Under the pieces are notes generated by a model that saw only the letters and a program-made list of their open reading frames with translations, ran no database searches and had not been told where the DNA came from. Position numbers and translations under genes: made by a program. A stretch of 36,711 nucleotides of DNA from Bacteroidales bacterium (GTDB lineage: Bacteria; Bacteroidota; Bacteroidia; Bacteroidales; Marinilabiliaceae). Position 1 is the first letter of the stretch, and the number at the start of each line of letters is the position of its first letter. The stretch covers positions 1 through 36,711 of the forward strand of contig JAKSLG010000024.1 of NCBI GenBank assembly GCA_024401295.1, read 5' to 3'. This document shows, piece after piece, positions 1-36,711 of this stretch.

Positions 1-55
1 ACTCGCGACCCCGTGCGTGACAGGCACGTATTCTAACCAGCTGAACTACCACACC
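1..55 (-). tRNA. tRNA-Asp (GTC), 3' part outside the window
   Basis: Read on the minus strand from position 55, the sequence has a tRNA 5' acceptor strand (GGTGTGG, 55-49), a D-arm (AGTTCAGCTGGTTAGAAT) and a perfect 5-bp anticodon stem CGTGC/GCACG enclosing loop CTGTCAC with anticodon GTC (21-19). Variable and T-arm bases follow up to the window edge. GTC decodes aspartate. The 3' half of the gene lies before position 1, so acceptor pairing cannot be confirmed here. A Bacteroidota-type promoter lies about 85 bases upstream. Confidence 0.93.
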
Positions 56-140
56 TTGCGGACAAGCTTTTTTGTTCCTATGCCATCTTTGGTATCGTTA
101 TCCCAATCTTCATCGGGCGATGTCCTTTCCAAAAGCGATG

Positions 141-171
141 CAAAGTTACGACTATTTTTGTTATTTGCAAA
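141..171 (-). promoter_or_regulatory. Promoter for tRNA-Asp
   Basis: On the minus strand, TAACTTTG (148-141) fits the Bacteroidota -7 consensus TAnnTTTG, and TTTG (171-168) fits the -33 element with 19 bp between them. The -33 box lies inside a perfect 7+1+7 palindrome, TTGCAAA-C-TTTGCAA (165-179). Transcription would start near 135 and run into the tRNA. Confidence 0.6.
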
Positions 172-242
172 CTTTGCAAGAAAATATTTTCATTTTTCAA
201 GGTCCGCCAAAGCGGAATGAAAAGCCATAATGCCATGTTGCA

Positions 243-259
243 GCATCAGATTCTGATGC
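243..259 (-). other. Perfect palindrome over the stop codon of the PP2C gene
   Basis: GCATCAGA-T-TCTGATGC is an 8-bp perfect inverted repeat overlapping the TGA of the phosphatase gene. It could form a 3' hairpin, but no T-run follows on the minus strand, so calling it a terminator would be speculative. Confidence 0.4.
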
Positions 260-2510
260 CAACAATCAATGTATCATCGGTTTGCTCATAGAGATCATTG
301 TCGATGACCGAAGGTGGCGTGCGCCATTCATCCATAACGGTTTCGATGAGAATTTTCTGAGCAGCAAACGGATTTTTGTAAACATTGGCCAGAAGCGCAC
401 GCAAACGCTTGGCTGTAAACTTGGCCAAACTACGATTTGGAGCATAGCCGAACTGATCGGTTACACCATCGGTATATGCATAAAGCGTATCGCCTTTCTG
501 AAGTTCAATGACATGATCCGTAAAATGCTCAAGCTCGAGCCAATAGAGTCCTATCGGCATTCTGTCTGCTTCATAGACAGTCACCTCGCCATTGCGGACT
601 ACGACAAGCGGACGGAACGCTCCAGCATAATGCATGGTCATGTTTTGCGGATCGATGATCACGAGTGCAATGTCGAGACCATCGTGGTTACTATTTTCGA
701 CATCCGTTTGTCGGAGAGCATTCTTCAATTTTGCACGCATGACATCCAGAATGGCACCTGCCGTGACATTCTCCTTGTCACACTCGGCAACAGCCTCATT
801 GAGTATAGAGATGCCTAGGATACTCATAAGTGCTCCAGGAACGCTATGGCCTGTACAGTCAGCCACTGCAAAAGCTTTATATTTGCCAATTTGCTGCGCC
901 CAATAAAAATCTCCAGAGACAATGTTGAGTGGTCGCAAAATCACAAGCGTATCACCAAAAAGCATATTGAGCATCGACTGCGACGGCATCAGAGATTCCT
1001 GAATCTTGCTTGAATATTCAAGACTTTCAAGAATCTCACGATTGTAAGTCTCAATCTGCTTTGTTTTCTGCTGAAGTGCATATTTCTGATCTTCAATATA
1101 TTCATTGCGTTCGAGAAGTGTATTGTGCTGAGCCTCCAATTCAGAATGTCGTTCTTCCAGTTCCGCATTCGCCCTATTGAGCTTCTCATTTATTTTTCGA
1201 CGCCTCATATTCGAAATGACAATAACCACAACAACAATAAGCAATGTTATTGCAGCACAGATAAGAATGACAACGAGCATATTACGCTTTTCAGAAGCAG
1301 CCTCATAGAGCCGCTGCTGTGCACGCATCGAAAGTTCAGACTGCATGTGATTGATATTATTCGTGGTTCTCGCAACCATTTTCACCCTATCCGATGTCTT
1401 TGCAACGAGATTCGCAGAATCTGAATAAGCCAAAGCCATCTTGTAATTACCCATCGTCTCATAATAGTCTCGGTATAAGCCGTACAACTCACAGAGAAGG
1501 TATTGATATTCAGATTTTTCAGAAATCTGATCACGATACATTTCCAAGTATTTTTTTGCCTGGGTAAAATCTTCACGACGGATACAATACAAGCCATATT
1601 TACCATATCGGTATGGCTCAACATAGCCCATTCGGTCTGAATATGACGAATATTTTTCAAACAGTTGATTGCATTTTTCGAATTTCCTGTTTCGCGATTC
1701 TTTGTTATTATCGTCTTTCAAATCAAGCAAGCTGAGATCTATCAGCACTTCGATATTATTCAATATCGTACCCAAATCGCCTTCATTCGCCTCAAGTTCT
1801 GAAATGTCCGCCTTAATGATATCCGAAATCCGTTGATATTCCTGTGATGTTCCTTTTCTCGTGTACAGAAGAAGTGCATCATAGTAATGGATATTATAGA
1901 CTGATTTTTTTCCCGCCAGCTCCACATATTTACGAGCACTATCAAGGCGAGCTTCTGCAAGGTCAAAAAGCTCAACATCGATGTAAGAATGTGCAATAGC
2001 CGTATATGTATTGACAAGTTGCGGATACTCCTTCATTTCATAACACAACTTGAGTGATTTGTTGTAGTACAGATCTGCCGAAATTTCATCTTCGATATAA
2101 GACAGACAATGTCCCAATAATACATAAGAGTGAATCAAACAATCATTGTACTGAAGATTTTCGGCAATTGGAAGAAGTGCATAAAGCTTGTTCATTGCAT
2201 CTTCCTTCTGACCCAAGTGGTAAAATGCCCATGCTTCGAAACGAATGGCATCGCAAAGACGATATTCATCGTTGAGCTTTCGCGCGAGTTCTTCCTCGAG
2301 CGCAGCATATTTGAGCGTAGAATCCGTGCTGTAATGTTCCAAAGAAATCTTATTGAGCAGACGAAGTTTCGTGGTATCGCTCGAAGCGTTGTTCATCGCA
2401 TGCACAAGGCTATCAAACATCAGATCAACATCCGCAGAAACCACTTCGCCCCGCAAGCTAGACGACACAACAAAAAAAAGAGATAAAAATATGAGTATTT
2501 TATTTAACAT
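246..2510 (-). CDS. TPR-containing transmembrane PP2C/SpoIIE-type serine phosphatase
   Basis: A membrane-bound protein phosphatase of about 754 aa. An N-terminal signal segment (MLNKILIFLSLFFVVSS) is followed by a long helical region of TPR type (about residues 35-390), one transmembrane helix (about 411-434), a charged coiled coil (about 440-510) and a C-terminal SpoIIE/PP2C domain. The domain has the metal-binding motifs GDFYW (about 530), ADCTGHSVPGALMS (about 547) and YTDGVTD (about 675), and ends DDTLIVGIRI. By family knowledge such proteins sense an extracytoplasmic signal and dephosphorylate Ser/Thr on anti-sigma antagonists or similar partners; the partner is not visible here. I chose the ATG at 2510: the longer frame from 2594 runs through a candidate promoter and the upstream gene's terminator, and 2510 begins a signal peptide. 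Confidence 0.85.
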   Translation of the reverse strand: MLNKILIFLSLFFVVSSSLRGEVVSADVDLMFDSLVHAMNNASSDTTKLRLLNKISLEHYSTDSTLKYAALEEELARKLNDEYRLCDAIRFEAWAFYHLGQKEDAMNKLYALLPIAENLQYNDCLIHSYVLLGHCLSYIEDEISADLYYNKSLKLCYEMKEYPQLVNTYTAIAHSYIDVELFDLAEARLDSARKYVELAGKKSVYNIHYYDALLLYTRKGTSQEYQRISDIIKADISELEANEGDLGTILNNIEVLIDLSLLDLKDDNNKESRNRKFEKCNQLFEKYSSYSDRMGYVEPYRYGKYGLYCIRREDFTQAKKYLEMYRDQISEKSEYQYLLCELYGLYRDYYETMGNYKMALAYSDSANLVAKTSDRVKMVARTTNNINHMQSELSMRAQQRLYEAASEKRNMLVVILICAAITLLIVVVVIVISNMRRRKINEKLNRANAELEERHSELEAQHNTLLERNEYIEDQKYALQQKTKQIETYNREILESLEYSSKIQESLMPSQSMLNMLFGDTLVILRPLNIVSGDFYWAQQIGKYKAFAVADCTGHSVPGALMSILGISILNEAVAECDKENVTAGAILDVMRAKLKNALRQTDVENSNHDGLDIALVIIDPQNMTMHYAGAFRPLVVVRNGEVTVYEADRMPIGLYWLELEHFTDHVIELQKGDTLYAYTDGVTDQFGYAPNRSLAKFTAKRLRALLANVYKNPFAAQKILIETVMDEWRTPPSVIDNDLYEQTDDTLIVGIRI

Positions 2511-2531
2511 AGACTCGAATTTGTACAAACG

Positions 2532-2563
2532 CAAACTTAGCACTAATATCTCAAAAAAACAAA
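2532..2563 (-). promoter_or_regulatory. Candidate promoter of the PP2C phosphatase gene
   Basis: On the minus strand TAAGTTTG (2539-2532) matches TAnnTTTG, and TTTG (2563-2560) lies 20 bp upstream. The start site would fall near 2526, giving a leader of about 16 bases before the ATG at 2510. The -33 box lies inside the A-rich tract that is also the U-run of the preceding terminator. Confidence 0.5.
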
Positions 2564-2603
2564 AAAAACAGACATTATTGTAATGTTTCAACAATAATGT
2601 CTG
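2553..2603 (-). terminator. Rho-independent terminator of the carboxynorspermidine-dehydrogenase-like gene
   Basis: A perfect 12-bp stem, CAGACATTATTG (2569-2580) against CAATAATGTCTG (2592-2603), with an 11-base loop. On the minus strand it is followed by a T-rich run (2568-2553). It lies about 45 bases past the stop codon at 2650. Confidence 0.85.
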
Positions 2604-2649
2604 CTACGATTATAAGATTAATTACCAGCGTTTTATGCGCCTTACATTT

Positions 2650-3882
2650 TTAAAGTTCAAGATCAATATCGAATTGTTCAACCCAAGGCAAGCCCTGTTC
2701 TCCGAGACGAGCGAGGAATGGATCCGGATCGAAGTCCTCAACATTCCAGACTCCAGGTTTCTTCCACAGTCCACGAACGAACATTTCTGCGCCAAGAGCA
2801 GCAGGAACGCCTGTCGTATATGAAACGGCCTGCATACCAGTTTCCTTGTATGCTTCCTGGTGGCTGCAATTGTTATAGATGTAATATGTACGTTCCTTAC
2901 CATCCTTGATACCGCGGATACGGCATCCGATAGAAGTCTCGCCCTCGTAGTTCTCGCCAAGATCCTGAGGGTTAGGAAGAACAGCCTTGAGGAACTGCAA
3001 AGGAACGATCTTAACCTTCTCAGTACCAGTTCCGTCAGCCTTTGGAGCTTCGTATGTAACCTCATCGATACGAGCCATACCGATGTTTTGGATAACATCG
3101 AGATATGTGAGATACTGCTGTCCGAAAGTCATCCAGAAGCGAGCCTGCTTGATTGTCGGGAAGTTCTTTGCAAGCGACTCGAGCTCTTCGTGATACATAA
3201 GGTAGCTTTCGCGAGGGCCGATGTTTGGATATGTAAGAGCCTTGTGAATCTCGAGAGCACCAGTCTGAATCCACTTTCCATCCTTGTAGTAGCGGCCTTT
3301 CTGAGTGATTTCGCGGATATTGATTTCCGGATTAAAGTTCGTAGCGAATGCTTTGTGGTGGTTACCAGCATTGCAATCGACGATATCGAGATAGTGGATT
3401 TCATCGAAATGATGCTTTGCTGCGTATGCTGTGAAGATGCCAGAGACACCTGGATCGAAGCCACAACCGAGGATTGCAGTCAATCCAGCTTCTTCGAAAC
3501 GCTGCTTGTATGCCCACTGCCAGCTATATTCGAAGTGAGCTTCGTCTTTTGGCTCGTAGTTGGCCGTGTCGAGATATGAAACGCCAGTTGCCAGACAAGC
3601 ATCCATAATGGTAAGATCTTGATAAGGCAAGGCAACATTAACCACGAGATCAGGCTTGACCTCGTTGATGAGTTTCACCAGTTCGTCAACATTATCGGCA
3701 TCGACCTGTGCAGTCTTGATGCGCGTTCCTGTTGCCTTGAAGATTGCTTCGGCTGTAGCATCGCATTTAGCTTTTGTTCTGCTGGCCAAAGTGATTTCTT
3801 CGAACAGATGAGGCTGCTGAGCCATTTTGTGAGCGACAACGGTGCCGACACCGCCTGCTCCAATCTGAAGAATTTTACCCAT
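2650..3882 (-). CDS. Saccharopine dehydrogenase family protein, probably carboxynorspermidine dehydrogenase
   Basis: A 410-aa cytoplasmic NAD(P)-dependent enzyme. It begins MGKILQIGAGGVGTVVAHK, a Rossmann nucleotide-binding loop (GAGGVG), and carries saccharopine-dehydrogenase features such as GCGFDPGVSGIF and EHYLD-like blocks in the middle. In gut Bacteroidales this subfamily is carboxy(nor)spermidine dehydrogenase, which condenses aspartate semialdehyde with putrescine or diaminopropane for spermidine-type polyamine synthesis. The decarboxylase partner (nspC) is not in this window, so the substrate is inferred from family resemblance. I chose the ATG at 3882 over one at 3900 because the Rossmann strand should start within a few residues of the N-terminus. 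It appears monocistronic, with its own promoter and terminator. Confidence 0.75.
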   Translation of the reverse strand: MGKILQIGAGGVGTVVAHKMAQQPHLFEEITLASRTKAKCDATAEAIFKATGTRIKTAQVDADNVDELVKLINEVKPDLVVNVALPYQDLTIMDACLATGVSYLDTANYEPKDEAHFEYSWQWAYKQRFEEAGLTAILGCGFDPGVSGIFTAYAAKHHFDEIHYLDIVDCNAGNHHKAFATNFNPEINIREITQKGRYYKDGKWIQTGALEIHKALTYPNIGPRESYLMYHEELESLAKNFPTIKQARFWMTFGQQYLTYLDVIQNIGMARIDEVTYEAPKADGTGTEKVKIVPLQFLKAVLPNPQDLGENYEGETSIGCRIRGIKDGKERTYYIYNNCSHQEAYKETGMQAVSYTTGVPAALGAEMFVRGLWKKPGVWNVEDFDPDPFLARLGEQGLPWVEQFDIDLEL

Positions 3883-3913
3883 TTTTACGTGTAGTGTCAA
3901 TAATTAAACGGTG

Positions 3914-3921
3914 CAAAACTA
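3914..3921 (-). promoter_or_regulatory. Candidate -7 element upstream of the polyamine dehydrogenase gene
   Basis: TAGTTTTG on the minus strand (3921-3914) matches TAnnTTTG and lies 31 bases before the ATG at 3882. A TTTG (3948-3945) lies 23 bp upstream, a little farther than the usual 19-21 bp, so the -33 assignment is weak. Confidence 0.4.
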
Positions 3922-3968
3922 CTATTTTTTTGAAATTATACGCTCAAAGGCGATGTTTTTATTTACGC

Positions 3969-5996
3969 TTACTTGAGACTTGTGATTTTAACCTCTATGC
4001 GTCGGTTTTTCGCACGTCCTTCTTCGCTGTTGTTATCAGCAATCGGCTGTGTCTGTCCATAGCCTTTGTGAGTGATGCGCGAAGCTTCAATTCCGAGCGA
4101 TACGAGGGCATCGGCCGTCGTTTTTGCACGACGTTCGGAGAGTTTCTGATTGTAGTCGGCCTTACCCTCATTGTCTGTATGTCCACCAATTTCAATTCGC
4201 ATGGCGATATTGCTCTTCATGATGGCCGCAAGTCTCTTGAGTTCAATTTCTGATTCCGGCTTCAGGTCGGCCGAATTGGTATCGAAGAATATGTTTCGAA
4301 GTTCGATTTTCTGATTCACCTCGATTGGAGCCATTTCGATGTTGAGATGGTACTGTTCGATCTGCGATTTCGGGAGCGAGAAATTCTGTGAGTGATAGAG
4401 ATAGCCACGGCTGTCGGCAAAGAGGCCGTAGTCATAGCCAGCAGGCAATGTCACAATGAATTGTCCGGTTACAGGGTCGCTCGACGTACTGACCATTTTC
4501 TGATCGTCCTCAAGACGAACAAGTTCGATGCTGGCACCAAGCGGCTTCATCGTCTTGTGGTCATAGACATGACCTTTGATGTAGCCAACAGGCTCTGGTC
4601 GAAGCGATTGCGGAAGATCGAAGCAGAGAAGATCAATCTTGTTACGTCCATCAGGTTGCTGGCGCTGAGATGAAAAATATGCCATCGTACCTTGAGCATT
4701 GACGATGAATCCATTATTATCGAGCGGTGTGTTTATGGGATATCCGATATTCCTCGGAGTTGTCCATTTCCCATCATCGTTGAGACGGCTGATGAAGATA
4801 TCCTGTCCGCCAAGTCCAGGCCACATATCGGACGAGAAATAAAGCGTCTTATTGTCGGGATGGATGAAAGGCGACGTCTCGTCACCACGCGTGTTGATGG
4901 AATCGCCCAGATTTACTGCACTGCCAAACATCGGCACGCCATTGCTGCGCCAGCCAACGATCTGCGATTTCCAAATATCCATGCCGCCCTTACCGCCAGG
5001 GCGTGCACTGACAAAATACAATGTGCGGCCGTCGGACGAGAAGCAAGGCTGCGTCTCCCAGTACGGCGTATTGACATTATCACCGACATTGACAGGCGTA
5101 CTCCACCCATTGGCAGTGCGACGGCTGAAATAGATATCGCACGAACCTTTCGAATCATCGCGTCCGCAAGCCGTGAAAAACATGAAATTTCCATCCGGCG
5201 ACAGTGCCTGCGCACCCTCGTTGTTCTGAGTGTTGACTTCTGCCATGGCTAGAGGCTTTGACCATTCGCCATCAACCTTGCGTGTCACATAGAAATCTTC
5301 ATGAAAATATTCATACTTACGCGGGAGGTTCTTGTTTCGAGCAAAAGCACTGGCATCTCGCGGGAGAAGCATCGTAAAAACGAGTTCTTCCTCGTCGAGC
5401 GAAACACTTGGCCAATACTGATCATAATCCGTTGCGACATTTTCGGAAACCAAACGAGGCTCGAAAGGCACAGGATTGCTCATCAAATCCCTGATAACCA
5501 TGGCTCTCCTAATAAGCTCATCGGTATTTCTCGAATTACGTTTTCCGGCACTGAACTTCTTGTAGAGATCGAGCCATTCGAGAGCTTCTTCCATGCGGCC
5601 AAGAGACATCATCGCGACGCCCGCATTGTAATAAGCAGGTACAAAGCATGTTGAATCGAGAGTCACGGCTTTCTTAATGTTGGCAATCTGACCTTCATAA
5701 TCATTCAGCTCACGGCACACTTCGGACATGCCGAGAAAAGCCTCGACAAACTCCGGAGCAATTTTGCTTGCCGTTTCGAAACTCAGATAGGCCTTCTGAA
5801 AACGATCATACTGAAAATCATTCATTCCGATTTCGTATGCTTCGATAGCCTTTTTCGACTTGGTGCTATATTTCTGAGTCTCAGCCTTCTGCTTAACTTT
5901 TTGCTTATTTTTCTGAGCATCAGCATTTTGAATAGCGACACTCATAATCACAACGAACAAAAACGCCCTTAAGACAATCTTTACCATAGGATTCAT
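3969..5996 (-). CDS. OmpA-family envelope protein with TPR, PD40 propeller and carboxypeptidase-regulatory-like domains
   Basis: A 675-aa exported protein. A signal peptide (about 1-27, ending IQNADAQ) leads to TPR helices (about 45-165), a stretch of PD40/WD40-like beta-propeller repeats (about 185-445; repeated 'LSPDGNFMFFTA', 'FSSDGRTLYFVSARPGG', 'HPDNKTLYFSSD' blades), a carboxypeptidase-regulatory-like beta-sandwich (about 460-545) and a C-terminal OmpA domain (about 560-672). The OmpA domain has FFDTNSADLKPES, GGHTDNEG and NRRIEVKI, the peptidoglycan-binding signature. This architecture is common in Bacteroidota and resembles PorE/Pal-like proteins that tether outer-membrane complexes, including type IX secretion parts, to the wall. 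Whether this one belongs to T9SS cannot be told here. A -7 element lies just upstream. Confidence 0.88.
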   Translation of the reverse strand: MNPMVKIVLRAFLFVVIMSVAIQNADAQKNKQKVKQKAETQKYSTKSKKAIEAYEIGMNDFQYDRFQKAYLSFETASKIAPEFVEAFLGMSEVCRELNDYEGQIANIKKAVTLDSTCFVPAYYNAGVAMMSLGRMEEALEWLDLYKKFSAGKRNSRNTDELIRRAMVIRDLMSNPVPFEPRLVSENVATDYDQYWPSVSLDEEELVFTMLLPRDASAFARNKNLPRKYEYFHEDFYVTRKVDGEWSKPLAMAEVNTQNNEGAQALSPDGNFMFFTACGRDDSKGSCDIYFSRRTANGWSTPVNVGDNVNTPYWETQPCFSSDGRTLYFVSARPGGKGGMDIWKSQIVGWRSNGVPMFGSAVNLGDSINTRGDETSPFIHPDNKTLYFSSDMWPGLGGQDIFISRLNDDGKWTTPRNIGYPINTPLDNNGFIVNAQGTMAYFSSQRQQPDGRNKIDLLCFDLPQSLRPEPVGYIKGHVYDHKTMKPLGASIELVRLEDDQKMVSTSSDPVTGQFIVTLPAGYDYGLFADSRGYLYHSQNFSLPKSQIEQYHLNIEMAPIEVNQKIELRNIFFDTNSADLKPESEIELKRLAAIMKSNIAMRIEIGGHTDNEGKADYNQKLSERRAKTTADALVSLGIEASRITHKGYGQTQPIADNNSEEGRAKNRRIEVKITSLK

Positions 5997-6009
5997 TTTA
6001 TTGTTTATG

Positions 6010-6017
6010 CAAATATA
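6010..6017 (-). promoter_or_regulatory. Candidate -7 element of the OmpA/PD40 gene
   Basis: TATATTTG on the minus strand (6017-6010) matches TAnnTTTG and lies 13 bases before the ATG at 5996, implying a very short leader. No clear -33 TTTG is seen at 19-21 bp. Confidence 0.35.
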
Positions 6018-6117
6018 CGAATGTCGGAATAAAAGGTGATATTTTCACCAATCTTTCATCATGTCAGAAAAATAAATTAACTTTAAACCGCAATTAACAA
6101 AAACTAAATTTTCAGAA

Positions 6118-8784
6118 ATGAAATCATTTAAATCGATTGTAGCGCTAGCTTCAATGGCGCTGCTAACATCGTTCACAGCGGAGGAAGGCGAGTCGTGCGA
6201 CTATCCTTTCATGAATCCGAAACTTTCTGTAGATGAGCGTGTTGAGGACCTCATCAGCAGATTGACTCCAGAAGAAAAAATCAGCATGATGATGAACCGC
6301 TCGGCAGCCATCGAGCGATTGGACATCCCAGCCTACAACTGGTGGGGCGAAGCGTGCCATGGTCTTATGGGCGTCAGCGATGTGACTGTTTTTCCACAGT
6401 GTATTGCACTGGCTGCAACATTCGATGCCGATGCCGAACTGAAGGCATACACGATGGTTTCGGACGAAGCTCGCGGTCGTTACAACTCATTGCCACGCAC
6501 AGGTGACATCGGTCCTTATGTTTCTGCGCTTCCGAACCTTACATTCTGGGCACCAAATGTCAACATCTTCCGTGATCCACGTTGGGGACGCGGTCAGGAG
6601 ACATACGGCGAAGATCCATATTTGAGCTCTGTGATGGGTCTCAATGTGGTGAAAGGTATGCAAGGCAATGATGCCAAATATTATAAGACACATGCATGTG
6701 CAAAGCACTTTGCAATTCATAGCGGTCCAGAGCCATTGCGTCATAAATTCAACGCAACGCCATCGGGTCGTGACCTTTGGGAGACATACTTGCCAGCATT
6801 CAAGACACTCGTAACTGAGGGCAATGTTCAGGAGGTGATGTGTGCATACAGCGCATACGAAGGCGAGCCATGCTGTAATTCAAATCGCCTGCTCATTCAG
6901 ATTCTTCGCGACCGATGGGGCTTTAAGGGTCTTGTCGTGAGCGACTGCGATGCTATCAACGATTTCTATATCAAGGGCAATCATGGCACACACGCCAATG
7001 CCGTTGATGCAAGTTCTGATGCCGTACGCAATGGCACAGACCTCGAATGCGGCAAGAGCTATCAGGCACTTGTTGAAGCTCTCAAGGAGGGAAAGATCAG
7101 CGAGAAAGAGCTCAACGTTTCTCTTCGTCGTCTCATCAAAGCCCGCATCGAGCTTGGCATGTTTGACCCAGATGAAATCAATCCATACTCAAAGATTCCT
7201 GGCAGCGTAGTCGATTGTCAGGCACACCGCGACCATGCGCTTCTCCTTGCTCGCGAAGCACAGGTTCTTCTCAAGAACAACAAGAATGCTCTTCCTCTCT
7301 CGAAGAACCTCAAGCGCATTGCAATCGTTGGTCCAAATGCAGACAACGCCGAGATGATGCGCGGCAACTATAGCGGCACGCCAACACACTGCGTGACAAT
7401 TCTTCAGGGCATTAAGGACAAGATGCCTAATGCACAGGTTGACTACATTCAGGGTTGCGACATCGAGAAAGACTATCTTCAGTTCCCTAAGATGCACCTT
7501 GTGAACGGCAACGGCAAGAAAGGTTTCTATGCAGAATATTATGCATCTACAGATTGGACTGGCGAGACTGTTCGCACAGAGAATCTGACAGAGATCAACT
7601 TCATGACAGATGGCGGCTATGGCTTTGGTGCCGGCGTTCCATCGAGCGATTTCACAGCTCGCTACACTGGTAAATTCACAAGCGATTTCGACGGTCAGCT
7701 CTGCTTCTCAATGAACGGCACATCATACACCGTTAAAGTCAACGGCAAGACAATTGGCGAATTCTATCCAAAACCATTGTCATTCAAGTTCGTTCCAGGC
7801 ATGGAGCTCACAGACGAGCAGCGCAAGGAACTCATGAGCAGCGGTTTGTTCCGCTGGCGTGGTGGCGACGACTTCATCACTGACGTGAAAGCCGGCGAGA
7901 CATACGACATCGAAATCCTCTACAAGTCGGCAGCTGCTGGCAGCAGTTCACGTCTCAACATCGACATGGTCGAAAGACGTACCACTGAGTTCGAACAGCT
8001 CAAGAAAGAACTTGCTTCATACGACGCAGTGATTTATGTTGGTGGCATCACATCGACACAGGAAGGCGAAGGTCACGAACGTGCAACCATCGAGCTTCCT
8101 GCTGTTCAGCAGCGCTGCATCAAGGCTCTCAGCGAAATTGGCAAGCCTGTCATCTTCGTCAATTGCTCGGGCAGCTGCGTAGCTCTCGGCGATGTTGAGC
8201 CATACTACGATGCTCTCATCCAAAGCTGGTATCCAGGCCAAGAAGGTGGCACAGCCATCGCAGATGTTCTCTTTGGCGATTTCAATCCATCGGGCAAGCT
8301 TCCGATCACTTTCTACAAGTCGACATCGCAGCTTCCTGACTTCCAGGATTACAACATGGACAACCGCACATACCGCTATTTCACAGGCGATCCTCTCTAT
8401 TCATTCGGATATGGCCTCAGCTATACAAAATTTGAATTCGGCAAAGCTAAACTCTCTGCCAAGTCAATCAAGGTTGGCGAAAGCGTAGAGATTTCAATCC
8501 CTGTTGCAAACAAGGGCGCAATGGCCGGTGCAGAAGTTGTTCAGGTCTATGTCAAGAGCCTCACAAATCCAAACGCACCAATCAAATCGCTCAAGGCATT
8601 CAGCCGCGTCGAGATCAATGCAGGCGGAAAGACTACTGTCAAGCTCAAGCTTGCTCCTGATGCTTTTGCATACTACAAGGCTGAAGCTGACGACCTTGCT
8701 ATCTTCGCTGGAAAATACCAGATCATGTATGGCAATTCATCACGCGACAGTGATCTTCAGGTGATTGACTTTGAGGTCAAGTAA
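6118..8784 (+). CDS. Glycoside hydrolase family 3 beta-xylosidase/beta-glucosidase with PA14 insert
   Basis: An 888-aa exported hydrolase. After a signal peptide (about 1-21) comes the GH3 N-terminal barrel with conserved blocks YNWWGEACHG, FWAPNVNIFRDPRWGRGQET and KHFAIHSGPE. The nucleophile candidate is Asp276 in VVSDCDAI, a form typical of xylosidase-type GH3. The GH3 C-terminal domain begins near residue 370 and is interrupted by a PA14 domain (about 465-614, starting GFYAEYY). A fibronectin-III-like domain closes the protein (about 795-885). It probably removes xylose or arabinose from xylo-oligosaccharides in the periplasm or at the surface. No SusC/SusD genes flank it, so it is not in a visible polysaccharide utilization locus. 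A strong terminator follows; a weak TAACTTTA box (6078-6085) is the only promoter hint. Confidence 0.92.
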   Translation: MKSFKSIVALASMALLTSFTAEEGESCDYPFMNPKLSVDERVEDLISRLTPEEKISMMMNRSAAIERLDIPAYNWWGEACHGLMGVSDVTVFPQCIALAATFDADAELKAYTMVSDEARGRYNSLPRTGDIGPYVSALPNLTFWAPNVNIFRDPRWGRGQETYGEDPYLSSVMGLNVVKGMQGNDAKYYKTHACAKHFAIHSGPEPLRHKFNATPSGRDLWETYLPAFKTLVTEGNVQEVMCAYSAYEGEPCCNSNRLLIQILRDRWGFKGLVVSDCDAINDFYIKGNHGTHANAVDASSDAVRNGTDLECGKSYQALVEALKEGKISEKELNVSLRRLIKARIELGMFDPDEINPYSKIPGSVVDCQAHRDHALLLAREAQVLLKNNKNALPLSKNLKRIAIVGPNADNAEMMRGNYSGTPTHCVTILQGIKDKMPNAQVDYIQGCDIEKDYLQFPKMHLVNGNGKKGFYAEYYASTDWTGETVRTENLTEINFMTDGGYGFGAGVPSSDFTARYTGKFTSDFDGQLCFSMNGTSYTVKVNGKTIGEFYPKPLSFKFVPGMELTDEQRKELMSSGLFRWRGGDDFITDVKAGETYDIEILYKSAAAGSSSRLNIDMVERRTTEFEQLKKELASYDAVIYVGGITSTQEGEGHERATIELPAVQQRCIKALSEIGKPVIFVNCSGSCVALGDVEPYYDALIQSWYPGQEGGTAIADVLFGDFNPSGKLPITFYKSTSQLPDFQDYNMDNRTYRYFTGDPLYSFGYGLSYTKFEFGKAKLSAKSIKVGESVEISIPVANKGAMAGAEVVQVYVKSLTNPNAPIKSLKAFSRVEINAGGKTTVKLKLAPDAFAYYKAEADDLAIFAGKYQIMYGNSSRDSDLQVIDFEVK

Positions 8785-8807
8785 AACAGAAGGACATAAT
8801 TATTACC

Positions 8808-8845
8808 AGAGACTGCTTCGGTTTTCCGAGGCAGTCTCTTTTTTT
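8808..8845 (+). terminator. Rho-independent terminator after the GH3 gene
   Basis: A 14-bp stem (8808-8821 with 8826-8839, one G-T pair) with a TTTT loop is followed by seven T residues (8839-8845), 24 bases past the GH3 stop codon. Confidence 0.92.
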
Positions 8846-8893
8846 GTCTGCGGATAATATCCCGCAAAAAGAGAAATATTCGTAATTCATAGT

Positions 8894-8901
8894 TACCTTT
8901 G
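8894..8901 (+). promoter_or_regulatory. Candidate -7 element of the PPOX-family gene
   Basis: TACCTTTG matches TAnnTTTG, 18 bases before the ATG at 8920. The TTG that opens the longest reading frame (8899) is part of this box, which argues that translation starts at 8920. No convincing -33 element is seen. Confidence 0.5.
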
Positions 8902-8919
8902 CATCACAAAACGAAGATT

Positions 8920-9435
8920 ATGAGAAAAGAGAGCAGAGAGATGCCTGAAGATTTTGCGCTGGAAGTGATGGACAAAGCACCATTTGCAACGCTGAGCGTA
9001 GTCAGAACTGACGGCAGCGCATACGGATTGCCGATATCACATGCGAGAATCGACAACCGCACTTTCTATTTTCATTGTGCGCTCGAAGGCGAGAAGATTG
9101 ACGCCATAAGACAGAATCCACAAGTATGCCTGTCGGCCGTCAGCAAATGCAAGCCGACCGTTGGCCCGAAAGACGGCAGTTTCACACTTGAATATAAGTC
9201 GGCAATAGGTTTCGGAATGGCAGAACTCGTTGAAAATGAGTCTGAACAAATTGAGGCTTTGCGAGCAATCTGCATGCGCTATCTGCCTAATCACATGGAT
9301 GCATTTGACACGTCGATTGCCAGAAGCCTCTCGCGCACAGTTGTTGTCAGGATACGCCTCAACGGCCCGCTGACTGGCAAGCGCAAACAATATGACGCCA
9401 ATGGCGATGAAATGAAATACGGTAGAATGGAATGA
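8920..9435 (+). CDS. Pyridoxamine 5'-phosphate oxidase-like (NimA-type) flavin-binding protein
   Basis: A 171-aa cytoplasmic protein of the split-barrel flavin fold. The N-terminal pattern (MPEDFALEVMDKAPFATLSV, then YGLPISHARI, YFHCALEGEKIDAI, NPQVCLSAV) is characteristic of the NimA-like/PPOX group that binds FMN. Some members reduce 5-nitroimidazoles, but most chromosomal relatives have unknown substrates, so resistance should not be inferred. Its TGA overlaps the ATG of the next gene (ATGA at 9432-9435), so the two are probably translated together. Confidence 0.82.
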   Translation: MRKESREMPEDFALEVMDKAPFATLSVVRTDGSAYGLPISHARIDNRTFYFHCALEGEKIDAIRQNPQVCLSAVSKCKPTVGPKDGSFTLEYKSAIGFGMAELVENESEQIEALRAICMRYLPNHMDAFDTSIARSLSRTVVVRIRLNGPLTGKRKQYDANGDEMKYGRME

Positions 9436-10115
9436 TAGGAACGATTGTAAATACATGCTGCATCATTGCGGGCTCGTTTGTCGGCAGCCTGATGCGCAAA
9501 GGCATAGACGAAAAATATCGCGTCGTACTTTTCGACGCCATGGGACTTGCCTCAATTGCATTGGGTGCAAGTGCATTCACGACAAACATTGCCAAGAGCG
9601 AATTTCCGGTTCTTTTCATCGCGAGCCTTGCCATCGGCGGCCTCATTGGCACACGTATTGGCATTGCACAACGAGTTGAAGCTTTTGCCCAGAAAAAGGG
9701 AGCAAGCCAGCTGATGCAAGGCATCACGACGGCTTCGCTGCTCTATTGCATCGGCACACTGTCGATCGTGGGTCCGATTCTGAGCGCACTGCAAGGCGAC
9801 AACACATACCTATTCACAAACTCGACGCTTGACCTTGTATCGTCAACAATATTCGGAGCGACATACGGTGTTGGCATGATTTGGGCGGCGCCAATACTTT
9901 TCTGTTGGCAAGGATCGATTTATGCGATTGCAAAACTTGCGTCATCATCGCCTCTGCTTCAAGGCACTCTCGTGAACGATCTTGGCGTGATCGGCGGAGT
10001 GTTGATTATATGCTCTGGCCTGAGTATTCTCAACATCAAGGATTGCAAGACGATGAATCTTCTACCATCGCTCATCGTGCCAGTCATCTGGCATTTGGTT
10101 CTGTCTCTGTTTTAG
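9432..10115 (+). CDS. DUF554 family inner-membrane protein
   Basis: A 227-aa polytopic membrane protein with about six or seven hydrophobic segments. The opening MIGTIVNTCCIIAGSFVGS, the mid-block SLLYCIGTLSIVGPI and GATYGVGM are typical of DUF554 (YdfK/YqgA-like) proteins, suspected transporters of unknown substrate. It overlaps the preceding flavoprotein gene by 4 bases. Its stop overlaps the convergent gldFG stop by 4 bases (10112-10115), leaving no room for a separate terminator. Confidence 0.85.
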   Translation: MIGTIVNTCCIIAGSFVGSLMRKGIDEKYRVVLFDAMGLASIALGASAFTTNIAKSEFPVLFIASLAIGGLIGTRIGIAQRVEAFAQKKGASQLMQGITTASLLYCIGTLSIVGPILSALQGDNTYLFTNSTLDLVSSTIFGATYGVGMIWAAPILFCWQGSIYAIAKLASSSPLLQGTLVNDLGVIGGVLIICSGLSILNIKDCKTMNLLPSLIVPVIWHLVLSLF

Positions 10116-12514
10116 CAACTGTATTTTCTGCGACGGACGATTGCGACAACGCCGAAAAGCAATGCCATCAGCACAACTGGCATGACAACCGCAAGGACTT
10201 TGTAGAAGAGTGTTCCGTTGCCGATTTCCTGACGATTGAGAAGGCGTATGGTGAACGTACGATTGCGAAGTGACATCCAGCCTTCATCGTCGGCTAGATA
10301 CTGAACGGCATTGACAATGAAGTCCTTATTGCCGAAAGTCTGTCGCGTAAGCTCGTCGTAGCCGAGCGGAACAATCTTTGGATTTTGCGAAGTTCTGAAG
10401 CGAACATCATTGCGAATAATGTCTCCATCTGCAACAACAATCATCTTCGTAGGTACGCTCGATGCAACAATCGGCTGAGTATTGCTCAACTGCCTTGGAA
10501 CAGAGCGGTGAGCAAAGACCGAAGGGAACGAACCTTCACTGAGGACAGCCACATTGAGATGGCTGCGATTGAACTCGCTCTGCACAGGTTTCTCATGTAT
10601 ATTCGCAAGCGATGCGAAGACCGGAGTACGATCGACTTTGGTGTATGACGACGTGCGCAGAAGCGGCGTGCGAACGAGATCGAGATCTGAACCGACAGTA
10701 TCAATATAGCTTGTAAAATCGCCTTTTACGAGGCTGACATTACGAGTCACTGGGTGCTCAAGATTCGTCGAAAGAAGCGGGCTGAAAAGCCATGGCATGG
10801 GTACGATCTTGCTACCCTCGCCCGGCTGCTGAACACTGATTGGCACCATGCCACAATTGATATCTTCAACAACCTCCGGATTAACTCTGTAGCCATAGAC
10901 AAAAAGCATGTCTTCGATATTAAAATCGGAGTACAATCCCACGGTCTGCGGAGCATTTCGAAGTGTGTCAAGTGTCATATTCACAGCATCGACGAGCCAC
11001 AAAAGACGTCCGCCACGCATGACATATTGGTCGAGCACGAATTTCTCAGGTTCGGTAAACTTGTCGGCAGGCTTTGCAATAATCACGACCTTGTACGGGT
11101 CGAGAATTGAGGCATCGGTGCCAATCTTGCCACGATCGACAGCAAATGACATCGAGAGTTCATCTGTGGCTTCAACGACATCGAGTTCGTCAAGTTCGCC
11201 ATGACCTTCGAGAAAAGCAATGCGTGTCTTTTCTGTTTCAGATATCCGGCGAATGGCATCAATAAGCTTATATTCAATGTCTTCGATGCTTCGATTAAGA
11301 TTTTCATCAGCCGACAGACCTGGAACGTTTTCGAGGAGATTGACCCATGTAAAACGGTCGCCGACATGCACTTTTGCATAAGGATAGACAATGGTTCGTG
11401 TCTTTTGCCCATCTTCCTTAGTTTCGAAAACAGGCACACCCGCCAAACCGACTTCAGCCAACTCATTTGCAAGCTTGTCTGCATCGCCTTTCGACATTGA
11501 CGATGGCTGCACTCGATTATAAATCAATCCATTATGCGCATATTGCTGAAATTCATCGAGCATCTCGGACGTAGCCTTGCCAAGACGCGTAAAGCCAGGA
11601 TTGAGATCGCCGTCGAGATAGAATCTGACAAAAATCTCTTTTTCCATATCTTCAAGATATGAACGCGTGATACGTGAAAGCGTAAAACGGCCCTCGGAGG
11701 TCATGTCTGCTCGGAAAAAGAGATGCTGCGCACCAAGATTCAGAAGGATAACAGCAACAGGCACAAGCGCAATCTTCTTCCACGAGACGTGCGATCGCTG
11801 CACTGCAAACGAGGTCAACGCAATGAAAAGGGCCGCAAACGAAAGGAAATAGACGACATCACGACTGTCAACGACGCCACGCGCCATGCTGTCGTAATGC
11901 TGCGCGATGCTGAGTTCGGAGATGATGCTTCCAACCGATTTGAGATCCGGTATTGATGCAACGGAATCGAAACCGGCATAGAAGACGAAGCACATGGCCA
12001 CAGATGACACAAACGCAACGATCTGGTTGTCAGTGAGCGACGACGTGAAGATGCCGATGGCCATATAGAGCGCGGCAAGGAGCAACAATCCGATGTATGA
12101 TCCGAGCGTTGCTGCAAGGTCAAGATTGCCAACTGGCTCGCCAAGTTGCCAGACAATAAAGATATAGACGAACGTCGGAATGATCGAGATCGCAACGAGC
12201 GTCAGACCCGCAAGATACTTGGCAAGAACAATCTGCAACGGCGAGATTGGACGTATCAAAAGCAACTCGAGCGTTCCGAGACGACGTTCCTCAGCGACAA
12301 GCCTCATCGAAATGGCTGGAACCAGGAAAAGATAGATCCATGGAGCAATGCCAAAGAGCGGTTCGAGGGTCGCATAACCACCATATATGATGTTCAGTTC
12401 GCTAGGCACAACCCACAGGAAGATGCCCGAAGCAATGAGAAAAACCGTGACAACAAGAAAACCTGTCAGCGAACATAGAAATGTTGAAAGTTCTTTTTTG
12501 AAAAGGCTGAACAT
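10112..12514 (-). CDS. Fused GldF-GldG ABC transporter permease/auxiliary protein
   Basis: An 800-aa membrane protein. Residues 1 to about 245 form a GldF-like ABC-2 permease with six predicted helices and the conserved EERRLGTLELLLIRPIS segment. A GldG-like part follows directly (about 250-800): one helix, a large extracytoplasmic region (TSEGRFTLSRITRSYL..., EGHGELDELDV, a GGRLLWLVDAV block) and a C-terminal helix with an RRRK end. In Flavobacterium, GldF and GldG are separate proteins that work with the ATPase GldA and are linked to gliding; in non-gliding Bacteroidales the role is unknown. No ATPase gene lies nearby. It is the last gene of the surE-lpxB operon, 15 bases after lpxB. Confidence 0.85.
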   Translation of the reverse strand: MFSLFKKELSTFLCSLTGFLVVTVFLIASGIFLWVVPSELNIIYGGYATLEPLFGIAPWIYLFLVPAISMRLVAEERRLGTLELLLIRPISPLQIVLAKYLAGLTLVAISIIPTFVYIFIVWQLGEPVGNLDLAATLGSYIGLLLLAALYMAIGIFTSSLTDNQIVAFVSSVAMCFVFYAGFDSVASIPDLKSVGSIISELSIAQHYDSMARGVVDSRDVVYFLSFAALFIALTSFAVQRSHVSWKKIALVPVAVILLNLGAQHLFFRADMTSEGRFTLSRITRSYLEDMEKEIFVRFYLDGDLNPGFTRLGKATSEMLDEFQQYAHNGLIYNRVQPSSMSKGDADKLANELAEVGLAGVPVFETKEDGQKTRTIVYPYAKVHVGDRFTWVNLLENVPGLSADENLNRSIEDIEYKLIDAIRRISETEKTRIAFLEGHGELDELDVVEATDELSMSFAVDRGKIGTDASILDPYKVVIIAKPADKFTEPEKFVLDQYVMRGGRLLWLVDAVNMTLDTLRNAPQTVGLYSDFNIEDMLFVYGYRVNPEVVEDINCGMVPISVQQPGEGSKIVPMPWLFSPLLSTNLEHPVTRNVSLVKGDFTSYIDTVGSDLDLVRTPLLRTSSYTKVDRTPVFASLANIHEKPVQSEFNRSHLNVAVLSEGSFPSVFAHRSVPRQLSNTQPIVASSVPTKMIVVADGDIIRNDVRFRTSQNPKIVPLGYDELTRQTFGNKDFIVNAVQYLADDEGWMSLRNRTFTIRLLNRQEIGNGTLFYKVLAVVMPVVLMALLFGVVAIVRRRKYSC

Positions 12515-12529
12515 GACTGGAAATATGTT

Positions 12530-13705
12530 TTATTGTTTCTTCAACTCACTGAGCATTGCTTCGGCAGCATTGTCGCTACATCCGCTGCCACCGACGATGC
12601 GACGCAACTCGGCATAGTCGCCCAGCATCCTATCGCGTTCATGCGACTCGCCTGCGAGTTTTCTCAAAAGCGAGAGCATACGATCGAAACTATATGCACG
12701 CTGGAAAAGCTCGACAACAGCCTCGCGCCCTAAAATGAGATTGACAAGACTGATGAATGGAACTTTGATGAACAGATGCGCAACAAAATCGCTGAACCAA
12801 CCGCCCCACATGAGATAGACAACGACCTGAGGACAGTTCAAAACGGCTGTCTCGAGCGTTGCCGTTCCCGACGTCACGAGAGCAGCACGGGCCTGTGACA
12901 TAAGCTGATATGTCTCGCCGAATATCACGTTCACATTAGCCCTAACCGACGACGGACAATTCTGCAGATATGGCTCATAATCCGCTGCGGTGAATGATGG
13001 CGCGCCAGCGATTACAAACTGATAGCCAGGCATTTGCTCAACAGTTTTGAGCATAACCGGAAGATTGTATTTCAATTCAGACTTGCGGCTTCCGGCCACG
13101 AGAGCAATCATCGGACGCTCGTCAAGGTTGTTGCGCTGACAAAATTCCGTGAATGATTCATAGGCATGATGTCTGTTCGTGATGGCATCCATGATAGGAT
13201 TACCGCAATAGACAACATCAATACCATGCTTGGCAAAATGTTCCGTTTCAAACGGCATGATCGTGAAGATGCGATCGACATACGCCTTCAAATCCTTCAC
13301 GCGATGCTCCTTCGACGCCCATGTCTTTGGCGCAATATAGTAGAATACGCGAATGCCGCGTTTATGAGCGAATTTTGCTACCGGAAGATTAAAACCTGCA
13401 TAATCGACAAGGATGAGCACGTCCGGACGATTTGCCGTCAGGTCAGCATAGCAAGTGTTGAAGTTTCGGCGTATCTTGTTGAGATGCGTCAGTACATCCC
13501 ACACGCCCATGACAGCCGTATCGCGGTAGTGGCATACGAGGCCCGAATAATCACCTTTGCAACCAATCTCGCCAAGGGCATCGCTCATCAGATCGCCACC
13601 CCAGAAACGAAATTCGGCATCGGCATCGCGCTTGGCAAGTGCACGCATCAAGTTGGATGCATGAAGGTCGCCTGAAGGCTCGCCAGCTATGATGTAATAC
13701 TTCAT
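12530..13705 (-). CDS. lpxB: Lipid-A-disaccharide synthase
   Basis: A 391-aa GT-B fold glycosyltransferase that joins UDP-2,3-diacylglucosamine and lipid X into the tetra-acylated lipid A disaccharide at the inner face of the membrane. The N-terminal motif AGEPSGDLHA, the blocks YIAPKTWASKEHRV and FETEHFAKHG, and the C-terminal ALVTSGTATLETAVL / VVVYLMWGG segments are all LpxB signatures, and the length is normal. Its ATG follows the TAA of the small membrane protein gene without any gap (TAAATG), and gldFG follows 15 bases downstream. It confirms a Gram-negative lipid A pathway. Confidence 0.95.
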   Translation of the reverse strand: MKYYIIAGEPSGDLHASNLMRALAKRDADAEFRFWGGDLMSDALGEIGCKGDYSGLVCHYRDTAVMGVWDVLTHLNKIRRNFNTCYADLTANRPDVLILVDYAGFNLPVAKFAHKRGIRVFYYIAPKTWASKEHRVKDLKAYVDRIFTIMPFETEHFAKHGIDVVYCGNPIMDAITNRHHAYESFTEFCQRNNLDERPMIALVAGSRKSELKYNLPVMLKTVEQMPGYQFVIAGAPSFTAADYEPYLQNCPSSVRANVNVIFGETYQLMSQARAALVTSGTATLETAVLNCPQVVVYLMWGGWFSDFVAHLFIKVPFISLVNLILGREAVVELFQRAYSFDRMLSLLRKLAGESHERDRMLGDYAELRRIVGGSGCSDNAAEAMLSELKKQ

Positions 13706-13999
13706 TTATCCTTGGATTATAAATTTCAAGACTAAAACGACAACAACCCAAATGAGCGTAGCCATGAATATTCCGCGAGCGAAATTCATCTTATCGGAAT
13801 AGGCAAAACCCATGAATGCAGCCAGATTCGACAATGCACTGACAGCGATGAGCGATGAAGCAAATTTAATGGTGATGAACCATTCGAAAAACTTGCCAAG
13901 AGTCACTCCACTCGACATTCCGAAATAATAGAATGCGTAAGTTGTAACTGCCGGAAGGATCAGTCCAAGAATAAATCCGTAGCGTTTCTTGTCGAACAT
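13706..13999 (-). CDS. Small hypothetical membrane protein
   Basis: A 97-aa protein starting MFDKKRYGFILGLILPAVTT with about three hydrophobic helices (about 8-27, 38-60, 72-94) and no recognised catalytic motif. I do not recognise the family. The ATG at 13999 is preferred over 14047, which would overlap surE and place a non-membrane leader before the first helix. It sits between surE and lpxB, ten bases after the first and directly against the second, so it is surely co-transcribed and may serve an envelope function. Confidence 0.75.
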   Translation of the reverse strand: MFDKKRYGFILGLILPAVTTYAFYYFGMSSGVTLGKFFEWFITIKFASSLIAVSALSNLAAFMGFAYSDKMNFARGIFMATLIWVVVVLVLKFIIQG

Positions 14000-14009
14000 A
14001 TTTCTATCT

Positions 14010-14780
14010 TTATAAAGAGGTTGATGCAAGAGCGTTAAGCTCGTCATAATCAGTCACATCCAATCGGCATGGACATATTGTCGCATAGCCTTTGCGCAGC
14101 CAATATACGTCAGTGTCCGTTGCCCCAGGCGCATCATCGACAAAGGTACCAACGAGCCAGTAATAGCGGCTATTCCAAGGATCACGCGACATGTGATAAT
14201 CCTCATGCCAATGTCCTGCCGCAAGACGTACAGGCTTTATTCCCAATGGCTTACAGCCACTTGGAATGTTTACGCCATAGAAAACGCCAGCCTTTTGAGG
14301 AGCAGACAAGGCCCATTCGATGATTTTCGCTGCGACATTGCATGCATCTGTCATGTCAGCATCGACGTCTTCATCATCAATCGAAAAACCTATGCCCATT
14401 ATGCCGAGCAACGCAGCCTCGCGACATGCACCGAGGGTACCGGAATAGTGAACGCTCGACGATGTGTTGGAACCATGATTGATGCCCGAAAGAATGAGCT
14501 GCGGTCTGCGTGGCACGAGGCCATGGACACCGAGCTTGATGCAGTCCACTGGCGAGCCACCGACCATGAAGGCAGTCACGCCATCGATTTTCATGTCATA
14601 GTCGCGCACTCGCAACGGCGCATCGACAGTGAAAGAATGGCTCTGACCCGAATAACCTCGATCCGGAGCAACTACAATCACATCGGCATAACGTGCGGCA
14701 ACGGAAGCAAGAGCATGAATGCCCGGAGCTTGGATGCCGTCATCATTTGAAATAAGTATGAGCGGTTTAGACTGCGTCAT
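14010..14780 (-). CDS. surE: 5'/3'-nucleotidase SurE
   Basis: A 256-aa metal-dependent phosphatase that dephosphorylates nucleoside monophosphates. The diagnostic N-terminal motif ILISNDDGIQAPGI gives the metal ligands Asp13/Asp14. The APDRGYSGQSHSFT, GGSPVDCIKLG and LSGINHGSNTSSSVHYSGT blocks, which form the active site, are all intact. It heads the operon surE - small membrane protein - lpxB - gldFG. A -7 element lies at 14822-14815. Confidence 0.95.
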   Translation of the reverse strand: MTQSKPLILISNDDGIQAPGIHALASVAARYADVIVVAPDRGYSGQSHSFTVDAPLRVRDYDMKIDGVTAFMVGGSPVDCIKLGVHGLVPRRPQLILSGINHGSNTSSSVHYSGTLGACREAALLGIMGIGFSIDDEDVDADMTDACNVAAKIIEWALSAPQKAGVFYGVNIPSGCKPLGIKPVRLAAGHWHEDYHMSRDPWNSRYYWLVGTFVDDAPGATDTDVYWLRKGYATICPCRLDVTDYDELNALASTSL

Positions 14781-14814
14781 GATTTTCTGCGTAATATTTC
14801 AGTATGTCAATTTG

Positions 14815-14822
14815 CAAATATA
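14815..14822 (-). promoter_or_regulatory. Candidate -7 element of the surE operon
   Basis: TATATTTG on the minus strand (14822-14815) matches TAnnTTTG, 34 bases before the surE ATG. No -33 element is clear at the expected distance. It is divergent from the cysteate synthase promoter in the same 132-bp intergenic region. Confidence 0.4.
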
Positions 14823-14864
14823 ACAAATTTTGCTCACGAAATAATATCCAGCAGCTTATGGGAA

Positions 14865-14894
14865 TTGGCCAAACGATAAAAAAATGTATATTTG
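14865..14894 (+). promoter_or_regulatory. Promoter of the cysteate synthase operon
   Basis: TTG (14865-14867) and TATATTTG (14887-14894) are separated by 19 bp, a close match to the Bacteroidota promoter. Transcription would begin near 14900, leaving a short leader before the ATG at 14913. The alternative TTG start at 14892 lies inside the -7 box and can be dismissed. Confidence 0.6.
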
Positions 14895-14912
14895 CATTAT
14901 CACACAATAAGC

Positions 14913-16205
14913 ATGAATAGTTTCAGAAGGACTAAATATACACTTATTTCGTCGGCCACTCTCAAGGAATTTGCCGACGACGGCTTGATAATAAACGATC
15001 CCGACGGCAAAAATTCGCTAATCAAAAGCAAATATGAGGTCAAGGAAATTGCATTCCGCAATGATGAAAACGGACTGATGCGCTATGCCGACTGGCTTCC
15101 GGTCAACAGACCTCTCGCATACACGAATGCACCGATAGCCTATCGCAGCGAAGGACTCGCGAACCATCTGGGACTCAACAATTTGTGGATTACATTCAGC
15201 GGCTGGTGGCCATTGCGAGGCGCAAAGATGCAGACTTGCTCGTTCAAAGAGACTGAAGCCTATGCCGTAACGATGCGCATGAAAGAAAAAGAGGACGACG
15301 TGCTCGTCGTTGCATCGGCCGGCAACACGGCACGAGCATTTGCACGCGTATGCTCCGACAACAACATAAATGTCCTACTCTGCATTCCATATGACAACCT
15401 CAATGCCCTGTGGCACAGCGAACCTATTGCGCCATGCGTGAAAGTGGTTGCAACGACATCGGGCAGCGACTATTCCGATGCCATAGAACTGGGGCGTAGG
15501 ATTTGCCAGATTGACGGGTTCAGAAGCGAGGGCGGAGCACACAACATCGCACGTCGCGACGGCATGGGAACATGCCTTCTCTCGGCAGTCGAAGCTATCG
15601 GACATATTCCCGACGCATATTTCCAAGCCGTAGGCAGCGGCACGGGAGCCATTGCCACATGGGAGACATACAAAAGGCTAAGAGGCGATGGCCGATGGGG
15701 CAGCAACAATATGCGTCTCATCGTCTCGCAGAATGCTCCGTTCATGCCTATTTTCGATTCGTGGAAAATGCAGCAACGCCACATGCTTCCATACGATGCA
15801 GAGCTGTCGCGCCGTAAGTCTGCTCTCATCAGCGCGAGCGTGCTGGCAAACCGCTTCCCACCCTACTCCGTTATTGGTGGGCTCTATGACGCACTGACAG
15901 AATCGCATGGCGACGTCATGACGGTCGGCAACGACGAAGGCCACCTGGCTTCACATTTGTTCCGCAGCACAGAGGGCATCGACATTGCTCCTGCTGCATC
16001 AATCGCCGTAGCATCGCTCATCAAAGCCGTCAAAACAGGCGTCGTCGATGCAGACCAGACGATACTTCTCAACGTCACTGGAGGCGGCGAAGGACTCTTC
16101 AAGAAGAGCCACAACACGAGCATCATGAGGCCAAACCACATATTTAATATCGATGCGCAGCTAAGCGATATCGAACCTGTCGTACGAAGACTTTTCAACA
16201 AATGA
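14913..16205 (+). CDS. Cysteate synthase (PLP-dependent, threonine-synthase-like)
   Basis: A 430-aa fold-type II PLP enzyme. The TCSFKETEA block places the Schiff-base lysine at about residue 112. ASAGNTARAFA and GSGTGAIATWE are the substrate- and phosphate-binding loops. Overall it reads like the threonine-synthase paralogue described in Methanosarcina as cysteate synthase, which makes L-cysteate from O-phosphoserine and sulfite; Bacteroidales carry close relatives under that name. Cysteate could feed sulfonolipid or other sulfonate synthesis. The activity is inferred from family only; true threonine synthase is the alternative. Its TGA overlaps the next ATG (16202), so the two products are probably made together. 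Confidence 0.8.
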   Translation: MNSFRRTKYTLISSATLKEFADDGLIINDPDGKNSLIKSKYEVKEIAFRNDENGLMRYADWLPVNRPLAYTNAPIAYRSEGLANHLGLNNLWITFSGWWPLRGAKMQTCSFKETEAYAVTMRMKEKEDDVLVVASAGNTARAFARVCSDNNINVLLCIPYDNLNALWHSEPIAPCVKVVATTSGSDYSDAIELGRRICQIDGFRSEGGAHNIARRDGMGTCLLSAVEAIGHIPDAYFQAVGSGTGAIATWETYKRLRGDGRWGSNNMRLIVSQNAPFMPIFDSWKMQQRHMLPYDAELSRRKSALISASVLANRFPPYSVIGGLYDALTESHGDVMTVGNDEGHLASHLFRSTEGIDIAPAASIAVASLIKAVKTGVVDADQTILLNVTGGGEGLFKKSHNTSIMRPNHIFNIDAQLSDIEPVVRRLFNK

Positions 16206-17287
16206 TTTTCGTCTATAATCCAACGTGTGAAATGGCCGTGCAGAAAGACACGGTCAATTACTATGCACCGCCTAAGCTGCAAGAATTTGAGCAAAAACTT
16301 GCACCACTAATGATGTTTCTTGCTGGCAAAGACGATGCAGTCGTGGCGCAACGGCCAAGCGATGACATCATTGCTTTCTGGCAAACGCGCGGACTTGAAC
16401 CATGCCAATTCATTGACCGAGACGAAGCCCGACGACGCATTGCTTCGGGCGAACATCTCAAGCCTTGGGGAATGTCGCGCGAGGTTCTCTATCGTTTTTG
16501 CGGCAAAGATGCAGCCAACTCGTTCACCGACAGTCATCGCAAACTCTTCTCGCGACTCTCATCGGTCGAACTCGACCATACCGCCCGCAGCCTCATCAGG
16601 TCTGAAGCCGACAAAGAGCTCTTCAACACCGACGAAGCACCTGTCGTCATCAGCAAAGCAGAAGATTTGCGAAACTTTATCGAAGCCGACAGCCGCAAAG
16701 CGATAAAGACTCTCTGGAGTGCATCTGGCCGCGGCGTATCGCTCGTCACTTGCGAATCGTTCAAGCAGGCTGCCATCGACCGCTTTTCAGCCAGCATAAA
16801 CAAGGACGGCGCCGTTGTCGGCGAGCCACTTCTTGACCGTGTAACCGACTTCGCCATGCTCTTCGAAATCAAGAAGGGTTGCAAGGCAAAATATGTAGGC
16901 AAGAATTTCTACGTCTCTGACGCAACGGGACGTTTTGGCAAAGAATTGATCGGAATCGACCCTATTGCGCCACTGACATCCGACGGCAAATTACCTGCCG
17001 ACTGGGAGACACGAGCAAGCCTTCTGCTTGCCGATGCAATGGATAAATTGCAATGGAACACGCTCTACGAAGGCCCCGTCGGTGTTGACAGCATGATATA
17101 TCGCAAGGCCGACGGCTCACTCGGCATACGCCTGTGCATTGAGGCCAACCTTCGTCATTCCATGGGAAATATAAACATGAGAATCAGCCAATTACTTGGC
17201 TCATGTGCTGCAGAATGGAGCATTCTAAGCACCGATGAGAAATGTGATTTCTATCTATGCAACGGCGTGGGTGGACATTTCCTCTAA
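16202..17287 (+). CDS. Uncharacterised ATP-grasp-like protein coupled to cysteate synthase
   Basis: A 361-aa soluble protein with no name that I recognise. Features seen: a PWGMSREVLYRF block, IKTLWSASGRGVSLV (like the lysine and glycine-rich loop of ATP-grasp enzymes), GEPLLDRVTDFAMLFEI, and near the C-terminus YEGPVGVDSMIY followed by CIEANLRHSMGNINMRI. The Glu...Asn spacing in that last block resembles the Mg-binding end of ATP-grasp domains. ATP-grasp enzymes ligate carboxylates to amines or thiols. Its 4-base overlap with cysteate synthase suggests that it acts on cysteate or a cysteate-derived compound, which is an inference. Its stop overlaps the convergent NigD-like gene by 4 bases. 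Confidence 0.7.
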   Translation: MIFVYNPTCEMAVQKDTVNYYAPPKLQEFEQKLAPLMMFLAGKDDAVVAQRPSDDIIAFWQTRGLEPCQFIDRDEARRRIASGEHLKPWGMSREVLYRFCGKDAANSFTDSHRKLFSRLSSVELDHTARSLIRSEADKELFNTDEAPVVISKAEDLRNFIEADSRKAIKTLWSASGRGVSLVTCESFKQAAIDRFSASINKDGAVVGEPLLDRVTDFAMLFEIKKGCKAKYVGKNFYVSDATGRFGKELIGIDPIAPLTSDGKLPADWETRASLLLADAMDKLQWNTLYEGPVGVDSMIYRKADGSLGIRLCIEANLRHSMGNINMRISQLLGSCAAEWSILSTDEKCDFYLCNGVGGHFL

Positions 17288-17961
17288 TCGTTGCGATAGG
17301 AATAGACAAAATTATCGGTCACAGTATCGCCGTCAAGATTAAGGCGCTTTAGATGTATCATCAGACGCTCTGACGTAGAGTCGGGAATAAGCACGTTCAT
17401 CGGAACGCTGATTGTCTGATACTGAATGCCGGTATATTGTTTTGGATCTGTCTCATTCTGAACATGCTTGAGCCATAGCACGACAACACTGTCCGTGCGT
17501 CCGACCTGCTGCGTCGGATCAAATGCCATGTAGAGACGGTCTTCATTATCCTGACGCGTGTAATAATATGCCGTCACGTTGAAAAAGTCCAGGCGGCGGA
17601 AATCTCTCGTTATGTGCAGTTCCGTCGGCACGCACGGCAGATTCGATGTCGAGACTTCGTGAACTATCGGTGTTCTGATATCTTCCGAAAGCTCCTCTAC
17701 CCTGCCCTCAAAGATTTCCGCCGTATCGCTCAGACGTCGGCCGGCGACAATGCGGAATGTGACTCTTGCAGAATCCTCCACGTCGCTCTCCAACAAGCTG
17801 ACAACGAACGTGTTGTTATAGAAGTGAATTAATATTGCCGTATCCGTACGTTCGACAGACGCAATGCCCTGATAAGCCATCGGAACTTCATCTTTCGAAC
17901 ACGAAACGCCGACCGAGACAAGCACGGCAAACATCATCGATATGGCAATCTTAATTCTCAT
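17284..17961 (-). CDS. NigD-like lipoprotein
   Basis: A 225-aa predicted lipoprotein. The signal peptide ends VSVGVSCSKD, placing the lipidated cysteine at residue 21. The rest is beta-rich and resembles the NigD-like family of Bacteroides (an N-terminal barrel-like part, then a C-terminal part with LPCVPTELHITRDFRRLDFFNVTAYYY and VVLWLKHVQNETD). The family's role is unknown; its founder lies in an immunity-linked locus, but most members are scattered orphans. It lies 11 bases after the FKBP lipoprotein gene and is likely the third gene of the nrnA operon. Confidence 0.75.
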   Translation of the reverse strand: MRIKIAISMMFAVLVSVGVSCSKDEVPMAYQGIASVERTDTAILIHFYNNTFVVSLLESDVEDSARVTFRIVAGRRLSDTAEIFEGRVEELSEDIRTPIVHEVSTSNLPCVPTELHITRDFRRLDFFNVTAYYYTRQDNEDRLYMAFDPTQQVGRTDSVVVLWLKHVQNETDPKQYTGIQYQTISVPMNVLIPDSTSERLMIHLKRLNLDGDTVTDNFVYSYRND

Positions 17962-17972
17962 AGATCTCTTAT

Positions 17973-18479
17973 TTACTCAACAGCCAGAACCTCAACATCA
18001 TAGCGCAAAATGCGTCGTCCACGTATGCGATTTTCATCGCCGACAAGTCCATAAGCCTGATCCGGCATCGCAATGATTGTCGCCTTCGCACCAAGCTGCA
18101 ATTGCGTGAGAGCCATGTCAAGGGCGACAATATCCTGGCCCGACCCGACAGCAATCTGCTTATGTCCATCACGTTCCGACGTATAATATTCAGTTCCATC
18201 GATATCGCTGATGCGATAAGCGAGAGTAACGACATTTCCACTCTCAATCTTACGACCGTCGCCTTCGCTCGTAATGGTCAACCACAGACCTTGACGCGAT
18301 GGCACAGTGTCCAGACTCTGCGCACGGCAATATGTCGCAATAACCATCGAATCACGATGGACCAGCTTGCGATTATACTCAATCAGATCATCGCGCGAAG
18401 GCATCCGACGTCTCGGCTGCTCCTGAGAGCATGACACCAGCGTCAGTACGATTGCCGCTATGAAGAGGACTTTACTCAT
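17973..18479 (-). CDS. FKBP-type peptidyl-prolyl isomerase lipoprotein (GldI-like)
   Basis: A 168-aa envelope protein. The signal peptide ends LTLVSCSQE (Cys17 lipidated), then a helical linker, then an FKBP domain from about residue 68 (GNVVTLAYRISDIDGTEYY, IVALDMALTQLQLGAKATIIAMPDQAYGLVG). It should speed folding of exported proteins. Its size and architecture fit the GldI group, a lipoprotein isomerase needed for gliding in Flavobacterium and found in T9SS-bearing species; here I would only call it GldI-like. The ATG at 18479 overlaps the nrnA stop (ATGA), which supports this start over the one at 18500. Confidence 0.85.
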   Translation of the reverse strand: MSKVLFIAAIVLTLVSCSQEQPRRRMPSRDDLIEYNRKLVHRDSMVIATYCRAQSLDTVPSRQGLWLTITSEGDGRKIESGNVVTLAYRISDIDGTEYYTSERDGHKQIAVGSGQDIVALDMALTQLQLGAKATIIAMPDQAYGLVGDENRIRGRRILRYDVEVLAVE

Positions 18480-19507
18480 TTTGCACTCTTTTTGAGCCAC
18501 TTAGCATAGAATGGTACGATATTCTCGGTAAAGCGGTTCACAGCCTCGTCGATAGGACCGACAAAATTCGCACCCGCAGCATTCAAATGACCGCCACCGG
18601 CGAAATGCTCCGCAAGGAATTCATTGACAGGGAAATCCTGCTTTGAACGCAACGAAATTTTCACGCCATCGGGACGCTCCATAATAAATGCGGAAACAAG
18701 GACATCCTTAATCTGAAGAGCCATATTGACAAGACCTTCGGTATCGCCTGTCACATAGTGATATTTCAGCAGCTCATTCTTGTCGAGCGTGATGAGTGCA
18801 ATCGGATATTTCTCGATGCGGTGCAATTTCTTGCCAAGCGCATAACCAGTCAGATGCATACGGCGCATCGTCTTGCTGTTGAAGAGGTTATCGTGAATCT
18901 CCGGCTTGTTGATGCCGCAACGCAACAACTCTGCCATGACCAAATAAATATCAGGATCATTCGAATTATACGACAAGCCGCCAGTGTCCGTCATGATGCC
19001 GGTATAAAGGTCTGTCGCAACATCAATATCGACATATTGCCACAGCGAAGCCTGACGCAAGAGATAATAGACAAGCTCACATGTCGCAGCAGCCGATGGC
19101 ACCGAGAACATAACATCGGTCTTTGCGACAGGATCTGTATGATGGTCTATCATCACATATTTCTTGTCAGAAGCCAAGAGCTTATCGCCAAGTGAACGAA
19201 CGCGCTTGAAATCGTTATAATCCATCACCAAAACAACTTCCGCAGCATCGATGACCTTGTCACATTCCTCTTGCTGACGCTCATAGGTCATCAGACTTTT
19301 GATGCCTGGCATCCATGAAAAATATGTAGGTGCAAGGTCCGGAGTTATGACAGTAGCCTCCTTTCCCATGTTGATCAGTACCTTGCGCAATGCAAGAGTC
19401 GAACCGAGAGCATCACCGTCCGGATTCGTATGACAAGTGAGAACAAAGGATTTGCAATCGTTCAGAAGACCCGCAAACTTGGCGAGGTCGCTTTCGCATA
19501 AAATCAT
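18476..19507 (-). CDS. nrnA: DHH/DHHA1 phosphoesterase, bifunctional nanoRNase/pAp phosphatase
   Basis: A 343-aa cytoplasmic enzyme. It has DHH-family motifs: HTNPDGDALGS near residue 25, MDYNDF near 95, DHHTDP at about 121-126, and the DHHA1 substrate motif GGGHLNAAGA near 302. NrnA-type proteins degrade 2-5-nt RNAs and dephosphorylate 3'-phosphoadenosine 5'-phosphate. The length is typical. It opens a three-gene operon with the FKBP and NigD-like lipoproteins. Confidence 0.9.
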   Translation of the reverse strand: MILCESDLAKFAGLLNDCKSFVLTCHTNPDGDALGSTLALRKVLINMGKEATVITPDLAPTYFSWMPGIKSLMTYERQQEECDKVIDAAEVVLVMDYNDFKRVRSLGDKLLASDKKYVMIDHHTDPVAKTDVMFSVPSAAATCELVYYLLRQASLWQYVDIDVATDLYTGIMTDTGGLSYNSNDPDIYLVMAELLRCGINKPEIHDNLFNSKTMRRMHLTGYALGKKLHRIEKYPIALITLDKNELLKYHYVTGDTEGLVNMALQIKDVLVSAFIMERPDGVKISLRSKQDFPVNEFLAEHFAGGGHLNAAGANFVGPIDEAVNRFTENIVPFYAKWLKKSAK

Positions 19508-19555
19508 CTGGATAACAAATTTTTTCTGCGAAATTAATATTTTTTGGCGTATTTT

Positions 19556-19586
19556 TTTGACATATCAAACAAGAATTGTAATTTTG
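19556..19586 (+). promoter_or_regulatory. Promoter of ndk
   Basis: TTTG (19556-19559), 19 bp, then TAATTTTG (19579-19586) is an exact Bacteroidota -33/-7 promoter. The start site would lie near 19592, about 40 bases before the ATG. Confidence 0.75.
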
Positions 19587-19631
19587 GGAAAATTAACAAA
19601 ATCAATTCAAACAACTAATAACAGTTAAATC

Positions 19632-20093
19632 ATGAGTTCTACCAACAAGACATTCTCGATGATTAAGCCAGGTGCTGTTCACAACAAGCACATCGGCCAC
19701 ATCCTTTCTAAGATTGAAGAAGCTGGTTTCACTATCGCAGCAATCAAGACAACACGCCTCACATTGGCCGACGCAGGTGAATTCTATGCTGAGCACAAGG
19801 ACAAGCCTTTCTATCAGGAACTTATCGAGTTCATGTCTTCTGGACCAATCATCGCAATGGTTCTCTTGAAGGAAAATGCTGTTGCCGATTTCCGTCAGCT
19901 CATTGGTGCAACTGACCCTGAGAAGGCTGCTGAGGGTACTATCCGCAAGCTCTTCGCTACAAGCAAGGCTCACAATGCCGTTCACGGTTCTGACTCTGAC
20001 GCAAGTGCAGAGCGCGAAAGTGCATTCTTCTTCAGCCGTCAGGAATGGCTCACTCTCGAAGAGGTCACTTCTACTCCAGGCTACGTATATTAA
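19632..20093 (+). CDS. ndk: Nucleoside diphosphate kinase
   Basis: A 153-aa housekeeping kinase that moves the gamma-phosphate from ATP to other nucleoside diphosphates. The phosphorylated histidine is His118 in NAVHGSDS. The N-terminal [10 protein letters not shown] and C-terminal [13 protein letters not shown] blocks are canonical. It has a clear promoter and a strong terminator, so it appears monocistronic. Confidence 0.97.
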
Positions 20094-20110
20094 TCACACA
20101 TACGTTAATC

Positions 20111-20150
20111 AAAAATGCACATTCCAATACGGAGTGTGCATTTTTATTTT
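20111..20150 (+). terminator. Bidirectional terminator between ndk and the outer-membrane protein operon
   Basis: A long stem pairs 20111-20125 with 20131-20145 (one wobble, AATAC loop). On the plus strand it is followed by T-rich sequence to 20150. The A5 on its left side gives a U-run in the minus direction, so it can end both converging transcripts. Confidence 0.88.
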
Positions 20151-20195
20151 TTATCTATTTCAAAAAAATCCTCTTATCTCAACCCTATTCTCACA

Positions 20196-20945
20196 CTACA
20201 AAGCGTATGATACACCTAGATTGAAGTATATCGGATACATGGCAAATGCCACCGTATCGAAATCCTTTTCAAAGGCATCACGCAATCCCCAAGAGAGATC
20301 ACCGAACACGCCAAAACCACGCCAGATTCTGTAATTCAAGCCTCCTTGAAGACCAAACATAAATTTATTAAGATGTTCGCCGAACGAGTACGTTGCCGTA
20401 GAATTGCCGGCAAAGACGATCTTGTTGCCTGTCGGATCTCCCTCGCGCAGATAGCCCTCGCTGACATATCCGCTGAAATCGCCTTTTATCTGAAGGCTAA
20501 GCTGAATGCCTGCATTGAAATCAAATCGCGAACCTACACGCCAACGGCTTACGATGGGAACCGTGAAGAATTGCTGCTGGCAGCTTGTATAGTCAAGGCC
20601 TGTCCAGTTTCCGCTCATCTTGGCATCGCCATCGACTACCTCCATGTAATAGTTTTTCACTCTGGCATCGGTCTCCATACCCTTATTTTCAAATTTCACG
20701 CCTGCTCCAAGTCCCCATTTTGCAGTGAACCAACGAGTCGCGTTGAGAGCCAACGTCAACTGCATACCCGGGTCAAACGACCTGATTTCGCGGATCTCGG
20801 CAGGAATAGGCAGAGGCGATGTGCCACCGAAATTGAAACCGGCCTTTGCATCAAAAGTCCATACAGGCAAAGCTGATTTTTCCTGAGCTTCGACAGCTGC
20901 TATTGATAGTACAGCAAGGAGTGCTGCGACGAAATACTTCTTCAT
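20196..20945 (-). CDS. Outer-membrane beta-barrel protein (PorT-like)
   Basis: A 249-aa exported protein with a signal peptide (about 1-20, ending AAVEAQ). Alternating beta strands follow, with glycine/aromatic pairs at strand ends: FDAKAGFNFGG, WGLGAGVKFENKG, FNAGIQLSLQIKGDFSG, FMFGLQGGLNYRIWRGFGVFGDLSWGL and the terminal FNLGVSYAL. This is the small outer-membrane barrel type found throughout Bacteroidales. No specific function is known. Its ATG overlaps the TGA of the PCMD lipoprotein gene (ATGA at 20942-20945), so it is the third gene of that operon. Confidence 0.85.
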   Translation of the reverse strand: MKKYFVAALLAVLSIAAVEAQEKSALPVWTFDAKAGFNFGGTSPLPIPAEIREIRSFDPGMQLTLALNATRWFTAKWGLGAGVKFENKGMETDARVKNYYMEVVDGDAKMSGNWTGLDYTSCQQQFFTVPIVSRWRVGSRFDFNAGIQLSLQIKGDFSGYVSEGYLREGDPTGNKIVFAGNSTATYSFGEHLNKFMFGLQGGLNYRIWRGFGVFGDLSWGLRDAFEKDFDTVAFAMYPIYFNLGVSYAL

Positions 20946-22150
20946 TGTTCGTTGAATATTACTTCTACATCATCAACCATAAATGTGCTTCCTGGCAAAA
21001 ATGTCTCTTTGCCCTTGTCATTCACGCCTCTATTGAGCGCACCTTCATAGATATCTCCATATTTGCTCGACGAGAACACAAGCGCCATCTTGTAAATGCC
21101 ATTCTTAAGGTCGATTGCATTGATCTCAGCACCATACGATTCATAATCGAGATCGAACGAGAATTCTGTCCATTCCTCGACTGTGTCGGCCGTTCCGAAC
21201 ATTCCATGAGCAACTACGTGTGAGTCAACATATCCATCGCCGGCCTGATGACCATCAAGATATTTGAGCTCATCGTCTGTCTTGAAGAATACGCAATGTA
21301 CCGTGCATGAATCGACACGTCCCGGCACTTCGACAAGGTTGCCATTGTCGTTGCGGAAGAACGTCTCGCCTGGCTTATATTTGAACCAACCTTTCACCGT
21401 CTTTGGCTTCTGATATGTCGTTATGCCGAAATGCGTTGTCAACAAGGCATCGTTCATAGCCTGAGTGACATCAAATACGCCAAGGAACATATTGCCAGCC
21501 GCCATTGGCTTCTTGCCCATCTTGCCGAAACCACCTGTGGAACAAGTCTGCAGAACAGCACAACGAGAGCCGTTGATGCCTTCGCCCTCTTCCGACTGAT
21601 AAGTCGGATAGGAATCGAGCGTTTTTCCTTGACCCGTCATGGCAAAACCGGCATTTCCACTTGCCCATATATCCATTCTCTCGCCTTCCACATTCTCGTA
21701 GAACTGCTGATAGAGATTGTTGCCCGAAGGGATGATTGAACAGTCTTCAAACGAAAGCATCGGAGGTAACGATCGCTTGGATGGATGCGACACCATTATC
21801 GCATAACGCTTCTGCCAGTTGCGGTCTTGCGAAGTGACCGTCGCAAAAATCGTATCATTGTAATCTACAAGGTTTTCCGGGCCACTGCCCTCCCATGTCA
21901 TCACAGCGCCGTGAGTCACCTTATAGACGATCACGAGTGTCTTCAAATCCCATCCGTTCGGCACGACAATCTTCAGCGGATATGCATTAAGCGTCGTATC
22001 GATAGGAGCGAAATAGTTGATAGCATCAGGCTTAACGCCCTGTGGAAACGTAACTTCTACGATATCACATTCTGTATTCTGAGCCTCTTCGGCGATGCAA
22101 CCGACAAGCATTGCACAGCTGAGAGATACTATAAAACTCTTTACATTCAT
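20942..22150 (-). CDS. PCMD-domain surface lipoprotein
   Basis: A 402-aa predicted lipoprotein. The signal peptide ends AMLVGCIAEE (Cys18). An N-terminal immunoglobulin-like part (about 25-120, with VTFPQGVKPDAINY and AIMVSHPSKR) precedes a C-terminal jelly-roll of the PCMD type (putative carbohydrate metabolism domain; about 130-400). The PCMD part shows GSRCAVLQTCSTGG, KGWFKYKPGE, WTEFSFDLDY and ends STFMVDDVEVIFNE. PCMD proteins are exposed surface proteins that may bind glycans; direct evidence is thin. It lies 4 bases after the calycin-like gene and overlaps the barrel protein gene. Confidence 0.82.
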   Translation of the reverse strand: MNVKSFIVSLSCAMLVGCIAEEAQNTECDIVEVTFPQGVKPDAINYFAPIDTTLNAYPLKIVVPNGWDLKTLVIVYKVTHGAVMTWEGSGPENLVDYNDTIFATVTSQDRNWQKRYAIMVSHPSKRSLPPMLSFEDCSIIPSGNNLYQQFYENVEGERMDIWASGNAGFAMTGQGKTLDSYPTYQSEEGEGINGSRCAVLQTCSTGGFGKMGKKPMAAGNMFLGVFDVTQAMNDALLTTHFGITTYQKPKTVKGWFKYKPGETFFRNDNGNLVEVPGRVDSCTVHCVFFKTDDELKYLDGHQAGDGYVDSHVVAHGMFGTADTVEEWTEFSFDLDYESYGAEINAIDLKNGIYKMALVFSSSKYGDIYEGALNRGVNDKGKETFLPGSTFMVDDVEVIFNEQ

Positions 22151-22154
22151 TTGC

Positions 22155-23396
22155 CTACTTTTTATCGCCGTTAAACGTAACCTGAACGTTAAATCCTTCC
22201 ATCACTTCGATGTCAATTACGAGTTCGAGTTTTTCCTTTGTCACAGTACCCTCAAGCTCAGGATAAACCTCAAGTCCGAGGTCACTGATATAGACTGCCG
22301 TTTTGCCACTTACGTCGAATCCGTTTATGTCTTCATTGTAAACTGCGTCGCAATCGGCTTTTATATCTCCGACAACAATCATATCGCCATCCTGCTCGAT
22401 AGAGAAATTATAGAGAGCGATGGAAAGCTTTTCGCCACTGACCTTCGTCTCGATTGTTGTCTGTACAGGATCAAGGAATGAGCCCTGCACATTGACATTC
22501 ATACCAGGATCAAAATAGTTGCCGACCATATCGGTCAGAACAGCCTCTGTCGGTTCAGGCTCCGGCTCAGGATCGTCGCCAGGATCCGTGCCTGGAACTT
22601 CAGGCTGATTGCCATTGTCGATATTCTCATCGGAAGGCAGCTCAAACCAAGAACTTTCACGAAGTTTTCCAAATGTCCAATCACCGACATTCGATTCTCT
22701 TTTGGCTGAGAAATCGCAAGCCATTGTCATATCGGCAAAGCCAACATATTTTTTCTCGAGGTCATCTTTAGGACTCCAGCTGAGATCCGTATATAAGGAG
22801 ACCTGAATTCTATTGCGGAAAACCTTGGCCTCTATCTTCGCATCGACTTTATTACCATGCTGTCTATAAGCGCAAGCCGCATTCAGATCTATCTGAAACT
22901 CAGAACTTTCAACAACATAATAATATTCATCATCATACATGGCATCAACGACACGACATTCGACGTCAATATCAAACGGGAAATCCCATGCCACGGTGCG
23001 GAAACCTTCAATGGCCACATTGTACAAACGATCGGCCTTTTTCGTGAATTGAATCTGGCTATATATCTTGTTTGAACGCGACGCACCCAAAAAGGCCTGA
23101 CGGGCATGGCCAGGACGCTGGCAACTTCCGGTCACTTCAACATAATATGTTCCGCGAACATAATCGGCGTCAAAAGCGATGGCATCTGGAGCCTGCGAAA
23201 CCGTGTCACGAGGAGATTTGATAATCGTTTCGGTGATTATTATGGTATCGGAATTGACAGACGTATCTGTCTGAGGATCAACCTTTACGTTTGTAGGTAT
23301 GAAGGTCTCGAGTTCTTGAATCATATCGTCACCGCTACAAGAACAGAGCATGGAACTCACGATTGCAGCAGAGGCGGTCAAAAGTCTAAAATTCAT
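22155..23396 (-). CDS. Calycin-like surface lipoprotein
   Basis: A predicted lipoprotein of about 413 aa. From the ATG at 23396 the signal peptide ends SMLCSCSGDD (lipidated Cys18 or Cys20). The N-terminal part (about 60-280) is beta-rich and unrecognised. A proline/acidic hinge (PGTDPGDDPEPEPEP, near 300) leads to a C-terminal calycin-like barrel (GNYFDPGMNVNVQGSF, IALYNFSIEQDGDMIVVGDI, ending LELVIDIEV...VTFNG), a domain common in Bacteroides surface lipoproteins. In-frame ATGs at 23408 and 23420 are also possible; the frame open to 23522 runs past the candidate -7 box at 23458-23451 and is unlikely. First gene of the calycin-PCMD-barrel operon. Confidence 0.78.
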   Translation of the reverse strand: MNFRLLTASAAIVSSMLCSCSGDDMIQELETFIPTNVKVDPQTDTSVNSDTIIITETIIKSPRDTVSQAPDAIAFDADYVRGTYYVEVTGSCQRPGHARQAFLGASRSNKIYSQIQFTKKADRLYNVAIEGFRTVAWDFPFDIDVECRVVDAMYDDEYYYVVESSEFQIDLNAACAYRQHGNKVDAKIEAKVFRNRIQVSLYTDLSWSPKDDLEKKYVGFADMTMACDFSAKRESNVGDWTFGKLRESSWFELPSDENIDNGNQPEVPGTDPGDDPEPEPEPTEAVLTDMVGNYFDPGMNVNVQGSFLDPVQTTIETKVSGEKLSIALYNFSIEQDGDMIVVGDIKADCDAVYNEDINGFDVSGKTAVYISDLGLEVYPELEGTVTKEKLELVIDIEVMEGFNVQVTFNGDKK

Positions 23397-23450
23397 ATTA
23401 TCACTCATTTCTATACGCATGTTTGTGTACACAAACTCGTTTGCAAGTTG

Positions 23451-23458
23451 CAAAGATA
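23451..23458 (-). promoter_or_regulatory. Candidate -7 element of the surface lipoprotein operon
   Basis: TATCTTTG on the minus strand (23458-23451) matches TAnnTTTG and lies about 55 bases before the chosen ATG at 23396. No TTTG is found 19-21 bp upstream. Confidence 0.4.
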
Positions 23459-23552
23459 CATGAAAATATCTTTGGATATAAACTCTGCGAAGAAAAGTCA
23501 AAGAATAACACAAACAAATCAACTTATATATAATAGTCTAAAAAAATATGAG

Positions 23553-23560
23553 TATTTTTG
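23553..23560 (+). promoter_or_regulatory. Candidate -7 element of the Lnb-like gene
   Basis: TATTTTTG matches TAnnTTTG, 22 bases before the ATG at 23583. No -33 element is evident. The T-rich context makes a chance match possible. Confidence 0.35.
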
Positions 23561-23582
23561 CCGTCAGGTCATTTTTTTCACG

Positions 23583-24722
23583 ATGCGATCTATTATAACA
23601 TTGATACTTACGTTGAGTACATTGCTGTCATATTCGCAAGAGACGACAGGAGTGCCGAACCACCCGGATGAGGATTTTGTCGAGGTTGACGTTCTCATCA
23701 TTGGCACAGGTGAAGATTTCACTTCGTGCATGGGACATTCTGCATTACGGATGCAGTGTCCGACGCATAATCTCGACTATGTTTTTGACGTCGTGCAAGA
23801 AGACCTTGGGACAAACGCCTTTAGCTTCGCAAGAGGAAAACTGATGAGTTTCACAAACATAACGCCATCAGCCGAATACATTGACCGCTATATCTCTGAA
23901 GGACGAAGCATCATCGCATATAGACTCGACTTGCCTATTGCCACAAAGCAACGGCTTTGGGAAATAATGGACAAACATGCATCAGAAGATCCTCGACCGC
24001 TCACACGTCTGCACGAAAGCTGTTCCGGACGACTCTACGAATGGTTGCGAGAAGCGACAGAAGACAGCCTTGCTGTTGCTTGTTGGCCAAAACTCTTCGA
24101 GCGTTCGATATATGAGATGGGCTACACATACTATGGACGCAACTGGAGAAGATTTTTCTTTGGAACATTTGCACAGGGCAATACGATAGACGCGAATTTG
24201 CCTAACACCGAGAAGATTGTCATCCCGATGGCAATGGAAGAGGTTCTCAAAGTGACCGAGGCCCATGGCAGACCGATTATCCGCCAGAAAGAAATACTAA
24301 ATGCGCAAAAAAGCGACAATGACGACGACATTATCACACCAAGCCTTGTTGCCTTTCTGCTTTTCATCTTATCGCTTGCCAACTTCCGCATCAACAGCAA
24401 TGCGCTAAGCATGACCATTTTAGCATTTCCATTACTGATTGGTCTTATGACGACAATAACGGTCTTGGCAGCAAGAATTGAATGTTTGTCGTTCAACTGG
24501 CTGACAATACCATTTTCGCCACTTCCATGGCTATTTTATAAATACAGAAGATATTGGTTGTTGGGCATGAGCGTCATATGCCTTATCTGGAGTGCGGCAA
24601 TGCTGTCCACAAGTCACCAGATTGTACTCAACAGCCACATCATATTGGCATTGGCAACAGCATTTGCCTATGCCCAACTGGCATATTCCAACAAAAGAGA
24701 AAAAACAACACTCAATGAATAG
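23583..24722 (+). CDS. DUF4105 membrane protein, Lnb-like lipoprotein N-acyltransferase candidate
   Basis: A 379-aa protein. A signal sequence (1 to about 19, ending LLSYSQ) precedes a periplasmic DUF4105 domain (about 30-240). His52 in SCMGHSALRM and Cys147 in HESCSGRLYEWL look like the catalytic pair of a papain/NlpC-like thiol fold. After residue 250 there are four or five transmembrane helices. In Bacteroides a DUF4105 protein with this architecture (Lnb) was reported to N-acylate lipoproteins, since Bacteroidota lack Lnt. I infer the same role but cannot exclude a paralogue. The frame is open back to 23106, but the ATG at 23583 is preferred because it starts a signal peptide. It overlaps the next gene by 8 bases. 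Confidence 0.75.
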   Translation: MRSIITLILTLSTLLSYSQETTGVPNHPDEDFVEVDVLIIGTGEDFTSCMGHSALRMQCPTHNLDYVFDVVQEDLGTNAFSFARGKLMSFTNITPSAEYIDRYISEGRSIIAYRLDLPIATKQRLWEIMDKHASEDPRPLTRLHESCSGRLYEWLREATEDSLAVACWPKLFERSIYEMGYTYYGRNWRRFFFGTFAQGNTIDANLPNTEKIVIPMAMEEVLKVTEAHGRPIIRQKEILNAQKSDNDDDIITPSLVAFLLFILSLANFRINSNALSMTILAFPLLIGLMTTITVLAARIECLSFNWLTIPFSPLPWLFYKYRRYWLLGMSVICLIWSAAMLSTSHQIVLNSHIILALATAFAYAQLAYSNKREKTTLNE

Positions 24723-27700
24723 AATTACGACATTTAGATTTTCAGCAATTCTGTGTGCAATGGTGCTCATGTGCCAATACGCAATTGCAGGAGAAAAAAC
24801 CTTTCACGCAAGGGCAACTGTAAAAGTAGCAAGCGGAGAAGGAAAGGTTTACGTCACACCAGACGAAAGCAAGACCCCATCAGAAACAGACTATTCGACA
24901 AGTTCCTCCGCATCTGGCAAGGTAGAAAAAGATCGCAATGCTTCATCTGGCGATGTCACTTTCTACCTGTTTGCGAAACCGGATGCCGGATACAAGTTCA
25001 GTGGCTGGTATAACGAAGAAGCCTGTACAAGCGACGTCAGCGACAAGGCAGAAGCGAAAGTGGCTTTCACTTCAAAATCGGAAAAAGAAGATGCCCCCGC
25101 AACAAAAGATTATTTCGCAAAATTTGCGAGGATAAAGTATAATTCCGAACTGACAGTCGCTGTAGGCGAAGGCGAAGGTCTTGTTGCCGTTGACAAAGAT
25201 GCTGATGCAACTCCTGATTATTCCACCTCAGCGACCAAGTCCATTACTGATATCCAAGACCAACACTCATATTACATCAAGGCAAAAGCCGACTCGCACT
25301 ACGAATTTGTCGGATGGTATTCGGATGCCGACTGCCAGACACAAATTGCAACTAATGAAAATTACACATATTCCGTTGAGGCGACAAATGAAGATGAAGG
25401 TTCAACGCAGGTGTACATATACGCGAAATTCAGAGATGCAAGAATATATTATAAGTCAAAACTCACAGTCAGCGCGGTAGGCAAAGGACAGGTCTCTATA
25501 GCGACATCGGCTGATGGCGACAATATATTCGGCACGACATTGACGGCAGACAACGAAATCGCGGATGTTGACAAACATAAATACTATCTGAATGCTCGAC
25601 CGAACGCCATCACGCATTATTTTGCCGGATGGTACTCAGACGCAGAATGCAAGAATAAACTTTCAGATGATGCACAATTCGCATACGACGCACAGGCCGT
25701 AGACGGAGAGCCTACAGAGCAGACAGTTTATGCTAAATTCGCTGAATATGAATACAACTCGAAAATCAAGGTCATTGCAACAGGCAAAGGCAAGATTTTC
25801 GTTTCGAAAGATGCAGAAGAGAGTGCAACGTATACGACAGAAATGTCTGCTTCGCAAACAGGCAACAGTACAACTCAAAGCTACCATCTCAGCGCGCTTC
25901 CAGATAGCGACAATGATGAGTTTGAAGGCTGGTACAAAGATGCAGAATGTGAAGATCTCATATCGAAGGACCCGACCTATACCCACACCCTTACAGCCGT
26001 TTTGGGTGATGCTGGCGAAGTCGTCCTGTATGCGAAATTCATAACTCATGAAGGACAGATTGAATCGAAATTTACAGCGAGAGCCATCGGTAATGGTGAG
26101 GTTTTTGTCACGACAGAAGAGAATGGCACAGCAGCATATGCAAGTATGTCAAGCGTCAAGAAGACAAAAGGCATAAAGACATACTATTTGAATGCACAGG
26201 CAAAAGCCAACAACTACTTTGTCGGTTGGTACAAAGAATCTGAATGCAAGACGTTGCTTTCAAAAGATGCGAAATATACTCATACAGAGAGTGCTGCTGA
26301 AGCAAGCGCATCGCAGACGAACATATATGCAAAGTTCGCAGACATGTACCGTAGTTGCGTTGTCGTAGAGACGGCAGGAAACGGCAAGGTTTCCGTCAGA
26401 GACGAAGCTAACGGACAGCCTACATTCGGTTTAAGACAAAGCGCTACTCAATCTGGCAAAGATGCCACACATGTGTATATCATAGAGGCTTTGCCACAAG
26501 AAAGCTATACGTTTGCCGGCTGGTTTGCAGACGAGGCTTTGACGAACAAGATTGCCAACACGACAAAGTATGAAATGAGCGTCACCGGAACTGTTGGCAA
26601 ACCATCGGAGACCACTGTATATGCCAAGTTCGCAAGAAAAGAAAGCACATCAAAGATGAAAGCTGTAGCCGTTGGCGAAGGCACAATATTCGTCAGCGAA
26701 AATTCAAGCGAGGAACCGACATACACAGCCGAGATGGAATCGAGCCAATCATCAGTCGCCGATGTCCACACATACTACTTCAGTGCAGATGGCGATAACT
26801 TCAGAGGTTGGTATGCCGATGAAGCATGCAGCCAATTATTGTCGTTGCAGAAGAATATGGAGTACACAATCTTGGCAACCGACAATGAATCCGAAGCAAT
26901 AACCCTTTATGCCAAGTTCGAGGCTTATGACGCGCCAGAAGGTTCATTCCAGATACCAAACTCAGACTTCGAGTTATGGAACAAAAGTAAAGACGAACCA
27001 AATCCAGGATGGAATTCGTTCCCTTCTGCTGTGGGCAGTATGGCAGGTACAGGAAAATCGATGTCGCCATTTCCGTCTCAGGAAAAAGGCCGCGGCGGAG
27101 AAGGTTATGCGGTCAAGCTTTACTCGAAATATGCCGGAATGATGGGAATCGGCGCAAATGCCAACGGCAACCTTACTACTGGTATCATAAACATGGGCAA
27201 CATGGATCCTAAGGACCCTTCGAACCATAATTATACTGACGTAAACGATAAAAATCACCACGTAATTATAGCAGGTCAGCCAGATGCATTTGAATTCTAC
27301 AGCAAGTTCAAGGCAGGCACGGGCAACAGCAAGAAACTTGCTCATCTGCAAGCGACCATACATGACAAATACAAATACATCGATCCAGAAGTTGCAGCAA
27401 ACAAACCTCATCGAATTGCAAGCTGTAGCATCAACATCCAAGAATCGACAGATTGGGTCAGAAACGTGCAGCCGATAATCTATGAAAATGAATGGGATTT
27501 CGCAAAGGCCGCAGCTACCGACAAGTATATTCTCGCAACTTTCACGACAAACCAGATACCTGGTGAATCAAAGGACGATGAACTGATTATCGACGATGTC
27601 CGACTAATATATTATTCTGAAATTGCCCAGGCAAAATACAACGGATTGCCACTGACGTTTGTCGATGGCATGGCAAATGTCAAAGCTTCGTTTGACGAAT

Positions 27701-29997
27701 CAAAATTGAGCGTTGTTCTTAGTGGCCGAGGTGCAAAATGCACACAAAGCTTCAACCCATCAGAAGGATTGCTGACATTGCTTGTCGAAGGCGAAGATAT
27801 CGCCGTGAATAGCGAGAATTATCATGTCTATACGGTGCAATTCAACAAGGTATTGCCAGTCAAGCCTATTGATGCCGACGCAAATGCCGCTGCCGCATTC
27901 GAGACAAAGCATAAAGAGGTGCTCTGCATTGCGCCATATGAAGTCACAACGGCACAAAAGACCGCCATCAACGCGGCACTCGCTGATTATGCTGAACTGA
28001 GCGACAGAGCCAAGACGATCGTTGCCAGCGATAAAGATTTGCTTGATGCTCAAATGGCAACAATTGCAAAGATCGAGGAGAACGAAGCGAAAGCTGCTGA
28101 ATACAAGACGACATACAGCAATGTGCTGAACAAGACTTCCGTCACAATTGCCATCGGAGACAAGGGCGACGTCGAGAATGCACTTTCTGCATATTACGCT
28201 CTTGAGACTGATGTCAAATCGTTGCTTGAAACAGAGAGAAGCATCTTGTATAGCTTGATGAACAAAATCGACAAGCTGATTGCCGCTTCACAACAATCCG
28301 GCACTGAGAGCGAGGCCCAAAAGGCAGCCGACAAGTTCAGAGAGGACCATGCTGAAGCATTGTCGCTCTCGACAAACAACGTGACTACAGACGACAAAGT
28401 GATTGTTGAATCGGCTTTGGCTGCATTTGCCGAAATAAGCGATAGCGAGGTTATAGAATTGCTTGACGATGAAAAGATACTTCTTGAACAGCTAAAGCAA
28501 AAAATCGCCGACATCGAAGCCGAAAATGCCCATAAGGCAGAAGTCGAAGCTGCGGTGAATAAGTTCCGCACAGACAATGCATCAATTTTGGGCAAGACGG
28601 AAGAGACCGTTGCTACAAGTGATGAACAAGCATTGACTTCTGCTCTGACAGCATACGAGAATCAGACCGATGAAATCAAAACAATATTGGCCGAAGAGAA
28701 GATTAAACTCGACGACCTGAAAGTCAAGGTTGACGAATTGAAGATTATTGAGGCTATAGAGGCTGCAGCAACGGAATTCCGCACTAACAATGCAGCCGCA
28801 TTGGCTTTGACAATCGAAACGGTCAAAATGAACGACGAGGACATTATTCAAACAGCTTTGAATACGTATGATGAGCTGAGCGAAGAAGTCAAGGCAAAAG
28901 TTGCAACGGAAAAAGAACTTCTCGATAATCTCCGCATAAGAATTGAAGAACTGAAGACTGCCGAAAACAACAGATTGGCTGCCGAAGCATTTAGAAATGC
29001 ACATAGCGAGGTTTTGGCACTCACGACAGAAAGCGTTGCCATAAGCGATGAGGACGGCATCGACGTAGCTGTTGAGGAATACAGAATGCTCGATATCGAC
29101 GTGAAGGCGTTGCTCTCGGATGAGAAAGACCTGCTCGATATCCTGAAAACGAAAATCGCCGAACAGAAGGAAGCCGAGAAGATCGCTGCAGAGTTGAACA
29201 CCGCGATTGAAAAATTCCGTGCAAACAATTCAGCAGCATTGGCTTTGACAGTTGAAACAGTCTCGCTTGCCGACGAGAAGACAATCAACAATGCCATAAC
29301 CGCATACAACAAGCTGAAAGACAACGAAAAAGACGCTCTATCAGCCGAGAAGGCATTGCTTGACAGCCTCAGCCTCAAGATTGCACAAATAAAAGATAAA
29401 AACGCGAAGGACGAAGAGCTCAAAGAGCTGATCATCAAGAATGAAGCTGAAGCTAAAAAGTTCAATGAGGACTTCGCTAAAGTGCTCAATCTGAACGACG
29501 AGACGGTTATGGTATACCACCTCGAAGATGTAAATGCAGCTTTGGCAGAATATGAGACCAAGAGCGACTCCGTCAAGACGTTGCTTGAGGATACGAAAGC
29601 GACACTCGACATGCTTATTGACGTGATCAGCACGCTTAATCCTAACGTGAGCGAGGCCGACAGAAACATTGCCGACAAGTTCCGCATCCAATATGGAGGC
29701 ATTCTTTCTCGCACATTGGATGAAATCGAAGGCGATCACCGTAAGGTTGTCCAAAAGGCGCTGAAAGCATTTGATGGAATCTCGGCCGGCGCACAAAGCG
29801 ATCTTGTTCGAGAGAAGAACAAGCTGGAAATGTTCTTGAAGAGAATAGATGTCATTGATCCGATAACAGCCATCGAGGATGTCCTCGTGGACAAAGACAA
29901 TTCAAAAGTCATCTACGACATTCAGGGACGACGACTGACAGAGATAACAAGACCTGGCATATACATCGTCAACGGCAAGAAGATACTCGTCAAGTAA
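24715..29997 (+). CDS. Giant multi-repeat surface protein (InlB-like repeats, PCMD-like domain, helical repeats)
   Basis: A 1760-aa exported protein. Signal peptide about 1-25 (ends CQYAIAG). Residues 26-738: seven repeats of about 95-115 aa, each with G.G.V.V, a YY.L.A strand, an F.GWY.D..C motif and a closing YAKF, resembling InlB B-repeats. Residues about 741-968: a PCMD-like jelly-roll (IPNSDFELWN to DELIIDDVRLIYY). About 969-1045: a small beta domain. About 1045-1722: nine helical repeats of 70-80 aa with the consensus FR..N...LAL..ETV...D...I..AL..Y. The C-terminus (DIQGRRLTEITRPGIYIVNG, then KKILVK) resembles the sorting tail common on Prevotella/Bacteroides secreted proteins. It is probably a cell-surface stalk or adhesin. 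The start at 24715 lies inside the end of the Lnb-like gene; the frame is open farther upstream, but this ATG begins the signal peptide. Confidence 0.85.
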   Translation: MNRITTFRFSAILCAMVLMCQYAIAGEKTFHARATVKVASGEGKVYVTPDESKTPSETDYSTSSSASGKVEKDRNASSGDVTFYLFAKPDAGYKFSGWYNEEACTSDVSDKAEAKVAFTSKSEKEDAPATKDYFAKFARIKYNSELTVAVGEGEGLVAVDKDADATPDYSTSATKSITDIQDQHSYYIKAKADSHYEFVGWYSDADCQTQIATNENYTYSVEATNEDEGSTQVYIYAKFRDARIYYKSKLTVSAVGKGQVSIATSADGDNIFGTTLTADNEIADVDKHKYYLNARPNAITHYFAGWYSDAECKNKLSDDAQFAYDAQAVDGEPTEQTVYAKFAEYEYNSKIKVIATGKGKIFVSKDAEESATYTTEMSASQTGNSTTQSYHLSALPDSDNDEFEGWYKDAECEDLISKDPTYTHTLTAVLGDAGEVVLYAKFITHEGQIESKFTARAIGNGEVFVTTEENGTAAYASMSSVKKTKGIKTYYLNAQAKANNYFVGWYKESECKTLLSKDAKYTHTESAAEASASQTNIYAKFADMYRSCVVVETAGNGKVSVRDEANGQPTFGLRQSATQSGKDATHVYIIEALPQESYTFAGWFADEALTNKIANTTKYEMSVTGTVGKPSETTVYAKFARKESTSKMKAVAVGEGTIFVSENSSEEPTYTAEMESSQSSVADVHTYYFSADGDNFRGWYADEACSQLLSLQKNMEYTILATDNESEAITLYAKFEAYDAPEGSFQIPNSDFELWNKSKDEPNPGWNSFPSAVGSMAGTGKSMSPFPSQEKGRGGEGYAVKLYSKYAGMMGIGANANGNLTTGIINMGNMDPKDPSNHNYTDVNDKNHHVIIAGQPDAFEFYSKFKAGTGNSKKLAHLQATIHDKYKYIDPEVAANKPHRIASCSINIQESTDWVRNVQPIIYENEWDFAKAAATDKYILATFTTNQIPGESKDDELIIDDVRLIYYSEIAQAKYNGLPLTFVDGMANVKASFDESKLSVVLSGRGAKCTQSFNPSEGLLTLLVEGEDIAVNSENYHVYTVQFNKVLPVKPIDADANAAAAFETKHKEVLCIAPYEVTTAQKTAINAALADYAELSDRAKTIVASDKDLLDAQMATIAKIEENEAKAAEYKTTYSNVLNKTSVTIAIGDKGDVENALSAYYALETDVKSLLETERSILYSLMNKIDKLIAASQQSGTESEAQKAADKFREDHAEALSLSTNNVTTDDKVIVESALAAFAEISDSEVIELLDDEKILLEQLKQKIADIEAENAHKAEVEAAVNKFRTDNASILGKTEETVATSDEQALTSALTAYENQTDEIKTILAEEKIKLDDLKVKVDELKIIEAIEAAATEFRTNNAAALALTIETVKMNDEDIIQTALNTYDELSEEVKAKVATEKELLDNLRIRIEELKTAENNRLAAEAFRNAHSEVLALTTESVAISDEDGIDVAVEEYRMLDIDVKALLSDEKDLLDILKTKIAEQKEAEKIAAELNTAIEKFRANNSAALALTVETVSLADEKTINNAITAYNKLKDNEKDALSAEKALLDSLSLKIAQIKDKNAKDEELKELIIKNEAEAKKFNEDFAKVLNLNDETVMVYHLEDVNAALAEYETKSDSVKTLLEDTKATLDMLIDVISTLNPNVSEADRNIADKFRIQYGGILSRTLDEIEGDHRKVVQKALKAFDGISAGAQSDLVREKNKLEMFLKRIDVIDPITAIEDVLVDKDNSKVIYDIQGRRLTEITRPGIYIVNGKKILVK
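24790..26928 (+). repeat. Seven InlB-like beta repeats encoded in tandem
   Basis: Approximate repeat boundaries: 24790-25131, 25132-25437, 25438-25743, 25744-26043, 26044-26343, 26344-26637, 26638-26928. Each carries one F-x-G-W-(Y/F) motif; six have a cysteine four or five residues later, while the sixth (FAGWFADEAL) has lost it. The repeats have diverged at DNA level, so they are old and not prone to slippage. Confidence 0.85.
27850..29880 (+). repeat. Nine helical repeats encoded in tandem
   Basis: Nine units of about 70-80 codons with a shared pattern: FR..NA..LAL, then (E/D)TV...D, then I..AL..Y, then a charged helix EK.LLD.LK.KI. Predicted to form three-helix bundles or an extended rod. 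Units four to seven are most alike; the first, second, eighth and ninth are more diverged. Confidence 0.8.
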
Positions 29998-30022
29998 TGA
30001 CTTGAAAATGTAAAGAAAGAGA

Positions 30023-30055
30023 CCTCCAATAGTTTTCTACTGTTGGAGGTTTTTT
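30023..30055 (+). terminator. Rho-independent terminator after the giant surface protein gene
   Basis: A 10-bp stem, CCTCCAATAG (30023-30032) with CTGTTGGAGG (30040-30049, one wobble), followed by a run of T (30050-30055), 26 bases past the stop. Confidence 0.9.
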
Positions 30056-30089
30056 ATTGCTGCCAAAGCCATAAAAGCGGACAAAACCA

Positions 30090-30117
30090 TTGAGTTAAAA
30101 AAAAATCTGTACCTTTG
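30090..30117 (+). promoter_or_regulatory. Candidate promoter of the esterase gene
   Basis: TACCTTTG (30110-30117) matches the -7 consensus. A TTG (30090-30092) lies 17 bp upstream, slightly closer than usual. The start site would be near 30123, 22 bases before the ATG. Confidence 0.5.
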
Positions 30118-30144
30118 TTCATTAACTAATTACAAAACCGTATC

Positions 30145-31326
30145 ATGAACAAAAAGCAACTACTCGCCGCTATGGCCTTCGCTACCCTATCGAACATCGG
30201 CTATGCGCAGCAATCAAATGTGAACCTTACCTACAATCCGCAGAAAGACACTGAAGGACTCATTCCGTTCAGTGCCAACCTCAACTCTCCTGACGTGCAG
30301 GACGACCACACAGTCATCTTCCGCATACGTGCGCCAAAGGCTGAATCGGTGAAACTCTCAGGCGCTATGCTCACTGTACTCGACATCCGAGAGCCTATAC
30401 CTTTCACCAAGGGCGATGACGGCATCTGGACCCTTAAGATTGGTCCGCTGCCTGTCGATATGTATCAGTACAACATCGTCATCGATGGCGTTTCAATGGC
30501 AGATCCGAACAACCAATATGCAGCATTCACTGCCATGCCACCATACAGCGAACTCATCGTTCACGGAGATGGGCCACAGTGGTATGATGCCAAACCTGAC
30601 GTTGAGCACGGCACAGTAACACGTCAGTTCTACTACAGCACAGTCACCGAGGGCATGCGCGACATGTATGTATATCTTCCTCCGAAATACAATCCGAACA
30701 AGGCCTACCCGGTTCTCTACCTCATGGGTGGATCTGGCGAGCTTCCATCAAACTGGATGTATGATGGCCGTGTAAACTTCATCATGGATAATCTCTTGGC
30801 AGAAGGACAGGCAAAGCCAATGATCATTGCCATTGTCAACAATCAGGTTGTTCATCGTAATCATCCGAAACATACGGAACTCTCTTTTGAAGTTTTCAAC
30901 CGCGAGATGCGCGAATGCATCATTCCTTTTGTTGACAAGACTTACAAAACAATTGCTAAGCCTGAAGGACGTGCCATCTCTGGCCTCTCTATGGGTGGCC
31001 GCCACACGATGTTCGTTGGCCTCAACTCGCTTGACCTTTTTGCGAACTTCGGCGTTCTCTCGGCAGGTGACACAGACTGCGAAAACACTATCGGCAAATT
31101 CCTCAACGATCCTGACGTCAACAAAAAGTGCAACTACCTCTTCATCGGACAAGGCACTAAAGAACAATCCGGATTCTTCAACGTGCGTGTAAAGGGATTT
31201 ACCGATGCACTTGACGCTCACAACATCAAATATGACTACTACGTAGGTGGCTATGCAGGACACGATTGGTCAACATGGCGCCATCTGCTCTACTTCCGCT
31301 TCCTCCGCGAACTTTGGAAGAAATAG
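30145..31326 (+). CDS. Exported CE1-type carbohydrate esterase with N-terminal E-set domain
   Basis: A 393-aa secreted alpha/beta-hydrolase. Signal peptide about 1-21 (ends NIGYAQQ). A beta-sandwich of the E-set/CBM48-like type spans about 45-140 (VIFRIRAPKAESVKLSG, MYQYNIVIDG). The esterase domain runs from about 160 to the end, with nucleophile Ser282 in SGLSMGGR and catalytic His373 in GGYAGHDWSTWRHLL. The family includes feruloyl and acetylxylan esterases that deacylate plant xylan, which suits the GH3 enzyme elsewhere in the window, though the two are far apart. The exact ester is not predictable. Confidence 0.88.
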   Translation: MNKKQLLAAMAFATLSNIGYAQQSNVNLTYNPQKDTEGLIPFSANLNSPDVQDDHTVIFRIRAPKAESVKLSGAMLTVLDIREPIPFTKGDDGIWTLKIGPLPVDMYQYNIVIDGVSMADPNNQYAAFTAMPPYSELIVHGDGPQWYDAKPDVEHGTVTRQFYYSTVTEGMRDMYVYLPPKYNPNKAYPVLYLMGGSGELPSNWMYDGRVNFIMDNLLAEGQAKPMIIAIVNNQVVHRNHPKHTELSFEVFNREMRECIIPFVDKTYKTIAKPEGRAISGLSMGGRHTMFVGLNSLDLFANFGVLSAGDTDCENTIGKFLNDPDVNKKCNYLFIGQGTKEQSGFFNVRVKGFTDALDAHNIKYDYYVGGYAGHDWSTWRHLLYFRFLRELWKK

Positions 31327-31363
31327 TACAAAGCCCCGTAACATATCATAAAAGCTACATAAT

Positions 31364-31400
31364 TATCCCCCCCAATAAAGACAGATACTTGGGGGGGATA
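31364..31400. other. Perfect 12-bp hairpin with C7/G7 arms
   Basis: TATCCCCCCCAA (31364-31375) pairs perfectly with TTGGGGGGGATA (31389-31400) around a 13-base loop. It lies 38 bases after the esterase stop and 24 bases before the ArsC-like start. There is no strong T-run on either side, so it may act as a transcript-end stabiliser or weak terminator rather than a classical terminator. Confidence 0.7.
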
Positions 31401-31423
31401 TGTTTTCAAACCACAGTCACAAA

Positions 31424-31873
31424 ATGCGAATTCTCGTCTTATGCACTGGCAATCGTTGTCGAAGTCAGATGGCTCATGGCATTCTGCAAAGCCTTGATCC
31501 ATCCCTTACCGTATGCTCGGCAGGAACTCGTCCCGCATCTGAAGTTCATCCTCTTGGCATAAAGGTAATGAAAGAGATAGACATAGACATAAGCAATCAC
31601 TACCCAAAATCCATTGACCAGTACCTTGGTGAGGAGTGGGATTATGTCATAACGGTTTGTGATGGTGCCAAAGAATCTTGTCCGGTATTTATTGGCAATG
31701 TACGTCGCCGACTACACATTGGCTTTGACGATCCTGATGCTTTTAAGGGAAGCGAAAAAGAGGTTTTGCCAGAGTTTCGTCGTGTGAGAGATGAAATCAA
31801 GGAGAAGATGATAGAGTTTGTAAATCAGATTAAGGACAATCATGGAAGTAATAATCACCCAAGGACGAACTGA
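31424..31873 (+). CDS. ArsC/low-molecular-weight phosphatase family protein
   Basis: A 149-aa cytoplasmic protein with the P-loop CTGNRCRS at residues 7-14 (C-x5-R, nucleophile Cys7, Arg13), a second block CDGAKESCPVF and FDDPDAF containing the acid/base Asp. This is the thioredoxin-dependent arsenate reductase / LMW tyrosine phosphatase fold. No arsR or arsB neighbour is present, so arsenate detoxification is only one possibility. I chose the ATG at 31424 because the first strand (MRILVLCTGN) starts there; an upstream ATG at 31400 touches the hairpin. The 3' end overlaps the GNAT gene by 32 bases. Confidence 0.85.
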   Translation: MRILVLCTGNRCRSQMAHGILQSLDPSLTVCSAGTRPASEVHPLGIKVMKEIDIDISNHYPKSIDQYLGEEWDYVITVCDGAKESCPVFIGNVRRRLHIGFDDPDAFKGSEKEVLPEFRRVRDEIKEKMIEFVNQIKDNHGSNNHPRTN

Positions 31874-32300
31874 AGACATTGAAGTAATTGCAAAATTTCA
31901 GGTTGACATGGCCATGGAGTCAGAGGGCACTCAGCTCGACAAAGAGACCGTGATAAAAGGTGTGACTGCGGCAATGAACGATGAAAACAAAGGCCTATAT
32001 TATGTAGCCAGAGTCGAGGGAAAAGTCGTTGGAAGTCTTATGCTCACGCGTGAGTGGAGTGACTGGAATAACGGCTGGTACTGGTGGATTCAGAGTGTCT
32101 ATGTCGCACCCGATTACCGAAGGCAAGGCATTTATAAATCAATGTATCAAGCCGTATGCAGGGATGCTAAAGAACAGAACGTAGCACAAGTGCGACTATA
32201 TGTCGACAAGACAAACACTCTTGGGCAAAAAGTCTATTCATCCTTAGGAATGCAAGAAAGCCACTACCTGATTTATGAAACCTGCTTGATACCTAATTAG
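31842..32300 (+). CDS. GNAT family N-acetyltransferase
   Basis: A 152-aa acetyltransferase. The acetyl-CoA pyrophosphate loop is VYVAPDYRRQGIYKSMY (R/Q-x-x-G-x), with downstream strand VRLYVDKTNTLGQKVYSSLGM and a C-terminal YLIYE. The substrate is unknown. It overlaps the ArsC-like gene by 32 bases in another frame, which implies one transcript and translational coupling. Confidence 0.88.
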   Translation: MEVIITQGRTEDIEVIAKFQVDMAMESEGTQLDKETVIKGVTAAMNDENKGLYYVARVEGKVVGSLMLTREWSDWNNGWYWWIQSVYVAPDYRRQGIYKSMYQAVCRDAKEQNVAQVRLYVDKTNTLGQKVYSSLGMQESHYLIYETCLIPN

Positions 32301-32363
32301 CTTCACCCCTAACTCCTTAATGTCCGCACCAGCACAAAATCGTCACTGGAAAGTAAAATTTTT

Positions 32364-32438
32364 ATTTTAGTTGCCGATGACTGCGAGATAGGTTTTGACA
32401 ACAAGATCCCAATGTGGCTTTTCGGGTTGATGTACTGA
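32364..32438 (+). repeat. 75-bp direct repeat, copy 1 (DR1)
   Basis: Twenty-five codons ending in TGA; the encoded peptide begins ILVADDCEIGFDNKIP and ends LFGLMY. Compared with DR2 it differs at 32378, 32382 and 32408. It begins 64 bases after the GNAT stop codon. Its parent gene is not recognised. Confidence 0.9.
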
Positions 32439-32532
32439 ACTATGTGCCAGTTTGTATGCATATTTATTAGCATTATTTGCACAAGAAATATGAATAGTTT
32501 CGTAAAAGCAAAATAGTTTCGGTTGTTATTAT

Positions 32533-32540
32533 TACTTTTG
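32533..32540 (+). promoter_or_regulatory. -7 element of DUF3800 cassette, copy 1
   Basis: TACTTTTG matches TAnnTTTG. The predicted start site (about 32545) is almost at the ATG of the short ORF at 32547, so that ORF would be nearly leaderless. No -33 TTTG is seen. Confidence 0.45.
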
Positions 32541-32546
32541 TATTAA

Positions 32547-32606
32547 ATGTTGCACTACAATTTCGACCAGTGCAAGTTCCCGAAAGACGAGGAAGAAGAA
32601 TTGTGA
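32547..32606 (+). CDS. 19-codon upstream ORF coupled to DUF3800, copy 1
   Basis: Encodes MLHYNFDQCKFPKDEEEEL, with an in-frame TAA directly before the ATG. Its TGA overlaps a GTG (32603) that opens the DUF3800 frame, and its acidic tail is encoded by a purine-rich stretch (AGGAAGAAGAA) placed like a ribosome binding site for that GTG. It may be a coupling leader peptide. Alternatively it is the true N-terminus of the DUF3800 protein, split by a frameshift. Too short to classify. Confidence 0.4.
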   Translation: MLHYNFDQCKFPKDEEEEL

Positions 32607-33397
32607 AGAAAACTGAAGATATAAAGGCATATTACTTCTTTGATGAAGCTGGCGATCCTCAGATATTGGGAAAGAGGGGTGTCAATCTCATCGAGAGAGG
32701 AACTGCGAGCAAGACGTTTATGGTTGGATATTTGGAAACAAAGGATCCTATGTCTTTTCGCAGAGCTCTCATCCAACTGCATGAGAAGATAAAAAATGAT
32801 GACTATCTTGCTGATATACCATCAATAAACAGCACCAACAAATCCTTTCATGCCAACAAGGACTGCCAGGAAGTAAGAAGTGAAGTGTTTCGTCTTCTTA
32901 AAAAAATTGATTTCAAGTTCTATTGCATAGTTGCAAGGAAAGATGAGGATATTTTCCGTAGGATGTTTGATCTAAAAGACAAGAAAATCTACAAATACCT
33001 CGTAAGCAAACTACTTGAAAACCGCCTTCATCTTTACAAAGACATTGACATCTATTTCTCTGCAATGGGCAACGTTGTGCGTCAGGATACTATGCAGGAG
33101 GCAGTAAACAATGCCATTAGCACGTTCATAAACAAATGGAATTACGACAACTCTTCCACGATTCGAATACTTATCCAGCAAAACAGCGAGGAACCTCTAC
33201 TACAGGCAGCCGACTACGTGCTATGGACTATCCAAAGGGCTTATGAGCGTGGAGAATTCAGGTATTATAATTATTTGAAAGACAAGATTGCATTGGTTCA
33301 TGATATCTTTGACACAAGATACTATCACACAAAAGGTCAAAGCAACTATTATACACCAAACAATCAGCTAGAGGCAAAAAAAATAGACCCTGTATAA
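32603..33397 (+). CDS. DUF3800 family protein, copy 1
   Basis: A protein of about 264 aa. The N-terminal KAYYFFDEAGDPQ carries the DE-G-D motif, and the C-terminal LLQAADYVLWTIQRAYERG carries the Q-x-x-D motif of DUF3800. These acidic residues have been likened to an RNase H-like nuclease centre, but no activity is established to my knowledge. DUF3800 genes often turn up next to restriction-modification and other defence genes, as here with hsdS. I prefer the GTG at 32603, which has a purine-rich site before it and overlaps the upstream ORF stop. A GTG at 32570 would add an arginine-rich extension of 11 residues. The protein is identical to copy 2. Confidence 0.82.
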   Translation: MKKTEDIKAYYFFDEAGDPQILGKRGVNLIERGTASKTFMVGYLETKDPMSFRRALIQLHEKIKNDDYLADIPSINSTNKSFHANKDCQEVRSEVFRLLKKIDFKFYCIVARKDEDIFRRMFDLKDKKIYKYLVSKLLENRLHLYKDIDIYFSAMGNVVRQDTMQEAVNNAISTFINKWNYDNSSTIRILIQQNSEEPLLQAADYVLWTIQRAYERGEFRYYNYLKDKIALVHDIFDTRYYHTKGQSNYYTPNNQLEAKKIDPV

Positions 33398-33451
33398 GAC
33401 TAGGTACAAAAACTGTACGCATGGCATGGGGCCCACTTTCATCTTAATAGG

Positions 33452-33479
33452 ATCTTGACTGCAAGATTACGATTTTTTT
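33452..33479 (+). terminator. Weak terminator-like hairpin after DUF3800, copy 1
   Basis: ATCTTG (33452-33457) and CAAGAT (33462-33467) form a 6-bp stem with loop ACTG. A T7 run follows five bases later (33473-33479). The stem is short, so termination may be partial. Confidence 0.45.
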
Positions 33480-33588
33480 GTCAACAATACAAGATACTAC
33501 TCTAAATTTTGCATTTTCCTCTACCATATTTAACATTTATATAAAGAGAACAGCCCAATAAACTATGATTGACAAACATCTATAAAAA

Positions 33589-33657
33589 GCTCACCCTCTT
33601 GCCGAACAACACCGCATCGTTGCGAAGATAGAAGAACTCTTTGGTATATTTAAATAA
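33589..33657 (+). pseudogene. hsdS 3'-terminal remnant, copy 1
   Basis: The frame reads AHPLAEQHRIVAKIEELFGI and ends FK-stop. PLAEQHRIVAKIE is the conserved motif after a target recognition domain in type I specificity subunits. Nothing upstream continues the gene, so it is a 23-codon relic, on the strand opposite to the intact hsdS at the right edge. Confidence 0.8.
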
Positions 33658-33733
33658 GAAACATTTTTGCAAGATTGATAACAAACGAAATAAACCAACT
33701 GTTTTTAAGGTCTGCCGATTATTTATTCTCGAG

Positions 33734-33808
33734 ATTTTAGTTGCCGACGACCGCGAGATAGGTTTTGACAACAAGATTCCAATGTGGCTTTTCGGGTTGA
33801 TGTACTGA
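33734..33808 (+). repeat. 75-bp direct repeat, copy 2 (DR2), hybrid of DR1 and DR3
   Basis: Its left part equals DR3 at the three sites where DR1 and DR3 differ, and its right part equals DR1 at the site (33796) where DR3 has A. It is therefore the junction of the duplication. The 25-codon frame with TGA is intact. Confidence 0.9.
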
Positions 33809-33902
33809 ACTATGTGCCAGTTTGTATGCATATTTATTAGCATTATTTGCACAAGAAATATGAATAGTTTCGTAAAAGCAAAATAGTTTCGGTTGTTATT
33901 AT

Positions 33903-33910
33903 TACTTTTG
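33903..33910 (+). promoter_or_regulatory. -7 element of DUF3800 cassette, copy 2
   Basis: TACTTTTG, identical to the copy at 32533-32540, in the second unit. Confidence 0.45.
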
Positions 33911-33916
33911 TATTAA

Positions 33917-33976
33917 ATGTTGCACTACAATTTCGACCAGTGCAAGTTCCCGAAAGACGAGGAAGAAGAATTGTGA
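33917..33976 (+). CDS. 19-codon upstream ORF coupled to DUF3800, copy 2
   Basis: Identical to the ORF at 32547-32606, with the same TTGTGA overlap onto the DUF3800 start. Confidence 0.4.
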   Translation: MLHYNFDQCKFPKDEEEEL

Positions 33977-34767
33977 AGAAAACTGAAGATATAAAGGCAT
34001 ATTACTTCTTTGATGAAGCTGGCGATCCTCAGATATTGGGAAAGAGGGGTGTCAATCTCATCGAGAGAGGAACTGCGAGCAAGACGTTTATGGTTGGATA
34101 TTTGGAAACAAAGGATCCTATGTCTTTTCGCAGAGCTCTCATCCAACTGCATGAGAAGATAAAAAATGATGACTATCTTGCTGATATACCATCAATAAAC
34201 AGCACCAACAAATCCTTTCATGCCAACAAGGACTGCCAGGAAGTAAGAAGTGAAGTGTTTCGTCTTCTTAAAAAAATTGATTTCAAGTTCTATTGCATAG
34301 TTGCAAGGAAAGATGAGGATATTTTCCGTAGGATGTTTGATCTAAAAGACAAGAAAATCTACAAATACCTCGTAAGCAAACTACTTGAAAACCGCCTTCA
34401 TCTTTACAAAGACATTGACATCTATTTCTCTGCAATGGGCAACGTTGTGCGTCAGGATACTATGCAGGAGGCAGTAAACAATGCCATTAGCACGTTCATA
34501 AACAAATGGAATTACGACAACTCTTCCACGATTCGAATACTTATCCAGCAAAACAGCGAGGAACCTCTACTACAGGCAGCCGACTACGTGCTATGGACTA
34601 TCCAAAGGGCTTATGAGCGTGGAGAATTCAGGTATTATAATTATTTGAAAGACAAGATTGCATTGGTTCATGATATCTTTGACACAAGATACTATCACAC
34701 AAAAGGTCAAAGCAACTATTATACACCAAACAATCAGCTAGAGGCAAAAAAAATAGACCCTGTATAA
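33973..34767 (+). CDS. DUF3800 family protein, copy 2
   Basis: The encoded protein is identical to that of copy 1, including the DEAGD and QAADY motifs and the purine-rich site before the GTG start at 33973 (alternative GTG at 33940). The lack of divergence means the duplication is very recent, is kept uniform by recombination, or reflects collapse or expansion during assembly; the repeat-junction pattern favours a real event. Confidence 0.82.
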   Translation: MKKTEDIKAYYFFDEAGDPQILGKRGVNLIERGTASKTFMVGYLETKDPMSFRRALIQLHEKIKNDDYLADIPSINSTNKSFHANKDCQEVRSEVFRLLKKIDFKFYCIVARKDEDIFRRMFDLKDKKIYKYLVSKLLENRLHLYKDIDIYFSAMGNVVRQDTMQEAVNNAISTFINKWNYDNSSTIRILIQQNSEEPLLQAADYVLWTIQRAYERGEFRYYNYLKDKIALVHDIFDTRYYHTKGQSNYYTPNNQLEAKKIDPV

Positions 34768-34821
34768 GACTAGGTACAAAAACTGTACGCATGGCATGGG
34801 GCCCACTTTCATCTTAATAGG

Positions 34822-34849
34822 ATCTTGACTGCAAGATTACGATTTTTTT
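34822..34849 (+). terminator. Weak terminator-like hairpin after DUF3800, copy 2
   Basis: The same 6-bp stem and T7 run as at 33452-33479, in the second unit. Confidence 0.45.
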
Positions 34850-34958
34850 GTCAACAATACAAGATACTACTCTAAATTTTGCATTTTCCTCTACCATATT
34901 TAACATTTATATAAAGAGAACAGCCCAATAAACTATGATTGACAAACATCTATAAAAA

Positions 34959-35027
34959 GCTCACCCTCTTGCCGAACAACACCGCATCGTTGCGAAGATA
35001 GAAGAACTCTTTGGTATATTTAAATAA
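34959..35027 (+). pseudogene. hsdS 3'-terminal remnant, copy 2
   Basis: Identical to 33589-33657. It encodes PLAEQHRIVAKIEELFGI then FK-stop, with no upstream specificity gene in this orientation. Confidence 0.8.
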
Positions 35028-35103
35028 GAAACATTTTTGCAAGATTGATAACAAACGAAATAAACCAACTGTTTTTAAGGTCTGCCGATTATTTATTCTC
35101 GAG

Positions 35104-35178
35104 ATTTTAGTTGCCGACGACCGCGAGATAGGTTTTGACAACAAGATTCCAATGTGGCTTTTCGGATTGATGTACTGA
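35104..35178 (+). repeat. 75-bp direct repeat, copy 3 (DR3)
   Basis: Matches DR2 except for A at 35166 (a synonymous GGG to GGA change). Similarity to the other copies ends exactly at the TGA stop codon, after which the sequence is unrelated. Confidence 0.9.
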
Positions 35179-35280
35179 TGACACACTCCTACCAACATAT
35201 CCGAACCACTAAAGGCAAATCAAGCCCCGTTTGGCGTAGGCACCTGCCCAAATCACTCATGATGCTAGCGAATAGTTCGT

Positions 35281-35331
35281 GCAAGGCTGGAGCCTTGCTT
35301 TTAGCTTCGGCGTAGGCTAGAGCCTACGCCG
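35281..35331. repeat. Two REP-like perfect palindromes
   Basis: GCAAGGCT-GG-AGCCTTGC (35281-35298) and CGGCGTAGGCT-AG-AGCCTACGCCG (35308-35331) share the core GGCT-nn-AGCC and lie 9 bases apart. The first is followed by TTTTA and could weakly terminate plus-strand transcripts. GGCGTAGGC occurs again at 35233-35241. They look like short interspersed palindromic repeats. Confidence 0.7.
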
Positions 35332-35362
35332 GACAGAGGAACGAACACGAATTGTCATGAAT

Positions 35363-36711
35363 TCACCCCATCATCCCCTCTATCCTCTCCAACACCCCAA
35401 ACACCTCTTCAATCTTCTCCACAATGCGCTTTTGCTCTGCAAGGGGTGGAAGAGGAATAAGTATTTTATTTAGATTATCTTGAGACAATTTTGGTTGAGC
35501 AGAACCCGTTATATAATCATCTAATGACATACTATTTACTACAACTGCGACATAATCTAAAATAGATTTTTCTTTGCAGTCTAATATGTGTGCATGATTA
35601 TTCACCCAATATTTTCCTTCCGCAAAAAAAGCATTGTCTTTAGCTCGTGATAACAGATTCGCACCATCCTCTCCTATTAGCAATAATCTTTCATCAAACA
35701 AATAAGATGCAACTTTATCTACAACTCCAGTCGCCCCATAGTAATCATAGATCCGTTCTGACTGTTTTTTCCTTTCTGTCGAAGACACTGGTTTTCTTTC
35801 AGAGTCTCTATTTGTCAGCAGTTCACCAATCGTTGTCCAACACCAAGAACTTGGCACCTCAAACGGCACCTCGTCCAAATCTACCGATGGAATGGATGAT
35901 TTTTTGCTTTTAGACGCACGACCGTGCGTCTCTACATCCGCCCGAATGCGTGCCAACAGCTCCCCCGCCGGCTCATCCTCCGGATTCTGCGCCACCAACT
36001 TTCCCCGAATCGCCAAATCCAAGACCTTCTTCTTGGTCTGCTCGATGCTCTTCTTCAAATCGGCTTCGTTCTTCTCCAACTGATCGATGACGGCAAACCA
36101 TTTCTCTATTGCCGCTACAATGCGATGTTGCTCGGCGAGAGGAGGAAGAGGGATGGGGAATGACGCTAATTTTTGAGAATTAATATTAGATTGATTTATT
36201 CCGTCAGTTTTTACTAAATTACACCAATCCCTTTCATACTTACTTATCATCACATAAGTAAGGTAGTTGGAATTAACTATAAATGGAGTCATTTTTATTA
36301 TATACCCAGCATATATAGCAGGAATTTCGCCTTCATATACAGCAACTTTACCAACCCATTCACTACTATTAGTTCTGTTAAATAAAACATCTCCTTTTTT
36401 CAGCATCAGGGTCTCTATGTCTTTCTCATTTGAAGTATAAACCAAATCAGAATAATCAAGCGTTCCATTCCTAGTAATGTTTCCCATTCTTAAAACAGCG
36501 ACCTTTCCTACTTTAGATGACTTTTCAGAAGTTCCATATTGAAGGGAAGGTGTAATTTCTCCAATCGTTGTCCAACACCAAGAACTTGGCACCTCAAACG
36601 GTACCTCATCCAAATCCACCGAAGAAATGGCTGATTTTTTCCCTTTCGCACTCTTTGCCTTCTCCGCCTGAATGCGTTTCAACAACTCGCTGGCAGGCTC
36701 ATCGTTAGGAT
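35363..36711 (-). CDS. hsdS: Type I restriction-modification specificity subunit, 5' end outside the window
   Basis: The frame is open from the window edge (reading PNDEPASELLKRIQAEK) to the TGA at 35363, about 449 codons visible. There are two target recognition domains, each opening EVPSSWCWTTIGE. The first ends IPLPPLAEQHRIVAAIEKWF and is followed by a long helical spacer (LEKNEADLKKSIEQTKKKVL, then LVAQNPEDEPAGELLARI). The second ends IPLPPLAEQKRIVEKIEEVFG. The spacer matches the N-terminal segment seen at the edge, so probably only about 25-30 residues are missing. HsdS chooses the DNA sequence recognised by the HsdM/HsdR complex; hsdM and hsdR should lie beyond the edge. The internal repeat and palindrome are listed separately. 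Confidence 0.93.
   Translation of the reverse strand, partial: PNDEPASELLKRIQAEKAKSAKGKKSAISSVDLDEVPFEVPSSWCWTTIGEITPSLQYGTSEKSSKVGKVAVLRMGNITRNGTLDYSDLVYTSNEKDIETLMLKKGDVLFNRTNSSEWVGKVAVYEGEIPAIYAGYIIKMTPFIVNSNYLTYVMISKYERDWCNLVKTDGINQSNINSQKLASFPIPLPPLAEQHRIVAAIEKWFAVIDQLEKNEADLKKSIEQTKKKVLDLAIRGKLVAQNPEDEPAGELLARIRADVETHGRASKSKKSSIPSVDLDEVPFEVPSSWCWTTIGELLTNRDSERKPVSSTERKKQSERIYDYYGATGVVDKVASYLFDERLLLIGEDGANLLSRAKDNAFFAEGKYWVNNHAHILDCKEKSILDYVAVVVNSMSLDDYITGSAQPKLSQDNLNKILIPLPPLAEQKRIVEKIEEVFGVLERIEGMMG
35826..35866 (-). repeat. 41-bp direct repeat in hsdS, copy next to the second recognition domain
   Basis: Identical over 41 bp to 36561-36601, with further similarity on the left-hand coding side for about 20 bp. 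It encodes the start of the recognition domain (FEVPSSWCWTTIG). The two copies are 735 bp, exactly 245 codons, apart. Confidence 0.9.
35912..35931. repeat. Perfect 9-bp palindrome inside the hsdS linker
   Basis: AGACGCACG-AC-CGTGCGTCT lies within the coding sequence and is read in frame as ETHGRAS. The matching linker before the first recognition domain lacks it. Confidence 0.8.
36561..36601 (-). repeat. 41-bp direct repeat in hsdS, copy next to the first recognition domain
   Basis: Partner of 35826-35866. It marks the start of the first recognition domain. Confidence 0.9.

Follow-up and report, generated by a model that had tools for sequence, protein, structure and literature searches.

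A tandemly duplicated DUF3800 gene with a conserved structured RNA at its stop codon, set among apparent relics of a type I restriction-modification operon

The window analysed here, a stretch of 36,711 nucleotides that is one entire contig of a 75%-complete genome in 40 contigs, contains a tandem array of two units of 1370 bp (Table 1). Each unit carries a relic of hsdM, an intact DUF3800 gene, a putative structured RNA of 80 nt and a relic of hsdS. Pairwise comparison found 1367 positions identical, and the only three differences (32378, 32382 and 32408) all lie within the left part of the first direct repeat, DR1. The three 75-bp repeats are spaced 1370 and 1370 bp apart, the third closing the array. 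A near-perfect repeat of 1.37 kb cannot be due to chance. Four sites of the repeat (15, 19, 45 and 63) distinguish DR1 from DR3; DR2 has the DR3 base at sites 15, 19 and 45 and the DR1 base at site 63. The coordinates and spacing of units and repeats, together with the mosaic base pattern of DR2, agree with those given in an earlier note on this DNA.

Table 1. Features of the tandem array and its surroundings in the window
Feature	Position	Strand	Basis
ATPase (AAA_14/DUF4143) leader relic, fused to the gene's 3′ end	32338..32363	+	blastn vs G005
Unit 1 (DR1 plus cassette)	32364..33733	+	unit comparison
DR1, ATPase gene 3′ end (last 24 codons and stop)	32364..32438	+	
hsdM relic copy 1, 15 codons and stop (NFDQCKFPKDEEEEL)	32559..32606	+	tblastn
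DUF3800 gene copy 1, 264 aa	32603..33397	+	Pfam PF12686, E 1.1e-8
Structured RNA copy 1, 80 nt; 5′ strand formed by last DUF3800 codons and stop	33379..33458	+	covariance model
hsdS 3′-end relic copy 1, stop codons inside	33454..33657	+	tblastn with window hsdS, E 5e-8
Unit 2	33734..35103	+	unit comparison
DR2	33734..33808	+	
hsdM relic copy 2	33929..33976	+	unit identity
DUF3800 gene copy 2, same sequence as copy 1	33973..34767	+	sequence comparison
Structured RNA copy 2, same sequence as copy 1	34749..34828	+	sequence comparison
hsdS 3′-end relic copy 2	34824..35027	+	unit identity
DR3; match to G005 ATPase gene extends a few bases beyond the stop	35104..35178	+	78-bp match, 96%
Type I specificity gene hsdS, cut by contig end at 36711	35363..36711	-	Pfam PF01420, E 1.2e-28

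The repeats derive from AAA_14/DUF4143 ATPase genes and correspond to the C-terminus of the protein. The window keeps only the 3′ end of such a gene, plus a bit of its leader at DR1; this leader relic is identical to the G005 leader at 27 of 30 positions and abuts a 3′-end match of 69/71 (blastn), so that on the DR1 side about 1.15 kb have been deleted from within the gene relative to G005. In G005, a genome of the same genus, the intact homologue heads a type I restriction-modification (R-M) operon whose further genes, in order, are hsdM, a pair of DUF1016 genes, hsdS, an RVT_1 gene and hsdR. Among 197 other genomes, with two candidates scored per genome and other copies possibly missed, the repeat was matched twice (G005, 96%; G150, 77%); in both genomes it forms the end of an ATPase gene that is intact. 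Three more ATPase 3′ remnants were seen in the genus (L095-L097); judged by eye from the first ORF residues, their neighbours are neither R-M nor DUF3800 genes.

The tandem duplication, in itself an ordinary event, is most likely explained by homologous exchange between the repeats, a route that we infer. The earlier note had proposed unequal crossover and taken DR2 as its hybrid product. Exchange does explain the duplication best, but the hybrid status of DR2 hinges on the single base at site 63 (32426, 33796 and 35166 in the three repeats), where a mutation private to DR3 would explain the pattern equally well. At this site the intact G005 homologue has the base of DR1 and DR2, and the A of DR3 therefore looks derived. 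Two is the copy number assembled in the contig. Homologous exchange between repeats makes gain or loss of copies plausible, as the note had suggested, and the number may be changing at present.

Two other accounts of the array were weighed. That the cell has one unit and the contig shows two through an artefact of assembly would fit an incomplete source genome in 40 contigs; the longest identical stretches of DR1 and DR3, however, are at most 25 bp, and an assembler using longer words would presumably have needed real junction reads to build DR2, which makes such an artefact improbable. Highly improbable, in our estimate, is a mobile cassette in which the 75-bp repeats serve as recombination sites moving a DUF3800 cargo, also put forward in the note. 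Direct repeats do flank the cassette and distant phyla do carry DUF3800, but the repeats are coding sequence, the end of an ATPase gene, and att-like repeats and a site-specific mobile cassette were rejected on this ground. The partial search for the repeat next to other cargo (197 genomes, two candidates each) returned only the two intact ATPase ends, both without cargo, and inspection of the window ORF lists showed no recombinase. A search of the plasmid collection at DNA level (E 1e-5) gave no match, and IMG/VR held no exact copy of the repeat core. The DUF3800 protein gave one match to plasmids, weak and partial, and none to phage records; as a single sequence it had no match in viral contigs, where the DUF3800 alignment gave one partial match. 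With no plasmid DNA match, and with protein matches weak or absent, carriage by a plasmid or phage was rejected.

The hsdM relic was matched by the hsdM of L019 (E 7e-7, 13/15 residues) and that of L018 (E 5e-5) in tblastn, both queries being N6_Mtase/HsdM_N proteins, and its stop codon overlaps the GTG start of the DUF3800 gene. In the window, relics of hsdM and hsdS flank DUF3800, and the live hsdS is on the opposite strand. The link to type I restriction is stronger than originally claimed, since a relic of the operon stands on either side of DUF3800. What had been called a DUF3800/hsdS-fragment cassette does contain both parts, but the hsdS part is a stop-interrupted relic, and the conserved content is DUF3800 plus the structured RNA. 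Read from these matches, the cassette appears to be a decayed type I R-M operon, made up of an ATPase end, an hsdM end, DUF3800 and an hsdS end. No hsdM was found at E 0.001 in the source genome, so the live R-M system may be incomplete or unassembled.

The predicted protein belongs to Pfam family PF12686 (36.3 bits against a cut-off of 21). Its likely start, the GTG at 32603, was chosen by alignment with relatives; the longest frame with a start codon begins at 32570. The low-confidence structure model (mean pLDDT 60.2, pTM 0.65) had as its three best PDB matches two chains of RNase HII (best E 1.2e-4) and RNase H3 (E 1.9e-3), and a nuclease with an RNase H-like fold is probable. DUF3800 genes are scattered over distant phyla. 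The window protein is matched by PDLC02917 (E 3e-26), whose PADLOC label, DUF3800_VII, we take to denote retron type VII. No reverse transcriptase (RVT_1) was found in the 75%-complete source genome, and a retron was rejected. DUF3800 proteins with an RNase H fold are described, in the portions of the two papers available, as accessories of CRISPR types V-A2 and VI-F (PMC10910872, PMC12669027).

The RNA is present at the end of the DUF3800 gene in 7/7 near relatives, which together with the window were used to build the covariance model, and in 10/10 further DUF3800 loci outside the model set (E 1.4e-11 to 0.0023). In the 13 loci computed it starts at, just before or just past the stop codon. 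Changes on both sides were observed in 19 of 23 pairs (0/500 shuffles), and with a structure-blind alignment 12 of 16 pairs covary, in P1 and P3 only. Six loci compared with one another have an identity of 0.75-0.87 over the stretch between the last codons and about 54 nt beyond the stop; further on the value falls to 0.19-0.47. Several outer pairs of P1 are ill conserved, five of 15 being unpaired in 20-23 of 28 rows, and the energy of single-sequence folding was no better than that of shuffles in three of seven cases (window, L044 and L049). These alignments show a conserved, strongly covarying RNA at the end of the DUF3800 gene. It was absent (0/3) from distant DUF3800 loci whose proteins share 23-28% identity (L039-L041). 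A structured RNA upstream of DUF3800 was ruled out, the 164 nt there folding no better than shuffles (z 0.29), and by eye no U-run follows the RNA, so that a terminator reading was rejected.

At the gathering score, Rfam 15 placed no family on the RNA in the window, L043-L049, L110-L119 or 20 further loci. Permissive scans gave nothing at this place in the window, L043-L046 and L048, and in L116 and L115 only chance-level overlaps far below threshold (E 2.7-9.3), the same-strand match in L115 being RAGATH-14 with 13.2 bits of 149.1. By this comparison, made with Rfam models only, the candidate RNA is absent from the Rfam 15 catalogue. The Rfam series of DUF3800 RNA motifs runs from I to XI; the motifs were reportedly named in a study of 224 candidate structured RNAs. 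DUF3800-I (RF02969), DUF3800-IX (RF02968) and DUF3800-XI (RF02975) are likewise small structured RNAs near DUF3800 genes. The alignment of DUF3800-XI, the only one of these compared, is unlike the core CGGCNUGNAGCCGACNUUCA that lies across the stop codon here, and in L046 a DUF3800-XI RNA is found about 130 nt beyond the same DUF3800 gene. Within the phylum the RNA had 27 matches outside the window, seven of them the model's own set; of the other 20, ten are without DUF3800 by profile and seven have only pieces of it. An RNA match was present in 5/20 viral loci, none adjoining DUF3800.

R-M genes on the same strand were observed, as a raw count, in 8/17 relative loci; in another 8/17 no R-M or SIR2-HerA neighbour was seen. 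In five of the eight R-M loci DUF3800 lies between modification or specificity and restriction genes: the order is hsdS-DUF3800-hsdR in L044, L047, L049 and L117, the last having an hsdM-hsdS-DUF3800-hsdR arrangement, and in L115 DUF3800 stands between a methylase and ResIII. L110, L113 and L116 have R-M genes upstream. L044, L047 and L049 are Treponema loci that look like one system, DUF3800 being broken in L047 and L049. The gene is located inside an hsd operon in these three and in L117, and inside a decayed one in the window. L046 was ruled out as a type III mod/res locus and left out of the count because it has an SNF2/ResIII helicase and an ORF without a Pfam match. As settings for an accessory gene, the places comprise type I operons beside hsdS, a type III-like methylase/ResIII locus, and positions near Eco57I-like and ISP enzymes.

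The position of the RNA suggests a simple account: it would belong to the 3′ UTR of the DUF3800 mRNA and do no more than serve processing, stability or autoregulation, DUF3800 itself being an ordinary orphan gene. The start around the stop codon and the presence at the gene end in 17/17 DUF3800 loci are consistent with this. However, 10 of the 27 matches outside the window occur without DUF3800, and in L144 a lone RNA, with a methylase/Bro-N pair on one side and a ResIII gene on the other, occupies the place of DUF3800 plus RNA in L115; we consider the account unlikely. A type III-like toxin-antitoxin system, with DUF3800 as nuclease toxin and the 3′ RNA as antitoxin in an addiction or backup module near R-M genes, would likewise consist of a nuclease (here predicted) and a structured RNA. 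It agrees with the single gene and single RNA, the scattered occurrence over phyla, the survival of the RNA at loci that have lost or truncated the protein, and a PemK-like toxin ORF near the lone RNA of L131. Type III antitoxin RNAs are tandem repeats upstream of the toxin gene, whereas one RNA per gene was found here, overlapping the 3′ end of the gene and with no upstream repeat array, and this makes a toxin-antitoxin system doubtful.

We favour an accessory module linked to R-M systems, formed by a DUF3800 nuclease and its own RNA and tandemly duplicated in the window, and put its probability at about one half. The intact, conserved part would be this pair of a probable RNase H-like nuclease and an 80-nt RNA across its stop codon, relatives of which appear to recur as accessories at R-M and other defence loci. 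A single module would have been flanked by two 75-bp remnants of one ATPase gene and duplicated through homologous recombination between these remnants, by unequal exchange or slippage. Most likely, in our view, the nuclease would bind its own 3′ RNA and process it, and the R-M system would in this way be tied to an effector under RNA control; RNA binding, nuclease activity and a role in defence are what we infer here. More tentatively, DUF3800 and its three-way-junction RNA could form an uncatalogued ribonucleoprotein module, an accessory common to several R-M types that would step in, under control of the RNA, as a second line of defence once restriction has failed.

RloC, PrrC and other rlo genes are known accessory genes inside hsd operons. 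DUF3800 is likewise an extra gene between hsd genes and a candidate backup effector, but unlike RloC and PrrC it is of another protein family and carries its own RNA. With the DUF3800 nucleases of CRISPR V-A2 and VI-F, as far as the available portions of those papers describe them, it would share an accessory role in nucleic-acid immunity for a protein of probable RNase H fold (PMC10910872, PMC12669027); unlike them, DUF3800 is found here beside R-M genes and lacks a TPR part. The portions of the literature examined link DUF3800 proteins with candidate RNAs and with CRISPR loci, and no tested function was found for them there. A literature search gave no paper joining DUF3800 and retron, and for DUF3800 with restriction only papers on other subjects by title. 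With the protein-RNA pair defined, its RNA covarying, its geometry fixed at the stop codon and its place within R-M operons, it becomes a testable question whether a DUF3800 nuclease uses its own 3′ RNA and acts upon failure of restriction, and the duplication in the window provides a natural two-dose case.

Sequence comparison confirmed the array of two 1370-bp units and three 75-bp direct repeats (DR1-DR3) described in the earlier note. The repeats are in register and the units differ at three sites only, all within DR1. The source assembly (2.3 Mb, 40 contigs) is 75% complete and the window is one entire contig, ending within hsdS; the duplication is real in this assembly. DR1 and DR3 differ at 4 of 75 sites. 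At repeat sites 15, 19, 45 and 63 the related genome G005, from the same genus, has C, T, T and G; relative to it DR1 is altered at sites 15 and 45 and DR3 at sites 19 and 63, and the DR2 bases are C, C, T and G. The previous description of DR2 as a visible hybrid depends on site 63. From these bases DR2 would be either a DR3/DR1 hybrid or DR3 prior to its last mutation; both readings fit recombination at the repeats, and the uncertainty is limited to the exact exchange point. Starting from an ancestor with one unit, exchange between its DR1 and DR3 would yield the present two-unit array. The identity of the units outside DR1 indicates that duplication occurred well after DR1 and DR3 had split. 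The mechanism is ordinary.

Features of the array and their positions in the window
Feature	Position	Description
Unit 1	32364-33733	1370 bp
Unit 2	33734-35103	1370 bp
DR1, DR2, DR3	32364-32438, 33734-33808, 35104-35178	
hsdM relic	32559-32603, stop 32604-32606	15 codons directly 5′ of DUF3800; match to hsdM of two genomes of the order
Structured RNA	33379-33458, 34749-34828	80 nt
hsdS 3′ end	33454-33657	interrupted by stops, 3′ of DUF3800; E 5e-8

Translated in frame, the repeat reads ILVADDxEIGFDNKIPMWLFGLMY, followed by a stop. A search of 198 genomes (own included; matches among the best two candidates per genome) found it outside its own genome in G005 (96% over 78 bp) and in G150, which belongs to the same order (77% over 77 bp). 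Both matches are 3′ ends of intact ATPase genes with an AAA_14 domain, with DUF4143 slightly under its cut-off in G005, and ATPase paralogues in the genus share the same conserved C-terminal ending. To the left of DR1 there is a match to the G005 ATPase leader, joined to that gene's 3′ end, and the DR3 match to G005 extends a few bases beyond the stop. Together, these matches identify the repeats as what is left of a deleted ATPase gene; further 3′ remnants of such genes are present in the genus. The G005 leader contains three TGGAAAGTAAAA copies 33 nt apart (loci L067 and L009, upstream of the ATPase), and a dispersed repeat of about 60 bp at 35281-35339 in the window has further copies at G000:C4:69550-69610 and in several other genus members.

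The same-strand order in G005 is ATPase, hsdM, two DUF1016 genes, hsdS, an RVT_1 gene and hsdR. In this type I R-M operon the RVT_1 reverse-transcriptase ORF (L034:1594-3096) separates hsdS from hsdR; no RT was found in the 75%-complete source genome. The hsdM relic NFDQCKFPKDEEEEL shares 13 of 15 residues with a protein of locus L019 (E 7e-7) and 11 of 15 with one of L018 (E 5e-5), both N6_Mtase/HsdM_N, and its stop codon overlaps the GTG at 32603 from which DUF3800 probably starts. hsdM was not found in the source assembly at E 0.001, the same search being positive in 13 of 14 control genomes. Read in order, the ATPase end, hsdM end, DUF3800 and hsdS end are an R-M operon cut down to scraps, with DUF3800 as the sole intact gene. 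A live hsdS on the opposite strand faces the array; elsewhere in the window, a very long open reading frame (24592-29997, 1801 codons) contains repeated domains and looks, by eye, like a surface-type protein. The suggestion that the cassette is mobile did not hold: as far as tested, it consists of R-M operon debris around one intact module and is no mobile element.

At E 1e-5 the 14 further genus members searched yielded no relative of the DUF3800 protein; across all 198 genomes, own counted, 7 have one. The closest relatives come from one Paludibacteraceae, four Treponema and two Fibrobacter genomes (59-69% identity, best segment), and D14, E15, D18 and D204 are among the residues invariant in 16 relatives. 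The predicted structure is weak (pLDDT 60.2, pTM 0.65), the best PDB matches of that model being RNase HII and RNase H3. An RNase H fold is stated for DUF3800 in PMC10910872 and PMC12669027; the latter assigns it an accessory role in CRISPR types V-A2 and VI-F, and the former reports it next to Cas12a2 and refers to earlier candidate RNAs in the vicinity of DUF3800. PADLOC labelled all six proteins tested DUF3800_VII.

R-M context was examined at 17 DUF3800 loci from other genomes (L043-L049, L110-L119), and R-M genes were found near DUF3800 in eight, a count given without a background rate. The order hsdS-DUF3800-hsdR occurs in L044, L047 and L049, representing one Treponema-type system, with DUF3800 broken in the last two. 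L117 has hsdM-hsdS-DUF3800-hsdR with 2 bp between hsdS and DUF3800, and L115 methylase-DUF3800-ResIII. Upstream of DUF3800 lie hsdS and a ResIII helicase in L113, an Eco57I-type methylase in L110 and a type ISP enzyme in L116; SIR2 and HerA-type genes are 5′ of it in L111. Searches with phmmer (R-M queries) and Pfam (few ORFs) found no R-M gene in L043, L045, L046, L048, L112, L114, L118 and L119; L046 has a SNF2/ResIII helicase on the opposite strand and L112 an FRG-domain gene about 3 kb off. By gene order, this DUF3800 lineage recurs inside R-M operons.

Among six loci, DNA identity was 0.75-0.87 over a stretch that begins in the last DUF3800 codons and reaches about 54 nt beyond the stop; further downstream it fell to 0.19-0.47. 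A three-way junction is predicted for the conserved stretch, in which P1 would pair the last codons and stop with a downstream strand, P2 would be a hairpin, and P3 would be GGC/GCC with a conserved loop. For the window RNA sequence alone the predicted fold was no better than shuffles. A first covariance model, built from eight sequences, was tested on ten DUF3800 loci outside that set and matched the gene 3′ end on the correct strand in all ten (E 1.4e-11 to 0.0023). At E ≤5 it found no match in the four controls that carry ATPase genes or remnants (L034, L095-L097), nor in three loci with a distant DUF3800 (L039-L041); the run produced one stray match (E 0.72). In a model-fitted alignment of 19 RNAs (18 distinct), 86.9% of cells were paired and 19 of 23 pairs had changes on both sides; none of 500 shuffles reached these values and slid versions gave at most 42.1%. 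With a structure-blind MAFFT alignment, covering P1 and P3 only, 85.4% of cells were paired and 12 of 16 pairs had both-side changes; four measures exceeded all shuffles and further pair types did not (286 of 500). The 28 distinct rows of a phylum set, model-fitted and with some members shared, gave 79.4% paired and 20 of 23 pairs changed on both sides. P2 and P3 were retained nearly throughout this set, and 5 of 15 P1 pairs were unpaired in 20-23 rows.

No Rfam family reached its gathering score at the RNA places in the loci scanned. Permissive scans found nothing there in the window, L043-L046 and L048, and only chance-level overlaps (E 2.7-9.3) in L116 and L115. The covarying RNA of the DUF3800 module is absent from Rfam. 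A separate element, Rfam DUF3800-XI, is located in L046 (5914-5964), about 130 nt past the DUF3800 gene carrying the new RNA.

A second model, used with stricter filters and scoring no more than 11 candidates per genome, matched at least 26 of 395 genomes sampled from the phylum, with at least 29 matches, two being the window's own. DUF3800, whole or as a piece, lies directly 5′ of 17 of the other 27 and was not found at 10 (16-protein profile, within 1.5 kb). Seven of the 17 (L110-L116) are part of the model's own set, leaving 20 matches outside it, ten with DUF3800 and ten without. The gene beside the RNA is nearly whole in L138 and L146, in two frames in L142, and in pieces in seven loci (L122, L123, L125, L130, L134, L148, L149). 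In L130, L134 and L148 only the last ~54 residues remain 5′ of the RNA, the gene decaying while its 3′ end and the RNA stay. The last codons also seem, by eye, to be kept in L139 and L141, which lack DUF3800 by profile. The RNA of L144 (1501-1589) is flanked by a methylase/Bro-N pair and a ResIII gene, a position that DUF3800 and RNA together occupy in L115; no DUF3800 was found in L144. Lone RNAs in L131, L137 and L140 have an altered P3 loop and follow a PemK-like toxin ORF by about 180 nt (Pfam on L131 only).

In IMG/VR, 19 stretches have the exact core pattern. Five of 20 viral loci matched the model at E <1e-5, L154 and L156 being the same sequence, and no DUF3800 gene was found by profile beside the RNA in these five. 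The viral-contig match in L164 (1212-1278) stops 5 nt short of a tRNA gene encoded on the opposite strand.

Matches without DUF3800, or with pieces only, indicate that the RNA often outlives the protein. This argues against the RNA being a UTR element and nothing more. The part worth pursuing is the DUF3800 gene with its covarying, non-Rfam RNA, in a lineage that recurs in R-M operons.
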